Source: an uncultured SAR92 cluster bacterium (GTDB lineage Bacteria; Pseudomonadota; Gammaproteobacteria; Pseudomonadales; Porticoccaceae). Taken from it: 64,000 bases of DNA. The position numbers and the translations under genes are program-made. Under the pieces are notes generated by a model, which saw only the letters and a program-made list of their open reading frames with translations, was not told the origin of the DNA and made no database searches. Numbering within the stretch: the first letter of the stretch is position 1; each line of letters opens with the position of its first letter. Positions 1-64,000 of this stretch are shown piece by piece. The stretch is taken from the NCBI GenBank assembly GCA_902527245.1, contig CABZOI010000004.1, positions 1-64,000 of the forward strand, written 5' to 3'.

Positions 1-28
1 ATTACACTTTGCGGTTTGTAATGAGAAA

Positions 29-886
29 TTGCTTTTGAACAAATTATCGACATTACTTGAGAAAGATATCCCAAGATGCATTAGCAGAGCACTCGAAGAA
101 GATATCAATTCAGGAGACATAACATCTAAACTAATTCCTGAAAAACTCCGATCAAAGGCAGAGATTGTAACGCGAGAATTCGCAATATTATGCGGAGTTA
201 GTTGGGTCAATGAAATATTTGCCCAATTAGATGCATCGGTACAACTTCATTGGCTTGCAGAAGATGGAGATCAAATTAAACCGGACCAGGTATTTTTAAA
301 ACTTGAAGGTAGTACCAAAGTTCTATTGACCGCGGAGAGAACTATCCTTAATTTTTTGCAAACCCTCTCAGGTACAGCCACAAGAGCATATCAATATGCT
401 CAAATTGCTAAACACTCTAATATTCAAATCCTAGATACGCGAAAAACGATCCCAGGTTTGAGACTTGCACAAAAATACGCAGTTTCAATTGGAGGTTGTA
501 CAAATCATCGATTAGGTCTGTATGATGCGTTTCTTATAAAAGAAAATCATATAAAAGCTTGCGGTGGTATTTCCATGGCTATTGAGCGAGCGAGGAAGAT
601 TGAGCCTAACTGTGAAATTCAGATAGAGGTAGAAAATTTGGAGGAATTTCGCCAAGCAATTAATGCTAAAGCAGACATTATCCTTGTTGATAATTTTTCT
701 ACCGAAGATATGAAAAATATAAGCAGGATAGAGACTTACAGTACAAAAATTGAAGCCTCTGGAAATATCAACTTGAATAATCTCGCAAACCATTTGAAAT
801 CAAGTCTGCAGATCAATCGAATATCCTGTGGTGATTTAACTAAGTCAATAAAAGCAATTGATTTATCGATGAGATTGCTAGATTAA
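29..886 (+). CDS. nadC: Nicotinate-nucleotide pyrophosphorylase (quinolinate phosphoribosyltransferase)
   Basis: Converts quinolinate and PRPP to nicotinate mononucleotide in de novo NAD synthesis, in the cytoplasm. The sequence shows the family motifs in order: TAERTILNFLQ (about residues 102-112), DTRKTIPGLR (about 136-145, PRPP/quinolinate-binding Arg and Lys) and HRLGLYDAFLIKENH (about 160-174). At 285 residues it is close to full length. The start is uncertain: the given start is a TTG with no clear ribosome binding site, and the reading frame stays open leftwards to the window edge, so the real start could lie upstream outside the window by the dozen or so residues seen in E. coli NadC. 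It is followed after 29 bp by pilD in the same direction. Confidence 0.95.
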   Translation: MLLNKLSTLLEKDIPRCISRALEEDINSGDITSKLIPEKLRSKAEIVTREFAILCGVSWVNEIFAQLDASVQLHWLAEDGDQIKPDQVFLKLEGSTKVLLTAERTILNFLQTLSGTATRAYQYAQIAKHSNIQILDTRKTIPGLRLAQKYAVSIGGCTNHRLGLYDAFLIKENHIKACGGISMAIERARKIEPNCEIQIEVENLEEFRQAINAKADIILVDNFSTEDMKNISRIETYSTKIEASGNINLNNLANHLKSSLQINRISCGDLTKSIKAIDLSMRLLD

Positions 887-915
887 ACTTTTATGACGGA
901 AAATGATGTAGAGAA

Positions 916-1767
916 ATGAATCTAGAATTCTCAAATTTATACTCTATATATATGCTTATATTTGGGTTAGTCGTCGGAAGTTTTCTAAACGTTATAATCA
1001 TAAGATTACCCAAAACCTTAAAGGTTATTTGGGCTAACTCTAATAAATGTACGGATTTAACTAGCGATAATTTTTCAATTTATAAAAACATGCTATGGAA
1101 AGGCAGATCCAAATGTTCTCACTGTAATTCAGTCATAAGAGCACAGGATAATATTCCAATATTGAGTTATCTGCTCTTAAGGGGTATCTGCCCAAAATGC
1201 AAAAATAAGATATCAATCCAGTATCCCATTGTAGAGACAATTACCGGTGGATGCTTTTTTATATTATTTTTTATTGCAGAAACTATGCTTCAGTGGGGAA
1301 TTTTGGCGCTTTTCTTTTCTTTTTTAATTGTACTTTTCACTATAGACATTAACGAGATGATATTGCCAGACATCTTGACTATCCCTTTATTGTGGATTGG
1401 ATTGCTCATTAATATTAGTGGTTATTTTGTTAAATTAGATGACGCAGTCATTGGCGCTTTTTTGGGTTACGCAATTCTTTGGTCTATATTTTGGCTCTTC
1501 AAGCTAATTACTGGGAAAATTGGTATGGGGTATGGTGATTTCAAGTATATGTCAGCCTTGGGAGCTTGGTTAGGTTGGCAATCAATACCAAGTATTCTGC
1601 TCATAGCAAGTATTCTAGGCATTACTTTTGGAATTGTCGCAAGCCGCAAATCATCGAAAAAAAGTCTACAATTCCCGTTCGGTCCCTTTTTATCAATTGC
1701 CGGAGGGATATTAATAATAGTGAATTTAAATGATACGTTCAGTTTTGCTGACTTATCAAATCTCTAA
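916..1767 (+). CDS. pilD: Type IV prepilin peptidase / N-methyltransferase
   Basis: Inner-membrane aspartic protease (A24 family) that cleaves and N-methylates type IV pilins and type II secretion pseudopilins. Visible features are the N-terminal GSFLNVIIIRLP segment (about 21-32), two zinc-type CxxC pairs (C67/C70 and C92/C95) in the cytoplasmic methyltransferase domain, the first catalytic Asp near residue 144 (FTIDINEMILPD) and the second in GYGDFK (about 205-210, Asp208). Several hydrophobic segments follow. The 283-residue length is typical. It sits between nadC and coaE, in the same direction; the pilA, pilB and pilC genes often found between nadC and pilD in Pseudomonas-type genomes are missing here, so its substrates are encoded elsewhere. 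Confidence 0.95.
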   Translation: MNLEFSNLYSIYMLIFGLVVGSFLNVIIIRLPKTLKVIWANSNKCTDLTSDNFSIYKNMLWKGRSKCSHCNSVIRAQDNIPILSYLLLRGICPKCKNKISIQYPIVETITGGCFFILFFIAETMLQWGILALFFSFLIVLFTIDINEMILPDILTIPLLWIGLLINISGYFVKLDDAVIGAFLGYAILWSIFWLFKLITGKIGMGYGDFKYMSALGAWLGWQSIPSILLIASILGITFGIVASRKSSKKSLQFPFGPFLSIAGGILIIVNLNDTFSFADLSNL

Positions 1768-1785
1768 AATAGTTATGAGAAGACT

Positions 1786-2400
1786 ATGAGCTCATTTAAC
1801 TGCTTCGTGGTTGGGTTAACAGGCGGCATTGGTAGTGGCAAATCTACTGCCTCACAATATTTCGAACAGCTTGGAATACATATTGTAAATGCTGATCAAG
1901 TTGCAAGAGATTGCGTCATGCCTGGAACGTCCGCACTCGATGAGATCATCAACCATTTTGGAAAAAAAATAATCGATAAAAATGGAGATCTAAATCGATC
2001 TGAGCTAAGAAAAATTATATTCGACAATGAGTCAGCAAAAATGTGGTTGGAACAACTTCTCCATCCAATTATTAGAGACGAATTAATTTTGAGAATAAAT
2101 AAAGCGTCTAGTGTTTATGTCATACTTGAATCGCCCCTTCTTTTTGAAACAAAACAGGATAGTTTGACTGATACTACTTTGGTAATCGATTCGCCAATAG
2201 AACTTCAAATTAAAAGAGCCTCGAAGAGAGACCAAACATCCGAAGAAGCCATAAAAAAAATAATAAACTCTCAAATGAAAAGAGAAGAAAGAATTAAAAT
2301 GGCAACTTTCGTTATAGAAAACAAAAATAATGTTAATGATCTAAAGAAACACGTTAAACTTTTGCATGAAAAATTTACAAAGTTGGCTGCAAAAAAATGA
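1786..2400 (+). CDS. coaE: Dephospho-CoA kinase
   Basis: Catalyses the last step of coenzyme A synthesis, ATP-dependent phosphorylation of the 3'-hydroxyl of dephospho-CoA. The P-loop GGIGSGKST is at residues 13-21, followed by the NADQVARD segment (about 35-42) typical of the family, and the length of 204 residues is normal. The gene starts 18 bp after pilD, and its stop overlaps the yacG start by 4 bp, so pilD, coaE and yacG form one transcription unit. This gene order is widely conserved in Gammaproteobacteria. Confidence 0.96.
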   Translation: MSSFNCFVVGLTGGIGSGKSTASQYFEQLGIHIVNADQVARDCVMPGTSALDEIINHFGKKIIDKNGDLNRSELRKIIFDNESAKMWLEQLLHPIIRDELILRINKASSVYVILESPLLFETKQDSLTDTTLVIDSPIELQIKRASKRDQTSEEAIKKIINSQMKREERIKMATFVIENKNNVNDLKKHVKLLHEKFTKLAAKK

Positions 2401-2579
2401 AACCTTCCAAAATAAAATGTCCGACCTGCGGCGTTGAGGTAAAGTGGACAAAAGCAGCAAAATACAGACCATTCTGTTCATCACGATGCCAAAGAATTGA
2501 CTTTGGGGATTGGGCAACAGAGAGCTATTCAATCTCCGAGTCTTCAGAGCAGGTTTATCAAGACGATAGCATTAATTAA
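2397..2579 (+). CDS. yacG: DNA gyrase inhibitor YacG, zinc-binding
   Basis: Small zinc-binding protein that in E. coli binds GyrB and inhibits DNA gyrase. The four zinc-ligand cysteines are visible at about residues 8, 11, 27 and 31 (CPTC and FCSSRC), followed by the family signature RCQRIDFGDWATESY. At 60 residues it is a typical size. The ATG overlaps the coaE stop by 4 bp, implying translational coupling. It converges on mutT, whose stop lies 20 bp away. Confidence 0.94.
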   Translation: MKPSKIKCPTCGVEVKWTKAAKYRPFCSSRCQRIDFGDWATESYSISESSEQVYQDDSIN

Positions 2580-2599
2580 TAGCTCTCTTCATTATTTTA

Positions 2600-2995
2600 T
2601 TAGATGTTTTGACTGATCCATCTTAATATGGATGTATTAGCAACTGGGAATGAATACTCCTTTAATTTCTCGCAACTTACCCAAGCTATCTTTTGACCCT
2701 CCTTTCCAGTCGCCTTACCATTGAAATCACGCACATACCAGACACTAAACACGATAAGTTGTTCCGGGTATTTGTGAGAAAATTGCAAAACTTTTTCGGC
2801 AACCGATACATTTATATCCAATTCTTCCTTTAGTTCTCTTCTTAACGCATCAAACTCAGCCTCTTCTGTCTCTATTTTACCACCAGGAAACTCCCACAAG
2901 TCACCCTGCAATGATCCTTTTGGACGCTTTGATATGAGCACCTCGTCAATTTTGATGTCGTTGCATCTCGATATTATTCCGATTACTACATTCAC
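2600..2995 (-). CDS. mutT: 8-oxo-dGTP diphosphatase MutT (Nudix hydrolase)
   Basis: Removes oxidised guanine nucleotides from the precursor pool. The Nudix box spans about residues 39-61 and keeps the REL-KEEL catalytic glutamates; the penultimate glycine of the consensus is an Asp here (EELDI). The C-terminal GKEGQKIAWV segment and the final Pro-Ala-Asn (FPVANTSIL) match E. coli MutT closely. Length is 131 residues, as expected. It is the last gene of the long minus-strand run, 36 bp after argJ; secA/argJ/mutT adjacency is common in Gammaproteobacteria. Confidence 0.92.
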   Translation of the reverse strand: MNVVIGIISRCNDIKIDEVLISKRPKGSLQGDLWEFPGGKIETEEAEFDALRRELKEELDINVSVAEKVLQFSHKYPEQLIVFSVWYVRDFNGKATGKEGQKIAWVSCEKLKEYSFPVANTSILRWISQNI

Positions 2996-3031
2996 TTATA
3001 CTAAGTTCGGCTCCTGAACCGATATTTTGGA

Positions 3032-4234
3032 TCAAATGGCGTGGTGAAGTACTTCATTGGACAATACTCTTTCTGAAGCCAACCCCCTTGCAAGATCGAT
3101 TTTCATCGCTAACACTTCGTCGAATAGATCATCAACATCGCCTGTCAAATGGGGGTTCACGCATCCATCAATGACTACGTGATTTTCATTAATCCATATA
3201 TTGATCTTTTTTTCATTTAAATCATTTAGATTCACATGTCCTATCGCCACTAGGATATAACCCCAAAACGGATTTCTATTCGATATTGCCGTCTTTACAG
3301 ACAGTGATTCTGCAATTTCAAAAGCGATTCTACTCGCCTCAAATTCACTTGCTGCATTAATTACAGATATTTCTAGAATATGTTTCGCATCCACTGGATC
3401 TTTGATTATTGCAAGTGCTAATTCGTCAAATAATGACACGAGACCACTGTAGAAAATATCAAAATTGCCATCATCCACAACGACTCCAGATTTACCAGTT
3501 GCAATCAAGAACGTACTATCATTAGTTGAAGTGTCTCTGTCTATAGTCAAACGATTGAAAGTTTTGTTTACTGCCTGAGTCAGCGCATAATTCAGTAATT
3601 CCTGATCAATTTTTGCATCAGTGGCAATAAAAGCAAGCATAGTAGCCATATTTGGTTTAATCATGCCTGAACCTTTAACTATCCCAGTTATATTAACTTT
3701 ATCATCCATGATTGTTTTAGAGGTTCCTTTTGGACCTGAGTCGATCGTGAGGATTCCTTGAGCTGCTTCACTCCAGCCCGACGGCGATAAATTTTTTAAT
3801 GCCTTCGGTATTGCAGTCAAAATTTTTTTTACCGGCAGATACTCGCCTACCTTGCCAGTGGAGCATGGCATTACTGCTTCAATATGACTATTGGTAATCT
3901 CAGCAAGATACTTGCACACACTTTCAGCATCAATAAGTCCTTGCTTTCCAGTCCCAGAATTAGCAATGCCTGTATTCACTATAATGTACTCCGGAGAGCG
4001 TAGTGAAAGATTGCGCTCACAAATTTTTACGGGAGCTGCTTTCAAAGTACTACTCGTAAACACTCCTGCCAGATTACAGTCTCTCTGAAGTTCTAAAACA
4101 ACAAGATCAGGCTCCGTTTTATCAAGTATTCCTGCTGACGTCGTGCCTAGTCTCACACCATTAATGGGGACCAAATTAATCAATTTTTTAACCTCTAAAT
4201 CCGAAAAGTATCTACTCAGATCTTCCCACAGCAA
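3032..4234 (-). CDS. argJ: Bifunctional ornithine acetyltransferase / N-acetylglutamate synthase
   Basis: Transfers acetyl groups between N-acetylornithine and glutamate in the cyclic arginine pathway, and may also use acetyl-CoA. The precursor self-cleaves before the conserved Thr of the ATML motif, seen here as Thr198 in KPNMATML, preceded by KGSGMI; this cleavage gives alpha and beta subunits. DRDTSTND (about 250) is another conserved stretch. The start is a TTG lying inside the secA 3' end (19-bp overlap), preceded by a purine-rich stretch; no ATG is available nearby, and a slightly later TTG is possible. The 400-residue length is normal. Confidence 0.93.
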   Translation of the reverse strand: MLWEDLSRYFSDLEVKKLINLVPINGVRLGTTSAGILDKTEPDLVVLELQRDCNLAGVFTSSTLKAAPVKICERNLSLRSPEYIIVNTGIANSGTGKQGLIDAESVCKYLAEITNSHIEAVMPCSTGKVGEYLPVKKILTAIPKALKNLSPSGWSEAAQGILTIDSGPKGTSKTIMDDKVNITGIVKGSGMIKPNMATMLAFIATDAKIDQELLNYALTQAVNKTFNRLTIDRDTSTNDSTFLIATGKSGVVVDDGNFDIFYSGLVSLFDELALAIIKDPVDAKHILEISVINAASEFEASRIAFEIAESLSVKTAISNRNPFWGYILVAIGHVNLNDLNEKKINIWINENHVVIDGCVNPHLTGDVDDLFDEVLAMKIDLARGLASERVLSNEVLHHAI

Positions 4235-7005
4235 TGTTTATACTTCTTTCCTGATCCACAAGGGCATTGATCATTTCTACCAACTTTTGGCCCTTCCCTA
4301 ACCACCGGCTTTACGTTGTCTCTTTGAGATACGCTCTCTGACTCATCATCATTTATACCCGTAACTTTCGCATGCTTGTAATCGCGATCTTTCTGTTCGA
4401 GTGCTCTACGTCTTTCAAGCTCCCTTATCTCCTCATCTGAAGCAAACTTAAGGTGACTCAAGTACCGAATAGTTTCATACTTAATTTTATCCAGTAGTTC
4501 TTCAAAAAGCCGAAAAGACTCTCGCTTATATTCTTGCTTTGGATTTTTTTGGGCGTACGCTCTCAAACCGATACCTTGCCGTAACTGCTCCATTGATGAA
4601 AGGTGATCTTTCCACAATGTGTCAACCACTTGAAGCATAACTTGCCTCTCTATATCTTTAATTTGTTCGCCAAATTGAGAATATTTTGCTTGATATTCAT
4701 CCTCAACTAGAGAAACAATCCGTTGACGTAAACCTTGCTCATCGAGTCTATTATCAGCTTCTAACCATTGTGAGACTGCCAGTCTCACCCCAAAATCTTT
4801 CATCAATGCATCTTCTAATCCCTTTATATCCCACTGCTCATCAACACTCATTATCGGTATAAAACGGCTTATACAAGAATTGATAACATCCTCTCTGATA
4901 GCGGATATTATCTCTGAAATTTCCTCATCCTCTAGAATATCTCGTCGTTGCTGATATATAACTTGACGTTGGTCATTCGCAACATCATCGTATTCCAATA
5001 AATGTTTTCGAATGTCGAAATTCCTGCCCTCGACCTTTCGCTGAGCTTTGACGATTGAACTAGTTACCATTTTATGTGAAATGGACTCACCGTACTCCAT
5101 TCCCATGCGACGCATCATGTTTTTTACAGTGTCGGAAGCAAAAAGTCTCATAAGAGGATCCTCGAGCGACAAATAAAACCTTGAGACTCCAGGGTCTCCT
5201 TGTCGCCCTGCACGGCCTCTCAACTGATTATCAATTCTTCTCGATTCATGCCTTTCTGTCGCAATAATATGTAATCCACCTGCATCAACAACTTTCTGAT
5301 GCCTTTGTTCCCAGTGTAATTTAAGTTCAGCAAGTTGGTTCTCCGTAACATTTTTTTGCTTCCTCAATTCACTCACCTCAGCCTCAAAATTTCCTCCTAA
5401 TACTATATCTGTCCCTCTACCTGCCATGTTTGTGGCTATAGTGACTGCTCCAGGTTTCCCAGCATTTACAATAATTGTGGCCTCTAACTCGTGTTGCTTC
5501 GCATTTAACACTTTGTGATCTACTTTATTCTTCTTTAGCATCTTTGATAGCATTTCAGAGGTTTCGACAGATGCCGTCCCTACAAGCACAGGAGCACCTT
5601 TTTCGATGATTAATTTAATATCATCAATTACCGCTTCAAATTTTTCTTCCTGTGTAAGAAAAATAATGTCATCTTCATCTTTTCTTACAACAGTCGTATT
5701 TGTTGGAATAACTGCTACTTTAAGGTTGTAAATTTGTTGAAATTCAAAAGCCTCAGTATCAGCTGTTCCCGTCATACCAGATAATTTTTCATACAACCTA
5801 AAATAATTTTGAAATGTGGTAGAGGCCAAGGTTTGACTTTCTTGCTGAATATGCAGATTCTCTTTTGCCTCGATGGCTTGGTGCAAGCCGTCAGATAACC
5901 TTCTACCAGGCATAGTTCTGCCTGTATGTTCATCAATCAGGACAGCTTGGCCATCTTTTATAAGATATTCAACATCCTTTGTGAAAAGGTATTTCGCTCT
6001 TAATGCTGAATTAACATGATGCAGTAAAGCTAAATTTGAGGCTTGGTAAAGATTTTGGTTTTGTTCCAGCAATCCAGCATTTATCAAAATCTCTTCAATT
6101 TTCTGGTGCCCATCTTCTGTCAACTCAACACTTCGACTTTTTTCATCAAGTGTAAAGTCCCCTTCTAAATTCTCTGAGTCGTCAGATTCATTCGATTCTT
6201 CAGATGGAGTAACTAAATCTAAGCCCAATATCAGTTTGCTCATTTTCTTATATATGATTGAGCTATTCTTTGTAGCGCCGGAGATAACCAAAGGTGTTCT
6301 AGCTTCATCAATCAGAATCGAATCAACTTCATCGACAATTGCAAAGGAAAGATCCCTCTGAACTTTGTCCTCAAGACGAAGAGCCATATTATCTCTCAAA
6401 TAATCAAATCCAAATTCATTATTAGTACCGTACGTGACGTCGGCATTGTAGGCTTCAGCTCGACTGCATTCATTAATCTCACCACTTGTATATATAATGA
6501 AGGAATTTGCACTCCCAGATCCCTGATATGACTGAATAATCCCAACCGTAAGGCCAAGCGCGTTATAGATCGGTGCCATCCATGAGGCATCTCTCTTGGC
6601 CAAATAATCGTTTACCGTAATTATGTGAACAGAATTGTCACATAAGGCATTAAAGTATGCGGGCAGAGTAGCTACTAATGTTTTACCTTCACCAGTTTTC
6701 ATTTCAGCAATTTGACCCTGATTCAAAACCAATCCGCCTAAAATTTGTACATCGAAATGACGCATTTTTAGAGTTCGAGATGAAGTTTCTCTGACTGTGG
6801 CAAAAGCTTCAATTAAAACATCATCTAAAACATCACCATTGGTAATTCTATCCTTTAGAATCTTTGTATTATTAAAAAGCTCTGCGTCCGACAAATTTTT
6901 ATATTTGTCTTCTGCTTTATTTATTTTTCCAACGATTCGATTTAGTTGCCGAATAGCTCTATCGTTACTTGAACCAAAAATAGATTTCAATAGCTTAGAA
7001 AACAT
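4216..7005 (-). CDS. secA: Preprotein translocase ATPase SecA
   Basis: Motor of the Sec pathway, driving unfolded preproteins through SecYEG at the inner membrane. Features in order: Walker A in MKTGEGKTL (about 102-110), DEVD box in FAIVDEVDSILIDEARTPL (Asp-Glu-Val-Asp about 225-228), the second helicase domain with ATNMAGRGTDI and the QLRGRAGRQGDPG segment, and a C-terminal zinc/SecB-binding tail with CPCGSGKKYKHCC close to the end. Length is 929 residues, slightly longer than E. coli SecA (901). No secM-like leader is seen; the M23 peptidase gene occupies the position between lpxC and secA, as in Pseudomonas. Confidence 0.98.
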   Translation of the reverse strand: MFSKLLKSIFGSSNDRAIRQLNRIVGKINKAEDKYKNLSDAELFNNTKILKDRITNGDVLDDVLIEAFATVRETSSRTLKMRHFDVQILGGLVLNQGQIAEMKTGEGKTLVATLPAYFNALCDNSVHIITVNDYLAKRDASWMAPIYNALGLTVGIIQSYQGSGSANSFIIYTSGEINECSRAEAYNADVTYGTNNEFGFDYLRDNMALRLEDKVQRDLSFAIVDEVDSILIDEARTPLVISGATKNSSIIYKKMSKLILGLDLVTPSEESNESDDSENLEGDFTLDEKSRSVELTEDGHQKIEEILINAGLLEQNQNLYQASNLALLHHVNSALRAKYLFTKDVEYLIKDGQAVLIDEHTGRTMPGRRLSDGLHQAIEAKENLHIQQESQTLASTTFQNYFRLYEKLSGMTGTADTEAFEFQQIYNLKVAVIPTNTTVVRKDEDDIIFLTQEEKFEAVIDDIKLIIEKGAPVLVGTASVETSEMLSKMLKKNKVDHKVLNAKQHELEATIIVNAGKPGAVTIATNMAGRGTDIVLGGNFEAEVSELRKQKNVTENQLAELKLHWEQRHQKVVDAGGLHIIATERHESRRIDNQLRGRAGRQGDPGVSRFYLSLEDPLMRLFASDTVKNMMRRMGMEYGESISHKMVTSSIVKAQRKVEGRNFDIRKHLLEYDDVANDQRQVIYQQRRDILEDEEISEIISAIREDVINSCISRFIPIMSVDEQWDIKGLEDALMKDFGVRLAVSQWLEADNRLDEQGLRQRIVSLVEDEYQAKYSQFGEQIKDIERQVMLQVVDTLWKDHLSSMEQLRQGIGLRAYAQKNPKQEYKRESFRLFEELLDKIKYETIRYLSHLKFASDEEIRELERRRALEQKDRDYKHAKVTGINDDESESVSQRDNVKPVVREGPKVGRNDQCPCGSGKKYKHCCGKI

Positions 7006-7058
7006 AACGTGTCATCGTATCCAGAATTAATAATAAATATGTAAGTAAACAGATACGA

Positions 7059-8000
7059 TTATCTGATAGTTCGATTGATGTATGATGAAGGATCTACGGT
7101 TCTCCCGTTTTTATGAACTTCAAAATGAACATGAGGTCCTGTTGATCTGCCGGAACTGCCCATCTTCGCCACAACCTGACCTTTTTTTACAATGCTGCCA
7201 AGCTCTACGATATTCTTATCATTGTGCGCGTATCTTGTCACAAAACCATCATTATGACTTATCTCTACCATTAAGCCATATCCACTCTTTTCTCCCGACC
7301 ATGTCACAATACCTGAGCCAACAGCTAAAATATCGTCACCTTTTCTCCCTGCAAAATCCACACCTGCATGCCACTGCTTTTTACCATGAAAAGGATCAGT
7401 TCTCATCCCATAATCCGAGGACATCCAACCCCTTCTTATGGGTTTGCCTGCGATTGTTTGTTCAGTCTTAAGATTCTTATCTGTTAGAATTTTTTCAAGA
7501 ATACCCAATTGTGCTTCGCGCGCATTGATTTCAAATTCAAGTTCAGCAAAATTTTTAGAATATTTATCCATGCTTACCGATGAATCTAAAGCATCAAGAT
7601 TTTGACCCTCGGGACCCCCTAAACCAGGATCCTGAGAAAAATTGAATTCCCTTTGTTCTAAAGCTGCCACATCGATAAGTTGCTCTCCAAGTGCATCGAG
7701 ACGAACTAATCGATATCTAAGCTGTGCAAGGTTCACAGTCATTGCTCTTAGAGAATCCTCTAGGTCGCTCTTGTTATCGTCGACTGCTTCTCTTTGAGCA
7801 ACTATTTGGAGTTGCATTTCTGCAAGTGTGTTCTGAAATACACTTTCCCATTTAATTTCAGCAACCTTAAAACCCATGGCTGCTCCAATCGAAAGTGGAC
7901 CTCCAAATAAAATAACTAGAAAGAAAATGTTGGCCCTTGAGCTTAAATCGAAAACTCTTGGCTTACTTGCATTCTTACTATTTACAAAGATGAATTTCAT
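7059..8000 (-). CDS. M23 family (LytM-type) metallopeptidase, membrane-anchored
   Basis: Predicted periplasmic zinc endopeptidase or septal amidase activator of the LytM type. One N-terminal membrane segment (about 24-44) is followed by a charged, probably coiled-coil region (about 48-180) and a C-terminal peptidase M23 domain (about 190-310). Zinc ligands appear intact: His211 and Asp215 in HAGVDFAG and His292 in the HVHFEV motif, with His290 as a catalytic His. The intact ligands suggest an active enzyme rather than an EnvC-like activator, though this is inference. It lies between lpxC and secA, matching the PA4404-type gene of Pseudomonas, so a role in cell-wall remodelling alongside the division cluster is likely. 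Confidence 0.88.
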   Translation of the reverse strand: MKFIFVNSKNASKPRVFDLSSRANIFFLVILFGGPLSIGAAMGFKVAEIKWESVFQNTLAEMQLQIVAQREAVDDNKSDLEDSLRAMTVNLAQLRYRLVRLDALGEQLIDVAALEQREFNFSQDPGLGGPEGQNLDALDSSVSMDKYSKNFAELEFEINAREAQLGILEKILTDKNLKTEQTIAGKPIRRGWMSSDYGMRTDPFHGKKQWHAGVDFAGRKGDDILAVGSGIVTWSGEKSGYGLMVEISHNDGFVTRYAHNDKNIVELGSIVKKGQVVAKMGSSGRSTGPHVHFEVHKNGRTVDPSSYINRTIR

Positions 8001-8017
8001 ATTTTACCCAAACAAAT

Positions 8018-8923
8018 TTACGCACAAATGCTATATGAAATTGGCATTTCACTATCATCTTCCTCAAATGTAACATATTCCCAAGCTTCTTTGTTGTCCA
8101 GCAATGCTCTAATAGATATGTTATTCAATTCATGGCCAGATTTAAAGGCCTCATATACTCCAATTAAGCTGTATCCAGATACGTAAAGATCACCAAGAGC
8201 ATCCAAAATTTTATGTTTAACAAATTCGTCCTCGTATCTCAGTCCATTCTTATTAGCAATGCAATTTTCCTCGATTCCAACCGCATTATCTAAACTGGCG
8301 CCTCTGGCAAGTCCAAGAGTTTTGAGATACTCAATGTCTCTCATGAATCCAAATGTTCTAGCACGGCTTATTTCTCTAATATATGAATCACTGGATAACA
8401 TAATACTCGCTGAAAGCTTCTGTTGTTTCAAAAAAGGGTGATCAAAATCCATTGAAAATCTAAATTCAGAGTTAGCTCCGGGCTTAAATTCGACGAATTT
8501 ACCTTCTTTTTCCACTCTAATCGGCTTTTTGATTTTGATAAACTTCTTGGGTTTGTCTTGCTCGACAATTCCTGCAGATACAAGCAAAAATACAAAATTA
8601 CTTGAACTTCCATCCATTATCGGAACTTCCTCTTGATCGAGATCTACAATCACATTATCTATACCCAATCCAGCCAAGGCAGACATTAGATGTTCAATGG
8701 TAGAAACTTTTAAGCCTTCGTAACTCAGAGTTGTATGCAGGTGGGTATCGCCAACAAGATAGGGAGAAACCTTAATTTTTTTCTTTAGATCAACGTCGGT
8801 ACGTCGAAAAATTATCCCAGTGTTTGGAGGCGCTGGATTTAAAGTCATATAAACTTTCACGCCAGAATGTAATCCAACACCACATGCGGAGATTGACGTT
8901 TTAATTGATCTTTGTCTTGTCAT
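8018..8923 (-). CDS. lpxC: UDP-3-O-acyl-N-acetylglucosamine deacetylase
   Basis: Zinc-dependent committed step of lipid A synthesis in the cytoplasm. Counting from the ATG chosen here, the zinc ligands are His78 (STIEHLMSAL), His237 and Asp241 (VKHKILDALGD), with His264 as the catalytic histidine in KSGHELNN; these lie within one or two positions of the E. coli residues. The N-terminal QRSIKTSISACGVGLHSG matches the family start. I prefer the ATG at 8923 over the TTG two codons upstream because it fits the family N-terminus. The gene follows ftsZ by 77 bp, where a candidate own promoter is visible. Presence of LpxC confirms an LPS-making Gram-negative. Confidence 0.96.
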   Translation of the reverse strand: MTRQRSIKTSISACGVGLHSGVKVYMTLNPAPPNTGIIFRRTDVDLKKKIKVSPYLVGDTHLHTTLSYEGLKVSTIEHLMSALAGLGIDNVIVDLDQEEVPIMDGSSSNFVFLLVSAGIVEQDKPKKFIKIKKPIRVEKEGKFVEFKPGANSEFRFSMDFDHPFLKQQKLSASIMLSSDSYIREISRARTFGFMRDIEYLKTLGLARGASLDNAVGIEENCIANKNGLRYEDEFVKHKILDALGDLYVSGYSLIGVYEAFKSGHELNNISIRALLDNKEAWEYVTFEEDDSEMPISYSICA

Positions 8924-8935
8924 TTTCAAGTGAAC

Positions 8936-8964
8936 ATAAAAAATAGCCGAAGATAATATGTCAA
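8936..8964 (-). promoter_or_regulatory. Candidate lpxC promoter
   Basis: On the minus strand a perfect -35 hexamer TTGACA (8959-8964) is followed by a 17-bp spacer and a weak -10 TTTTAT (8936-8941). E. coli lpxC also has its own promoter after ftsZ. The predicted transcript would have only a very short leader before the lpxC ATG at 8923, which weakens the call. Confidence 0.3.
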
Positions 8965-9000
8965 TTGCGCAATAATTGATAATAAAAGTTTACTTCATAA

Positions 9001-10167
9001 TTAATCTGCCTGCCTTCTCAAGAAAGCTGGAACATCAAGATAATCATGCTCAACCTCAGCTGTCTCTGACTGATCAACTGCATTATTAGCTACAGCTGAA
9101 AACTCTGCTCTACGCGCCCTTGTTGGTTTTTCTAAGGCTTTCCAATTAATTTCTCCAGGTTTCCTTGGTGTATGGCTATCCTTTATTGGCCTTGAAACTG
9201 ATTTAGTTGAACTTGAAACCAGTCCCGTAGCAACGACGGTGACACGAAGTGTCCCCTCGTACTCAGTATCGAAAACACTTCCAACAATAATTGTTGCATC
9301 TTCATCCGCGAACTCTCGAATTATATTACCAACCTCTTGGAATTCACCAAGAGTCAAATCATGGCCACTAGTAATATTCACTAAAATTCCTCTCGCACCT
9401 TGAAGATCCGCATCCTCCAATAAAGGACACCTTGCCGCCCCCTCGGCAGCACTAACTGCTCTGTTTTCTCCCGTAGATTCACTACTTCCCATCATTGCCA
9501 TACCCATCTCAGCCATCACTGTCTTAACATCCGCGAAATCTACATTCATCAAACCATCTAACAAAATTAGATCAGTGATTCCCTTGACTGCTCCAAATAA
9601 TACATCATTAGCGTGTTTGAATGCCGATAGTAAATTCATATCTTTACCAAGAACCTCTAATAATTTTTCGTTAGGCACAATAATCAATGAGTCCACCTTC
9701 TCTCTGAGCAACTTGATTCCCTCATTTGCTATTTCCATTCTTTTTCGGCCCTCGAATGAGAAAGGTCTTGTGACAACACCTACAGTCAGAATACCCATTT
9801 GCTTTGCTATTTCAGCTACTATTGGTGCACCACCAGTTCCAGTTCCACCACCCATACCTGCGGTGATAAATACCATATCAGCGCCATTAAGCACTTGAGA
9901 AATTCTATCCTTATCTTCAAGCGCAGCCTGTCTGCCAATTTCAGGATTTGCACCTGCACCCAACCCTTTCGTTAAGTTATTTCCGAGTTGTAAAGTGGTA
10001 GCTCCATCAACTTTTTCCATAGACTGCGCGTCAGTGTTTGCGCAAATAAGATGCACTCCCTCAATATTACAATCAAGCATGTGACGAACTGCGTTACATC
10101 CACCACCGCCCACTCCCACTACTTTTATCTCTGCATTTTTTGGAACACTTTCTACTAACTCGAACAT
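9001..10167 (-). CDS. ftsZ: Cell division GTPase FtsZ
   Basis: Tubulin homologue that polymerises into the division ring. The GTP-binding signature GGGTGTG is at residues 106-112 and the N-terminal KVVGVGGGGCNAV at about 15-27. The C-terminal conserved peptide DYLDVPAFLRRQ binds FtsA and ZipA and is intact. Length is 388 residues. A strong ribosome binding site (AAGGAGAA) precedes the ATG, in contrast to the weak sites of most genes in this cluster, consistent with the high expression FtsZ needs. It follows ftsA by 48 bp. Confidence 0.98.
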   Translation of the reverse strand: MFELVESVPKNAEIKVVGVGGGGCNAVRHMLDCNIEGVHLICANTDAQSMEKVDGATTLQLGNNLTKGLGAGANPEIGRQAALEDKDRISQVLNGADMVFITAGMGGGTGTGGAPIVAEIAKQMGILTVGVVTRPFSFEGRKRMEIANEGIKLLREKVDSLIIVPNEKLLEVLGKDMNLLSAFKHANDVLFGAVKGITDLILLDGLMNVDFADVKTVMAEMGMAMMGSSESTGENRAVSAAEGAARCPLLEDADLQGARGILVNITSGHDLTLGEFQEVGNIIREFADEDATIIVGSVFDTEYEGTLRVTVVATGLVSSSTKSVSRPIKDSHTPRKPGEINWKALEKPTRARRAEFSAVANNAVDQSETAEVEHDYLDVPAFLRRQAD

Positions 10168-10215
10168 ACCGTTCTCCTTTTATAGTATTAAGATTAAATA
10201 TAGATTTTTCTTTTG

Positions 10216-11451
10216 TTAAACTTCATTCCTAAACCAATCGACAACTTTTGAGAATATCGATCCAGTCACTTTACTATTCCTATTATTTGCGATTGCCTCA
10301 TGATTTTTCTCTCTTCCAAATTGGAGTAATCCAATGGCAGTTGAGTAGATTGGATTAGTGACAATATCTGACAAACCTGTAACTGAAACCGGTGATGCGA
10401 CTCGAACTGGCATATGAAATATTTCCTCTGCCAACTCAGTAACGCCCTCCATCTTGGATGTTCCACCTGTTAGGACAACACCCGCTGCTAAAAGCTCTTC
10501 ATAGCCACTTCGTCTCAACTCTGCCTGAACCAGAGTAAATAATTCGTCATAGCGAGGCTCGACTACTTCGGCTAAAAGTTGTCTGGACATATTTCGAGAG
10601 GTTCTATCGCCTACAGAAGGCACCTTGATAGTCTCTTCTGGTTTTGTCAGTTTTGCGAGCGCGCAAGCATATTTAATTTTTAAATCCTCGGCATGCGCTG
10701 TCGGTGTCCGGAGAGCCATTGCTACATCATTGGTAACTTGATCACCTGCGATCGGAATAACTCCCGTATATCTAATTGCTCCATCTGTAAAAATAACAAT
10801 ATCAGATGTTCCACCACCTATATCTATCAAAGCTACGCCTAACTGCTTTTCATCTTGCGTCAAAACTGCATAACTTGAAGCTAGTTGCTCTAAAACCAAA
10901 CCAGATACCTCTAAGCCACACCTCTTTATGCACTTTTTAATATTTTGAGCTGAATTGACAGCACATGTTACGAGATGTACTTTTGCCTCTAAGCGAACTC
11001 CCGACATTCCTACTGGTTGTTTTACGCCCTCTTGCTCGTCAATAATGTATTCCTGCGGCAATACATGAAGAATCTCTTGATCCGCTGGAATTGCCACAGC
11101 TCTTGCTGCATCAATAACCCTGTCAACATCGACGGGCTGAACTTCACCATCATGAATCGCAACAATCCCATGAGAGTTCAAACTTTTAATGTGGCTACCA
11201 GCTATCCCCGCATGAACCGAGCTTATTGAACACCCTGACATCAATTCAGCATCCTCTATTGCCCTCTGAATGGATTCAACTGTGGCCTCAATGTTTACAA
11301 CAACGCCCTTTTTAAGTCCTGTCGAATGATGCATTCCTATACCAATAATTTCAGTCAGCCCCTCTGAATTAATATGGCCTATGACGGCAATAACTTTCGA
11401 GGTGCCGATATCCAAGGCAGCTATCAAATTTTCGTACTTTTCATTGCTCAT
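10216..11451 (-). CDS. ftsA: Cell division protein FtsA
   Basis: Actin-family ATPase that tethers FtsZ to the inner membrane. The N-terminal phosphate-binding segment AALDIGTSKV (about 11-20), the second phosphate motif LIDIGGGTSDIV (about 205-216) and the 1C domain between them are present. The C-terminal amphipathic membrane-targeting helix is seen as IFSKVVDWFRNEV. Length is 411 residues. It lies between ftsQ and ftsZ, the classical order. Confidence 0.97.
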   Translation of the reverse strand: MSNEKYENLIAALDIGTSKVIAVIGHINSEGLTEIIGIGMHHSTGLKKGVVVNIEATVESIQRAIEDAELMSGCSISSVHAGIAGSHIKSLNSHGIVAIHDGEVQPVDVDRVIDAARAVAIPADQEILHVLPQEYIIDEQEGVKQPVGMSGVRLEAKVHLVTCAVNSAQNIKKCIKRCGLEVSGLVLEQLASSYAVLTQDEKQLGVALIDIGGGTSDIVIFTDGAIRYTGVIPIAGDQVTNDVAMALRTPTAHAEDLKIKYACALAKLTKPEETIKVPSVGDRTSRNMSRQLLAEVVEPRYDELFTLVQAELRRSGYEELLAAGVVLTGGTSKMEGVTELAEEIFHMPVRVASPVSVTGLSDIVTNPIYSTAIGLLQFGREKNHEAIANNRNSKVTGSIFSKVVDWFRNEV

Positions 11452-11499
11452 TCTATTTGTCTCCCAGATTTCAATCTCATCGGAAATATAAATTAACCC

Positions 11500-12192
11500 T
11501 CAAGATCTAGTATTTTGTTTCCATTTCACTGCTAGTCCATTTGGATAACGTAAATCAATAACATTTATATTTTTTTCCTGCGAGCTTAATTCAGCCAACC
11601 AAACAGACTGAAGTCGTTGTAATTTCTCCACTAATTGATCACGACCTAAAATAATTTTAATGTCTGAAAGAACTGTCAAAGTCCATGAGCCTGCATTGTC
11701 ACTCTCAACTTCATCTATTCTTACCCCTATAGGTCCTAAAAGCTCTGAGATTAACTGATAAATTTTAATAATCTCTTTGGTATCCCCAACTTGAGAAAAT
11801 ATAACAGGCAAATGGCTCACAGAATCCTTATTAATTACGTCTATGTAATCGCCTACATTATTTAAAAGTTGCTGTTCGCCCCATCTTGCTACAGGTATCT
11901 CCTCTTCAATGTTGACGATTAATGTTGCAGGCCATGATCTGCGAATAGATGAGGAGCGAATCCAATCTTGCTCAACAATTTTTCTGTTCAGCTCGGGTAA
12001 ATCAAGGGTTAGAAATCCTGTTTGGACATTTTCATCTATTAAATCAATGACATCACGTTCACTTAGATAATTGAATTCACCATTTATAATCACCCGGTCT
12101 ATCGACTGGTTAAAATTGTCAAAAGTTATGATACCTATAAGCATTAAGGGTAGGAGAAATACAAAGATAATTATAGTTTGCTTAATTTTCAT
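11500..12192 (-). CDS. ftsQ: Cell division protein FtsQ
   Basis: Bitopic divisome protein that links early and late division proteins through FtsB and FtsL. A short cytoplasmic N-terminus precedes one membrane segment (about 7-24), followed by a POTRA domain (about 30-98, with VIINGEFNYLSERDV and the LPELNRKIVEQDWIRSSSIRR pattern) and a beta domain ending in the LRYPNGLAVKWK motif typical of FtsQ. Length is 230 residues, a little short. It overlaps ddl by 4 bp. Confidence 0.93.
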   Translation of the reverse strand: MKIKQTIIIFVFLLPLMLIGIITFDNFNQSIDRVIINGEFNYLSERDVIDLIDENVQTGFLTLDLPELNRKIVEQDWIRSSSIRRSWPATLIVNIEEEIPVARWGEQQLLNNVGDYIDVINKDSVSHLPVIFSQVGDTKEIIKIYQLISELLGPIGVRIDEVESDNAGSWTLTVLSDIKIILGRDQLVEKLQRLQSVWLAELSSQEKNINVIDLRYPNGLAVKWKQNTRS

Positions 12193-13136
12193 AGTCTTGC
12201 AGTCTCAAGTATTCTTACGACCAAATTTTCAAAGCTTATACCCGCGACCTCCGCCGCTTTTGGGAAAAGACTTTTCTTCGTCATCCCTGGAACTGTATTT
12301 ACCTCGAGTACATTAAAAGCACCCTTATCATCAGACATCAAATCCACACGGCCCCAACCCTCACATCCCAAGCTATTGAACGCTTTTAAGGCCAGTAACT
12401 GAATCTCTTCCTCTTGAAATGCTGAGAGGCCACTTGGACAAATAAATGAAGTTTTATCAGAAAGATATTTAGATTCAAAGTCATAGAAATTTGATTGTGA
12501 TCGAATCTGAATTGATGGAAGCGTCGCACCGTCGAGAATAGCAACGGTATATTCTGGTCCTGTTAACAATTTTTCTGCTATCACTCTATCGGAAAACTTG
12601 CTAGCAGTTCTAAAAGCATCTTGAAGTTGTTTTGTATTGAATGCTTGAGTCATGCCTAAACTTGAGCCTTCTGTGTCTGGTTTAACCATGACACTTCCCC
12701 CCAGACTCTCAAGTGATTCAAGCCAATTGTTGTCTTTATTTAAAATTACAAAATCAGCAGTTTTAATACCTTTTTCCCTCCACAACTTTTTGGATTTATA
12801 TTTACTTATTGCTAACTTTGATGCCTCAACTTTACTCCCCGTATATGGCATATTTTTGAAATCGAGTACTCCTTGAATCGAACCGTCCTCTCCACCAGAA
12901 CCATGAAGAGCTATGAATACAATGTCTAAACTCTGATAATCTAATTCATGAAGTAAAAGACCTTGAATATCGATTAGTCTGACTTTAAAGCCATTGCTGT
13001 GAAGCGCATCAAATATTGCTTTACCACTTCGAAGTGAGATTTCTCGCTCATTTGAGGTACCCCCACAAAAAACACCAACCTCTTTATCCGAAAGCGTATG
13101 CATCTGATTATTCATATCGCTATTCATTTGATACAC
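12189..13136 (-). CDS. ddl: D-alanine--D-alanine ligase
   Basis: ATP-grasp enzyme making D-Ala-D-Ala for the peptidoglycan stem. Motifs seen include VFCGGTSNEREISLRSG near the N-terminus, ALHGSGGEDGSIQG (about 77-90), VMVKPDTEGSSLGM in the ATP-grasp core and the metal-binding FNVLEVNTVPGMT near the C-terminus. Length is 315 residues, typical of the DdlB type found in the dcw cluster. The gene overlaps murC at its start (17 bp) and ftsQ at its end (4 bp). Confidence 0.96.
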   Translation of the reverse strand: MYQMNSDMNNQMHTLSDKEVGVFCGGTSNEREISLRSGKAIFDALHSNGFKVRLIDIQGLLLHELDYQSLDIVFIALHGSGGEDGSIQGVLDFKNMPYTGSKVEASKLAISKYKSKKLWREKGIKTADFVILNKDNNWLESLESLGGSVMVKPDTEGSSLGMTQAFNTKQLQDAFRTASKFSDRVIAEKLLTGPEYTVAILDGATLPSIQIRSQSNFYDFESKYLSDKTSFICPSGLSAFQEEEIQLLALKAFNSLGCEGWGRVDLMSDDKGAFNVLEVNTVPGMTKKSLFPKAAEVAGISFENLVVRILETARL

Positions 13137-14553
13137 CTTGAATAATAGATTTTAATTTTTCCGTGTATTTACTTATATCTCCGGCACCCTGCGAAATAAT
13201 CAAGTCATTGTTCGAAATAAGATTAGGGAGTACTTTCTCAATCTGATTTATATCCGCGAGATAAAGAGAATGACAATCAGATTTATTACATATCTCTTGA
13301 CTTAATTTGTCAGAGTTTATTCCCGTCAATGGAGCCTCGCCTGCAGGATATACATCAAGCAAAACGAGAACATCAACAGTTGATAAAACACTCACAAATT
13401 CACTAAATAAATCTCGGGTTCGAGAAAAACGATGTGGTTGAAAAATTAAAATGATTTTACGATCTGGCCATGAAATCCTGGCCGCCTCCAAAGTAGCCTT
13501 TATTTCATTTGGGTGATGACCGTAATCATCTATATATGTAATTTTACGTAGCTTTTTTTCAATATTTAAAACTTCTTCAAATCTTCTACTTACACCAGAA
13601 AAATTTTGCAGTGCTCTCTGAATAACCTCCGGCGACACGCCTTCCTCTAATGCAACGCTTGCTGCTGCTGCTGCATTCAATGCATTGTGTCTGCCTGGCA
13701 TTTTTAGAGATAAGGCAATCTCTCTATTATTCGATGAGCAAACTAAGCTGAACTCCGAATTGTTTTTATGAGATTTAAAGTCCTTGATTCGAACATTAGA
13801 ATGATCAGAGAATCCATAAGTTACGAGTGGACGACCAATTTTCTTTATTATTTTTTGTATGGTCAAATCATCAGCACATACAACTGCCAATCCATAAAAC
13901 GGCAAATTATGTAAAAAATTTAAATATGTCGATTTTAACCTTTCGAAGTCATATTCATATGTCTCCATATGATCTAAATCTATGTTGGTCACAACAGCCA
14001 CTAAAGGTTGCAAATGTATGAATGAAGCATCACTTTCATCAGCTTCAGCTATAAGATACTTACCCTGACCAAGTTTTGCACCAGTTCCGAAGCTGTTTAG
14101 TTTGCCCCCGATTATAAACGTCGGATCCCTTCCATCCTCAGCCATAATTGCTGCCAGCAGACTTGTTGTAGTTGTTTTACCATGGGTTCCTGCAACGGCG
14201 ATGCTTTGCCTAAATCTCATTAATTCAGCAAGCATCTCAGCACGTCTGATCACAGGTATATTTAAATTAAATGCTTGTTTTATTTCAACATTTTCAAAAT
14301 CTACAGCAGATGATTTAACGACTACGTCAGCATCAATGACCTGGCATCGATCATGCCCAATAAAAATTTTAGCACCCCCATCCTTTAACTGATCAATACT
14401 TGAATTTAGCTTAAGATCAGATCCTGTAATCGAGTAGCCTTGATTTAATAATACTTGTGCTATACCACTCATACCGGATCCACCAATACCGACAAAGTGA
14501 ATACTTTGAATCCGCCGCATCTGAGGATAATTAAGATTTGCATTCCTAACCAT
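13120..14553 (-). CDS. murC: UDP-N-acetylmuramate--L-alanine ligase
   Basis: Adds L-Ala to UDP-MurNAc, the first amino-acid step of peptidoglycan precursor synthesis. The N-terminal Rossmann motif HFVGIGGSGMSGIA (about 19-32) and the Mur-ligase P-loop AGTHGKTTT (about 120-128) are intact; the C-terminal domain contains DDYGHHPNEI. Length is 477 residues. The start may be the ATG at the MRRIQSIHFVG position, 11 codons into the given frame, which fits the family better; the longer form overlaps murG by 8 bp. Confidence 0.96.
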   Translation of the reverse strand: MVRNANLNYPQMRRIQSIHFVGIGGSGMSGIAQVLLNQGYSITGSDLKLNSSIDQLKDGGAKIFIGHDRCQVIDADVVVKSSAVDFENVEIKQAFNLNIPVIRRAEMLAELMRFRQSIAVAGTHGKTTTTSLLAAIMAEDGRDPTFIIGGKLNSFGTGAKLGQGKYLIAEADESDASFIHLQPLVAVVTNIDLDHMETYEYDFERLKSTYLNFLHNLPFYGLAVVCADDLTIQKIIKKIGRPLVTYGFSDHSNVRIKDFKSHKNNSEFSLVCSSNNREIALSLKMPGRHNALNAAAAASVALEEGVSPEVIQRALQNFSGVSRRFEEVLNIEKKLRKITYIDDYGHHPNEIKATLEAARISWPDRKIILIFQPHRFSRTRDLFSEFVSVLSTVDVLVLLDVYPAGEAPLTGINSDKLSQEICNKSDCHSLYLADINQIEKVLPNLISNNDLIISQGAGDISKYTEKLKSIIQGVSNE

Positions 14554-15643
14554 ATGCTACTCCCAAACATTCATCAGAAACACGCTCTGTAGAGTCAATT
14601 TCAGCGATAAGTTTTCCTTTAACTGACATTGAATTTCTCGCTTCGATATTGCTAGCGTAGAAACTAATTTTTTCAGCCATGAATTCAGGAGTGAATTGAT
14701 GATGTAATACTATTTCAGCAGCTCCAATTCTCTCCAGAATCTTTGCATTTTCGAATTGATGATCATCAGTGGCATGTGGGAAAGGTATTAGAATTGAACA
14801 AATCCCCACATGAGCAAGTTCTGAAATAGTCAAGGCTCCGGATCTACACACGACAAAATCAGCCCACTTGTATGCTTCACTGATATCATCAATAAATGGA
14901 ACCACTTTGATACTTGAAAGAGCGTTGGTTGTGAGTTCAGATTTGTATACATTCAGTGTTGATTCTAAGTGAGCAAAGCCAGTTTGATGGATTACCTCTA
15001 ACTCAAGGTCGTCAATCATGATCGCTAAAGCCTTTGGAATATTTCTGTTGATCGATAAGGCCCCTCGACTTCCACCTAAAATTAGTAGCTTACTTTTATA
15101 TTTTTTTCCTTCATTCCGCTCCAGTTTTTTATCCAAGGTTATTATTTTTTCATTAACTGGATTCCCACATATGATCTCATTTGGGTGAGTTTTAGAAAAT
15201 GCTACGAGAATCTTTTTCGCAAATTTGGAAATTATTTTGTTGGTTGTACCCATGACTGCATTCTGCTCGTGGATAACAACAGGCACGCGACTTAAGAACG
15301 CGGCCACTGCACCGGGACCAGATACATATCCACCCATCCCAAGAACCACATTGGGCTTAAGTTCTCTAATTATTTTGAGCGCCTGATATACCGCTCTGGT
15401 CAATAAGAATGGTGCCTTCAAAATTTGTAGGTAACCTTTACCTCTCAAACCACTAATATCAATAAACCTTGTGGCTATCTCTTTTCCCTTTAAAAACTCA
15501 ACCTCATAGCCCTCCCTGCTTCCGAGCCAAAAAACAGATATCTCCTTTGATTTCATATGTTTTGCAACAGCTAGTCCGGGGAAGATGTGTCCCCCAGTAC
15601 CTCCTGCCATGATTAATACTCTGGTTTTAATATTCGAAATCAT
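14546..15643 (-). CDS. murG: UDP-N-acetylglucosamine--N-acetylmuramyl-(pentapeptide) pyrophosphoryl-undecaprenol N-acetylglucosamine transferase
   Basis: GT28 glycosyltransferase that converts lipid I to lipid II at the inner face of the membrane. The first G-loop MAGGTGGHIFPGLAVA (about 12-27), the second VLGMGGYVSGP (about 100-110) and the donor-site GGSRGALSIN (about 191-200) are all visible, as is the CRSGALTISEL acceptor/donor segment. Length is 365 residues. It overlaps ftsW by 4 bp and murC by 8 bp. Confidence 0.97.
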   Translation of the reverse strand: MISNIKTRVLIMAGGTGGHIFPGLAVAKHMKSKEISVFWLGSREGYEVEFLKGKEIATRFIDISGLRGKGYLQILKAPFLLTRAVYQALKIIRELKPNVVLGMGGYVSGPGAVAAFLSRVPVVIHEQNAVMGTTNKIISKFAKKILVAFSKTHPNEIICGNPVNEKIITLDKKLERNEGKKYKSKLLILGGSRGALSINRNIPKALAIMIDDLELEVIHQTGFAHLESTLNVYKSELTTNALSSIKVVPFIDDISEAYKWADFVVCRSGALTISELAHVGICSILIPFPHATDDHQFENAKILERIGAAEIVLHHQFTPEFMAEKISFYASNIEARNSMSVKGKLIAEIDSTERVSDECLGVAYG

Positions 15644-16797
15644 TTGCCAACCTCTTTACTCTCACGCATATCACTCGCCAGACGAAGTACCATACCGAGC
15701 ATAATGCAGGAAACTAGCAAGCTATTACCCCCATAGCTTAGGAACGGAAGGGTTAAACCCTTTGTCGGCAATAAACCAGAATTTACACCAAGATTGATAA
15801 AAGTTTGTCCAGCGAATAATGTTCCGACACCTAATAGAAAAAATCCTGAAAAATAGTCTTTTTTATTAAGGTAAAACCAGCTTAAACTAAGAATTCTAAA
15901 AATAAGAAAACAATAAGTTCCGACCAAAATTAATACACCAAAAAATCCAAATTCCTCAGCAAAGATGGCAAAAACAAAGTCGGTGTGAGCTTCAGGTAGA
16001 TATAGCATTTTCTGAACGGATTGTCCTAAACCTACACCGAACCATTCTCCCCTTCCAAATGCAATAAGTGCTTGTGTCAATTGATAACCGGACGAGAACC
16101 TTTGAGACCAAGGGTCTAAATAAGAAGTGATTCTTGAGAGTCGATACGGAGAAGATTCAGCTAGCAACCAAAAAGAAATTATAGCTAGAAGCGATAAGAT
16201 TAAAAAGTATCTCAATTTGATACCTGAGATGAAAAGTATCGATATCAAAGTAAATCCTAGTAATACAAATGAACCAAAGTCGGGCTCCAGAATTAAAAGA
16301 AAACTAATAAGAAAAAATATTAAAAATATAGGTATTAACGGTTTAGGATCTGACAGAAGAATTACCCTATTATCGGCTAAATAATGGGCAACAAACGCGA
16401 TGAAAGACAGCTTTATCCACTCAGAGACCTGTAGCGTGAATCCAAAAACATTAATCCACCTTTGACTGCCATTCCTTTCAATACCTATTCCTGGGAGAAG
16501 AACTATTCCTAAAAGGACAATGCAAAACATTAATAAAGGAAAGGAGTACTTTCTCCAAACTCTCACGGGTGTGTGGAATGAAAAAAACATTAGAGTCAAG
16601 CTCAATAGAACATAAAACGTATGCCTTTTAATCCAAAATAATGGCTCATTGAACTTGTACTGCGCCCAACTCAAAGATGACGAACTTATCATCACAATAC
16701 CAATTGATATCAAAAACAACGCTGGCAAGAAAATAGATAAATCTATATTGACATGATTATTATCTTTGGAATTGAGCATTGTAGATTTTGATATCAT
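15640..16797 (-). CDS. ftsW: Septal peptidoglycan glycosyltransferase FtsW
   Basis: SEDS-family polytopic membrane protein that polymerises lipid II at the septum together with FtsI. About ten hydrophobic segments can be counted. Family motifs include the periplasmic LPEAHTDFVFAIFAEEFG loop, which holds the catalytic Asp region, and the LPFLSYGGNSLL signature near the C-terminus. Length is 385 residues. It lies between murG (4-bp overlap) and murD (3-bp gap). Confidence 0.97.
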   Translation of the reverse strand: MISKSTMLNSKDNNHVNIDLSIFLPALFLISIGIVMISSSSLSWAQYKFNEPLFWIKRHTFYVLLSLTLMFFSFHTPVRVWRKYSFPLLMFCIVLLGIVLLPGIGIERNGSQRWINVFGFTLQVSEWIKLSFIAFVAHYLADNRVILLSDPKPLIPIFLIFFLISFLLILEPDFGSFVLLGFTLISILFISGIKLRYFLILSLLAIISFWLLAESSPYRLSRITSYLDPWSQRFSSGYQLTQALIAFGRGEWFGVGLGQSVQKMLYLPEAHTDFVFAIFAEEFGFFGVLILVGTYCFLIFRILSLSWFYLNKKDYFSGFFLLGVGTLFAGQTFINLGVNSGLLPTKGLTLPFLSYGGNSLLVSCIMLGMVLRLASDMRESKEVGK

Positions 16798-16800
16798 TTC

Positions 16801-18186
16801 TTATGAGACCTTTTTTTGCGAGTCTTTATTGAAGAAATTAAAAATTAAATCTTTGAAGAAATCGCCTCTATGCTCATAACTGATAAACTCATCAAAACTT
16901 GAGCAGCCAGGCGACAACAGCACTTTGTCCCCTGAACTCGCCAAGTTACACGATTTAATCGTTGCCTGTTTGAGTGAATCAAATATTTCGCATGAAAGTG
17001 ATTGACTTAACTGTGCTTTTATTGAGCCTGCATCTTTCCCGAATAAAAGTATTTTCTTTACAGCTAAACCTAAAATATCATTCAAAGGCGAAAAATCTTG
17101 TCCTTTGTCTAATCCTCCGAGTAATAAAATAATGCTCTTATCATTGCCTTCACTGTGCGCCTCAATCGCGGCTTTAGTAGATGCAACATTAGTAGATTTT
17201 GAGTCATTGATAAATTCTATGTTTTTATCCAACAAGAATTTTTCACATCTATGTGGAAGGCCCCTAAATGCAGAAATTGCTCGATGCATTGACTCATTGC
17301 TAAGTCCCGCTAGTTTGCATAATTTGAGCGCTGCCACAATATTACGTAGATTATGATCGCCAGTGAGTATTATGTCGTCCAGAATCACAATCGTTCCATC
17401 CTCAAAAGAGATGTGACAATTTGAGTTTTTAGCGTCCATACTCGATAGATTCTTTTTGACGTCTGAAAGACTAAAATATTGGTTTTCTGCATTTATTTTT
17501 ATGCTTGATACCACTGAATCATCTTTATTCAATAATGTGAGCGAAGCTCCCTGTAAAATATTTGATTTGGAAGCAATATAATTTTGGATAGTTTTATGTC
17601 GATCAATGTGATCTGGAGTAATGTTCAAGATACAGCTGATAGCTCCATGCATGTCATCAACCAACTCAAGCTGATAACTCGAAAGCTCCAGCACATATAG
17701 ATCTCTAGATGAATTTATTAACTCAAGCATCGGCTTTCCCAAATTACCACCCACGCCTACATTAAGACCCTCACTCTCTGCAACTAGACCAACTAGTGTG
17801 GTGACTGTACTTTTCCCATTAGAACCAGTAATTGCGACTACAGGCGCTCTTACTTTTGAGAAAAATAAATCAATCTCCGTCAAGATATTAATACCTTGTT
17901 CAATAGCCCTTTGAATAATCGGATCATATAAATTAATTCCAGGACTTTTTAGGATGATATCTATTCCCTCAAGTTTTAAATTAGAGAAAGATCCTGAATA
18001 AATTTTAATATTTGGATATTTATTCTTTAGAAGCTCTATCCCGGGAGTGGTTTCTCGTGAATCTGCTGCAATAAAATTCAAGCCCTCTCTCACACAGAAG
18101 GTAACCATTGACAATCCTGTCTTACCTAGTCCTAATATCAGATAGTTAAGTGTTTTTGCTTTTTGAGAATCAATGCCGATTTTCAT
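16801..18186 (-). CDS. murD: UDP-N-acetylmuramoyl-L-alanine--D-glutamate ligase
   Basis: Adds D-Glu to UDP-MurNAc-L-Ala. The N-terminal YLILGLGKTGLS (about 15-26), the P-loop ITGSNGKSTVT (about 119-129), the NITPDHIDRH motif and the C-terminal FINDSKSTN and LSPGCSSFDEF segments are diagnostic. Length is 461 residues. Only 3 bp separate it from mraY upstream and ftsW downstream, consistent with one polycistronic message. Confidence 0.97.
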   Translation of the reverse strand: MKIGIDSQKAKTLNYLILGLGKTGLSMVTFCVREGLNFIAADSRETTPGIELLKNKYPNIKIYSGSFSNLKLEGIDIILKSPGINLYDPIIQRAIEQGINILTEIDLFFSKVRAPVVAITGSNGKSTVTTLVGLVAESEGLNVGVGGNLGKPMLELINSSRDLYVLELSSYQLELVDDMHGAISCILNITPDHIDRHKTIQNYIASKSNILQGASLTLLNKDDSVVSSIKINAENQYFSLSDVKKNLSSMDAKNSNCHISFEDGTIVILDDIILTGDHNLRNIVAALKLCKLAGLSNESMHRAISAFRGLPHRCEKFLLDKNIEFINDSKSTNVASTKAAIEAHSEGNDKSIILLLGGLDKGQDFSPLNDILGLAVKKILLFGKDAGSIKAQLSQSLSCEIFDSLKQATIKSCNLASSGDKVLLSPGCSSFDEFISYEHRGDFFKDLIFNFFNKDSQKKVS

Positions 18187-18189
18187 AAT

Positions 18190-19272
18190 TTATCTTATCT
18201 TTAAAGTTGCCAATCCAATCAGGACCAAAACTATCGTAATAATCCAAAATCTGACTATAACCCTTGGCTCAGGCCAACCTTTGAGTTCAAAATGGTGATG
18301 TATCGGAGCCATTCGAAATACCCGTTTACCGGTTAATTTGAAAGAAACGACCTGAATAATTACCGATAAGGTTTCTATCACAAATACCCCCCCCATAATG
18401 GCTAAGACAAATTCCTGTCTTACTACCACAGCCATAATGCCCAAAGAGGCACCAAGCGAAAGAGCACCAATATCTCCCATAAAAACCATTGCAGGATAGG
18501 TGTTAAACCAAAGAAATCCGAGGCCCGCTCCACAAATTGCGGCAGCAACTATCGCGACCTCTCCAGCTCCAGAAATAAAAGGTATATTTAAATACTCAGA
18601 AAATTGAAAATTGCCGGTTACATAAGCAAAAATACCGAGCGCTCCAGCAATCATCACTGTGGGCAATATAGCAAGACCATCAAGACCATCGGTAAGATTA
18701 ACCGCGTTACTGGAACCTACAACTACGAAATAAACAAAAACAATATAAAACCATCCCAATGGCAGAGCAAAATCTTTCACGAAAGGAAGCAATAACTCCG
18801 TTTCCTCCGGCGTTGATGCAGTGTAGTAGAGAGTGAAAGCGATAAATATTGCTAATATCGATTGCCAGAATATTTTATGTTTTGCAGATATCCCATTTGG
18901 ATTCTTCTCTACAACCTTTTTATAATCATCAATCCAACCTATTAGGCCGAAACCAACAACAGTAAACAAAATGATCCAAACATAACGATTGCTCAAATCT
19001 GCCCACAGCAATGAACTTAAACAAACTGCTAATATAATGAGAGCGCCACCCATTGTTGGAGTTCCATGCTTTTTTAGATGAGTCTCTGGACCATCATCTC
19101 GGATTGCTTGCTTCAACTGCATTGAATTAAGCCACATAATTATTCGAGGTCCGAAAATCAAGCTAATTACTAATGATGTCATTGCAGCAAAAATTGCTCG
19201 CAAAGTGATGTACTGAAAGACTGAGAGACCATTAATAAATTGTGATAAATATTCTGTTATTAAAACTAACAT
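18190..19272 (-). CDS. mraY: Phospho-N-acetylmuramoyl-pentapeptide transferase
   Basis: Polytopic membrane enzyme making lipid I from UDP-MurNAc-pentapeptide and undecaprenyl phosphate. Signature stretches are [13 protein letters not shown] (about 67-79), the Asp-rich GWIDDYKKV, the [10 protein letters not shown] motif and the C-terminal [14 protein letters not shown], all intact. Length is 360 residues, the same as E. coli MraY. It overlaps the murF 3' end by 7 bp. Confidence 0.98.
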
Positions 19273-20660
19273 GTTCTCGGAAAACTCCTTGTAATCTCAT
19301 CTACAACCCTCTCCATTCTCGAGCTTCTAGATCCTTTTATTAAAATATTTGATCTGAGACCCTTACCAATATTAAGTTTGATGAGTTCTTTAAGTTTTGA
19401 TAGTAGATGCTCTATCTCTTCATAATGATCACCTTTGAAGATCTTGCTAGCATGACGGCTCAAGTCCCCAAGACTCATTAACTTTTGGATATTTTTCGCT
19501 TTCGCAAATTCCCCTAATTCTCTGTGAATTGCCTCTGCTTCGTCACCCAATTCTGCTAAGTCACCTATAACCAAAATATTAAATCCCTGCCTATTGCTTA
19601 TATTTTCAACCGCTAATTTAAATGAATCAGGATTTGCATTGTATGAATCATCCACTAAGAGTAATAAAGGAGAAATTTTTATGTTTTGAAACCTTGCATA
19701 AGGAAGATCAACACTTCTTAAACCAGTGCAAATTTCATCGATAGTCAAACCAAGAGAATGACAAACTGCAGCTGCTGAGAGTGAATTATCAACATGTTGC
19801 CGTCCGGAGTGAGGAAGCGATATAGTTCGGGTCTTTGTAGTTCCTGAAGCCCTCTCTCGAACATTGAGATCAAATTTAAAATAACCCTGCTCGTCTGCCT
19901 GCAAATTTGAAGAGTATAAATCTGCATTTTTGTCTTTACTTGAAAAAGTATAAATTTGTTTCTCTTTATTTAATTGCATCCAATAATCAGATGCTTTTTC
20001 ATCTAAATTGATGATAGCAATCCCTTTAGATGCTAGGCCGGAATATATTTCGGATTTTGCAATCACGATATTTTCAATACTTCCGAATCCTTCAATATGG
20101 GCCCTTTGAATATTATTTATTATTGCAACATCTGGCTTGGCGATTTCGCATAAATGCTTTATGTCTCCAATCTTGCTAGCACCCATCTCAATAACCCAAA
20201 AGTCAGAATCCAATTTATTGGCTAAGACTGATAGGGGTACACCAATTTCATTATTTAAATTACCTTTGGTTTTACATACTGAAAACCTTTGATTCAGTGC
20301 AGAAAAAATAGTCTCTTTGACCGACGTCTTTCCAGAGCTTCCAGTAACCGCAATTAATTTGCCTTGAAATTTTTCTCTTTTCATCTCAGCAATTTGTCTC
20401 AATGCCAATCTAGTATCTTCCACTACCCATTGAGGCAAATCCGACGAGCAGTTAGCTTTATTAACTACTGCACCACAAATTTTATTTTCTATATCGGGAA
20501 TAAAAGCATGTCCATCATAAGTTGGACCTTGAATAGCAAAAAATAAGTCACCAGCATTTATCGACCTGCTGTCTATCGATATTGCATTAAACATGACATC
20601 TGGATTTAGTATTGTCCCACCAAAACGTTCTGCCGCAGCTGCCAAGCTAAAACTTGTCAT
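19266..20660 (-). CDS. murF: UDP-N-acetylmuramoyl-tripeptide--D-alanyl-D-alanine ligase
   Basis: Adds the D-Ala-D-Ala dipeptide made by Ddl, finishing the cytoplasmic precursor. The N-terminal domain has [18 protein letters not shown] (about 28-45), followed by the P-loop [12 protein letters not shown] (about 105-116), the [10 protein letters not shown] motif and the C-terminal [12 protein letters not shown] segment. Length is 464 residues. The gene overlaps murE by 4 bp and mraY by 7 bp. Confidence 0.97.
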
Positions 20661-22234
20661 GATGCAAGACTCCGAGATGAGTCCTTATTTGGGAAAGTTT
20701 TACTAAGCATCTCTTGAGCTTTCAGTTTGTCGCTAAAAAAATATCGCTCGCTCCCGATTAGTTGATAATTTTCATGGCCTTTACCCGCTATAATCACTGT
20801 GTCACTTGATTCAGCAGAGGTGATAGCTAGGGAGATGGCACTGGATCTATCGTACTCAACTTGCACGGCTCCGATTAAGTTTTGCTTTACATCTTCTATG
20901 ATGCGCTCTTGTGATTCAGTTCTGGGATTATCATTCGTGAGTATAATATGGTCCGCATATTTCTCGGCGATTTGACCCATTTGAGATCTTTTTCCTTTAT
21001 CCCGATCACCACCGCAACCGAACACAACCCAAAGAGATTGCCTACAATGAGACCGCAGCGCAACTAAAGAATTTTCAAGTGCATCAGGCGTGTGAGCGTA
21101 ATCAATAATTACTCTTGGCCCCCCATTTTCATAATTGGAGATTACCTCCATTCGGCCCAATGGCGCTTTTAAGTGGGGAATGATTTCAGAAACTAAATCA
21201 AGATCATCTTGATTTTGATTGCTTAAACTTATCATGTATGCTGATATAACAGCTAACAAATTGTATAAATTAAACTTTCCAAGTAGTGAGGAATTCACCT
21301 TTATCATCCCCCAGGGAGTAACTACATCTGCTATTATTCCATCAGCGACTAACTCGAAATTTTTACAATGAATATCCGCAGCTAAATTACTAAGACTATA
21401 TGAAATAGCCTCAATTGAAGGCTCTAGCGAAGCGTATATTTTTCGTCCATAATCATCATCAATATTTACAACCGCAAATCGGATTTTGTGTTCTTTGAAA
21501 AGTTTCATTTTAGATGCTGCATAATCTTGCATAGTGGCGTGATAATCTAAATGATCTCTACTCAAATTAGTGAAGATTGCCGTGTCTATCTCTACTCCCG
21601 ATAACCGATATTGGTCCAAACCATGCGATGATGCCTCTAGCGCAACGTGCTTATAGTTCGAAGATGAAAATTGATATAAATATTTCTGTAAAGAGGCAGC
21701 ATCAGGTGTAGTAAGATTTAAATCACTATTTGAATAATCATTGTCTTCCTCATCGCAAGACAATTTTGCACCCAAAGTACCGATATATCCGCATTTTCCT
21801 AATACGTTTTCTCTCTCAAAAAGCTTATTAATCAATTGTCTGTAAAGTTGAGCACACGTGGTTTTCCCATTGGTGCCAGTCACAGCCATTACGTTGATTT
21901 TTTTGCTTGGTTCAGAGTAGAATCTGCCGGCTAAATGGGAAATATTCTGTGTTAATCCAATAACACCAATGATTGGTACGTCAAGCTTTTCTTGATGCTC
22001 ATGAAACTTTTGAGTGGTCTTTGAATCACCGTCCCAATCTGTAATTATGGCAATAGCACCTCGACTCTTCGCCTCATCAATATAATCAAAACCATCAACG
22101 CTTGATCCTTTTGCCGCCAAAAAAACATCTCCAGGATTGATATTAATGCTTGAAACAGATAATCCATTAACAATAATTTCCGGACAAACTCTGGACGTCG
22201 TAAAATTTGATAGGATATTTTGCAAAGTAATCAT
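20657..22234 (-). CDS. murE: UDP-N-acetylmuramoyl-L-alanyl-D-glutamate--2,6-diaminopimelate ligase
   Basis: Adds the third stem residue. The P-loop TGTNGKTT is at about 119-126. The specificity motif DNPR is present in LTNDNPRTES in the C-terminal domain; this motif marks meso-diaminopimelate-adding MurE, so the peptidoglycan should be the usual Gram-negative DAP type. Length is 525 residues, slightly longer than E. coli MurE (495). It overlaps ftsI and murF by 4 bp each. Confidence 0.97.
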   Translation of the reverse strand: MITLQNILSNFTTSRVCPEIIVNGLSVSSININPGDVFLAAKGSSVDGFDYIDEAKSRGAIAIITDWDGDSKTTQKFHEHQEKLDVPIIGVIGLTQNISHLAGRFYSEPSKKINVMAVTGTNGKTTCAQLYRQLINKLFERENVLGKCGYIGTLGAKLSCDEEDNDYSNSDLNLTTPDAASLQKYLYQFSSSNYKHVALEASSHGLDQYRLSGVEIDTAIFTNLSRDHLDYHATMQDYAASKMKLFKEHKIRFAVVNIDDDYGRKIYASLEPSIEAISYSLSNLAADIHCKNFELVADGIIADVVTPWGMIKVNSSLLGKFNLYNLLAVISAYMISLSNQNQDDLDLVSEIIPHLKAPLGRMEVISNYENGGPRVIIDYAHTPDALENSLVALRSHCRQSLWVVFGCGGDRDKGKRSQMGQIAEKYADHIILTNDNPRTESQERIIEDVKQNLIGAVQVEYDRSSAISLAITSAESSDTVIIAGKGHENYQLIGSERYFFSDKLKAQEMLSKTFPNKDSSRSLAS

Positions 22235-23970
22235 GATGACTTTCCTTGCTCTTCTAAATTCTCATGGTTGACCCAGCTGCTACTCTGTTTATCAGGTGAT
22301 ATCCGCAAGAGTTGAAGGGCTCTCTCTGTTACTTTTGAGAAGATTGGTGCGGCAACCAATCCTCCAAAATATTTTCCTTCGCTAGGTTCATCGATAATAA
22401 CTACTGTCACAACTCTTGGATTTGAGGCAGGTGAAAAACCCGCAAATGCTGAAACATACTTATTCTCATCATACCCACCTCCCGCCTTTACTTTATGTAA
22501 TGTAGCGGTTTTCCCAGCTACACGATAATGTGGAATCATCGCATTTTTCCCTGTCCCACTCTCGCTTACCACAGACTCCAACATGTTATTTACAGTTTTA
22601 GATAAATCACTACTGAAAACTCTGGAAACATTCGTCTCCCCCTCATCCAGAAGCAATTTAATATCTTTTTTCAGTCCGTTGTTCGCTAAAACGCCATAGG
22701 CTCGTGCTAGTTGGAGCGGCGAGGCACTCAAACCATATCCAAATGCAAAAGTCGCCTGAGTCACTGGATGCCAATCCCGGTATGATGGCAACATGCCCAT
22801 TGATTCTCCTGGAAAACCACTTCCGAGATATTCACCAAAGCCAACTCGTGAAAATACATCTCTCATTTCATGCGCATCTAAATTGAGAGCAATTTTTGTC
22901 GTTCCTACTTGACTGGATTTCGACAAAACTCCTCTCAAATCAAGCTCACCATAATTAACAGGATCAACAAAAGTTTTATACTCAACTTTTAAATATCCTG
23001 GTGAGGTGTCAATTAAGCTTTCAAGCTGATACTGTCCACTTTCTAGCGCCGCTAACATAGTGAAAGGTTTAACAGTTGAGCCTGGCTCTATTAAATCGGT
23101 AATGGCTCGATTTCTGAGTGCCATTTGATTCAGACTTTCTCTATTATTTGGATTGAAAGACGGCTGATTTGCCATGGCAAGAATTTCACCAGTCAAAACA
23201 TCTAAGATCACAATAGATCCACCTTGCGCTTTATGTTGCTTGACTGCTTTTTTCAACTCAGTATAAGCGGCGTATTGAATTCGCAAATCTATACTTAATT
23301 CTAGATCATTTCCTGGTTTTGATGGCTTAACTAAAGATAAATTATTTATAACTCGACTTTTTACATCTTGAACAACTTTTCTTGTCCCCCTCTCTCCTTT
23401 TAACCAAGCATTAAAGGCTAACTCTAAACCTTCTTGCCCGGCATCTTGATAATCAGTGATACCAATTAACTGCGCTGTCACCTCCCCAGCTGGATAATAA
23501 CGCTTGTATTGCGTCTCTCTATACAACCCTTCAACTTCTAAATCTAAAATTGCTTCTGCATCTGCATCTGATAGATGTCTAGCTAGATAAATGAATGATT
23601 TTTCTTTGTATAGTGTGAGTCTATCTTGCAATTCCTTTTCAGAAATATTTAAAGCTTTTGATAGCCTTCTGTAATCAGCACTCTTGATTTTCTGAGGATT
23701 ACCAACTATGTCGATAACAGGGGTGCTGATAGCAAGTGGCTTGCCATATCTGTCAAGAATAGCGCCCCTAGGCGCAGGAATTTCTATATTTCGAACAGAT
23801 CTGATCTCGCCTTGATGCTTTAAAAAATCAACTCCAAATTCATGATTAGGTAAAATTTGAAGATAAGCGACTTTAACTATTATCGAAATAGGGAGGCTGA
23901 CTAAAACTAAACTTAGCAGTATATAGCGCCACCCGGGAGCACTTGTTCTTTTGGCTTTATTTGCAGCCAT
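22231..23970 (-). CDS. ftsI: Septal peptidoglycan transpeptidase FtsI (PBP3), with altered SXN and KTG motifs
   Basis: Class B penicillin-binding protein that cross-links septal peptidoglycan together with FtsW. It has an N-terminal membrane anchor (about 15-39), a PBP dimerisation domain with the APRGAILDRYG signature (about 66-76), and a transpeptidase domain. The nucleophile motif is canonical (Ser298-Thr-Val-Lys301). The other two active-site motifs are not: the SXN position reads Ser352-Ser-Gln354, where most relatives have SSN, and the KTG position reads Lys487-Thr-Ala489. I read both directly from the codons. The rest of the domain aligns well (EGKYFGGLVAAPIF near the end), and position in the cluster leaves no doubt about identity. 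Length is 579 residues. Confidence 0.95.
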   Translation of the reverse strand: MAANKAKRTSAPGWRYILLSLVLVSLPISIIVKVAYLQILPNHEFGVDFLKHQGEIRSVRNIEIPAPRGAILDRYGKPLAISTPVIDIVGNPQKIKSADYRRLSKALNISEKELQDRLTLYKEKSFIYLARHLSDADAEAILDLEVEGLYRETQYKRYYPAGEVTAQLIGITDYQDAGQEGLELAFNAWLKGERGTRKVVQDVKSRVINNLSLVKPSKPGNDLELSIDLRIQYAAYTELKKAVKQHKAQGGSIVILDVLTGEILAMANQPSFNPNNRESLNQMALRNRAITDLIEPGSTVKPFTMLAALESGQYQLESLIDTSPGYLKVEYKTFVDPVNYGELDLRGVLSKSSQVGTTKIALNLDAHEMRDVFSRVGFGEYLGSGFPGESMGMLPSYRDWHPVTQATFAFGYGLSASPLQLARAYGVLANNGLKKDIKLLLDEGETNVSRVFSSDLSKTVNNMLESVVSESGTGKNAMIPHYRVAGKTATLHKVKAGGGYDENKYVSAFAGFSPASNPRVVTVVIIDEPSEGKYFGGLVAAPIFSKVTERALQLLRISPDKQSSSWVNHENLEEQGKSS

Positions 23971-23971
23971 T

Positions 23972-24289
23972 CTAATTTATCTCCAAACGATTTTGATCCA
24001 CAGCTATTATGTCTGGACTTTGAGGGATAACCATTTTTTGATTTTCCCTTGCGATTTTTTCAACTCGATGCATCGAACCCCAAGCACTATACTCAAGAAG
24101 CAGACGTCCATAATTTATTTCCAAATTCATTCCATCTTTTTCCAAGTAACTTAATTCTGAATACTTCTCCCGACATAGGTGATTTGCATAAACAACAGCA
24201 ATAGCAGAAATTAAAACAGCTAACCAAAGAATGAAATTTCTTAAATAATCCATTGATAACGTATTTCGATTATATATAGGCATTGTCAC
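23972..24289 (-). CDS. ftsL: Cell division protein FtsL
   Basis: Small bitopic divisome protein that forms a complex with FtsB and FtsQ and activates FtsWI. A single membrane segment (about 16-36) is followed by a periplasmic stretch with heptad-like leucines (about 40-75). Sequence conservation in this family is low; the call rests on size (105 residues), topology and position between rsmH (4-bp overlap) and ftsI (1-bp gap). Confidence 0.9.
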   Translation of the reverse strand: MTMPIYNRNTLSMDYLRNFILWLAVLISAIAVVYANHLCREKYSELSYLEKDGMNLEINYGRLLLEYSAWGSMHRVEKIARENQKMVIPQSPDIIAVDQNRLEIN

Positions 24290-25212
24290 GCAACTCTCTC
24301 CGCCACACGCATAATGGCGCTCCTCGATCTTTTATTTTCTTGAATATTAAAACCTGAGGGCTTTATGCTTTTCCCAATATTGCGGAGTAAAATTTTATGC
24401 TCTGCGTCCCTTATCGGAATACCTTTGGGTAGCACCGGACCCTTTTCTTTCTCTCGAATAAACTGCTTCACCTTCCTGTCTTCGAGGGAGTGAAAACTTA
24501 TCACAACGAGTCTCCCTCCAACTTTTAATATTTTGAGCACGTTCTTCAATAGGACATCCAAATCCTCAAGCTCATTATTGATATGAATTCGTATTGCCTG
24601 AAAAATTTTAGTCGCAGGATGTTGCCCTCTTTTCCATCTTGGGTGAGCTTCGGAAACTATGGCAGCTAATTGATGTGTAGTTTCTATTGGTTCCTGAAAT
24701 CGTTTTTGAATAATATTTTTCGCAATTCGTACAGCAAACTTTTCCTCACCGTATGTTTTGAAAATTTTAATAAGCTCATCCTGATCTGACTCAGCAATCC
24801 ATTGTGCTGCGGTCATGCCCTTTGAATTATTCATACGCATATCAAGTGGCCCATCGTGTAAAAAACTAAATCCTCTATCACCTTGATCTAATTGTGGCGA
24901 GGAGACACCCAAATCGAGCAACACACCAGATACATCTCCAAGATTGCCTCTTTTTTTCAAAACTAGATGCAACTTGGAAAAGCTTTCATGAATTAGTTCT
25001 AATCGCTCCTCAAATTTAAATACTACTTTTCCAAGATCAATAGCTACTGGATCTTTATCAAATCCTATGACTCTTCCTTTGCTTGATAAACGGCTCAATA
25101 ATTCTTTTGTGTGCCCGCCTCTACCGAATGTCCCATCAACGTAGAGTCCATTCGCATCGATAAGCACTGAATTAATGGCTTCATGTAAAAGGACTGGAGT
25201 ATGAGCACTCAA
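24286..25212 (-). CDS. rsmH: 16S rRNA (cytosine-1402-N4)-methyltransferase RsmH
   Basis: SAM-dependent methyltransferase (formerly MraW) acting on C1402 of 16S rRNA. Motifs seen are HTPVLLHEAI near the N-terminus, the SAM-binding YVDGTFGRGGHT (about 24-35), LDLGVSSPQLD (about 103-113), the QAIRIHINNEL segment and the C-terminal VVISFHSLEDRKVKQF. Length is 308 residues. It starts 6 bp after mraZ and overlaps ftsL by 4 bp. Confidence 0.97.
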   Translation of the reverse strand: MSAHTPVLLHEAINSVLIDANGLYVDGTFGRGGHTKELLSRLSSKGRVIGFDKDPVAIDLGKVVFKFEERLELIHESFSKLHLVLKKRGNLGDVSGVLLDLGVSSPQLDQGDRGFSFLHDGPLDMRMNNSKGMTAAQWIAESDQDELIKIFKTYGEEKFAVRIAKNIIQKRFQEPIETTHQLAAIVSEAHPRWKRGQHPATKIFQAIRIHINNELEDLDVLLKNVLKILKVGGRLVVISFHSLEDRKVKQFIREKEKGPVLPKGIPIRDAEHKILLRNIGKSIKPSGFNIQENKRSRSAIMRVAERVA

Positions 25213-25218
25213 TTTTCA

Positions 25219-25686
25219 TCACCAAGACAAATTTTTTAATGCTTCGGACATAGATTCTCTCTCGCTTAAAATCTCGAGATAGCTCTCTCGAGATTTCATA
25301 ACCTCCACGTTCCATTGTTCCTCCGACCAAATTTCAAGTCTTTGTGTTCTTCCAACCAGAACGATATGCTTGTGTAGAGCTGCAAAATCTCTCAACTCTT
25401 GTGGAATCAAGATTCTCCCATTTCCATCTAACTGAAGATCCTTGGCCTGCCCAATAATAAACCGACTAAGCATCTCTCCAAGTTCATCCATAGCTGGGAG
25501 AGAAGCCACTTTTGCTTCAAATTTTTTCCACTCTGGAAGTGGTGAAAGTGTAAGACATGGACTCTTCATATCTATCGTGATGACCATTGCACCATTACAT
25601 AATTCAGAGAGGACAGACCGATAGCGAGTTGGTATAGCCATCCGCCCTTTCGAATCCATATTTATTGAATCACTACCCCTGAACAT
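25219..25686 (-). CDS. mraZ: Transcriptional regulator MraZ
   Basis: AbrB-like swapped-hairpin regulator that in E. coli represses its own dcw-cluster promoter. The two repeats each carry the DxxxGR motif: MDSKGRMAIP near residue 11 and LDGNGRILIP near residue 87. Length is 155 residues. It is the first gene of the 23-kb cluster, and three 10-bp repeats matching the known MraZ operator layout sit directly in front of it, so autoregulation is likely. No strong ribosome binding site is visible because the operator occupies the space up to 4 bp before the ATG. Confidence 0.96.
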   Translation of the reverse strand: MFRGSDSINMDSKGRMAIPTRYRSVLSELCNGAMVITIDMKSPCLTLSPLPEWKKFEAKVASLPAMDELGEMLSRFIIGQAKDLQLDGNGRILIPQELRDFAALHKHIVLVGRTQRLEIWSEEQWNVEVMKSRESYLEILSERESMSEALKNLSW

Positions 25687-25690
25687 TTAA

Positions 25691-25720
25691 GATTTACCCA
25701 CTTTTTACCACTTTTTACCA
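25691..25720 (-). promoter_or_regulatory. MraZ operator: three 10-bp direct repeats
   Basis: Read on the minus strand, TGGTAAAAAG occurs twice in tandem, followed by TGGGTAAATC. MraZ of E. coli is known to bind TGGGN repeats spaced by 5 bp, which is the same 10-bp periodicity. The array sits between the predicted transcription start and the mraZ ATG at 25686, a position suited to autorepression. Confidence 0.8.
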
Positions 25721-25727
25721 AAACATA

Positions 25728-25756
25728 ACACTAATGGGATAAACCTATAAAGTCAA
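25728..25756 (-). promoter_or_regulatory. Sigma70-like promoter of the dcw cluster
   Basis: On the minus strand a -35 hexamer TTGACT (25751-25756) is separated by exactly 17 bp from a -10 hexamer TAGTGT (25728-25733). The predicted start falls near 25721, at the edge of the MraZ repeat array. This is the only good promoter seen in front of mraZ and probably drives much of the cluster. Confidence 0.6.
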
Positions 25757-25945
25757 GACGATATTTATTCTAAAAACCTAATAAAATCAGTAGCTTCCAA
25801 GATAAATTGCAATCCCAATTAAAACAAAAAAAACGTAAGATATTTTCACAATAAAAAACATCTAACTAATAAGAAAACTTAAAGTAACTTCTAGGAAATA
25901 AGGTTTTTAAGAATAAAACGCTATCAAAATATTATTTTTTATAAA
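25757..25945. other. AT-rich intergenic stretch without a recognised element
   Basis: About 190 bp between the 3' end of the RNase P RNA and the mraZ promoter. It is very A/T-rich with runs of A on the plus strand. No open reading frame, clear hairpin or repeat was found. It must contain the transcription end of the RNase P RNA gene. Confidence 0.5.
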
Positions 25946-26301
25946 AGAGCTGACCTATAAGCCGGGTTCTGTCGAGGACAATCATTCATCTAGGACGATT
26001 GTCACCAATCGCCTCAAGCAACCTACCCGTCTCCTCATGCGGGTCACATGATCTGGAGACCTATTTGGTCTTGCTCCAAGTGGGGTTTACCTAGCCATTA
26101 CTGTTACCAGTAAAGCGGTGCGCTCTTACCGCACCTTTTCACCCTTGCCTGTATTCAGAAGAATCATCGGCGGTCTGCTCTCTGTGGCACTTTCCATAAG
26201 CTCACGCTTCCCAGGTGTTACCTGGCACTCTACCCTACGGAGCCCGGACTTTCCTCTATAAACCAAAACTCTTGGCTATAGCGATTGTCTAGTCAGCTCA
26301 C
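25946..26301 (-). ncRNA. rnpB: RNase P RNA, bacterial type A
   Basis: Catalytic RNA of RNase P, which matures tRNA 5' ends. On the minus strand the conserved P4/CR-I element GAGGAAAGTCCGGGCTCC is present (around 26220-26260), together with ACAGAGAGCAGACCGCCGAT, AAGGGTGAAAAGGTGCGGTA and the 3' conserved AGAACCCGGCTTATAGGTCA. The 5' end GAGCTGAC pairs with 3' GTCAGCTC to form helix P1, which sets both ends to within a few bases. The length of about 356 nt fits type A RNA (E. coli 377 nt). It lies directly upstream of mraZ, a position also seen in Pseudomonas. Confidence 0.97.
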
Positions 26302-26364
26302 GCACAGAATCATAACATATCAGGAAACAGTTTGAGATATCCAATACCAAGCTATTATGATTAA

Positions 26365-26619
26365 TTACTTTTTAACAGGGAGTGTTCGACTGATCCAAAG
26401 AATCAGTTTTTTTCGCATCGCTGGATCACTTATCTTATCTTTGGCAAGTGGCTGAATAAGTTTGTCTTGCACTAAAGCTTTATAGATAAATTCAACTTTC
26501 AATTTTTGAGAGTCATGAGACTCGATTTCACCATATCCTCTGGCACGGATGTATTTGCTACCTATAATTAAGGCTTTCTTTAGCAACTCGTTATCATCAT
26601 CAGTTTTATTCATATACAT
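26365..26619 (-). CDS. Small conserved-looking protein, possibly DUF5062 family
   Basis: An 84-residue cytoplasmic protein without signal peptide or membrane segment. It has charged helices, an ARGYGEIE stretch near residue 27 and a C-terminal LVQDKLIQPLAKDK ... KLILWISRTLP pattern. From memory this resembles the short DUF5062 proteins of Vibrio and Shewanella, but I cannot confirm that here, and no function is known to me. The ATG shares its A with the purL stop (TAATG), so it is translationally coupled to purL; a second ATG two codons later is also possible. The rnpB gene begins 63 bp downstream. Confidence 0.75.
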   Translation of the reverse strand: MYMNKTDDDNELLKKALIIGSKYIRARGYGEIESHDSQKLKVEFIYKALVQDKLIQPLAKDKISDPAMRKKLILWISRTLPVKK

Positions 26620-29600
26620 TACTCAACAAACAATCTGGCATTTCTAAATAGCCGCATCCAACCGCTGTAAACACCTGAATTTTTCGGTCGCCAAGAGTTT
26701 GTTACATTTCTGAAAACTCTTTCTGGATGAGGCATCATTATTGTTGCTCTTCCATCTAAAGAACATAAACCTGTCAAACCTTCAGGCGATCCATTTGGAT
26801 TGTGAGGATACGACTTAGCGACTTTTTTATCATTATCAACAAATCTTATTGCGACTTGTTTATTATCTTTCAAGTTCTGAAAATCCTGCTCATTCTCGAA
26901 ACTCGCTCTCCCCTCACCGTGAGATACCGCAATTGGCATGAATGAGCCCTCCATGTCTTTAAGCAACACTGAAGGCGACGGCTCCACAACAACGAGAGAA
27001 AAACGAGCCTCAAATTGTTCTGATTTATTCTGTACAAATTTTGGCCAGTGCTCCGCACCTGGAATTAAGTCTTTCAAAGCACTTAACATCTGACATCCAT
27101 TACAAATTCCAAGCGAGAAGGTTTCAGGCTTGTTAAAAAATGATTCGAATTCTTCTCTCAAATAGCTATTAAACAAAATGGTTTTAGCCCATCCCTCGCC
27201 CGCTCCTAAAACGTCACCATATGAAAATCCACCACATGCAACTAATCCTTGATAGTCAGATAAATTCGACCGCCGCGATAGCAGATCACTCATATGAATA
27301 TCCACACAATTAAAGCCTGCCTGATCAAAGGCAGCAGCCATTTCAACTTGACTATTTACGCCCTGCTCTCTCAAAATCGCGATTGAGGGCCTCGCTTTCG
27401 TTGCGATTAACGGCGCGACAATATCATCAGATGCATCAAATGATGTGTCAACCAGCAATCCTCTATCTCCATCACTGGAGAGTTTTTGAAATTCCTCAAG
27501 CGCGCATGCAGGATTATCTCTCTCAGATGCCATTCTGTAAGACACCTCACTCCAAGCGCCTCGCAAGTCGCGCACTGAGCTACTGAAGATAGATTTTCCA
27601 TGGCTCAAAATATCAACCGTATTTGTAGCATTTATTTTAGCAATCTCAAGCGTGCGCAATCCTTTTGAATTTAAATTGGATACGATATCTAGATAATCCT
27701 CGTTTCTCACTTGTATAACTGCTCCGAGTTCCTCATTAAAAAGAAAGTTTTCAATCTTCTCGGTATCGGCAAATATTGTTAAGCCAACATTACTTGCAAA
27801 GCTCATCTCAGCTAAAGTGGTTATCACTCCACCATCAGATCTATCATGATAAGCAAGAATTGCTTGTTCTTTGTGGTATTTCTGTATCTCCTCAAAAAAA
27901 ATTACCAACATTTTAGGATCATCGAGATCCGGAGAAAGATCACCGATTTCTGAATGCGTTTGCATATAAATCGATCCGCCCATTCTCTCTTTTTGCGATC
28001 CGAGGTCAATTAACATTAACTTTGTATCAGAATTTTCAGTTTCTAGTTGGGGAGTGACTGCTAATCTTACATCTTGCACTGGCGCAAAAGCCGAAATAAC
28101 TAGAGATAGAGGTGAGACAACCTCTTTCTGATCCGACATATCCTGCCATGAGGTCTTCATAGATAATGAATCTTTGCCAACAGGAATACTAATACCTAAT
28201 TTTGGGCACAATTCCATACCCACCGCCTTGACGGTTTGGTATAAGGCAGCATCCTCGTCGTTATCACCAGAGGCGCACATCCAGTTGGCGGATAATTTAA
28301 TATCACTTATTTTGTTTATTGCACAGGAGGAAATGTTCGTTATGGCCTCAGCAACTGCCATTCGACCAGAGGCAGGTGCATCAAGCAAAGCTAATGGAGA
28401 TCTCTCACCAACCGACATCGCCTCACCTTTAAAACTATCATATGAAATTGTAGTTACCCCACAGTCTGCGACCGGCACCTGCCAAGGTCCCACCATTTGA
28501 TCTCTCGAAACCATGCCGCCAACTGATCGATCACCGATAGTTATGAGGAAATTTTTATTTGCAACCGTAGGGTGTTTCAATACATTAAAAATGGCACTTT
28601 CAAGATCTACTTCATTTATGTTTGATACCTTAGATTTGCTATTTTTCTTGCGAACAGATTTCTTAAGTTTAGGAGTGTTACCAAATAGCACCGACATAGG
28701 CATTTGGACGGGGTCATTCTCAAAATGATTATCATGGACGCTAATAATTTTTTCTTCAGTAGCGACTCCAACTACAGAGAAAGGGCATCTCTCACGCTCG
28801 CATATCTTTTCAAAAGTTTTGAGATTTCCATCATTTATCGCCAGGACATACCTCTCTTGGCTTTCATTGCACCATAACTCTAAGGGATTCATATTCAACT
28901 GGTCATTAGGAATTTTGCGCAATTCAAACGAGCCGCCAGTTCCTCCGTCCTTTACGAGCTCTGGAAGAGCATTGGAAAGTCCTCCAGCTCCCACATCATG
29001 AATAAATTCTATTGGATTAAGGTCACCAAGCTGCCAACATGAATCAATAACTTCCTGACAGCGCCTTTCAATTTCAGGGTTTTGTCTTTGAACTGAAGCG
29101 AAATCCAAGTCTTCAGAGCTAGATCCTGATGTCATTGATGAAGCCGCACCACCACCCAATCCAATAAGCATTGCAGGACCCCCTAAAACAACCAAATGGG
29201 TGCCCTGTGAAAACTTCTTCTTTTCAATATGCGACTCTTTTACATTCCCATAGCCACCTGCAAGCATTATGGGCTTATGATAGCCCCAACGCCTATCATC
29301 AACGGTCATCTCAAAACTTCTGAAATATCCACATATATTTGGACGACCAAATTCATTATTAAATGCTGCGCCACCAATGGGACCTTCCAACATTATTTCA
29401 TATGCTGATACAACCCTATCCGGCTTACCATATTCACTTTCCCAAAGTTGGACAAAGCCAGGTATCTGAAGATTTGATACAGAAAATCCAACTAATCCCG
29501 CCTTCGGTTTTGCGCCTTTACCCACAGCACCTTCATCTCTAATCTCCCCACCTGCTCCGGTGCCTGCACCTGGGAAGGGTGCAATCGCAGTTGGATGATT

Positions 29601-30485
29601 ATGAGTTTCAACCTTCATTACAATATGAATTGGCTCTTGATGAGTTTCGTATATTTTGCTCTCAGGATTGGGGAAAAATCTTCCCGCGTTATGACCGCTA
29701 ATGACTGCCGCATTGTCTGAATAAGCAGATAAAACACCTCTACCACTTTTTTCAGTCGTGTTTTTAATCATCTCAAACAATGAGCGGTCATCTTGAACAC
29801 CATCAACAGTCCAAGTTGCGTTAAAAATTTTATGTCTGCAATGTTCAGAGTTTGCCTGAGCAAACATCATAAGTTCAGTGGTACTTGGATTTCTGTTTAA
29901 TTCAATGAATTTTTCTGTTAGATAATCAATTTCGTCTTGAGCAAGCGCAAGACCGAAAGTTAAATTCGCATTAAATAATGCTTCAGATCCTTGATTCAAA
30001 ATGTCTACATAATCTATCGACCCTGGAGAGTGCTCTGCGAATAATTGTTTTGCATCCAACATGTTGCACAACACACTCTCTACCATTCTATCGCTTATAC
30101 CCAGTTCAATTTTTTTCAAATCACTCTCGGTAAATTCCGATATTGATTGAATATAATATGCAATACCTCTCTCGATTCTTTTGACTTTAAACAAACCGCA
30201 ATTTTGCGCGATATCAGTGGCTTTACTCGACCAAGGAGAAATAGTTCCCAATCTTGGAACAACTAAAAAAAGATGCCCTTCTTTCTTAATTTCGCTAGCT
30301 TCGCCATATTTAAGAATTTCCTCTAAAACAGAGAACTCATATTTAGTTAACTCTTCATCACATCTCACAAAATGCACGAAATTTGCACTCAGGTTTTCTA
30401 TTTTGGGAACTTGATTTTGAAGTTTCTGCAGTAATCGCTTATGTCTAAACTTTGAGAGAGAGCTAGCACCTTCAAATATGATCAT
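26619..30485 (-). CDS. purL: Phosphoribosylformylglycinamidine synthase
   Basis: Single-chain FGAM synthase of purine synthesis: converts FGAR, glutamine and ATP to FGAM. The order is PurS-like N-terminal domain, two AIRS-type ATP domains with the [20 protein letters not shown] segment, and a C-terminal class I glutamine amidotransferase domain with the nucleophile Cys in [10 protein letters not shown] and the final HPERVFRN. Length is 1288 residues, matching the large gammaproteobacterial type (E. coli 1295). It is divergent from mltF across a 122-bp gap, the same arrangement as in E. coli. Confidence 0.98.
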
Positions 30486-30607
30486 GGCTGTTCTATAGTA
30501 GATAACGATATAAAAGAGTTTATCAAAAAAGTTTTAATCGCTGTGATAAGTTTTCGGAATTAAAAAGTAATTTGTAAAAATATTTTAGTTTATGAGGGCG
30601 AGATTTT

Positions 30608-32062
30608 TTGCTACACAGAGCTAGACGACTTAAACGCTTTAGGAATCGATTACTATTTTTAGTTGCTGTAATCCTTCTACTTATTTTTGCTCTGAGCAGT
30701 AATCAAATGACCGACATTGAGCGAGTTGAAACAAGAGGATTTATCAACTTTTTAACAATATATGGTCCAACCACATATTTCGTTGATGGTGAGGGTGAAA
30801 ACGGATTTGACTTCCTCCTCGCAAAGTCCTTTGCCGATAGCATAGGGGTTGATTTAAAAGTAGAAATAAAACCAAATTTATCCAGCCTCTTAAATGCTCT
30901 TGGTGGCCCAAAAGGAGATATGGCCTCAGCAAATCTGATTCAATCAGTACTAAATGAACAGCAATTCACTACCTCGGAACCATATCTAAGTACAGATCAA
31001 TATTTGGTTTATAAACGAGGTAAATTTAAACCTTCAAACCTAGGTGAGGTCAAAGAGAGTGCTCACTTTATTTCTAACTCAGTGAGCGAGCAAACAATTT
31101 CGAAAATTAGACAAAAGACGCCAAACATCGTTTTATATGAGACCGCTGACTTGCAGATTTCTGATCTTTTTAAGTCAATAGAGGAAGAAAAAATTGATTA
31201 CGCAATTGTTAACTCTATCGAGTATTCGGTTAATCGACACATACATCCTGGTGTAGGAATTGCATTTTCAATCGTACAAAATAATCCCATCTCTCTTGCC
31301 TTCCCAAGGCATGAGGATGGAACACTTTCAACATTAGCTAATAAATTTATAAAAGAAGCAAAGCAGGACGAAACTCTGAAGGACCTGACACAAATACTTA
31401 CTTCGTACAGTGATAAATTTTCTGTTGCCGACTCAAAACGATTAAGCGATCTTGCTGAAACTAGATTACCAACATACAAAAAAAGCTTCGAAAGTGCGGG
31501 TGAGAAATATAACATCGATTGGCATTTACTTGCAGCAATGGCTTATCAAGAGTCACATTGGGACCACAAAGCGATATCCCCCACTGGAGTGAGAGGCTTG
31601 ATGATGCTTACATTAACTACTGCAAAAGAAATGGAGATCTCAAATAGACTCGATCCATTCCAAAGCATTGAAGGTGGATCAAAATACTTGGCAAAGCTTA
31701 GAAGTATAATGGATCCCGATATTATAGAGCCGGATAGAACCTTGATGGCTCTTGCTGCATACAATGTTGGACGAGGGCATCTTGAAGACGCAAGAGTACT
31801 GGCAAGTCGAGATGGAAAAGATGATAGAAAGTGGACAACTATCCGTGAGTATCTTCCATTACTTAGCAGAAAAAAATTCTACAGTACGGTCACACATGGA
31901 TATGCCAGAGGCAATGAACCCGTGCGTTATGTCGATAATATCTTGTATTATCAACAATTTCTAAAGTTACAGACAATGACAAGTACTGAGAATGATAATT
32001 TCTCAAATCAGGATTCAAACAGCAACAAAAAGTGGCGGGATAATATCCCGCCGACAATTTAG
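30608..32062 (+). CDS. mltF: Membrane-bound lytic murein transglycosylase F
   Basis: Periplasmic enzyme that cleaves peptidoglycan glycan strands. An N-terminal membrane segment (about 15-33) is followed by a family 3 solute-binding-like domain (about 40-265) and an SLT lytic transglycosylase domain (about 290-430). The catalytic Glu is in MAYQESHWDHKAISPTG, followed by RGLMMLT and the AAYNVGRGH motif. The start is a TTG, supported by a GAGGG ribosome binding site about 9 bp upstream; the nearby ATG is in another frame and stops quickly. Length is 484 residues. Divergent to purL and convergent with tadA, as in E. coli. A hairpin overlaps its 3' end. Confidence 0.95.
   Translation: MLHRARRLKRFRNRLLFLVAVILLLIFALSSNQMTDIERVETRGFINFLTIYGPTTYFVDGEGENGFDFLLAKSFADSIGVDLKVEIKPNLSSLLNALGGPKGDMASANLIQSVLNEQQFTTSEPYLSTDQYLVYKRGKFKPSNLGEVKESAHFISNSVSEQTISKIRQKTPNIVLYETADLQISDLFKSIEEEKIDYAIVNSIEYSVNRHIHPGVGIAFSIVQNNPISLAFPRHEDGTLSTLANKFIKEAKQDETLKDLTQILTSYSDKFSVADSKRLSDLAETRLPTYKKSFESAGEKYNIDWHLLAAMAYQESHWDHKAISPTGVRGLMMLTLTTAKEMEISNRLDPFQSIEGGSKYLAKLRSIMDPDIIEPDRTLMALAAYNVGRGHLEDARVLASRDGKDDRKWTTIREYLPLLSRKKFYSTVTHGYARGNEPVRYVDNILYYQQFLKLQTMTSTENDNFSNQDSNSNKKWRDNIPPTI
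32034..32052 (-). terminator. Terminator hairpin for tadA inside the mltF 3' end
   Basis: GGCGGGAT and ATCCCGCC form a perfect 8-bp stem with a 3-base loop. On the minus strand it begins 7 bp after the tadA stop and is followed by ACTTTTTG, giving an intrinsic terminator. The same bases encode the last residues of MltF on the plus strand, so the sequence does double duty. In the plus direction a T-run follows only after about 15 bases. Confidence 0.7.
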
Positions 32063-32550
32063 AACATTTTTTTAGTTTTTCGTCTCGCATGAAAAAATTT
32101 CTGCATCAAACATGCACATCTTTCTCTCATCATCCCACCAGAGAAATTGATCTTATGGTTTAAATTGATCTTATCAATCAAAATAGGATTGCTTTTCACT
32201 ACACCCGCTTTAGGCTCATCAGCACCGAAAAAAAGATTTTTAATCCTGGCATGAATCATAGCACCATAGCACATCAAACATGGTTCAATGGTCACATAAA
32301 GATCACAATCTACCAATCGGTAATTTCTCTCAAACTTAGCCGCATTTTTTAATGCAATCATCTCGGCATGAGCAGATGGATCTGAAAGCTGTATACATGA
32401 ATTATAACCTTCTCCAATAATTTCATTTTCCTTCACAACGACAGAACCCACAGGAACTTCACCGATATCTCGCGCTATTTCAGCTAATTCAATTGCTCGC
32501 TCCATGAAAAGAGGATTGCCATTCAAATTAGTCATTTTGCTGATCAGCAT
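32059..32550 (-). CDS. tadA: tRNA adenosine(34) deaminase TadA
   Basis: Zinc deaminase that converts wobble A34 of tRNA-Arg to inosine. The zinc site is complete: HAEMIAL (His ligand and catalytic Glu) and EPCLMC (two Cys ligands). The VPVGSVVVKE stretch precedes it. Length is 163 residues. The start could be the given ATG or the ATG five codons later, which is closer to the E. coli N-terminus; neither has a clear ribosome binding site. Its 5' end overlaps the upstream membrane-protein gene by 23 bp, and it overlaps the convergent mltF by 4 bp. Confidence 0.95.
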   Translation of the reverse strand: MLISKMTNLNGNPLFMERAIELAEIARDIGEVPVGSVVVKENEIIGEGYNSCIQLSDPSAHAEMIALKNAAKFERNYRLVDCDLYVTIEPCLMCYGAMIHARIKNLFFGADEPKAGVVKSNPILIDKINLNHKINFSGGMMRERCACLMQKFFHARRKTKKMF

Positions 32551-33241
32551 GATTAATAGTGGTTTGTTGCAAAATTTTTATTTGAGCTTCAAAAGCGAAA
32601 CTAAATGAGAAAACACTTATCACGCTTAGAATAACAATAATCTTTTGTATTGTTGCTTGCCGAATCATCTCATTGATATCTTCGAAAGGATTTCCAGTCG
32701 ACAGCAGTTGGTAACATACATAAGCGACAACAGAAAACAAATAAAATCCTGCGATAAATGCATAACGTTTTTGAATATTACTTCTCAACAGAACAATTAA
32801 AAAACACAAACAGCCTGGAACCATTAATCTGAATGCATTCAGTGCGAAAAATATGTGTATGTCTAAGTATAAATCGTAAGGCGTTAATCCAACACCGGCA
32901 AAAAATAGAGTTCCAATAAAAAGAAAGAAGGAACCAAGACATGATAGATACCAATTCAGCACATCCTCACGAAACAGTTGTGGTATCCATAGAAAAGCTA
33001 TTCCAACTAATGCAAACACAAACATCGACATGTTGAAAAAGAAATTCGACAGAAAATTTTGCTCTGACGAGTGTGATTCATAACCTCCCAAATCACTTAA
33101 AAAATTATGAGTAAAGGAGTATCCCTCTTGAGATGAATCATGAATATTACCTCCGGGATAAAAAAGTGCAGACACAAAAACACAGAGAAGGAAAAATACA
33201 GGAACGACTCTTAACGTCTTGATCGCCAACAACAAATTCAT
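32528..33241 (-). CDS. DUF998-like integral membrane protein
   Basis: A 237-residue protein with about six hydrophobic membrane segments. The first periplasmic loop carries YPGGNIHD and NFLSDLGGYESH, and the third segment pair carries FAGVGLTPYD, all resembling DUF998 family proteins as I know them; function of that family is not established. No signal peptide is seen apart from the first membrane segment. It runs into tadA with a 23-bp overlap, so the two are probably cotranscribed. The upstream gap to the iron importer, which is transcribed the other way, holds a Fur box. Confidence 0.75.
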   Translation of the reverse strand: MNLLLAIKTLRVVPVFFLLCVFVSALFYPGGNIHDSSQEGYSFTHNFLSDLGGYESHSSEQNFLSNFFFNMSMFVFALVGIAFLWIPQLFREDVLNWYLSCLGSFFLFIGTLFFAGVGLTPYDLYLDIHIFFALNAFRLMVPGCLCFLIVLLRSNIQKRYAFIAGFYLFSVVAYVCYQLLSTGNPFEDINEMIRQATIQKIIVILSVISVFSFSFAFEAQIKILQQTTINHADQQND

Positions 33242-33297
33242 CTAAAAGTGCCTTAAACTATCGTAATACCAATCAACTTTACTTGATTTTTTAGTGC

Positions 33298-33316
33298 AAA
33301 TGATAATAATTAGCGT
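33298..33316 (+). promoter_or_regulatory. Fur box in front of the iron importer
   Basis: TGATAATAATTAGCG at 33301-33315 matches the 7-1-7 Fur consensus TGATAATnATTATCA at 12 of 14 defined positions. It ends about 25 bp before the ATG of the substrate-binding protein. Iron-dependent repression of the three-gene operon is the natural reading; the divergent membrane-protein gene starts 57 bp away on the other side. Confidence 0.75.
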
Positions 33317-33339
33317 TCGCAAAAAACAAAACGCACTTT

Positions 33340-34359
33340 ATGCTATATTTTATCCGAATTTACACTCTTTTAGCACTTCTTGCCTTGTTCAACACACAAT
33401 CTTTTGGTTCAGAAGTCAATGTTTACTCAGCGCGACAAGAAGCTCTAATAAAACCACTATTAGATGAGTTTACTAAAAAAACAAATATTAAAGTTAATTT
33501 GGTTACTGGAAAAGGGGATGCACTGCTGACTCGTTTAGTAAATGAAGGAAGAAATTCTCCTGCAGATGTTTTGCTTACAGTCGATGCTGGTCGTCTACAT
33601 AGAGCTCAAGAATCTGATGTTTTACAACCGATCAAAGATGAAAGAATTAATGGCCTAATCCCCAAAAATCTCAGAAGTATTGATAATATGTGGTTTGGTC
33701 TGAGTATCAGAGCCAGAGTGATTATGTTTGCAAGCGACAGAGTGAATGAATCAGAACTAGAATCGTATGAGTCTCTCAGTGATGAAAAATGGAAGGGTCG
33801 CATTTGCATAAGATCGTCGAGCAATATATATAACCAATCATTAGTTGCAGGAATGATTGCTCAGAATGGGCTTGAAAAAACAGAGGCTTGGCTTCAAAAA
33901 TTCACTGACAATTTTGCTAGAAAACCAACAGGCGGGGATCGTGATCAAATCAAGTCAGTAGCAGCAGGTGAATGTGATATAGCTGTTTCCAATAGTTACT
34001 ATCTAGGGCATATGCTCAATTCTTCAGATTTAAAGCAAAGAGCAGCAGCCGAGCAAGTAACTTTATTTTGGCCAAATCAGAAAGATCGAGGAACTCATAT
34101 AAATATCTCTGGTGCTGGCGTTACAAAGCACTCTAAAAATATCGAGAATGCAAAAACGCTAATTGCGTTTCTTGCAAATGATGAAAGTCAACGTTGGTAT
34201 GCTGATAAAAACAATGAATTCCCGATTCGAGATAATGTTGAAGTAAGCCCCACTCTAGACGCCTGGGGACCATTTATTGCCGACCAAATGAATGTCTCTC
34301 AACTCGGTAAATTTAACGCCGATGCAATCAAAGCAATGGATCGTGCTGGTTGGAAATAA
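33340..34359 (+). CDS. Ferric iron ABC transporter, periplasmic substrate-binding protein (FbpA/FutA/IdiA type)
   Basis: Binds ferric iron in the periplasm and delivers it to the permease encoded next. A signal peptide (about 1-24, cleavage near SFGS-EVNVYS) is followed by the family opening VYSARQEALIKPLLDEF, the LVTGKGDALLTRL segment and the Tyr-containing NSYYLGHML region, which typically supplies the metal-binding tyrosines. Length is 339 residues, standard for FutA/IdiA proteins. A Fur box lies just upstream. The TTG start of the permease gene overlaps this gene's stop by 10 bp. Confidence 0.92.
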   Translation: MLYFIRIYTLLALLALFNTQSFGSEVNVYSARQEALIKPLLDEFTKKTNIKVNLVTGKGDALLTRLVNEGRNSPADVLLTVDAGRLHRAQESDVLQPIKDERINGLIPKNLRSIDNMWFGLSIRARVIMFASDRVNESELESYESLSDEKWKGRICIRSSSNIYNQSLVAGMIAQNGLEKTEAWLQKFTDNFARKPTGGDRDQIKSVAAGECDIAVSNSYYLGHMLNSSDLKQRAAAEQVTLFWPNQKDRGTHINISGAGVTKHSKNIENAKTLIAFLANDESQRWYADKNNEFPIRDNVEVSPTLDAWGPFIADQMNVSQLGKFNADAIKAMDRAGWK

Positions 34360-36020
34360 CACTCAATAATCCTAAACCGTTCAAAAGCAAGAGGGAGAAA
34401 CCTTACTGGCTGTTTACTCTATTTGCGTCTACTTTTCTAATAGCAGCGCCAGTTTTATTTATTTTGAGTCATCTTTTTATGCCTTTCTCAGACTCTTGGG
34501 CACATTTATTTGACACAGTTCTATCTGACTACATTTTTAATTCAATCGCGCTGATGCTCGGCGTTGGCATAGGCACACTGATGTTGGGTGTTGGAGCTGC
34601 ATGGCTTACTGCAATGTGTGAATTTCCGGGGCGTAAATTTTTTGCTTGGGCATTTCTACTTCCCCTTGCAATGCCGGCTTACATAATTGCTTATACCTAT
34701 ACAGGAATTCTAGACTTCGCCGGCCCTGTACAGTCAACTTTGAGGGAAGTGTTTAACTGGGCTTATGGTGATTATTACTTTCCCAATGTCCGCTCACTGG
34801 GTGGAGCAATATGTATGCTCACCCTTGTGCTTTATCCATACGTTTATATGCTAGTCAGACTTGCACTTTCGGAACAATCAACTGCCATATTAGAAGCTAG
34901 TAGAATTTTAGGAAAAACTTCTTGGCAATCTCTTTTCAGTGTAGCCCTTCCAATGGCCCGTCCCGCTATCGTTGCAGGTATAACTTTAGCACTAATGGAG
35001 ACATTAGCTGATTATGGAACAGTAGAATTTTTTGGTGTAAGTACTTTTACCACGGGAATATTTAGAACTTGGTATGGTCTTGGAGACTTGCAAACAGCTG
35101 CACAACTGTGCTCCTTTTTACTACTTTTTGTATTTTTTCTAATTATTTTAGAAAAAAAATCACGTAATAAATTGCGGTTCCATCAAAATAAGTCTGTCAA
35201 AAAACTGTCCAAAATAAATCTTACTAAGGGGAGAGCAGCAACTGCAGTATTTTTCGCTGGCTCCTTGGTAGCAGTTGGGTTTTTCATACCTGCGATACAG
35301 TTACTATTCTGGACATTAGATTATTGGAAGAACGTATGGGACGCTGACTTTATAAATCTTTTATTTAATAGTTTCTTCCTAGCAGCAACCTCAGCTAGCG
35401 TATGCGCTTTGATGGCAATTTTTTTAGCGTATAGCAAAAGAGAGTTCAAAAACAAGGCAGCTCACACATCAGCAGGTATAGCCGGAATTGGTTATGCAGT
35501 CCCAGGCACTGTTATTGCAATTGGTGTATTGATTCCAGCAGCTTGGTTGGATAACCACTTAGATTATTTAAGTACCTTATATTTAGATATGCCGATTGGA
35601 CTTCTATTTAGCGGCTCGATGGTAATATTGGTATTTGCCTATCTTGTGCGATTTTTATCCATATCTCTTAATACAATGGATTCAGGTCTTTCAGCAATAA
35701 AACCTGGGCTCGATGAGTCTGCAAGGTCACTAGGGGCATCAAAGAAAAATGTGTTAACCAAAATCCACATACCTATTTTAAAAACTAGCGTTTTGACAGC
35801 TTTTCTTCTTGTTTTTGTGGAAGTGATGAAAGAGCTACCAACCACCCTTATACTTAGACCTTTTAATTTTAATACTCTTGCTGTAAAAACTTACGAGCTA
35901 GCGTCTGATGAACGCTTACTCGATGCGGCACTTCCTGCTTTATGTATTGTTATGATAAGTTTAATCCCAATACTTTTCGTATCTAAAAGTATTGTTATTG
36001 ACAAGGCTAAACATGAGTGA
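34350..36020 (+). CDS. Ferric iron ABC transporter, permease (FbpB type, fused two-domain)
   Basis: Inner-membrane channel of the iron importer. At 556 residues it is the fused form with two BPD_transp_1 domains and about twelve membrane segments. Both cytoplasmic EAA loops are visible: EASRILGKTSWQSLFSVALP in the first half and DESARSLGASKKNVLTKIHIP in the second, each the docking site for the ATPase. The start is a TTG overlapping the end of the binding-protein gene. The stop overlaps the ATPase start (ATGAGTGA), so the three genes are translationally coupled. Confidence 0.93.
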   Translation: MEITLNNPKPFKSKREKPYWLFTLFASTFLIAAPVLFILSHLFMPFSDSWAHLFDTVLSDYIFNSIALMLGVGIGTLMLGVGAAWLTAMCEFPGRKFFAWAFLLPLAMPAYIIAYTYTGILDFAGPVQSTLREVFNWAYGDYYFPNVRSLGGAICMLTLVLYPYVYMLVRLALSEQSTAILEASRILGKTSWQSLFSVALPMARPAIVAGITLALMETLADYGTVEFFGVSTFTTGIFRTWYGLGDLQTAAQLCSFLLLFVFFLIILEKKSRNKLRFHQNKSVKKLSKINLTKGRAATAVFFAGSLVAVGFFIPAIQLLFWTLDYWKNVWDADFINLLFNSFFLAATSASVCALMAIFLAYSKREFKNKAAHTSAGIAGIGYAVPGTVIAIGVLIPAAWLDNHLDYLSTLYLDMPIGLLFSGSMVILVFAYLVRFLSISLNTMDSGLSAIKPGLDESARSLGASKKNVLTKIHIPILKTSVLTAFLLVFVEVMKELPTTLILRPFNFNTLAVKTYELASDERLLDAALPALCIVMISLIPILFVSKSIVIDKAKHE

Positions 36021-37056
36021 TCAGCTTGTAATTAAAGATGTTACTGTCAAATTTGATAATGTAACAGCGATTAAAAATATCTGTTTTTCACTAGAAAAAG
36101 GTGAAATTGGCTGTTTATTAGGTCCATCAGGTTGCGGAAAGACAACCTTATTGAGGGCTATCTCTGGATTTGAACCCATCCAAGCAGGATTAATTTCTTT
36201 AGATAACGAGGAAATAAGCACGACTAGTTTTTTGAAACCACCCGAGAAAAGAAAAGTCGGAATGGTTTTTCAAGATTTTGCTTTATTTCCACATTTGAAT
36301 GTCGAGGCAAATGTGGAATTTGGACTGGCCAATTTATCACCCAAGACAAAGATAAAAAAAATCAAAGAAATGCTCAGCTTGGTAGGTTTGGAGAAAATTT
36401 CAAAAAGATATCCCCATGAATTATCCGGTGGTCAACAACAAAGAGTTGCGCTCGCTCGCGCTTTGGCTCCTGAACCGAGCATCATCTTGCTAGATGAGCC
36501 TTTTTCAAACCTTGATACAGAGCTGAGATCACAATTAGCATTTGAAGTGAGGGATCTTCTTAAGAAAAGGCAGGTTACTGCTTTGCTAGTGACTCATGAT
36601 CAAGATGAGGCTTTTGCAATTTCCGATAAAATTGTTCTACTAAATGATGGAAAGATTGAACAGTTAGACACGCCTTATCAAATCTATCACAAACCTAATA
36701 GTCTTTTTGCAGCTGATTTTATTGGCAAAGGAACGATCATAAATGTTGGTATTGATGCAACCGGTTTACTCGCTAATAATCTAGGATCTCTCTCCCTAAA
36801 TTCTTTACCCTCTGACATGGGAAACTCTGTTAAGTTATTAGTCAGACCTGATGATATAGCGTTTGAAGAAAGCTCTGAAACGAAACTTAAAATTGTATCC
36901 AAGTCATTTCTAGGACCTAACTATCTCTATGATCTCGCGTTAGAAGATGGACAAACGGTTCCTTGTCTGACACACAGTCATATTGATGTGGATGTGGGCG
37001 ATGATCTACCGGTGAAATTTGATTTACGGCATGTTGTAATTTTTAATGCGAATTAA
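36013..37056 (+). CDS. Ferric iron ABC transporter, ATPase (FbpC type)
   Basis: Powers the iron importer. Walker A GPSGCGKTT (near residue 38), Q-loop in GMVFQDFALFPHL, signature LSGGQQQRVALARAL, Walker B IILLDEPFSNLD and switch His in VTHDQDEA are all canonical. A C-terminal TOBE-like extension (about 240-347) is present, with VRPDDIAF, as in FbpC. I take the ATG at 36013, which overlaps the permease stop by 8 bp, rather than an upstream non-ATG codon; this gives 347 residues. Downstream the operon meets a small convergent ORF after only 3 bp. Confidence 0.94.
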   Translation: MSDQLVIKDVTVKFDNVTAIKNICFSLEKGEIGCLLGPSGCGKTTLLRAISGFEPIQAGLISLDNEEISTTSFLKPPEKRKVGMVFQDFALFPHLNVEANVEFGLANLSPKTKIKKIKEMLSLVGLEKISKRYPHELSGGQQQRVALARALAPEPSIILLDEPFSNLDTELRSQLAFEVRDLLKKRQVTALLVTHDQDEAFAISDKIVLLNDGKIEQLDTPYQIYHKPNSLFAADFIGKGTIINVGIDATGLLANNLGSLSLNSLPSDMGNSVKLLVRPDDIAFEESSETKLKIVSKSFLGPNYLYDLALEDGQTVPCLTHSHIDVDVGDDLPVKFDLRHVVIFNAN

Positions 37057-37059
37057 AAG

Positions 37060-37236
37060 TCAAAGATCAGTTCTTGCTTGCTTTCTTCGCTTAAGTTTTT
37101 TCAACTGCCACTCAGGAAGCTTCACTCGCGTGTCATAATCTGCATTTGGATCGAACTGAGACATGTCTTCCGACGCCAACTTATTTATTTTCACTAAGAT
37201 TTTTTTGAGGGATTCTTTTAATTTCATTTTTTTCAT
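37060..37236 (-). CDS. Possible small basic protein, 58 residues
   Basis: A short minus-strand reading frame between the iron ATPase and the S9 peptidase. The start region reads MKKMKLKESLKKILVKI, followed by DMSQFDPNADYDTRVKLPEW and a very basic tail (QLKKLKRRKQARTDL). An AAGAG ribosome binding site lies at suitable distance before the ATG, and an intrinsic terminator separates it from the S9 peptidase upstream, so it would need its own promoter in the short space between. No family is recognised. The clean amphipathic N-terminus and the ribosome binding site favour a real gene, but it remains below the size where composition alone is decisive. Confidence 0.45.
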   Translation of the reverse strand: MKKMKLKESLKKILVKINKLASEDMSQFDPNADYDTRVKLPEWQLKKLKRRKQARTDL

Positions 37237-37260
37237 TGCTCTTAAATATTAAACAGAAAA

Positions 37261-37284
37261 AAAGCCGTCCAAAAAGACGGCTTT
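37261..37284 (-). terminator. Intrinsic terminator after the S9 peptidase gene
   Basis: AAAGCCGTC and GACGGCTTT form a 9-bp stem around a 6-base loop. On the minus strand the hairpin is followed directly by a run of T residues. It lies 21 bp after the stop of the S9 peptidase. Confidence 0.85.
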
Positions 37285-37304
37285 AAGTCATCAATATTCC
37301 ACTG

Positions 37305-39257
37305 TTATCTCTGTGCTATCTTATTACTATTCTTAAAGCAATCATTTTTCAAATAATCAATCATCGCTGTATAAAACTTAACCTTGTGATCAAAGAAAAG
37401 AGTGTTATAGAAGTGATCAGCACCTTTGAGCCAAACTTGATCAAATACTTTGTCATGCTTTTCTAACTCTTTGATGTACCGTCGAACAGCTCTTGGAGGC
37501 GTCCTCTGGTCAACATCACCGTGGATTAGAAGCATCGGGATATTCACATTCTCCACCTCATTTATTGGAGATACGCTGTTGTCCCACATTTTTATCTGCT
37601 CTATAGATGTTCGAGTTACAAAGGCATTCATCCGGTTCCGTGAGTAATTAACTTGTTCATTCGGATCTGGAACCGATGCGCCCGCAATAACGCATTGATA
37701 AATTTGAGGATCTCTTGCAGCCGCAACAAGGGCTGCATAACCTCCATAAGACCAACCAAACATCATCATCCTATCGGGATCTGCCAGTCCTTCTTCCGCC
37801 AAAAACAGTGCTCCATCATCTTTATCGTCCTGCATCTGGTATCCACCTTGGCCCCCATTTATGAACGCGGTTTGGTAAAAATCTAACCCATAGCCTTCTG
37901 TACCTCTGTATGATGGCTGTAAAACAAGATAACCATTATTCGCCAAAAGTTGTCCCCACTCATCATAAAAGACTTTTTCTGGCACAAATGGACCACCGTG
38001 TGGCATCACGACTAAAGGATATGGCGGGGGACTATTAGGGATAGTAATTGACCCATGAATATTTTTTCCATCTCGAGCTTTGTACGTAATAGCTTTTACA
38101 TCTGCTAATGCATCACTGGCTAGTTGAGGCTTCGTTGATCCTATAACTTTAAGCTCACCGTTTTTAAGTAAATAAAATGTTCCAGGATCTCGAGGGCTGT
38201 AATTTTCAACAATTAAGCTATTTCCGTCAACGGATCTAGTGTTTATAGAGAATCTCCCAGCATGGGGTATTAATGCCTTAATCTGATCGTAGAGAGCTTT
38301 CTCCTCACCATCAAACCATTCTATCTTTTCCTCATTTCCTTGATAATACCTCACCCCCGTTATCAAATCTGGATGCTTTCTATAATTTGTGTGAAAACGT
38401 ACGCCAGCGATATCGACATCATTTCTTCTATAAATAAGTTCTTTATATTGTTTCTCTTGAGGATCAAATGACCAAAGACCAAGCTTATCATTTCCGTTAT
38501 GCGCAACGACTAACAAATCTGTCGGATCGAGGGGGTCTCGACCCGCTATATACCAGGATTCAAAACTCTCTCTGTGCGTTTTATTCACAACATCCCATTC
38601 AGTGCTACCAATTGGTCGGTAATAACTCACGAATTCATTTGTAACTCCATCATAACCACGCGCAGTCATGGGATTACCATCCTCATCAAAATCAAAACCA
38701 TATTTTTCTTCAGATTCTCTAGTGATCAACTTCTTTCGTTTAGTTTCGATGTCATATAAAAAATATTTTGTTGGTCGTCGACCCGCACTCAAAATAACTT
38801 TATTAGGATATTTTGGTAGGGTGCTAGCCAAACCCCCACCTAATTCAGGCCCTAGTTTTTTAACAGTTGAATTCTTGCCGTCTAGTGTAATTATTCCTGA
38901 TGAATTCTCATACACACCCCGATTGTATCCATCAATTTTATCCCTCACTTTTTGCCTAGCTCTGAAAAAAATACGGTCATCAGTAACCCAGTAAAATCGG
39001 GTAATTTCCATTGGATCGGCGTCCATCTGCCCAATCCTCTCCAACGTTTCTGCCTTGTATATTTCAATTTGAGGATTCTCTCCAGTTGAATTTATTCTTA
39101 GCAATGCGAGTGTCTCACCATTAGGAGACAAAGAAACATTCGCTATATTAGCTCGCTTTGCCCAAGCTTCAACAGGATATATCTCCGCTGAGGTTTGAGA
39201 CGTGTAGAAAATTACTAAAATCCAGAAAAAGCAAATATGTCGAAACAAAGTAGTCAC
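37305..39257 (-). CDS. S9 family peptidase (prolyl oligopeptidase type), exported
   Basis: Predicted periplasmic serine peptidase of the dipeptidyl aminopeptidase/acylaminoacyl-peptidase group. A signal peptide is followed by a beta-propeller-like N-terminal region (about 25-380) and a C-terminal alpha/beta-hydrolase domain. The catalytic Ser is in GWSYGGYAALVAA, the Asp in LIHGDVDQRTPP and the His in GADHFYNT. I place the start at the GTG at 39257 because a GGAG ribosome binding site lies just before it; the upstream TTG codons have none. This gives 650 residues and a tidy signal peptide (MTTLFRHICFFWILVIF). Such peptidases often accompany TonB receptors in marine bacteria; here one lies directly upstream. 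A terminator follows. Confidence 0.92.
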   Translation of the reverse strand: MTTLFRHICFFWILVIFYTSQTSAEIYPVEAWAKRANIANVSLSPNGETLALLRINSTGENPQIEIYKAETLERIGQMDADPMEITRFYWVTDDRIFFRARQKVRDKIDGYNRGVYENSSGIITLDGKNSTVKKLGPELGGGLASTLPKYPNKVILSAGRRPTKYFLYDIETKRKKLITRESEEKYGFDFDEDGNPMTARGYDGVTNEFVSYYRPIGSTEWDVVNKTHRESFESWYIAGRDPLDPTDLLVVAHNGNDKLGLWSFDPQEKQYKELIYRRNDVDIAGVRFHTNYRKHPDLITGVRYYQGNEEKIEWFDGEEKALYDQIKALIPHAGRFSINTRSVDGNSLIVENYSPRDPGTFYLLKNGELKVIGSTKPQLASDALADVKAITYKARDGKNIHGSITIPNSPPPYPLVVMPHGGPFVPEKVFYDEWGQLLANNGYLVLQPSYRGTEGYGLDFYQTAFINGGQGGYQMQDDKDDGALFLAEEGLADPDRMMMFGWSYGGYAALVAAARDPQIYQCVIAGASVPDPNEQVNYSRNRMNAFVTRTSIEQIKMWDNSVSPINEVENVNIPMLLIHGDVDQRTPPRAVRRYIKELEKHDKVFDQVWLKGADHFYNTLFFDHKVKFYTAMIDYLKNDCFKNSNKIAQR

Positions 39258-39322
39258 AAGCAACTCCAATTCAAATTAGTATTTAAAAAGTACTACATTA
39301 TAAAATTATACGTAAAAAAAAA

Positions 39323-39344
39323 AGCCCCCTGATCACAGAGGGCT
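39323..39344 (-). terminator. Intrinsic terminator after the TonB receptor gene
   Basis: AGCCCCCT and AGAGGGCT pair with one mismatch around an eight-base loop-and-spacer. On the minus strand the hairpin is followed by about ten T residues. It lies 21 bp past the stop of the TonB-dependent receptor. Confidence 0.8.
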
Positions 39345-39364
39345 CTAATTTAATTAAAGATATA

Positions 39365-42300
39365 TTAGAACTTGTAACCAAGGTTCACATATATCACGCG
39401 TCCTAACATATCATAACCATATCCAATAGCAGCGTTATTCTTGGATGTGATTTCAGTACCATCCACTTTTGGTGGCTCTTCGTTAAGAATGTTGGTTGCT
39501 CCCACAGTCACCGCGTAATTGTCCTCTTCATACGTTAAGGACAATGAATGTACAAAATAGTCATCTGCGTAACCAACATCACGACATGTCAAGTCACCGT
39601 AAGCCTCTCCCTCACAGGTATCACCATATGTCCCTGTAAAGTTAGTATCATAGATATCGCTGTATGGATCTATGCCAAGCGGATTTTGATCAACGTCAGA
39701 GATATATCGAGTTGTCCATAAAACTCTGTACTGGTCCCACTCCAACGTTACATATGAATTCGCCTTCCATTTGGCAAATCCCCATTGACCCTGATACTCA
39801 TTAAAATCTTCTGCACCCGTATCAGTGATAAACAATGTAGACCGCTCAATCACTCTTGTACCTCTGATGTCCACCGCTAAGTCATAAGGCTTACCCGCAA
39901 TAGTCAAAACATCACTAAAGTTGATGTTCACATCGACACCACGCGCCTTCTCATTATCTCTGTTTAAGAATCCTGCATCTAAGAGAGTAATGTAAGGATC
40001 AGTTGGGTCAGACAAGTTACGTGATATTCGAGAACAGAACGGGCTGTTACCGGTCAAACTGTTATAACAATCATTAACAATATACTGACCACTTGGCTCG
40101 ACGATTGTGTTGTCTATATCAACTTCATAGTAAGTAGAACTTACCGCAAAATCGAACTCATTACTAAACTCTTGATCCCACGAGAATCCAGCTGTCCATG
40201 AGTCGGAAGTTTCAGGATCAAGCGTTAATGAACCACCAGCAGCAAGCTCTACGCTGTACGAGGCAAAACCTGTTGCAACTGTCGGATCGACTCCATTTGC
40301 AAAACAGTTGTCGAGAACCTGTTGCTCTCTCGGATCGTTCTCCGCATTATACTCACCTGTGAATAAATCCACTGCTTCATCAGGTGCATAACATGGATCA
40401 AAGATCGATCCGAAACCAGTTTGATTCATAAGGAACAGCTCTCTCAAGTTTGGTGAACGATAAGCAGTACCATAAGTACCTCTAATTAGAAGAGAATTGA
40501 CAGGTCTCCAACCAATCTTCACAGACTCTGTCGTGTTGCTTCCATAGATCTCATCATCGGTTAATCGAGAGGACACGTTGAGAGTCAGCTCTTTAGCTAG
40601 CTGCTTGTTTGCAAGCAAGGGCGCTTCGATCTCAACGAAAACTTCTTTCATATCTTTCTCACCCACAGCACCACCATCAGAGAAGTAACCGAAGAATAGT
40701 CCATCTCTTGCGACAGCGTCCGGCATCGACTTTATCTCGTCCTTACGATACTCGACACCAATACTTGCCTGAACGGAGCCACCTGGAAGCTCATAAAGAT
40801 CTCCCGCCATACTGGCACCGAATATTGTTTGCTCATAATCCGTATCAAACTCTCTGGCATCGAACAGGTAATCTCTCTCAGCCTGTGTTGCAAAATCACC
40901 GACTACTCCTTCATATAGTGAAGGTGCATACATGTTTACTGCAACACACCCTGGTGCCACATCATCTTCCATCGCAATACCTAAATCATTTTGACACGGT
41001 ATATTCATTATGGAGTAGTTACCTAATGCCAAATCAAGCCTATCTCCCCGGATGCCATATCGAGCAGAATATCCGGCGGACTTCGAGTAAGATACATAAG
41101 CATCAAAGGTCCAGTTCGCTAAGCTTCCAGAATTCATAAATGGAAGGTCACCATTAAATCCAGCAACGACTCTCGTAGTTTCCAACTCTCTCACACGTGA
41201 TGACCTGTCGCCCACCACCGATACAATTGGTAAAGTGGGTACTGCACCTACTGGGCCTGATAGAAGACCAAAAGTTGCTGGCGTACATCCTGCTAGCGGA
41301 ATACCGTACGATGCACAAAGCCCCTCATAGTAAGCTCCAAAACCCGCTGTATATACCGGGTTAGTAAATAGCGCATCTTGTGCTAAACCACAATCCACAC
41401 CATTTTCCGCCATTGGATTACACAAGTTGTAAGGATTCATGGCAGGTACATCAGGGAACAGTTGAGGCGGTGAGCTTATTGCGGAATCCTCCGCACTAGT
41501 ATACATCGCTTCGAAGTATGCGGTTACATTAGCATCTCCTCCGAGGTTGTATTCTCCATAAGTCATGACCGTATAGTCCTCATTATCAGGATACAAGTGT
41601 CCGATTTGTCCGTACTCAGTTCCGTTCAAGCTGTAATCAGAGTAAGACGCATCGGCCAAACCATCTCCGTCAGAGTCAATTCCAAACCCTCCGTAGGGAG
41701 ATACAGGCTCTGAGAAGTTACCCCATCCACCGTTACTAAATCCTGGCGTGTAATAAATACTTCCTGTCGCAAAAGAAGAAACAAATGTTCTACCAGCTAG
41801 TGCTGTTGGAACACAATCTGTTTGCTTCATTCCATACGTGACCGCATAGTAAAGATCATTGGTTCTGTAATTTCCCTCAGAATCTATCTCATAGTTTTTC
41901 CTACACTCAGCCATCCAGGGCCTACTTCCATAGGTAGCATGGGTTTGTTCTGCATAATCCAAACCAAATCCAACAAATCCTTTGTCGTATGTCTCACCCC
42001 AAGTAATAGACACGTTTCTGTTATCAGCGCCGCTGTACTTTGGCTTTGTTCCGTTAAGCTCAATTCGAAGACCATCGAAATCTTGTTTTAGGATTACGTT
42101 GGTAACACCACCAATAGCGTCAGACCCGTAAACAGACGATGCACCATCGGTAAGAACGTCGTACTGAGCAACTAATCCTCTCGGAATAATACCTGAGTCT
42201 GGTGCATAGGGCGCACCCTCTACTCCACTCGGCGCCATTCGTCGTCCGTTGATCATAAGCAGTGTACGGTTTGCTCCAAGTCCCCTCAGGTTCACAGTCC

Positions 42301-42667
42301 TAGAACCTGGTCCATTGTCGAGCACGAAACCACTAAATGTAAGGTCTATCTGCTGTCCACCCGCAGACGTCGATGTTTGAAGAATATCTGCAGCGTTCAT
42401 AAGTCCTGCTTCACGAGATATATCCGCTGAAATAATTTGTAACGGCGAAATACTAGTGAAAGTCGATCTTTTTAAACGAGATCCAGTTACTACAACCTCT
42501 TCAACAGATGCATTGGCGTCTGCGCTCCCAACAACATCAGCGACCTCAGCTTCAACATCTGTCGACTCTATTTCTTCCTGAGCCAATAACGTTGAAGATC
42601 CAAAGATAACTGCTGATGACGCGAAAAACGCAAGACTTTTATATAGCCATGTGTTTTTAAAAATCAT
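39365..42667 (-). CDS. TonB-dependent outer-membrane receptor
   Basis: Gated 22-strand outer-membrane barrel for active uptake of an unknown substrate. The signal peptide (about 1-29, ending near LLAQ) is followed by a TonB-box-like VEEVVVTGSR (about 55-64), a plug domain with LQIISADISREAGLMNAADIL and VNLRGLGANRTLLMINGRR, and a long barrel ending in the aromatic YVNLGYKF. At 1100 residues it is large, with long loops rich in Asp, Gly, Tyr and Cys, as in receptors for oligopeptides or oligosaccharides. The S9 peptidase downstream hints at peptide use, but a terminator lies between them and this is inference. Confidence 0.94.
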   Translation of the reverse strand: MIFKNTWLYKSLAFFASSAVIFGSSTLLAQEEIESTDVEAEVADVVGSADANASVEEVVVTGSRLKRSTFTSISPLQIISADISREAGLMNAADILQTSTSAGGQQIDLTFSGFVLDNGPGSRTVNLRGLGANRTLLMINGRRMAPSGVEGAPYAPDSGIIPRGLVAQYDVLTDGASSVYGSDAIGGVTNVILKQDFDGLRIELNGTKPKYSGADNRNVSITWGETYDKGFVGFGLDYAEQTHATYGSRPWMAECRKNYEIDSEGNYRTNDLYYAVTYGMKQTDCVPTALAGRTFVSSFATGSIYYTPGFSNGGWGNFSEPVSPYGGFGIDSDGDGLADASYSDYSLNGTEYGQIGHLYPDNEDYTVMTYGEYNLGGDANVTAYFEAMYTSAEDSAISSPPQLFPDVPAMNPYNLCNPMAENGVDCGLAQDALFTNPVYTAGFGAYYEGLCASYGIPLAGCTPATFGLLSGPVGAVPTLPIVSVVGDRSSRVRELETTRVVAGFNGDLPFMNSGSLANWTFDAYVSYSKSAGYSARYGIRGDRLDLALGNYSIMNIPCQNDLGIAMEDDVAPGCVAVNMYAPSLYEGVVGDFATQAERDYLFDAREFDTDYEQTIFGASMAGDLYELPGGSVQASIGVEYRKDEIKSMPDAVARDGLFFGYFSDGGAVGEKDMKEVFVEIEAPLLANKQLAKELTLNVSSRLTDDEIYGSNTTESVKIGWRPVNSLLIRGTYGTAYRSPNLRELFLMNQTGFGSIFDPCYAPDEAVDLFTGEYNAENDPREQQVLDNCFANGVDPTVATGFASYSVELAAGGSLTLDPETSDSWTAGFSWDQEFSNEFDFAVSSTYYEVDIDNTIVEPSGQYIVNDCYNSLTGNSPFCSRISRNLSDPTDPYITLLDAGFLNRDNEKARGVDVNINFSDVLTIAGKPYDLAVDIRGTRVIERSTLFITDTGAEDFNEYQGQWGFAKWKANSYVTLEWDQYRVLWTTRYISDVDQNPLGIDPYSDIYDTNFTGTYGDTCEGEAYGDLTCRDVGYADDYFVHSLSLTYEEDNYAVTVGATNILNEEPPKVDGTEITSKNNAAIGYGYDMLGRVIYVNLGYKF

Positions 42668-42804
42668 TTAAAATCTCCCAAGAGAACGTTTCTTTGTAAG
42701 TGTCTTACCCTAAATTTTAGAAAACGGAGTTTTCCACCCCGTAATATATACTTAAAGGGCTTGTGAAAACAACCCCGGTGCTTAATTTTTGTTGAAATAG
42801 CCGT

Positions 42805-44304
42805 TTACAAGTTGGAATGAGTTGAAATGAATTTATCAGCAGCCGCAAAAATCTTCGATTTTCTCTGTTCATTCATCCTTTCTAACGTTCTCTTCATAAA
42901 TGACAGACGAGGATTATTTCGTAGCAATCCGAAATATTTGTCAACGAATCGCCAGTACAAACCATCCACCACATCACACCATTCCCCTTTTTTATAATCA
43001 CTCATCTTGAGAAAATAATTCGAACCACAGATGTAGGGTTTCGTCGCAAAAATTCCACCATCGGCAAACGTTCCCATCCCAAAAACATTTGGTGTCATCA
43101 CCCACTCCGACGAATCGACAAAAAGCTCCATAAACCATCTATAGATATTTTTTGGATGAATCTCTGCTAGGGTCATCATATTGGAAATCACCATCAATCG
43201 ATTTATGTGATGGGTATAACCATATTTTCGAGCAAATAAAATTGCGTCATCTAGCGGTGGAATTCCGGTGGTTCCATCGTACCAAGATAAGTTTAATTCA
43301 CCCTGAAATCCAAAAAAGTTACTTTCAATCTGCTTCTCACCGAATTCTCGATAAATACCTCTCATGAATTCTCGCCAACCTAAAATCTGTCTAACGAATC
43401 CCTCCAAAGAATTTATAGGTATGTTCTCTTTCTTAGAAAATTCAATGCTCTTATCGAGAACATCGTCTGGCGTGATCAATCCCATATTCAAAGCAGGGCT
43501 TATAGCACTATGAAATAAAAATGTATCGCTTTGAAGAATTGCATCCTCATAGACTCCAAAATTTTCAAATTTAGTGGTCAGAAAATTATCCAACTGCGCA
43601 AGAGCATCTGATCGTGTCAGCGGCATCCATACGTGATTCGTCTCACCTGGGTGATCTTGAAAATGTTTTTGAATCGATTTACTTATCGATTCACAGTAGC
43701 TGGATCCTTTTCCAACAAACTTTTCCGGAATTAGGGTCCCAGCAGGAATTTTTTTTCGGTTATCTTCGTCGAATGACCATCGCCCACCGATGGGGTCATT
43801 ATTTTCGTCTAATAAAACATCAAACTTTTTGCGCATGTCTTTGTAGAAAGAGCCCATTCTCAATGTGTTTTTATGGCCTTTAAAGTCAGAAAATTCATGT
43901 CTTGCAAGCTTGAACATAGGCGAAGGCAACACTTCTAAATGTAAGTCTATCCCCTCAAGAAAATTAAGTAATTTATTCTCGAAAGGTTTATCCTCTACTT
44001 CAAAAAGGACGACTTGCTGAATACTCTTTTTTTCGATTATTGTTTGGAGTTTAGTTAAGTAGCTTTTTTTAAAAAGTGAATGCTCGATATCGAAGTAATC
44101 GACTTTGTACCCACTTTTAATAAGTTCATCACGCTTTTCCCTCATTGACGCGAGAAACATCAGTATTTTCAACTTATGATGTTTTTCGTATGTGCACAAT
44201 TCATAATCTTCGGCCATAAAAACTTGGCTACAACCAGACTCTTGAATTTTGTCGTTCGGGAATAATTGATTCCCTAAAAGGATTAATAATCTTTTGTCTT
44301 TCAA
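42805..44304 (-). CDS. Photolyase/cryptochrome-related flavoprotein (FeS-BCP-like, reduced cysteine set)
   Basis: Related to the deoxyribodipyrimidine photolyase-related family, whose characterised members are (6-4) photolyases or bacterial cryptochromes. The N-terminal LLILLGNQLFP and VFMAEDYELCTYEKHHKLK fit the antenna domain; the C-terminal helical part has QILGWREFMRGIYRE, MTLAEIHPKNIYRWFMELF and a VMTPNVFGMGTFADGG flavin-region motif. Known members coordinate a [4Fe-4S] cluster with four Cys, three of them clustered near the C-terminus; here only Cys426 and Cys443 occur in that region (KPYICGSN and KKGEWCDVV), so the cluster is probably absent. The start is a TTG preceded by a GGAAA stretch. 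Length is 499 residues. Confidence 0.87.
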   Translation of the reverse strand: MKDKRLLILLGNQLFPNDKIQESGCSQVFMAEDYELCTYEKHHKLKILMFLASMREKRDELIKSGYKVDYFDIEHSLFKKSYLTKLQTIIEKKSIQQVVLFEVEDKPFENKLLNFLEGIDLHLEVLPSPMFKLARHEFSDFKGHKNTLRMGSFYKDMRKKFDVLLDENNDPIGGRWSFDEDNRKKIPAGTLIPEKFVGKGSSYCESISKSIQKHFQDHPGETNHVWMPLTRSDALAQLDNFLTTKFENFGVYEDAILQSDTFLFHSAISPALNMGLITPDDVLDKSIEFSKKENIPINSLEGFVRQILGWREFMRGIYREFGEKQIESNFFGFQGELNLSWYDGTTGIPPLDDAILFARKYGYTHHINRLMVISNMMTLAEIHPKNIYRWFMELFVDSSEWVMTPNVFGMGTFADGGIFATKPYICGSNYFLKMSDYKKGEWCDVVDGLYWRFVDKYFGLLRNNPRLSFMKRTLERMNEQRKSKIFAAADKFISTHSNL

Positions 44305-44378
44305 CTGGTTTCCAGAGTGTTAAAAAGCTAGTTCTTTTTTACTCAAGACACCATACAAACAGATCAAAAAAAAATGAA

Positions 44379-44399
44379 GCCTGGGGAGAGATCCCAGGC
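44379..44399 (-). terminator. Intrinsic terminator after the 145-residue exported protein
   Basis: GCCTGGG and CCCAGGC form a perfect 7-bp stem with a 7-base loop. On the minus strand it is followed by TTCA and a run of eight T residues. It is 11 bp past the stop of the exported-protein gene. Confidence 0.85.
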
Positions 44400-44409
44400 C
44401 CCAATGTAT

Positions 44410-44847
44410 TTATTTAAAAATTACTTTATTTATTATTTGGCTATCGACCATGGTTCTTATTTCTTCATACCCTTTAGAAATTTTATCAATCACTTCGTCT
44501 TCATCGCCATATCGCTTTTCCCACTCTGCCTGCACTGCATCATACTTTTCTTCACTTGGCTGCATCGCTCCCATATTTTCATAGGTGACTGTGAGCCAAA
44601 CATTCGGGCTGTTAGCACTTGCAGAAGTCCAAACGCCGTAATCTACTATGTGACCAAGATCTTTTTGTATCTCCATGCCTCGAATCCAAGTTCGTTTTAA
44701 ATTAACAAGATAGTCATCAAGGTAATTTGATTGAACTGAAATAACTGTGAGCTCGGTGTGCTGCTCACTTGGCTCGTAATCCTCATAAAGCTCTGCAAAA
44801 CAAAGCGCAGAAAAGATCAAAGAAAAACTAAAAATTAACTTTTTCAT
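44410..44847 (-). CDS. Exported protein of unknown function, 145 residues
   Basis: A clear signal peptide (MKKLIFSFSLIFSALCFA, cleavage near residue 18) precedes a soluble domain of about 125 residues. The mature part has a strand-like HTELTVISVQ, a helix with NYLDDYLVNLKRTWIRGMEI, then LGHIVDYGVWTSASANSPNVWLTVTYE, a pattern that recalls dimeric alpha/beta-barrel (ABM/NIPSNAP-like) proteins; that is only a shape-level guess. No catalytic motif is apparent. It has its own ribosome binding site (AAAGGAG) and a strong terminator, so it is probably a monocistronic, well-expressed periplasmic protein. Confidence 0.75.
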   Translation of the reverse strand: MKKLIFSFSLIFSALCFAELYEDYEPSEQHTELTVISVQSNYLDDYLVNLKRTWIRGMEIQKDLGHIVDYGVWTSASANSPNVWLTVTYENMGAMQPSEEKYDAVQAEWEKRYGDEDEVIDKISKGYEEIRTMVDSQIINKVIFK

Positions 44848-44930
44848 AAAAAAACTCCTTTAAAGTGTGAACGCAGGTTAATACTAACAAACTATGTAGA
44901 AAATAAAATGTTGTGTTAAGGGCTGACCGG

Positions 44931-44936
44931 TATAAT
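44931..44936 (+). promoter_or_regulatory. Candidate -10 element of csaA promoter
   Basis: A perfect TATAAT lies 39 bp before the csaA ATG, with no good -35 hexamer at 16-18 bp upstream. Confidence 0.35.
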
Positions 44937-44974
44937 CTAACGACTATGAGTTTGTGATGAATGAGGAAAATGTA

Positions 44975-45313
44975 ATGGATGACTTAACTTGGGATGAATT
45001 TCAAAAAGTGGAATTAAGAGTGGGAACAATCATAGCAGCAGAAATTTTCGAAGAGGCACGAAAACCCGCGTTCAAGCTCCAAATTAATTTTGGAAATAAA
45101 ATCGGAATAAAAAAATCCTCCGCACAAATTACAGATCACTACAAACCCTCTGAGCTTGTTGGAAAACAAATCGTAGCAGTAACCAATTTCCCAAAAAAAC
45201 AAATCGGCCCAATGATGTCTGAATGTTTAGTAACTGGATTTGTTCAGGAAGATGGATCAGTTATCTTATCAGTCCCCGATAAAGAGGTTAGTAATGGATT
45301 ACGACTTGCTTGA
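44975..45313 (+). CDS. csaA: CsaA-type tRNA-binding-domain protein (export chaperone-like)
   Basis: Small dimeric OB-fold protein of the EMAP-II/tRNA-binding family; Bacillus subtilis CsaA has chaperone and secretion-related activity. The sequence matches the family closely: KVELRVGTIIAAE near the N-terminus, ARKPAFKL, IGIKKSSAQIT, VAVTNFPKKQIGPMMSECLV and the final SNGLRLA. I choose the ATG at 44975 over the GTG at 44954 because a GAGG ribosome binding site lies 8 bp upstream and the resulting N-terminus (MDDLTWDEFQKVELRVGT) fits the family; the product is 112 residues. It converges with the sulfatase gene, 9 bp away. Confidence 0.92.
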   Translation: MDDLTWDEFQKVELRVGTIIAAEIFEEARKPAFKLQINFGNKIGIKKSSAQITDHYKPSELVGKQIVAVTNFPKKQIGPMMSECLVTGFVQEDGSVILSVPDKEVSNGLRLA

Positions 45314-45322
45314 GCCGAGTTT

Positions 45323-46987
45323 TTAGTTAGGAGAATAAACATACTCATCACCATCCACATACTCATCCAAAAGCGTTTTATCGACCAGGACAGCGCTCTG
45401 AATAACTGATGGATATCTAGGAGGCGTGGAATCCTTTTGATGCTCATTCAACAAATTCAATAATTTTTCTAGCATTTGTGGATTTGAATCTGCCAAGTTT
45501 ATCTGCTCTGTCGGGTCTTGGGATAAATCATTCAGCCAATATTTTATCCCCGTAGTTGGATCATCATTAATCTGTAATTTCCAATCTCTATGTCTAACAG
45601 CTTTGTAATGCCCATTCTGCCAAAACAAGTTGGTACGATCCCAACTTCTATCTTCCTGCCTGTGGATTAAAGTAAATAAATTTTCGCCATCTATCTCCAG
45701 TTGCTTTGAAAAATTTGATCCAGATGCCGTAGCGATTGTTGGGAACAAATCAATGTGCGAAACCGGTTGTTGTACAACGGTTCCCTCTGATATTTTGGCT
45801 GGCCATCGGACGAAAAGCGGCACTCTGATCCCACCCTCAAACATAGTTCTTTTCCAGCCCCTGAATGGCCTATTGACTTCAGGGAGACCAATATAGTCTG
45901 CTCCACCATTATCACTTGTAAAAATGATTATCGTATTATCATCAAGACCCTCAGACTTGAGTGTTTGCATCAGATTTTCAACACTCCGATCAAGCGCCTT
46001 TATCATTGCGGCATAAACTCGTTTTCGATGTGGGAAAATTGGACCCACTGCCTGGTAATCTTCCACTGTAGCTTGGAGCGGAGTGTGCGGCGCGAAGTGT
46101 GCCAAGTAGAGAAAGAACGGATTTGACTTATTTTTTTTGATAACTTCTATGGCCTCATCAGTCCAATAGTCAGTTAAATATCCGCCCGGTTTAAACCGAT
46201 TATGATTTGCCGTATTAAAAGAGTTTGCATAGGTCAGTGCAGACCACAAAACTTGATCGATAGGATCAAAAGATAATTTTGCATTTACGACTCTTTCATC
46301 ATCCTCAGGGAGATAAAGACCACTCGCCATTAATAAACTGTCATGGAATCCTTGGTCATTCGGAGCCATCCCACTTGACCTGCCAAGATGCCATTTTCCA
46401 ATCAACGCAGTGTAATATCCATTATCCCTCAACAACTCTGCAAGTGTGTATTCCTCTGTTGGTAGCCCCTGCTCCGCAAAAGGCGGCAACTGTTCATCTG
46501 CGTCTTCATCATAGAAGAATGGCAGTCTCAATGATTCACTCTGATCAACCAGAATGGATAAAGCATTATTCATTCCCGGTGCAGTCGGAGTGAATTCAAG
46601 TCCATTGCGCGTTGGATAACGACCCGTCATGATCATGGCACGAGAAGGAGCACACGTATTTGCTCCTGAATATGATTGAGTAAACATTGCACCTGAAGAT
46701 GCTAAATGGTCAATGGCAGGCGTTTGAGTTATGCCACGCCCAGTGACACTCAAATCATTGTAACCAAGATCATCAACCACAATTAAAATAATATTTGGCG
46801 GCCTAATCTCCTGACCAACGTATCGATTTGGAAAATTTTCAGTCCAAGGTATGTCAATTGTCTCTGTAATTTCAAAAGCAGAATGCGATCTGTATTTCAA
46901 CACAGATAACATGAGCTCTGCTCGATATGACCAGGCAGTTAACGCGAGCAAGCCAACTAGTCCAAGCGCGATACTGATTTTTTTCAT
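45323..46987 (-). CDS. Sulfatase (arylsulfatase family), membrane-anchored or exported
   Basis: Type I sulfatase that would hydrolyse a sulfate ester in the periplasm. An N-terminal hydrophobic signal or anchor (about 4-20) precedes the metal-binding IILIVVDDLGYNDL (Asp72-Asp73) and the formylglycine signature CAPSR (Cys112), followed by TGRYPTRNG. Further conserved parts are IGKWHLG and IFTSDNGGAD near the second metal site. The Cys must be converted to formylglycine by an FGE or anSME enzyme, neither of which is encoded in this window. Length is 554 residues. Substrate is unknown. It is divergent from a small exported protein across 165 bp. Confidence 0.93.
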   Translation of the reverse strand: MKKISIALGLVGLLALTAWSYRAELMLSVLKYRSHSAFEITETIDIPWTENFPNRYVGQEIRPPNIILIVVDDLGYNDLSVTGRGITQTPAIDHLASSGAMFTQSYSGANTCAPSRAMIMTGRYPTRNGLEFTPTAPGMNNALSILVDQSESLRLPFFYDEDADEQLPPFAEQGLPTEEYTLAELLRDNGYYTALIGKWHLGRSSGMAPNDQGFHDSLLMASGLYLPEDDERVVNAKLSFDPIDQVLWSALTYANSFNTANHNRFKPGGYLTDYWTDEAIEVIKKNKSNPFFLYLAHFAPHTPLQATVEDYQAVGPIFPHRKRVYAAMIKALDRSVENLMQTLKSEGLDDNTIIIFTSDNGGADYIGLPEVNRPFRGWKRTMFEGGIRVPLFVRWPAKISEGTVVQQPVSHIDLFPTIATASGSNFSKQLEIDGENLFTLIHRQEDRSWDRTNLFWQNGHYKAVRHRDWKLQINDDPTTGIKYWLNDLSQDPTEQINLADSNPQMLEKLLNLLNEHQKDSTPPRYPSVIQSAVLVDKTLLDEYVDGDEYVYSPN

Positions 46988-47112
46988 GTTTAAAGAGTAT
47001 CACAAAGGAACATAGTTATTTTAGTCAGGATTAAAATATGTATTACACCTAAAATGGGAAAATAATGTATCAATGAATTTGATTTACTCCATTTTTTGTT
47101 TTAATTTCAATG

Positions 47113-47126
47113 TTAAACATGTTGAA
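47113..47126. promoter_or_regulatory. Imperfect palindrome upstream of the 116-residue exported protein
   Basis: TTAAACATGTTGAA is palindromic except for one mismatched pair. It lies between the sulfatase and the small exported protein, 27 bp before the ATG of the latter. An operator is possible, but A/T-rich palindromes of this length can arise by chance. Confidence 0.25.
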
Positions 47127-47152
47127 TTAAAAAAACACATAGGAGGTATGGG

Positions 47153-47503
47153 ATGAGAATCAAAGCGAGTCTAATTATTTTTGCACTTTTGGTTGGAATG
47201 GGAACCACAGTAACGGCAGATGATCACAAAGAGCACAATAAAAAAATGATGGATAAAAAACATGATCACGCAAAAGAATTTTCAAAATATAACCTAGGTT
47301 ATTGGGATGCTAATGCTTGCAAGAGGACAAGTGATGGTGCGGGAGCGCTAATGGCAACGACCGGATATCTGCTTGATCAATCGAATAAGTTGAGAGAGGC
47401 CGGCAATGAATCCGAAGCGAATGATATGTTCGCAGCAGCAGAGAGAACATCCGCTATTGCCGCGAACGTCGCGTCAGCTTTTTCTGCATTTTGCAAACCT
47501 TGA
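47153..47503 (+). CDS. Small exported protein of unknown function, 116 residues
   Basis: An unusually strong ribosome binding site (AGGAGG) precedes the ATG. The signal peptide (about 1-22, ending near TVTA-DDHKE) is followed by a His/Lys/Asp-rich stretch (HKEHNKKMMDKKHDHAKEF) that could bind a metal, then an alanine-rich helical region with two cysteines (in NACKRTSD and the C-terminal FCKP) that could form a disulfide. No family is recognised. The serine hydrolase gene starts 12 bp after the stop, so the two are probably cotranscribed. Confidence 0.8.
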   Translation: MRIKASLIIFALLVGMGTTVTADDHKEHNKKMMDKKHDHAKEFSKYNLGYWDANACKRTSDGAGALMATTGYLLDQSNKLREAGNESEANDMFAAAERTSAIAANVASAFSAFCKP

Positions 47504-47515
47504 TTGGTGTGTCAA

Positions 47516-48910
47516 ATGAAAAAAATCTCGTTTCTCCCCTTTGTACTTTTTTTTTGGAGCTTTAATTTGTCATCGTTTCCATTAGATATTGAGAACCTTT
47601 CTCTGACAGATGCACAGACGGTAGGTTTGAAAGACTCAATGGGTTTGGAGCTGGATACTACGATTAGTAAACACATTGATGATGGAAAAATACAAGGTGC
47701 AGTCATTGCAGTAAGTCGCAACAACAAGCCAGTGTATTTTTCCGCCCATGGGTTAGCTGATGTGCCTAACAAAATACCGATGGAAAAAGACTCCATGTTT
47801 CAAATGTGGTCATCGACTAAACCTGTCCTCGGTGTCGCAGCAATGATTGCAATAGAAAAAGGATTATTTAAACCCGAGGATGAAGTCAGCAAATATCTGC
47901 CAAAATTTAAAGACATAGAAGTTGCTGTGCTTAATGATCCCAAAGACAAAGATATATCCCCGTTAGGGGTCTATGCGGAGATTGGTGGAGAAACTGGTTT
48001 TTTCACAAATCTGTACTGGAAAATTTGGTCTTGGTTCTATGATGGATACTACATTGGGTACATTCCAGAACATCGGTTAGTTAAGGCTGATAAACCATTG
48101 ACCATCCATCATTTACTTACCCACACGGCAGGACTTGGAACAAATGGACTCGGCCAAGCGAGCGCTTCCTGGAATGCAAAACTGTCCTCTGGAAAAGGGG
48201 GCGGGAAGCAGGAAGAAAACGCGTTTCTATATAATTTGACAATCGGATCATTGACAGACTTGATCTCAGCGGGGCCGCTCGACTTTCAACCAGGATCACG
48301 ATTTGCCTATAGTGGTTTCATGGGATTGGACGTTGTTGCTCACATCATTGAGATTACATCTGGGCAAACGTTTGATGAGTTCGTTCAAACTAATATTTTT
48401 GATCCGCTCGATATGAAAGATACATACTGGAATGTGCCCAGTGAAAAATTCGACCGAATTGTGAGCATAAGCGGTGGAGGCAAAGATGGGAGTAAACCCG
48501 CGGGAGAAACAAAATTCTTCTCAGGCTCAGTCGGCTTGATTAGTACTGCGAGAGATTATTTGCATTTTGAAAATATGTTACTCAATAAGGGTGAATTTCT
48601 AGGGACCCGAATATTATCAGAAGCGTCTGTAAAATTAATGTCAACAAATCAGTCAGGCGATTTATTTTCACAAACCGAAAAGGTCACAAAAGGCGCGGAG
48701 GGATTCGGTTATACTGTGTCTGTTACGCTCGATCCAGAGAAAGTCTCTCTAAAGCGAGGCACTGGCTCCTTTGGTTGGGCTGGTGCCGCGGGAACCATGT
48801 CGTGGACAGACCCTGAGAATGACATAAATGTCGTGATAATGGTGCAGCAACCCACGAAGGAATTTCCAGAGGATATTGCGAGAATCGTCTATAACGCGAT
48901 TATCAAGTAG
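47516..48910 (+). CDS. Serine hydrolase, beta-lactamase class C / EstB-like family, exported
   Basis: Penicillin-binding-protein-fold hydrolase, most likely an esterase or peptidase rather than a true beta-lactamase. The signal peptide (about 1-21) is followed by the SxxK nucleophile motif Ser99-Ser-Thr-Lys102 (FQMWSSTKPVLG), LLTHTAGLGTNG, a Tyr-Ser-Gly in place of the usual YxN (RFAYSGFMGLDV) and a C-terminal FGWAGAAGTMSW that stands where KTG or HxG motifs occur; this last form is common in EstB-type esterases. I take the ATG at 47516, which gives a good signal peptide and 464 residues. It follows the 116-residue exported protein by 12 bp. Confidence 0.9.
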   Translation: MKKISFLPFVLFFWSFNLSSFPLDIENLSLTDAQTVGLKDSMGLELDTTISKHIDDGKIQGAVIAVSRNNKPVYFSAHGLADVPNKIPMEKDSMFQMWSSTKPVLGVAAMIAIEKGLFKPEDEVSKYLPKFKDIEVAVLNDPKDKDISPLGVYAEIGGETGFFTNLYWKIWSWFYDGYYIGYIPEHRLVKADKPLTIHHLLTHTAGLGTNGLGQASASWNAKLSSGKGGGKQEENAFLYNLTIGSLTDLISAGPLDFQPGSRFAYSGFMGLDVVAHIIEITSGQTFDEFVQTNIFDPLDMKDTYWNVPSEKFDRIVSISGGGKDGSKPAGETKFFSGSVGLISTARDYLHFENMLLNKGEFLGTRILSEASVKLMSTNQSGDLFSQTEKVTKGAEGFGYTVSVTLDPEKVSLKRGTGSFGWAGAAGTMSWTDPENDINVVIMVQQPTKEFPEDIARIVYNAIIK

Positions 48911-48921
48911 TCGATTGAAAT

Positions 48922-50409
48922 CTAGTCTTGAATATTTTTAAATTCAGGACTTTTTAACCAGTGGGGTGGCGTCCTTTGCACGACCTCACGTAATGATTCC
49001 AAACTTCTCTTGAAGGCGCCTCTGTCACCGGTATCTTCGATCCAACCATCCAGAGCGTTACGCATAACTAGCAACTCATTGCGGTGGTCTCCATCTAAAG
49101 CTAGATTTATGGTCTCATTTGGATCATTTTGAAGGTCATATAACTCCTCTGGAGCTCTATCGCCAAATGGAGCTGCCTGAATTTTATTTAATAATCCGCT
49201 CTCATACATAGATCTTATCTTTGCAAAATAACCATATTTTGAGTCAGGGTAATCAATTGCCATCATTTCCCTATGACCATAATTAAAGAGTGGGCGATCT
49301 AACTTATAATTTCTGATGTAATGATAACGGTCACCCATCACTGATCTGACCCGGTCGATAACATTAGCACTTCGATCTAAAGCAGAGAAAACGAATTGTC
49401 TTTTGTAGTTTTCATCAAATACATTTTTTGTATCCATCGAGTTTGGAATGTTTTGATTAGTCAGCGCAAGGGACGTTCCGGTCACATCAATTAAACTCAC
49501 AAGATCTTCACGTATTGTTCCTGATTTAACCGATTTCGTATTGCCTGGCACTGAAATTATGAGTGGTACATGCAATCCTTCGCTGTAGCAAAATTCTTTG
49601 CTTCTGGGAAGATCAGAACCATGATCTGAAAACAAAAATATGATTGTCTTATCTCTTAAATTTTCTTTTTCCAGCCGATCAATTACCTTACCAACCTCAA
49701 TATCAGTTTGCATTAAACTATTCATATGCATCGAAATGTTATAGCGCATCTCAGGAATATCAGGATATTGAGGAGGGACGGTTACCTCAGATGGCTTTAC
49801 TGCAGGATAACCTGACTTGACTAAAAACTCCGACAACTGATCTCCTATATCTTTGCCTCCAGAGACCTTAATTTGCCCAAAAAAAGGTTTGTTGGATTTT
49901 ATATCTGACCAATCACCGGTTCCTTGTCCACCTTTGCCATATTTCGAATACTCATTTTCAACGTCAGTATCCATAATCGAGTACAGATCAGATTTTTTAT
50001 AGAAAAAATTATAATCATCTTTACCACTATTATATGTTTCATAACCAGCTTCCCTGAAGAGTTCCGGTACAGTCTTAAAATTTTCCGGTAAAAAGATTTG
50101 ATTGTCTGGCGTGCGGCTAGACCGGTGATCATGTGTCCCTAATCTTATCGCATGGGAACCTGTTATGATCGCTGATCGGCTTGGACTGCAAACAGGTGAT
50201 TCAGAATAAGCTCTTTTAAATAACACACCCTCTGAAGCAAGCTTGTCTATATTTGGCGTGGAAACTAATTTATTGCCATAGACCGAATGCCAAGGAGATT
50301 GATCATCGATAATAATCCATAGCACGTTGAATTTCTTACTACTTGCATCATTCGAACAGCTGGTTAGCAGCGTCGTCAGCAAAACAAAAAAAATAAACCG
50401 GCACTTCAT
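48922..50409 (-). CDS. Sulfatase, lipoprotein
   Basis: Second type I sulfatase, of a subtype distinct from the one at 45323. With the ATG at 50409 the product opens MKCRFIFFVLLTTLLTSC, a lipoprotein signal with lipobox Cys18; a longer frame reaches into the aldolase gene and spoils this signal, so I reject it. Metal-binding Asp35-Asp36 (VLWIIIDDQSPWHS) and the formylglycine signature CSPSR (Cys74) followed by SAIITGSHAIRLGTH are present, as is IFLFSDHGSDLP. Length is 495 residues. It is the last gene of the minus-strand arm of the accessory cluster, 13 bp after the aldolase, which suggests that a sulfated compound feeds the pathway. Confidence 0.92.
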   Translation of the reverse strand: MKCRFIFFVLLTTLLTSCSNDASSKKFNVLWIIIDDQSPWHSVYGNKLVSTPNIDKLASEGVLFKRAYSESPVCSPSRSAIITGSHAIRLGTHDHRSSRTPDNQIFLPENFKTVPELFREAGYETYNSGKDDYNFFYKKSDLYSIMDTDVENEYSKYGKGGQGTGDWSDIKSNKPFFGQIKVSGGKDIGDQLSEFLVKSGYPAVKPSEVTVPPQYPDIPEMRYNISMHMNSLMQTDIEVGKVIDRLEKENLRDKTIIFLFSDHGSDLPRSKEFCYSEGLHVPLIISVPGNTKSVKSGTIREDLVSLIDVTGTSLALTNQNIPNSMDTKNVFDENYKRQFVFSALDRSANVIDRVRSVMGDRYHYIRNYKLDRPLFNYGHREMMAIDYPDSKYGYFAKIRSMYESGLLNKIQAAPFGDRAPEELYDLQNDPNETINLALDGDHRNELLVMRNALDGWIEDTGDRGAFKRSLESLREVVQRTPPHWLKSPEFKNIQD

Positions 50410-50422
50410 TGAGTAACCATCC

Positions 50423-51070
50423 CTATATAAAGGAACTATATGCAACCTTTTTTGCTCGACCAAAAAATTCATCCCACTGCTCATCGGTCAAATAATCGGG
50501 CTCTCCCAAAGTTCGCGATAACACATAGTGTTTGCAAATGATTTCAAGTCGCTCAGCATGATCAATTGCAACTTTAAAATTTGCACCTCTACAAATCATT
50601 CCGTGATTCCCTAAAAGACACGCCGCTTGATCGGTCAATGCAGCAGCGGCATTGTCACCTAACTCTTGCGTTCCAAATGTAGCATAAGGTACACAAGGAA
50701 CATGGGTGTTACCAAATAAACCAACCATGTAATGAAATCCTGGGAGAGGTAGATTATGACAAGCAAGCGCTACGCAATAATCTGAATGAGTATGAACAAC
50801 AGCGTTGGCAGATTCCTGTTTTTTATATATTGATAGGTGCATTCGCCACTCTGAGGAAGGTTTAATGTCGCCACAAAACTCACCGTCTCCATTGACGTAA
50901 ACAACGCGATCTGATGAGATATTATCAGAATCAGCTCCAGAGCAGGAGATAAGCATTCCATCGCCAAAACGACAGCTTACATTCCCACTGGCTTGTCTCA
51001 TAAGACCTCGTCTATCAACAGTTAGATAAGCATCAACTAAATCTTTCCTTAATTTATCTTCACCTTCCAT
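50423..51070 (-). CDS. Class II aldolase, L-fuculose-1-phosphate aldolase-like
   Basis: Zinc-dependent aldolase or decarboxylase of the AraD/FucA family. Alignment from memory with E. coli FucA is close: RRGLMRQASGNVS, KPSSEWRMHLSIY (catalytic Glu74), VVHTHSDYC (His93 and His95 zinc ligands), PCVPYATFGTQEL and LLGNHGM (third zinc His near 155). Length is 215 residues, the same as FucA. The retained glutamate supports aldolase rather than epimerase chemistry, but the exact substrate cannot be read from the sequence: no fucose kinase or isomerase gene is in the window. It follows the PhyH gene by 11 bp and precedes the sulfatase. Confidence 0.9.
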   Translation of the reverse strand: MEGEDKLRKDLVDAYLTVDRRGLMRQASGNVSCRFGDGMLISCSGADSDNISSDRVVYVNGDGEFCGDIKPSSEWRMHLSIYKKQESANAVVHTHSDYCVALACHNLPLPGFHYMVGLFGNTHVPCVPYATFGTQELGDNAAAALTDQAACLLGNHGMICRGANFKVAIDHAERLEIICKHYVLSRTLGEPDYLTDEQWDEFFGRAKKVAYSSFI

Positions 51071-51081
51071 AACTTCCCCTT

Positions 51082-51717
51082 TTAAATTTTTTTACTGAAA
51101 TAAAAATATGAAACAGCCCTTCTTGGAAACTCGCTGAGATTGCCCTCAGACCAGTGCACAATCCGCGCATCATGAATGACCGCATCGCCGGGTTCTAATT
51201 CTGCAAATACCGCTTCGCTCGAGTTTTTATCCACCCCAGGTATTGGAATCTTATCTTGATATATTTTTTTGTGCGAACCTCTTAGGTAGGATAAACACCC
51301 ATTTGCTCGCGTAGCTCTGTCGATCGAGAGCCAAATTGTCGCTCCTAATTTTTCTCGTTTATCTGGACCAAAAAGATCTGTGTGCGGCTCAATACCGACC
51401 TGATCTCCTATCGGTCGATCAAACCATGCAACAGATGCACCAACCGGGTCACATCCCATTAGGTGGCCAATAACTGGTATATGAGGGCCTTCATCGAGCT
51501 GATCCTTAAACCAAGAATCATATCGATTCAAAGATTTCAAAACATGATGATATTTATCTTTAAAATCAACATCCTTCATCAAACGACTTGCTACTTCTGA
51601 TGCTTTCTCTTTCAATGTAGTAAGCTGATCATGACTTAAATAATTTTTTAAAATTACAAAGCCATCCTCATCATATCTTTTTTTTATTTCATTTAAACTT
51701 TGTTTGTCCATCTCCAT
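51082..51717 (-). CDS. Phytanoyl-CoA dioxygenase (PhyH) family protein
   Basis: Predicted Fe(II)/2-oxoglutarate-dependent oxygenase. The metal triad is complete: His112 and Asp114 in IEPHTDLFG and His188 in ARIVHWSEGN, with Arg199/Arg200 as the 2-oxoglutarate-binding arginine. The N-terminal YDEDGFVILKNYLS is also typical of PhyH. Length is 211 residues. It lies between the transposase-like protein and the aldolase, in the same direction with short gaps (38 and 11 bp). In this setting it could hydroxylate a small carbon substrate, perhaps removing a substituent, but the substrate is unknown. Confidence 0.9.
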   Translation of the reverse strand: MEMDKQSLNEIKKRYDEDGFVILKNYLSHDQLTTLKEKASEVASRLMKDVDFKDKYHHVLKSLNRYDSWFKDQLDEGPHIPVIGHLMGCDPVGASVAWFDRPIGDQVGIEPHTDLFGPDKREKLGATIWLSIDRATRANGCLSYLRGSHKKIYQDKIPIPGVDKNSSEAVFAELEPGDAVIHDARIVHWSEGNLSEFPRRAVSYFYFSKKI

Positions 51718-51755
51718 TTTTTTCAGTTAATTAAGTAGTATCTGACATATCTTTT

Positions 51756-52973
51756 TTAAGTTTTATCAATCCCATCGGGTCTGTAATAAGTTCTCTCAAG
51801 ATTTCCCTCATGTGGGGTTGTGGAGAATAACGATATCTCTTTAAGCGAGTTAATGCCAACCAACATTTCATAGAACATTACCGTTTGCACTAACATTACG
51901 AGCAAATTTAATCGAGAAAACTTGAGTACTCTAAAGCCAGATAAATCGAACTCATTTTTGTAATGGCGATGTGTTAACACCACATCGTTTTTTGACATAA
52001 GTGACTCTACTAATCCCATGAGGTTTTTTCTTGATTTCAAATTGTTAACAGTGGTTAAAACTGGAATTGATAATTCTCCAACGAATCTATTTTTCGTCTT
52101 TAGCGTTATAAGTTGCAACTTTCTCCCAGTTTCTTTCAAATTAACCTTGAAGGCTCCAGCATGAACAAAAAGATCCATATCTACACTATAAAGATTGCTT
52201 TCACTCGGAGGATTACTTTGAATTCTTGGAATAAGCTTATACATCATTTTGCCAAATCTTGTATCTAATTTTTCTGCTAAATCTGATGCAGAATATTGAT
52301 GACCTTCGTATTCAATTTTAGAATTAACGTTGTTTGCCAGTGATATAAAATCAAAATCAGACTCCAAAATTATTTGGGTTGTTACTTCCGGTGAAAGACT
52401 TAAATCATCGAGATAACAAATGCCTTTATTATTGGTATGTTTAAGAACGACTTTAATCGTTTTTAATACTTCCTTCGCATCATCCTCATAGTCAGGGACT
52501 TGATCTGACCAGACTCTCGTGAAAATAGGGTAATAAACATCAGATTGATAGTCACTTGCTAAAATCTCACAAACTTTAAATCCCAAGCATTGATGCTCCT
52601 CCTCACTACCAGATAGATATTGAATTTTCGAAGCGTATTTTTTATTGAGTTCATGCATAGTCACAATAAGTCGTGTATCAGACTTGACATGGGAAGCACC
52701 TCGGGAAAGGACCGCGCTTGAAAATGCAGAAAGAATTTCTTCATCGTCAAGGTTCCTTGATAATCTTTTATGAGTTGCATGCAAACGAATGCTCTCACTG
52801 AGACCGCGTGCAATTGTAGTTAAATTAACTGATCGAGTTTTTTGAATGCCATCAAGCATATCAGCCAAGAACTTATATCCTACTTTCCCAACTGAACCAT
52901 CCATATAATCCTTATGAATACAATCGAAGAAATCTCTAATGGTTTCTGGATTTGGATCGCTTTGGTTCTCCAT
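51756..52973 (-). CDS. DDE-transposase-like protein with degenerate active site (IS4-type), intact frame
   Basis: I recognise the layout of an IS4-group DDE transposase. With the ATG at 52973 (405 residues), a helical N-terminal part (about 27-76) has FLADMLDGIQKTRSVNLTTIA and KRLSRNL; the RNase-H-like core has LNKKYASKIQYLSGS (about 109-123), a GFKV...YYPIFTRVWS strand set (about 130-156), GICYLDDLSL (about 184-193) and a C-terminal NEFDLSGFRVLKFSRL (about 340-355). The usual first catalytic Asp position, in the LxxDxTD motif before KYA, appears to be Thr105 and the DRGxD motif reads Asp189-Asp-Leu. The last glutamate, normally in an RWxIEE segment, seems replaced by valine. No terminal inverted repeats were seen nearby. 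It abuts the 207-residue protein, so a domesticated role is possible. A TTG two codons upstream is an alternative start. Confidence 0.65.
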   Translation of the reverse strand: MENQSDPNPETIRDFFDCIHKDYMDGSVGKVGYKFLADMLDGIQKTRSVNLTTIARGLSESIRLHATHKRLSRNLDDEEILSAFSSAVLSRGASHVKSDTRLIVTMHELNKKYASKIQYLSGSEEEHQCLGFKVCEILASDYQSDVYYPIFTRVWSDQVPDYEDDAKEVLKTIKVVLKHTNNKGICYLDDLSLSPEVTTQIILESDFDFISLANNVNSKIEYEGHQYSASDLAEKLDTRFGKMMYKLIPRIQSNPPSESNLYSVDMDLFVHAGAFKVNLKETGRKLQLITLKTKNRFVGELSIPVLTTVNNLKSRKNLMGLVESLMSKNDVVLTHRHYKNEFDLSGFRVLKFSRLNLLVMLVQTVMFYEMLVGINSLKEISLFSTTPHEGNLERTYYRPDGIDKT

Positions 52974-52979
52974 ACTCAA

Positions 52980-53603
52980 TTAGATATCACAAAGTTTGAT
53001 AAATTTTGACTTTTGCTCTTCTGACATTTTCTTAAAATCAGGCACTCCCATCTCTGTAACGGGCATTCCTGCGAATTCTGGTGAAACCATTTGAGACTTT
53101 GCAGCAATATTGTGCAACCCTGCTCCCTCCTCAACTCCATGGCTCAAAGCATCAATTATCGGCTGTGGCCAATAGGAGCTCGCGATACCTCCCAAATCGG
53201 GAGAATATCCAAGATAATTTTCCATATCTTGCTTAAGAATTTTTTCCTCCTCACTTCTCTGCTTTTGACCCTCGAATCCATATAGAGTCCGAGACTGATT
53301 ACATATATACCCCCATCTCATCTTTACATGAAATCCTGGCAGATCAGTGCAATCTGCAGTGATTTCAGTGCCCCCAGAAATTTTTCCTTTATTTACCATA
53401 AAAAAATAACCGGACTGTTGATAATCATCAGTAAGCAGTCGCTCAGGTGGTGATGAATAAATTTCACTGAAAGCCCAAACTAAATCAGGTGGAAAATCGG
53501 CAGATTCAAGTATTTTAACACCGAATTCAGCGCATGCTTTACTCCACTCTCTCGATCCAAATTCTCCTACCTCTTTAATCGTATTTATATCAATGTTTAA
53601 CAC
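52980..53603 (-). CDS. Unrecognised protein, 207 residues, first gene of the minus-strand arm
   Basis: A soluble protein without signal peptide or membrane segment; I cannot assign a family. Visible features: an N-terminal helical part with REWSKACAEFGVKILE, a strand-like block YFFMVNKGKISGGTEITADC, then LPGFHVKMRWGYICNQSRTLYG (about 88-110), a charged helix (EGQKQRSEEEKILKQDMENYL) and a C-terminal VPDFKKMSEEQKSKFIKLCDI. Three cysteines and several tryptophans occur but no known metal or nucleotide motif. It is divergent from the ADP-ribosylglycohydrolase gene over 224 bp and is followed after 6 bp by the transposase-like gene, so the two are likely cotranscribed and may act together. Confidence 0.8.
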   Translation of the reverse strand: MLNIDINTIKEVGEFGSREWSKACAEFGVKILESADFPPDLVWAFSEIYSSPPERLLTDDYQQSGYFFMVNKGKISGGTEITADCTDLPGFHVKMRWGYICNQSRTLYGFEGQKQRSEEEKILKQDMENYLGYSPDLGGIASSYWPQPIIDALSHGVEEGAGLHNIAAKSQMVSPEFAGMPVTEMGVPDFKKMSEEQKSKFIKLCDI

Positions 53604-53690
53604 GTTTATCCCCCAAAAAAACTTATTTGTATATCAGCATAGTATTGTAAATATTGCTTACAGGACAAATATAGCAGATTATATATGTTA

Positions 53691-53802
53691 ATTAATTCAC
53701 CCATATTTATCCTATTAAATCACTTGAAATAGCACACTCTCGCGAGCCATACTTCTAGAAATAGACTTTTGGGTGAACTAATTGAAAAATAGGTTGAACT
53801 AA
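53691..53802. promoter_or_regulatory. Three copies of a GGTGAACTAA-like motif in the divergent intergenic region
   Basis: GGGTGAACTAAT at 53771-53782 and GGTTGAACTAAAT at 53792-53804 are direct repeats about 20 bp apart, that is two helical turns. A third copy lies inverted at 53691-53702 (ATTAATTCACCC), differing from the exact reverse complement of the first at one base. The spacing and orientation suggest binding of a multimeric regulator controlling both arms of the cluster. No regulator gene is encoded in the cluster. Confidence 0.5.
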
Positions 53803-53851
53803 ATATCAGACGTTTTAATCTTTAATAGTGGAAATTAACAAAGTGGTTATT

Positions 53852-55477
53852 ATGGCAAAAGTCTCGTCTCTCGAAAGAAAACTTATAAAATCCGAACTCA
53901 AACAACGTTCTGAAGAAGGTTGCGATACCCATGAAATATCGGAGCGAGTGACCACTGCACTTCTGAGGAGAGACAACAATGAGGAGCTTCATGAACTCTA
54001 TGAAGAATTAATGGCATTGCCAATCGATGAAGGTTTCCCTTATGTCGAGCCATCCACTCTTGAGGAGATAAAAGCAGAGAGACCTGACGGGAAAAGAGAT
54101 CTTGAATTGAAATGGGACAAAGATCGAATCTACGAGCAAATACTTGGTGCATGGCTGGGTAGAGCCGCTGGATGTCTCCTTGGGAAACCGGTAGAGGGTT
54201 GGCCGAAGGCACGAATCGATAAATATCTCAAAGATAAGAAAATTGAAATTCTTGATGACTATCTTCCCTTCGATGAAAAAATTCTTCCGGGAGTACATAA
54301 AGTATCCACGAAGGGAAATATAAAGTTCATGCCTCGGGATGATGATATGGATTATGTGATTATCGGCCTTTTGGCACTCGAGAATAGAGGAATAAAAACT
54401 TCACCTAGAACAATTGCACACACATGGGTCGATAGACTTCCCTTTAATCTTGTGTATACCGCAGAGGAATGCGCATACCGAAATTTTACGAACTCAATTT
54501 GGCCACCCATGTCCGCGACTTATCGAAATCCATTTAGGGAGTGGATTGGAGCACAAATAAGGGCAGATATCTTTGGATATGTTACTCCTGGCTTACCAGA
54601 AATAGGCGCAAAGCTTGCATTCAATGACGCATCCATCTCACATGATAAAAATGGTATTTATGGAGAGATGTTTGTTGCGGCGATGCTTTCAGCTGCTTTT
54701 AAGCTTGAAAGCGTGAAAGATATTATCAATGCTGGCCTCTCTGAAATACCCAAAAACTGCAGGCTATCCGAAGCGGTAAGGGATACTATGCATTGGTGCG
54801 AAACCTTACCAAGCTGGGAGCTTGTATGGGAAAAAATAAATGAGAGTGTTGGCCATTACCACGGTGTGCACACCATAAACAATGCAGCGCTGATCGTGAT
54901 GGGTTTATATTTTGGCGAAAACGATTTTGAGAAAGGTATTGTATGCACTGTTCGAGGAGGTTGGGATACAGACTGCACAGGCGCGACGGTTGGCTCTATT
55001 CTTGGATTACGTCTTGGAGCAAAAAATCTTCCCTCAAAGTGGATTTCACCCCTCAATGATCGTCTCAAGTCAGTAGTCCGTGATGAGAATGATAATAAGA
55101 TTTCTGATTTAGCTAAAAGAACATTAGCTGTCGCGGAGACAATTATGGAGCAAAAAGATCATCAAGCGTCGGGTCTCAAGGAGAAAAATACTACTTCAGT
55201 CAATGCCTCGTTCGGAACTTGGGAGCTCGAGACAGGCTGGGGACATCAAATCTTGTGTTTTGAAAAAGGCGAGATTGATTTTTTGAATGATGGATATGAT
55301 CCTTATCCGATAGTGTCGAGTTCATATAATAATCCCGAATTAAAGTTTTCATTTAGTATCGATAAGGGTGGCTGGGATTTTGAAATTGATTTCGAGGGCA
55401 CGATTGACGGGGATGAGCTAGAGGGCGTTTTTCATATGATGGACACACCCGTAAAAGGACACAAAATTTCTAAATAA
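53852..55477 (+). CDS. ADP-ribosylglycohydrolase-family protein with extra C-terminal domain
   Basis: The central part carries the ADP-ribosylglycohydrolase fold: GAWLGRAAGCLLGKPVE (about 99-115), metal-binding PRDDDMDY (about 162-168) and GGWDTDCTGA (about 369-378), so both Asp clusters that hold the two magnesium ions are intact. A charged N-terminal helix region (about 1-90) and a C-terminal beta-rich region (about 440-541, with GTWELETGWG and FEGTIDGDELEGVF) flank it; the latter looks like a small antiparallel-sheet domain. Family members can remove ADP-ribose or act on other N- or O-glycosides. Start is taken as the ATG at 53852; a GTG eight codons earlier is possible. First gene of the plus-strand arm, 11 bp before the dehydratase. 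Confidence 0.85.
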   Translation: MAKVSSLERKLIKSELKQRSEEGCDTHEISERVTTALLRRDNNEELHELYEELMALPIDEGFPYVEPSTLEEIKAERPDGKRDLELKWDKDRIYEQILGAWLGRAAGCLLGKPVEGWPKARIDKYLKDKKIEILDDYLPFDEKILPGVHKVSTKGNIKFMPRDDDMDYVIIGLLALENRGIKTSPRTIAHTWVDRLPFNLVYTAEECAYRNFTNSIWPPMSATYRNPFREWIGAQIRADIFGYVTPGLPEIGAKLAFNDASISHDKNGIYGEMFVAAMLSAAFKLESVKDIINAGLSEIPKNCRLSEAVRDTMHWCETLPSWELVWEKINESVGHYHGVHTINNAALIVMGLYFGENDFEKGIVCTVRGGWDTDCTGATVGSILGLRLGAKNLPSKWISPLNDRLKSVVRDENDNKISDLAKRTLAVAETIMEQKDHQASGLKEKNTTSVNASFGTWELETGWGHQILCFEKGEIDFLNDGYDPYPIVSSSYNNPELKFSFSIDKGGWDFEIDFEGTIDGDELEGVFHMMDTPVKGHKISK

Positions 55478-55488
55478 AGAGCTATGAT

Positions 55489-56598
55489 ATGAAAATTATA
55501 GATGTCAAAGTAACAGTATGGAAATGGGATAACATCCCTCCCACTCAATACACAAAGGACTTTAAGAGCCTTGATTCAAGAAGCACAAATATGGCTCTTG
55601 TTAAAATTCTGACCGATGAAAATATTACAGGTTATGCTTTTATGGGTCACTCTATGGCAACTCAGAGCTACAATGCACAACTTATAATAGAAAAATACAA
55701 ACCAGGATTAGTTGGTAAAGATCCACTTGATAGAGAGCGTATTTGGCAGAATCTGTCCAAATGGGCCATGGGCGGCACCATGCTGCAAATCGCTGCAATA
55801 GACATCGCTCTATGGGATATCGCGGGCAAAGCAGCTAATCTGCCCATTCATAAATTAATGGGCTCCTATCGAAATCAAGTACCTGCTTATGCAAGCTCAG
55901 CAATCTTGGCATCAAAAGAAGAATATATCGACGAAGCTCTATCCTTGAAAGAGAGAGGCTGGACAGCTTACAAAATCCATCCGCCAGCTGAGCCAAAATT
56001 AGATATCGAAATCTGCAAAGCTGTCAGAAAAGCAGTTGGTGATGATTATAGATTAATGTTCGATGCCTGTTGGGCATATAATTACAATGATGCAATTTAT
56101 GTTGGTCAAGCCGTTCAAGAAATGGGGTTTTATTGGTATGAAGACCCTCTTCCCTGCGATGATATTTATGGATATGTAAGGCTCAAAAAAACGCTCAGCG
56201 TTCCAATCGCAGCAACAGAACTACCCGCAACAGGCCCAAAAGCTTATGCACCATGGATAATGAATCAAGCCACTGATTATCTGAGAGGTGATGTTGCAAT
56301 TAAGGGTGGTATAACTTCGTGTTTGAAAACGGCGCACACTGCTGAGACATTTCATATGAATTATGAAGTTCATCATGGTGGAAATTCATTAAATAATGCA
56401 GCTAATTTACATCTAATTATGGCAATAAAAAATTGCGAGTATTTTGAAGTACTTCTTCCAGATGCTGCACAAAAACACGGTATCATCAACGATATTGAGG
56501 TCGACTCCAATGGGATGGTCCATGCTCCAGATGGTCCAGGACTAGGCATGGAAATTGATTTCGATTTGATAAATAAAAATAAGGTTTATGAATTGTAA
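55489..56598 (+). CDS. Mandelate racemase/muconate lactonizing (enolase superfamily) enzyme, likely sugar-acid dehydratase
   Basis: Enolase-superfamily enzyme that would abstract the proton alpha to a carboxylate. The two-domain layout is complete: a capping domain (about 1-125) with MALVKILTDENITGYAF and a barrel with Lys162-Ile-His164 (AYKIHPP) on strand 2, metal ligands Asp192 (MFDACWAY), Glu218 (WYEDPLP) and Glu244 (AATELP), Asp268 (RGDVAIKGG) and His295/296 (EVHHGG) as the general acid-base pair. The K-x-H form on strand 2 and the H-D dyad point to the mandelate racemase subgroup and sugar-acid dehydration. Length is 369 residues. Its stop shares an A with the SDR start (TAATG). Confidence 0.9.
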   Translation: MKIIDVKVTVWKWDNIPPTQYTKDFKSLDSRSTNMALVKILTDENITGYAFMGHSMATQSYNAQLIIEKYKPGLVGKDPLDRERIWQNLSKWAMGGTMLQIAAIDIALWDIAGKAANLPIHKLMGSYRNQVPAYASSAILASKEEYIDEALSLKERGWTAYKIHPPAEPKLDIEICKAVRKAVGDDYRLMFDACWAYNYNDAIYVGQAVQEMGFYWYEDPLPCDDIYGYVRLKKTLSVPIAATELPATGPKAYAPWIMNQATDYLRGDVAIKGGITSCLKTAHTAETFHMNYEVHHGGNSLNNAANLHLIMAIKNCEYFEVLLPDAAQKHGIINDIEVDSNGMVHAPDGPGLGMEIDFDLINKNKVYEL

Positions 56599-57392
56599 TG
56601 GAAACTTTCAACAATAAAACTGCATTTATTACAGGAGGCGCCAGTGGGATTGGTTTAGGAATTGCAAAAGCATTTTTGAATTCTGGGGCAAATGTTGCAA
56701 TAGGCGATATCAACAAAGAACAGCTTTCAATTGCGGAAAAAGAACTTAAAACAATAAGTGGGAATGTCATCTCGTTAACAATTGATACGACTGACTTGAG
56801 TACTCTCGAATCTGCATCCAAAACAATAAGTGATTCCTTTGGGAATTTACATTATTTATGCAACAACGCAGGAATACCTGGCGGTGCCAAAATTCTAGAA
56901 ACACCAGAAGAGAGATGGCGACTTGTCCACGAGGTCAATTTTATGGGGCCTCTCAATGGAATAAACCTTTTTTTACCTCAGATGCTTGAACATGGCGAAT
57001 CCAGTCATATTGTAAACACATCGTCTTTCAGTGGCATCCACGGGCATGGAAATCAATCTGCATATGGTTCAAGTAAATTTGCGCTCGTTGGCATGTCGGA
57101 GTTTTTGAGAAATGATTTAAAAGATTCAAACGTGTCTGTTTCGGTTTTATGTCCACATGTAGTAGACACACCAATAATTGGTGGTCTTAAGAAAAGAGTT
57201 TCAGAAAACGTTTTAAAAATGATCAAAGACATGGAGGTATCTCCAATAACCGTTGGCGAACAGGTTTTAAACGCAATTAGAACAAAAGAATTCTATATTT
57301 TTTGCGATGGAGTTCATACACGGCAGATGCTAGAGGCTAGATGCGAGTCACTGCTTGAAGCCATGGATCGACAATTTCCCAGGAGAGACTAA
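56598..57392 (+). CDS. Short-chain dehydrogenase/reductase (classical SDR)
   Basis: NAD(P)-dependent oxidoreductase. The cofactor motif TGGASGIG is at residues 12-19, an acidic Asp37 after strand 2 (AIGDINKEQ) suggests NAD preference, NNAG is at 89-92 and the catalytic set is Ser142/Ser143, Tyr156 and Lys160 (YGSSK). Length is 264 residues. It is translationally coupled to the dehydratase by a 1-bp overlap (TAATG) and is followed 2 bp later by the kelch gene. In the pathway it could oxidise a sugar to a lactone or a hydroxy-keto acid; the substrate cannot be read from the sequence. Confidence 0.92.
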   Translation: METFNNKTAFITGGASGIGLGIAKAFLNSGANVAIGDINKEQLSIAEKELKTISGNVISLTIDTTDLSTLESASKTISDSFGNLHYLCNNAGIPGGAKILETPEERWRLVHEVNFMGPLNGINLFLPQMLEHGESSHIVNTSSFSGIHGHGNQSAYGSSKFALVGMSEFLRNDLKDSNVSVSVLCPHVVDTPIIGGLKKRVSENVLKMIKDMEVSPITVGEQVLNAIRTKEFYIFCDGVHTRQMLEARCESLLEAMDRQFPRRD

Positions 57393-57394
57393 AG

Positions 57395-58402
57395 ATGACA
57401 AATAAACCAAAACACCAAGCTCAATGGAAGAGACTTGCTGATATGCCTGTACCAAAATGGGAGCCAGCAAGTATAGTTTTAGACAATAAAATGTATGTTC
57501 ATGGAGGGTACGAAAATGGAATTGTCTCGGGGAAAAATCTTCACGTTTTTGATCCTGAGGGAGCCACGCATGGAAGCTGGAAGAAATTACAAGATCTTCC
57601 AAGTAGCATTAGCCATGTAAACCTTGCACCAGGTCTTACAGGATTTTGGTTTGCTGGTGGGATGAAGGATATGGACAGGCCCAATGGAATAAAAGATCAC
57701 ATCGTGTCCGAAGTTTGGCACTTTGACCCAGAACTTGATCGATACAGTGCAGGGCCCTTACTTCCGGGTAGAAGAGCGGGAGGTGGACTTGTTAGACTCG
57801 GAGATAACCTCCATTACATTTCAGGGTTGATGGAAGACAGAGATACCGATTCAGAAGATCATTGGGTTTTCAATCTCAAAGATTGGGATAGAGATCAATC
57901 CGCTCAATGGGAAAAATTAGCTCCCCTACCTAATCCAAGAAACCAACTTTCTGTAACCGTTTTAAACGACAAAATTTATATTATTGGTGGTCAATATAAC
58001 CATGACTTACAGCAATTAGATCAACCCTTAGTTCATATTTACGATGCATCCAAAGATACTTGGTGTGATGGTCCATCTTTGCCTTATGGTCATTCGCACT
58101 CTGAAGGTGCCACCTTCACTTATAAGGACAGAATTTGGATGGTGGGTGGCCACACAACGCCAGAAGGTGGTACCAAAGGAATGTGTGAAAACGTCATCAC
58201 ACTTACCGAGGGAGAGGAATGGGAGATTACTTTCAAGCTCCCTGTCGGAGTCTCTTCGCCTGCATCAAAAATAATCAATGATAAATTATATGTGGCAGGT
58301 GGCTGGGATCTTAGGATGCTTGCAAAAACTCCTGAAAGAGACTACTGGGCTGATAGGCAAGTAACTTGCGGAGATGTTTGGGTTACAGAAATACCATACT
58401 AG
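57395..58402 (+). CDS. Kelch-repeat beta-propeller protein
   Basis: A 335-residue propeller with repeated kelch units of the form VxGGxxN...xxVxxFD: MYVHGGYENG, GFWFAGGMKD, LHYISGLMED, IYIIGGQYNH, IWMVGGHTTP and LYVAGGWDLR, which makes six blades. No signal peptide is visible, so it should act in the cytoplasm, unlike NanM, the periplasmic sialic-acid mutarotase with the same fold. A ribosome binding site (GGAGAGAC) lies at the end of the SDR gene. Position in the operon suggests a sugar-lactone or mutarotase-type role by analogy; this is inference. It converges on the DUF3089 gene. Confidence 0.85.
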   Translation: MTNKPKHQAQWKRLADMPVPKWEPASIVLDNKMYVHGGYENGIVSGKNLHVFDPEGATHGSWKKLQDLPSSISHVNLAPGLTGFWFAGGMKDMDRPNGIKDHIVSEVWHFDPELDRYSAGPLLPGRRAGGGLVRLGDNLHYISGLMEDRDTDSEDHWVFNLKDWDRDQSAQWEKLAPLPNPRNQLSVTVLNDKIYIIGGQYNHDLQQLDQPLVHIYDASKDTWCDGPSLPYGHSHSEGATFTYKDRIWMVGGHTTPEGGTKGMCENVITLTEGEEWEITFKLPVGVSSPASKIINDKLYVAGGWDLRMLAKTPERDYWADRQVTCGDVWVTEIPY

Positions 58403-58411
58403 GCGCCATTT

Positions 58412-59584
58412 TTATTGCTGATCTTTGAGCAACACAAAGTGGTCTGCTCGGTCTTTGGCGTTTTGTCGAATATTTGCCCAATAATATTGGTAATCATACC
58501 CATGTAAATTTCCCTCTAAAAATCCAAAAAATCCCTGAGTTTTGAGCCTCTCATCTCTGTCTCCATTCACAAATAACCAATTAGACTCATCGTTACCACA
58601 ATAAACAGCAATATCATTTTTCACTAACTCAGGTAGCGGAGCCTCAAGTGAGCCATAATCATCTTGCTTAGAAGCTGGAAGAGCACCAAGATGGTCACTT
58701 TTTTTACTCAATGATGCATCGGTTGTCCACGTTATAGGATTTACGCAGATCTTTTTAGTTGATTCATATCCAGAGTAATCAGTTCCATTCCATAAAGGCT
58801 CTCTCTCGCCTGCACTTTGCATAAACTCTGCAGGTTCTCTGTCTCCTCGGTAGGAATCCCATGTAATAAAACATCCTAAGTCTAGGCTCGATTCACAGAT
58901 ATTTATATCTGGCATGTTATTAATGACCTCTTCGGGCAAACTATGCCCAATCGCATAAACTGCGATAAGTCGATCTCTTAATTCTGTTCCACTTATTTCA
59001 TCTATTACGAGCCTCAGCATATGGAAAGAACCTTGACTGTGACTTGCTAAAACAAAAGGCTTGGTGTCACCAATTTCATCCAAAAAATATAAAAATGCGT
59101 TCCGCACGTCGGAGTAGCCAATTTCAAATATTTTTTCACCCACACCCTCTTCAGGATAAGGAAGACTCGACTGCCTGTACCTTGGCGCATACACAGTACA
59201 ACATTTATTAAATGCAGTTGCCTGTATTGATATAGTCCCCAAATCGGTATCGCGGTTCGTTTCCTCGTGATCCATTGGTTGGACATAAGTTTCACTGGAT
59301 CCGAATGTCGTTGGATGCAAGAAAAATGCTGCTGCAGGACGCTCCTCAAATGGTACAGGAGACTCGCTCAAAGGAAGTCTCTCCACTGGATTGTCTTTAT
59401 CGGGCCAACCTGCCCAATTTGATCTGACAGAGTAGTCAGGCGCCAATGGCAAAGGTTTCTCTCCAAACGCATGATCTGGAGAAGCCATGTTTACAAATAC
59501 TTGAAATGCGATAAATAGAGATACAATTAAAAACAATGGAATGCCAATTAGTATCCAAATTAATACCTTAACCGTTCTACTCAT
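58412..59584 (-). CDS. DUF3089 alpha/beta hydrolase, membrane-anchored
   Basis: One N-terminal membrane segment (about 8-32) anchors a DUF3089-type alpha/beta-hydrolase domain. The nucleophile elbow is SHSQG in VLASHSQGSFHML; PAAFFLHPTTFGS, APRYRQSS and the C-terminal HGYDYQYYWANIRQN are further family features, the last holding a likely catalytic His. The substrate of such hydrolases is poorly known; they are often esterases. Length is 390 residues. It follows the two ABC exporter genes by 12 bp and may share their transcript. Confidence 0.85.
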   Translation of the reverse strand: MSRTVKVLIWILIGIPLFLIVSLFIAFQVFVNMASPDHAFGEKPLPLAPDYSVRSNWAGWPDKDNPVERLPLSESPVPFEERPAAAFFLHPTTFGSSETYVQPMDHEETNRDTDLGTISIQATAFNKCCTVYAPRYRQSSLPYPEEGVGEKIFEIGYSDVRNAFLYFLDEIGDTKPFVLASHSQGSFHMLRLVIDEISGTELRDRLIAVYAIGHSLPEEVINNMPDINICESSLDLGCFITWDSYRGDREPAEFMQSAGEREPLWNGTDYSGYESTKKICVNPITWTTDASLSKKSDHLGALPASKQDDYGSLEAPLPELVKNDIAVYCGNDESNWLFVNGDRDERLKTQGFFGFLEGNLHGYDYQYYWANIRQNAKDRADHFVLLKDQQ

Positions 59585-59596
59585 GAATATACCTCT

Positions 59597-61582
59597 CTAC
59601 TGATTTTGCAAATTAACGAAGTGCCGATACCGACCATTCTTTTTTAACATCAATTCGTCGTGACTGCCCACATCTTCAATCTTACCATTCTCAATAAAAA
59701 TGATTTGATCTGCTGCCTTCACTGTAGATAACCGGTGTGCAATTATGACAAATAGCTTTCCTTTCGAAGCTCCTTTTAGACGAGCAATGAGCTTATTCTC
59801 AGTTTTAGGATCAAGTGCTGCAGTGGGCTCATCTAGAATAATAATTGGAGTATTACGCAAAAGTCCTCTTGCAATGGAAATTCTTTGCTTTTGACCAACA
59901 GAGATAGTATTCCCTGCTTTTCCTAGCTTCGTATGGATTCCATTTGGTAGCTTATTTATAAATTCATCTGCACCCGCGGTTTTGCATGCGTCATCTATCT
60001 CTTCATCTGTTGCATCAGGACATGCCAAAAGTAAGTTTTCTTTAATAGAATCAGAGAGGAGCATATGCTCTTGAAAAACGTAAGTAACTTGCTCTCTGAT
60101 ATCTTTTACTGATCGATCTGATAATTTATAGTCATCAAACCATATCTCTCCTGAACTCGGTCTCAAATATCCCGGTAATAAATAAGCTAATGATGTCTTG
60201 CCAGCACCCGTGGGGCCGACAATGGCAGTGACTTGTCCAATGGGCAAATCAAGATTTATTTCAGAAAGAGCTGTTCTTCCATCTGGATAAGAAAAATTGA
60301 CATCTCTGATTTTTATCTCGTTCTGGATACGATCCATTCGATTGTCGTCATGACCATATTCAGAGGTATAGTCTATGAAGAAAAAAACTCTTCTAACAGC
60401 GGCGATATTTTTTTGAAGTTCAACCCAATATAATCCCAAACCAGCTGCTGATGCGCTTAGCATATAAAACATCCCAATGAGAGCAGAGTAATCTCCCACT
60501 GTTAACTCATCACCAATAACCTTATTCGTAATTAAAACGAATGCAATCGCAATTGATCCAAAAACGCAGGTGTAATTAACAAGTGATATAAATGCATCCA
60601 GCAAAGCAGTGTGTCTGTGCCTCCGATAAGACTCCTCACTTGCTTTGCTGAATCTCTCTGTCTCTTTATCGGATCCACCCAAAGATTGAACTACGGAAAT
60701 GTTCTCAATACTTTCTTCCATTGTATTTGTCGTTGATGCACCTGCAGCTCTATTAGTTTGATTTAGTCTTCGAGCTAATCCGGTTAGAGGGATAGTAATA
60801 AATAAAATTAAAAAGATAAGAAATAACGAAATTTTTAATAATTCAGGCAGAACCCCACCATAAGTGCTTTGCATCAAATAAATATTCAATGCTGTCCCAA
60901 GAATCAAAAGTAATGGTTCTAATGTAAGGCGATAGCAAATTCCTGGAAGCAAAGGTGAGTCATACATTACTCGGTATATTGAATCACCTATTCTCTGATC
61001 GTCGAGCGTTGTCATTTCCAATCGCGTTAATCTTTCCATTAGCTGGATTCTTAATTCATTAGCTAATCTTTGTGTCATTTTGATCGTCAGCGACAATTCA
61101 ATTAAACCCCAAAGACCACTTGTCTCACTTCCACCTGCCGATAGAGCTTGCTCAGACTGAGTTGCCGGATCATATCCAACGGGCATTCCCCATGTTTCAG
61201 CCTGTTGTGCCGCTGGTGCTCTCAAACCAAAGATAACAAGCATGATCAACATGAATGAGGTAACCGCAAACATAACCTCACTCGGAGTAAGACCATCGAG
61301 TGGAGTCAGAAGTGGAATCAGAATACTTGGAAAATTGGTTGAATAGATATCAATAGGTTGTTGAAGAACCACTTGATCGACAATAATTTTTAAAATCCAC
61401 GGTACCAGTAACGGCGGAAGCACAGATATTAATGCGAAGAAGAGCTTGGTGAAGAAAAATAATTTTACACGACCTATAAAAAGTAGTGATCGACCCACCA
61501 TTTTCAGTGCTTCCAGGCCAGTCAAATCAGTGACTAAATCGATTCGGTCATCAAATTTGTTGTTGATAGCTGATTGATCCAC
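59597..61582 (-). CDS. ABC exporter half-transporter (membrane and ATPase domains fused)
   Basis: Type IV-like ABC exporter half with an N-terminal membrane domain (about 30-390; about six segments) and a C-terminal ATPase domain. Walker A GPTGAGKTS, Q-loop YVFQEHMLLSD, Walker B IIILDEPTAALD with its catalytic Glu, and the switch His in IIAHRLSTVK are present. The signature motif reads ISVGQ instead of LSGGQ. A long non-membrane stretch (about 125-155, APAAQQAETW...) between the second and third segments is unusual. Start is a GTG whose first base directly follows the stop of the upstream half-transporter. Length is 661 residues. It probably forms a heterodimer with that half. Confidence 0.92.
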   Translation of the reverse strand: MDQSAINNKFDDRIDLVTDLTGLEALKMVGRSLLFIGRVKLFFFTKLFFALISVLPPLLVPWILKIIVDQVVLQQPIDIYSTNFPSILIPLLTPLDGLTPSEVMFAVTSFMLIMLVIFGLRAPAAQQAETWGMPVGYDPATQSEQALSAGGSETSGLWGLIELSLTIKMTQRLANELRIQLMERLTRLEMTTLDDQRIGDSIYRVMYDSPLLPGICYRLTLEPLLLILGTALNIYLMQSTYGGVLPELLKISLFLIFLILFITIPLTGLARRLNQTNRAAGASTTNTMEESIENISVVQSLGGSDKETERFSKASEESYRRHRHTALLDAFISLVNYTCVFGSIAIAFVLITNKVIGDELTVGDYSALIGMFYMLSASAAGLGLYWVELQKNIAAVRRVFFFIDYTSEYGHDDNRMDRIQNEIKIRDVNFSYPDGRTALSEINLDLPIGQVTAIVGPTGAGKTSLAYLLPGYLRPSSGEIWFDDYKLSDRSVKDIREQVTYVFQEHMLLSDSIKENLLLACPDATDEEIDDACKTAGADEFINKLPNGIHTKLGKAGNTISVGQKQRISIARGLLRNTPIIILDEPTAALDPKTENKLIARLKGASKGKLFVIIAHRLSTVKAADQIIFIENGKIEDVGSHDELMLKKNGRYRHFVNLQNQ

Positions 61583-63493
61583 TTAAAGTTCGCCCATTTC
61601 TGATCTTACAAATTCTGAGTAGCCTTTATTCAATTCTAGTAACTCACTATGAGTACCAACTTCCTCTATGACTCCAGATTCAAGAACAGCAATACAATCT
61701 GCTGTTTTAATAGTCGACAAACGATGAGTGATAATAAAGATAATTCTATCTTTACCCCACTCTGCGATATTCTGCATTACTCTTCTTTCAGTTTCGGCAT
61801 CCAGAGAGGCTGTTGGCTCATCTAAAATTAATATGGGTGTGTCTTTCAATAATGCTCTTGCAATAGAAAGTCTTTGCCTTTGCCCAGTCGATAATTTGCC
61901 ACCACGCTCACCAAGCTCAGTATCATAACTTCTTGGCATCTCTTGAATAAAATCATGCGCACATGCAATTTTTGCGGCGTTGACAATATCATCGTCAGTT
62001 GTTGAGGATAAACCGTAGGAAATATTATCCTTAATAGATTTCGCAAAAAGTATGTTTTGTTGCAATGCAATTGAAACATTTGCTCTAAGTTCACTTGTCT
62101 GAAAATCTTTTAGATCAGTATCATTAATCGCTACCCTTCCTTGATCAGGGTCATAGAGTCTTAGGAGCAGAGAGAGCAATGTTGATTTTCCACTTCCAGT
62201 ACCGCCAACAATGGCAGTTATTGTGCCCTTAGATGCATCAAGTGAAACTTTAGATAAAACAGGGATATCGGATTCGTAGGAGAATGCAACATTCTCAAAA
62301 GAAACTTTATTAACAATCTGGGGAAAAGGATCCGTATTAAGTTTATCTTCTACCTCGGGCTCACTATCGAGAATATAAAAAGCTCTTCTCAATCCCATAA
62401 TCAAGTCTTGTGCCATTGATAACAGATATGAAAGTTCCCATACCTGCAATGCAGCCTGCTCTCCCTGAACCGAAGCGGCTCTGAAGGCTCCAAGATTCCA
62501 TACTGCAAATCCAATAAATGCAACGGCACCACCGAGATAAGTAGATTTTTCAATAATTGCCCAAGTTGCCATGAAATATTCAGCAATGATAAAACCGCCA
62601 ATGCTCAGAACAATGGAGACTAAAAGATATATAGACATGTATAGCCTCATTTCAAAAGTCGCACTGAGTGCCTGCTTTGAATCGAGGCGAAATCTTCTCA
62701 TCATCTCCTCCTCAGCACCGTTTGCTTTGATTACCCTTGAAGCGGCAAGATTTTCTTGTATCCGAGATGTCAATGCACTATTTAACTCTCTGGATAATCT
62801 TGCTTTTTCTCGAATTACTGGAACGATTTTTCGACTTACCAAAGTCATACAGAACGCAATAACTAAGATTATCACTCCAAACCAAGGTGAGAAAAATAAA
62901 AGAAAGATTGACGCAAAAAGGATCCAGCCTATGACTCTGAGAGGTGTTAAAACCAAAAACTGCAATACCGCTGTTATCGTAGCACTATCTTGATACACCC
63001 GATAAATTAAATCCCCAGTTCGCGATGAACTATGATATTTCAACGATAAATGCTCGGCTCTCGCAAGCATTTCGACTCGTAAATGTTGATTCACTCTCTG
63101 GAAAATCCAGACCGCATAGTAGCCTCCAAAAACAATTAATCCATATACAAAAACAATCCATATCCCACCAGCAATAATAATTCGGCTTCTCAATTGATTT
63201 CTCTGATCTAAACTAAGCGTTTCTTCATTCGCAGAAGCTCCATTTAGATAAGTGTCATCGAGTAATAACATACTAACCTGAAGAGATTGCAGTTTTTGTC
63301 CTTGTAGTAATTTGTTGTATATGAGATCTTCAGAGAGTACGAGCGAGCCGAGCACTAGAGCACCAGCTACCATTGTGAGTGAGACATAGGCCATCAAGTG
63401 TTTCACTTGTGGTTTGTAAAATGGCCAACATTTTTTTAGAAAGCTTATAACTTCTGCAAAAGTTACTGGTTGTGTATCATCATTTGTGATCAA
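61583..63493 (-). CDS. ABC exporter half-transporter, partner of the adjacent gene
   Basis: Second exporter half, 636 residues, with six membrane segments (about 35-350) and a C-terminal ATPase domain. Walker A GGTGSGKST, Walker B LILDEPTASLD and the switch His in IITHRLSTIK are intact; the signature reads LSTGQ. A long loop of about 50 residues lies between the first two membrane segments (LSEDLIYNKLLQ ... NQLRSR), probably periplasmic. The start is a TTG overlapping the stop of the metallophosphoesterase by 4 bp. Both halves keep the catalytic Glu, so both ATP sites may work. Substrate unknown; lipid-type substrates are common for this class. Confidence 0.92.
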   Translation of the reverse strand: MITNDDTQPVTFAEVISFLKKCWPFYKPQVKHLMAYVSLTMVAGALVLGSLVLSEDLIYNKLLQGQKLQSLQVSMLLLDDTYLNGASANEETLSLDQRNQLRSRIIIAGGIWIVFVYGLIVFGGYYAVWIFQRVNQHLRVEMLARAEHLSLKYHSSSRTGDLIYRVYQDSATITAVLQFLVLTPLRVIGWILFASIFLLFFSPWFGVIILVIAFCMTLVSRKIVPVIREKARLSRELNSALTSRIQENLAASRVIKANGAEEEMMRRFRLDSKQALSATFEMRLYMSIYLLVSIVLSIGGFIIAEYFMATWAIIEKSTYLGGAVAFIGFAVWNLGAFRAASVQGEQAALQVWELSYLLSMAQDLIMGLRRAFYILDSEPEVEDKLNTDPFPQIVNKVSFENVAFSYESDIPVLSKVSLDASKGTITAIVGGTGSGKSTLLSLLLRLYDPDQGRVAINDTDLKDFQTSELRANVSIALQQNILFAKSIKDNISYGLSSTTDDDIVNAAKIACAHDFIQEMPRSYDTELGERGGKLSTGQRQRLSIARALLKDTPILILDEPTASLDAETERRVMQNIAEWGKDRIIFIITHRLSTIKTADCIAVLESGVIEEVGTHSELLELNKGYSEFVRSEMGEL

Positions 63494-64000
63494 AAATACC
63501 CCTCCGAGTGATACTTAATCCAAGGCTCTCTTTTCCCGATACCATAACCGGAGATGAAACCCTCTTTCAGCCATGAGAGAAAGTCAGGAAATTGTTTAAG
63601 CTCTTCAATATCCTCAATTGCAGAAATCCAGGGTCGTTGGTCATAACTGACCTGTCTCGGAATATAATTTCCATTTTCAAACACCGCGTAACACGCATGA
63701 GTTCTTCCACACCGCGGTTGGCCAACGCTACCTGGATTGATATAAGTCTTGTCTCCCAATTTATGAGTAAACTGAATATGATTGTGCCCAAATAAGATTA
63801 GATCGCTTTCATTCTCTGGATCTAAAGCCTCAAAACTTGCTGCATCGGCATATGGAAGCGCTGGCGGTATCGATCTATCGAGCTGACCGTGATGCAGAAA
63901 AAACTCGATATCACCGATTTCATAGTTTCCACTAGAAGTATATGTTTTTGTCATCGCAATTATTTCAGATGGTATTTGATTGAATGCCCACTGATTGTAT
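63490..64000 (-). CDS. Metallophosphoesterase, YfcE-like (partial at window edge)
   Basis: C-terminal part of a calcineurin-like phosphoesterase. Visible are LHHGQLD (metal ligand His), LILFGHNHIQFTH (the GHxH metal motif) and INPGSVGQPRCG, matching the MJ0936/YfcE group. The usual N-terminal DxH and GDxxD motifs are missing because the frame stays open past the ATG at 63954 to the window edge at 64000, so the gene continues upstream outside the window. The frame overlaps the next gene by 4 bp, so it heads the exporter operon. Confidence 0.85.
   Translation of the reverse strand, partial: YNQWAFNQIPSEIIAMTKTYTSSGNYEIGDIEFFLHHGQLDRSIPPALPYADAASFEALDPENESDLILFGHNHIQFTHKLGDKTYINPGSVGQPRCGRTHACYAVFENGNYIPRQVSYDQRPWISAIEDIEELKQFPDFLSWLKEGFISGYGIGKREPWIKYHSEGYF

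Follow-up and report, generated by a model that had tools for sequence, protein, structure and literature searches.

The locus and its question

The locus examined here raises one question: what does an intact transposase-like gene do inside a metabolic operon once its catalytic residues are lost? The most likely answer is that a catalytically dead IS4-group transposase has kept its specificity for terminal inverted repeats (TIRs) and is reused as a local transcription regulator; the binding, the regulation, its sign and its inducer are all inferred. DDE transposases are among the most abundant genes. That transposases can be turned into transcription factors is well established in eukaryotes, and nuclease-dead TnpB (TldR) offers a described bacterial case. 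The open-access literature searched contained no account of a bacterial DDE transposase put to this use.

The window, that is, the whole 64,000-nucleotide stretch of DNA analysed, belongs to a contig of a 1.9-Mb genome that is 94% complete and has its nearest named relatives among SAR92/Porticoccaceae assemblies. Two divergent operons meet in it. The minus-strand run is ordered p207, transposase homologue, PhyH dioxygenase, class II aldolase and sulfatase. The first product of the plus-strand operon we take to be ADP-ribosylglycohydrolase-like, judging by its sequence and without a profile run.

48922..50484, minus strand: sulfatase (PF00884, 1e-37)
50423..51070, minus strand: class II aldolase (PF00596, 7.4e-47)
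51082..51717, minus strand: PhyH-family dioxygenase, downstream of the transposase homologue (PF05721, 2.1e-23)
51756..52973, minus strand: Tn5-like/IS4-group transposase homologue, catalytically dead, proposed DNA-binding regulator (405 aa, intact frame, Tn5 fold)
52980..53603, minus strand: p207, 207-aa partner gene of unresolved function, adjacent to the transposase homologue in nearly all window-clade loci
53852..55477, plus strand: ADP-ribosylglycohydrolase-like protein, first gene of the divergent operon (start ATG 53852 by homology)
55489..56598, plus strand: enolase-superfamily (MR/MLE) enzyme (PF13378, 2.9e-53; synteny)
56598..57392, plus strand: short-chain dehydrogenase-like protein (SDR), assigned from sequence with no profile run
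57395..58402, plus strand: Kelch-repeat (NanM-like) protein (Kelch 6.1e-21, NANM 1.8e-16)

Across genera, the p207/transposase pair mostly adjoins the same divergent operon (ADP-ribosylglycohydrolase-like, enolase, SDR, kelch). The genes downstream of the pair vary, being either PhyH/aldolase/sulfatase or an esterase with Fe-ADH and enoyl-CoA hydratases further on. The cluster resembles, and might serve, catabolism of a sulfated sugar or related compound; its inducer is unknown.

Fold and catalytic residues of the transposase homologue

The gene is a single uninterrupted minus-strand frame of 405 codons plus stop, and the 207-codon frame ends 6 bp upstream of it. The 405-aa protein has no significant match in Pfam, NCBIfam or PHROGs. 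Pfam DDE_Tnp_1 (PF01609) is not matched either; this profile matches only 3 of 33 family members, L061 and L063 included.

The best Foldseek match of the AlphaFold model (pLDDT 85.6, pTM 0.86) is Tn5 transposase (E 6e-13, probability 1.00). By VIA, the model aligns with Tn5 over 352 residues (Z 26.7, rmsd 4.2), the N-terminal DNA-binding domain included, with window residues 6-378 corresponding to Tn5 3-372. The RNase-H core is present, and piggyBac, ISCth4 and Hermes score below Tn5.

Alignment with active relatives spans the whole length of the protein and places T105 at the first catalytic aspartate (D1), keeps D189 and places V332 at the glutamate (E). The DRG of active relatives has become DDL, and the Y2R3E6K signature is lost, its positions reading L325, K328, V332 and K339. 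Conservation is uneven: residues 27-77, the N-terminal helices, are the best-conserved part of the protein and share 57% identity with L061, whereas the catalytic core shares ~27%. Descent from an IS4-group transposase with a Tn5 fold, followed by loss of catalytic residues, is shown computationally.

An initial annotation had described the intact 405-codon minus-strand frame 6 bp after the 207-residue gene, an IS4-group pattern, tentative residue assignments (T105, D189 with DRG changed to DDL, and a valine) and no obvious inverted repeats. All of these held. The valine is V332, the fold search leads to Tn5, and inverted repeats flanking the 51756-52973 gene were looked for and none was found.

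Family, active relatives and selection

A family-alignment scan of genome contigs recovered 43 loci, the majority in one marine Gammaproteobacteria clade and some only ~30% identical. All aligned window-clade homologues carry H or T at D1, never D, and V, I, L or A at E. Most of the clade retains D189 and D190, with N at position 190 in several members. Some 30 homologues, down to ~40% identity, have intact frames. Pairwise dN/dS within the clade is 0.08-0.17, similar to that of the adjacent enzymes, and the gene is single copy in its own genome. Purifying selection on the transposase homologue is shown by these computational comparisons.

The closest active relatives (L061, L063 and L066) occur in Deltaproteobacteria/Desulfobulbaceae assemblies and keep the first D (IVDPTDL), DRG and YxxRWxxEExxxxxK. 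In L061 the catalytic stretches read IVDPTDLQKKYA, VYDRGGD and YITRWRVEETIRFIK, and 18-nt TIRs lie on both sides of the gene. Such relatives, with intact DDE residues and TIRs, form a separate clade seen only in distant Desulfobulbaceae-type genomes. Searches of viral contigs, plasmids and phages with the window protein or L061 returned nothing relevant beyond distant Thermus/Deinococcus transposases.

In a rooted tree the window clade, L057 and the L059/60/62 group fall together and L064 lies outside. The outgroup is distant and the base, where L065/L068 and the active clade branch, is unresolved. Parsimony requires no more than a single loss of catalysis, and several losses are not excluded.

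L061, L063, L066, L123, L127 and L131 are uncharacterised IS4-group insertion sequences found in Desulfobulbaceae-type genomes. Their ends read AGGACATCCCCCATT...AATGGGTGAAGTCCT, and a further end-like site lies within the element, ~66-75 bp inwards of the left end.

Transposon-end-like sites in the intergenic region

When 19 loci are aligned across the stretch from p207 to the divergent gene, a conserved block, TTTTGGGTGAA, stands out. In the window it forms part of an outward-facing pair of sites next to a predicted promoter.

53696..53705, minus strand: TIR-like site 1 (TATGGGTGAA), reading towards p207, outward-facing pair with site 2
53767..53780, plus strand: TIR-like site 2 (TTTTGGGTGAACTA), reading towards the ADP-ribosylglycohydrolase-family operon, conserved TTTTGGGTGAA
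53794..53822, plus strand: predicted divergent promoter (-35 TTGAAC 53794-53799, 17 bp, -10 AATCTT 53817-53822), based on conservation only

Site 2 and the active IS ends have TGGGTGAA[CG]T in common. The same core forms the ends of the active elements: their right end reads AATGGGTGAAGTCCT, and the complement of their left end reads AATGGGGGATGTCCT. These elements also carry an internal AATGGGTGAACTT near the transposase gene start.

Upstream of p207/transposase genes, 23.8 kb of sequence contains 58 copies of the motif WWTGGGTGA, against 26 copies in 442 kb from other parts of these loci, a 41-fold enrichment. Of 31 loci, 30 have the motif upstream; the sequence of the remaining one, L049, starts within p207. 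The enrichment is descriptive, and its p-value should not be read as a genuine probability, since the loci are related and also served to define the motif. The independent comparisons are the active elements and the transposase-free genes. No site was found upstream of any of 12 p207 genes that lack a neighbouring transposase homologue, nor upstream of any of 12 transposase-free homologues of the divergent gene; a 13th such homologue has one variant. In L054, L056 and L069, where p207 is not next to the transposase gene, the sites still accompany that gene. A computational link between presence of the sites and presence of the transposase gene is shown; there are no binding data. In its long form, TTTTGGGTGAA-N11-18-TTGA, the motif has a single genomic occurrence, at the window locus, which suggests a local regulator.

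The genome also holds a second copy of the divergent gene, 58% identical (L160, G000:C7), with the variant AAAAAAGGGTGATT / AAAAAAGGGTGATTAATAATACGGGTCAA upstream. It could be a second target of the regulator, in trans.

Promoter geometry and paired sites

Towards the divergent operon, the window carries GGGTGA at 53771-53776, followed by the -35 and -10 elements listed above and the ATG at 53852. The arrangement TTTTGGGTGA-N17-TTGACC-N17-TA(G/C)TCT, or a close variant, recurs in 15 loci, and N18 is found in two more. A fixed site-to-promoter spacing at a conserved predicted promoter is shown computationally for these 17 loci. A generic promoter consensus scan did not report the divergent promoter. 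The -35 is overlapped by the second half, GTTGACC, to which a different regulator might bind.

The two window sites form an outward-facing pair whose cores are 66 bp apart. L061 shows this layout at its left end, also with 66 bp, and in four other active or partial elements an outward pair is 75 bp apart. In L035 and L038, where a sulfatase stands in front of p207, the outward pair lies upstream of the sulfatase, so the pair follows the promoter. The paired arrangement is incomplete in L032, L046, L050, L053, L055 and L058. Two other outward pairs exist in the same genome (L144, L145); going by open frames alone, they seem to be coding or for other reasons unlike promoters. The gap between the two sites ranges from 66 to 120 across loci, so they do not keep a strict helical phase.

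The partner gene p207

Both p207 and the transposase homologue are present in 10 of 97 relatives scanned, always together and adjacent, and every one of the 12 scanned genomes that have a degenerate transposase homologue also has p207. The pairing is asymmetric: p207 also occurs without the transposase gene and is the wider of the two. The set of genomes bearing p207 is almost the same as the set with the divergent gene family. Given this breadth and co-occurrence, p207 is likely a pathway member, to which the transposase homologue was added in some lineages.

The function of p207 remains unresolved. No significant family was found in Pfam, NCBIfam or PHROGs, and a profile search against solved structures gave no match. 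Its model is confident (pLDDT 93), with no Foldseek match below E 0.1; VIA returned many SCP2-like rows, all with Z under 5 (best Z 4.6). The predicted model offers at most a weak hint of a lipid- or ligand-binding, SCP2-like fold. A ligand sensor and a pathway enzyme are both conceivable.

The wider p207 family (52980-53603, L098-L112) is broader than this locus and uncharacterised, with six to seven copies in the genome G412 and in those of the L067/L068 type. Its members often lie near sulfatases, ABC exporters and TonB receptors, and co-occur with the divergent ADP-ribosylglycohydrolase-like gene.

The remaining claims of the initial annotation can now be judged. Domestication is supported by the dN/dS values, the neighbourhood conserved across genera and the single copy. 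The suggestion of regulation or DNA binding gains support from the TIR-like sites at the divergent promoter, direct binding still being inferred. The pairing with the 207-residue gene held in part: it is real and asymmetric. Relatives with intact DDE residues and inverted repeats, named in advance as a refutation, do exist, but in the separate Desulfobulbaceae-type clade. Membership of a large family and the operator-like sites upstream of the pair go beyond what had been claimed.

Proposed mechanism

In the proposed model, an ancestral IS4-group transposase would have lost cleavage and strand transfer while its N-terminal DNA-binding domain and Tn5-like fold were kept. In the promoter region that separates the two divergent operons, the protein would bind sequences that copy the ancestral transposon-end core (TTTTGGGTGAA); there are no binding data for this. 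Once bound, it would regulate one or both divergent promoters; expression data are likewise lacking. The divergent promoter is inferred to be activated, probably, because the site is fixed ~55 bp upstream of the predicted transcription start and the -10 element is weak. The strict distance from site to -35, kept despite divergence, suggests contact with RNA polymerase and hence activation. Repression might also occur, as the half-site overlapping the -35 allows it. A dimer may bridge the outward-facing pair in the manner of a transposon synapse; this too is inferred.

A bolder reading would see a bacterial family of DDE-transposase-derived transcription factors, a counterpart of TldR that works without guide RNA, which has kept both TIR recognition and the two-site left-end layout of the ancestral insertion sequence, with synapsis of the paired sites controlling divergent catabolic promoters together with p207. 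It is offered tentatively, as the balance leans against it.

Alternative explanations

The most serious alternative is a structural or partner role, e.g. as a scaffold for p207, with the TTTTGGGTGAA sites belonging to another regulator. The occurrence of p207 in all 12 scanned genomes with the degenerate homologue, the conserved cluster and the lack of data on site binding by the transposase homologue speak for it. It is nonetheless unlikely: the sites track the transposase gene without adjacent p207 (L054, L056, L069), they are absent where the gene is missing, and their core is that of the ends of active relatives. A decaying remnant that has persisted by chance, or a young copy akin to a pseudogene, would fit the lost catalytic residues and the absence of inverted repeats at the gene. 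This explanation is contradicted by the selection analysis and all but excluded, given ~30 intact homologue frames to ~40% identity, dN/dS of 0.08-0.17 and a conserved operon position.

Two further alternatives are both very unlikely. A transposition inhibitor like Tn5 Inh, poisoning active relatives through end binding or mixed dimers, would also be expected to combine end-binding specificity with absence of catalysis. Against it, the genome has no other homologue, active relatives were seen only in distant Desulfobulbaceae-type genomes, and the fixed placement at a metabolic operon and promoter is left unexplained. A still active nuclease or recombinase with a rearranged site (H/T105, D189, D190), acting on the outward pair, e.g. 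in promoter switching, could invoke the conservation of D189 and D190 in most of the clade, the conserved H in place of D1 and the transposon orientation of the paired ends. However, position 190 is N in several members, the E position is always hydrophobic, and a complete pair is missing in several loci. The preferred reading remains a local DNA-binding regulator, derived from a transposase that has long been fixed in its host.

Relation to known systems

The nearest known system is the IS4-family/Tn5 (IS50) transposase (PF01609, DDE_Tnp_1). The overall fold, N-terminal DNA-binding domain included, is alike, and sequence continuity runs through L061/L063. Unlike these transposases, the window protein lacks the DDE triad, Y2R3E6K and flanking inverted repeats, and it is single copy at a fixed operon position. 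Signs of mobility (multiple copies, variable positions) are not met, the gene being single copy in its genome with conserved synteny.

Tn5 Inh and IS-encoded self-repressing transposases are likewise transposase-derived and act by binding element ends, in a non-catalytic or self-limiting way. In Inh the N-terminal DNA-binding segment is missing and transposition is what it acts on, whereas the window protein keeps this segment and sits in a metabolic operon. TldR proteins are nuclease-dead TnpB homologues that work as RNA-guided transcription factors (PMC13418256, citing Wiegand et al. 2024, Nature 631:439). They resemble the window protein as transposon proteins linked to host genes, with catalysis lost and DNA binding kept, the last being inferred for the window protein. 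They differ in being of TnpB type rather than of Tn5-type DDE fold; for the window protein no guide RNA is proposed, and its sites are TIR-derived. SfsB/Ner and Xre-type antitoxins are host regulators taken from mobile elements and control carbon metabolism (PMC8987985). Their DNA-binding origin in mobile elements is similar, but what was recruited there is a small HTH protein of phage or antitoxin origin; neither DDE nor IS4 appears as a word in that review.

The ancestral element, its dead descendants and the derived promoter sites are all preserved, so the steps from transposon end to operator are directly testable.

Other degenerate and intermediate homologues

Degenerate homologues also occur outside the window clade. 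A second group (L059:7956-9080, L062:7965-9098 and L106) has Q, R and E at the catalytic positions and a conserved neighbourhood with a CaiB-type gene. No matching TIR-like site was found for the L059/60/62 group. A third group (L065:1856-3118, L067 and L068:1011-2270) also has a conserved setting of its own, beside acyl-CoA dehydrogenase, enoyl-CoA hydratase and RraA-like genes; upstream of L067 and L068 stands TTTTTGGGGGAACTC, resembling the left TIR of active elements. L064:3022-4254 is an intermediate homologue that keeps the first D and has lost the other catalytic residues; two IS-like sites (AAAAATGGGTGAACT, AAAACTGGGTGAAGTC) lie upstream of it, and a p207 gene is nearby.
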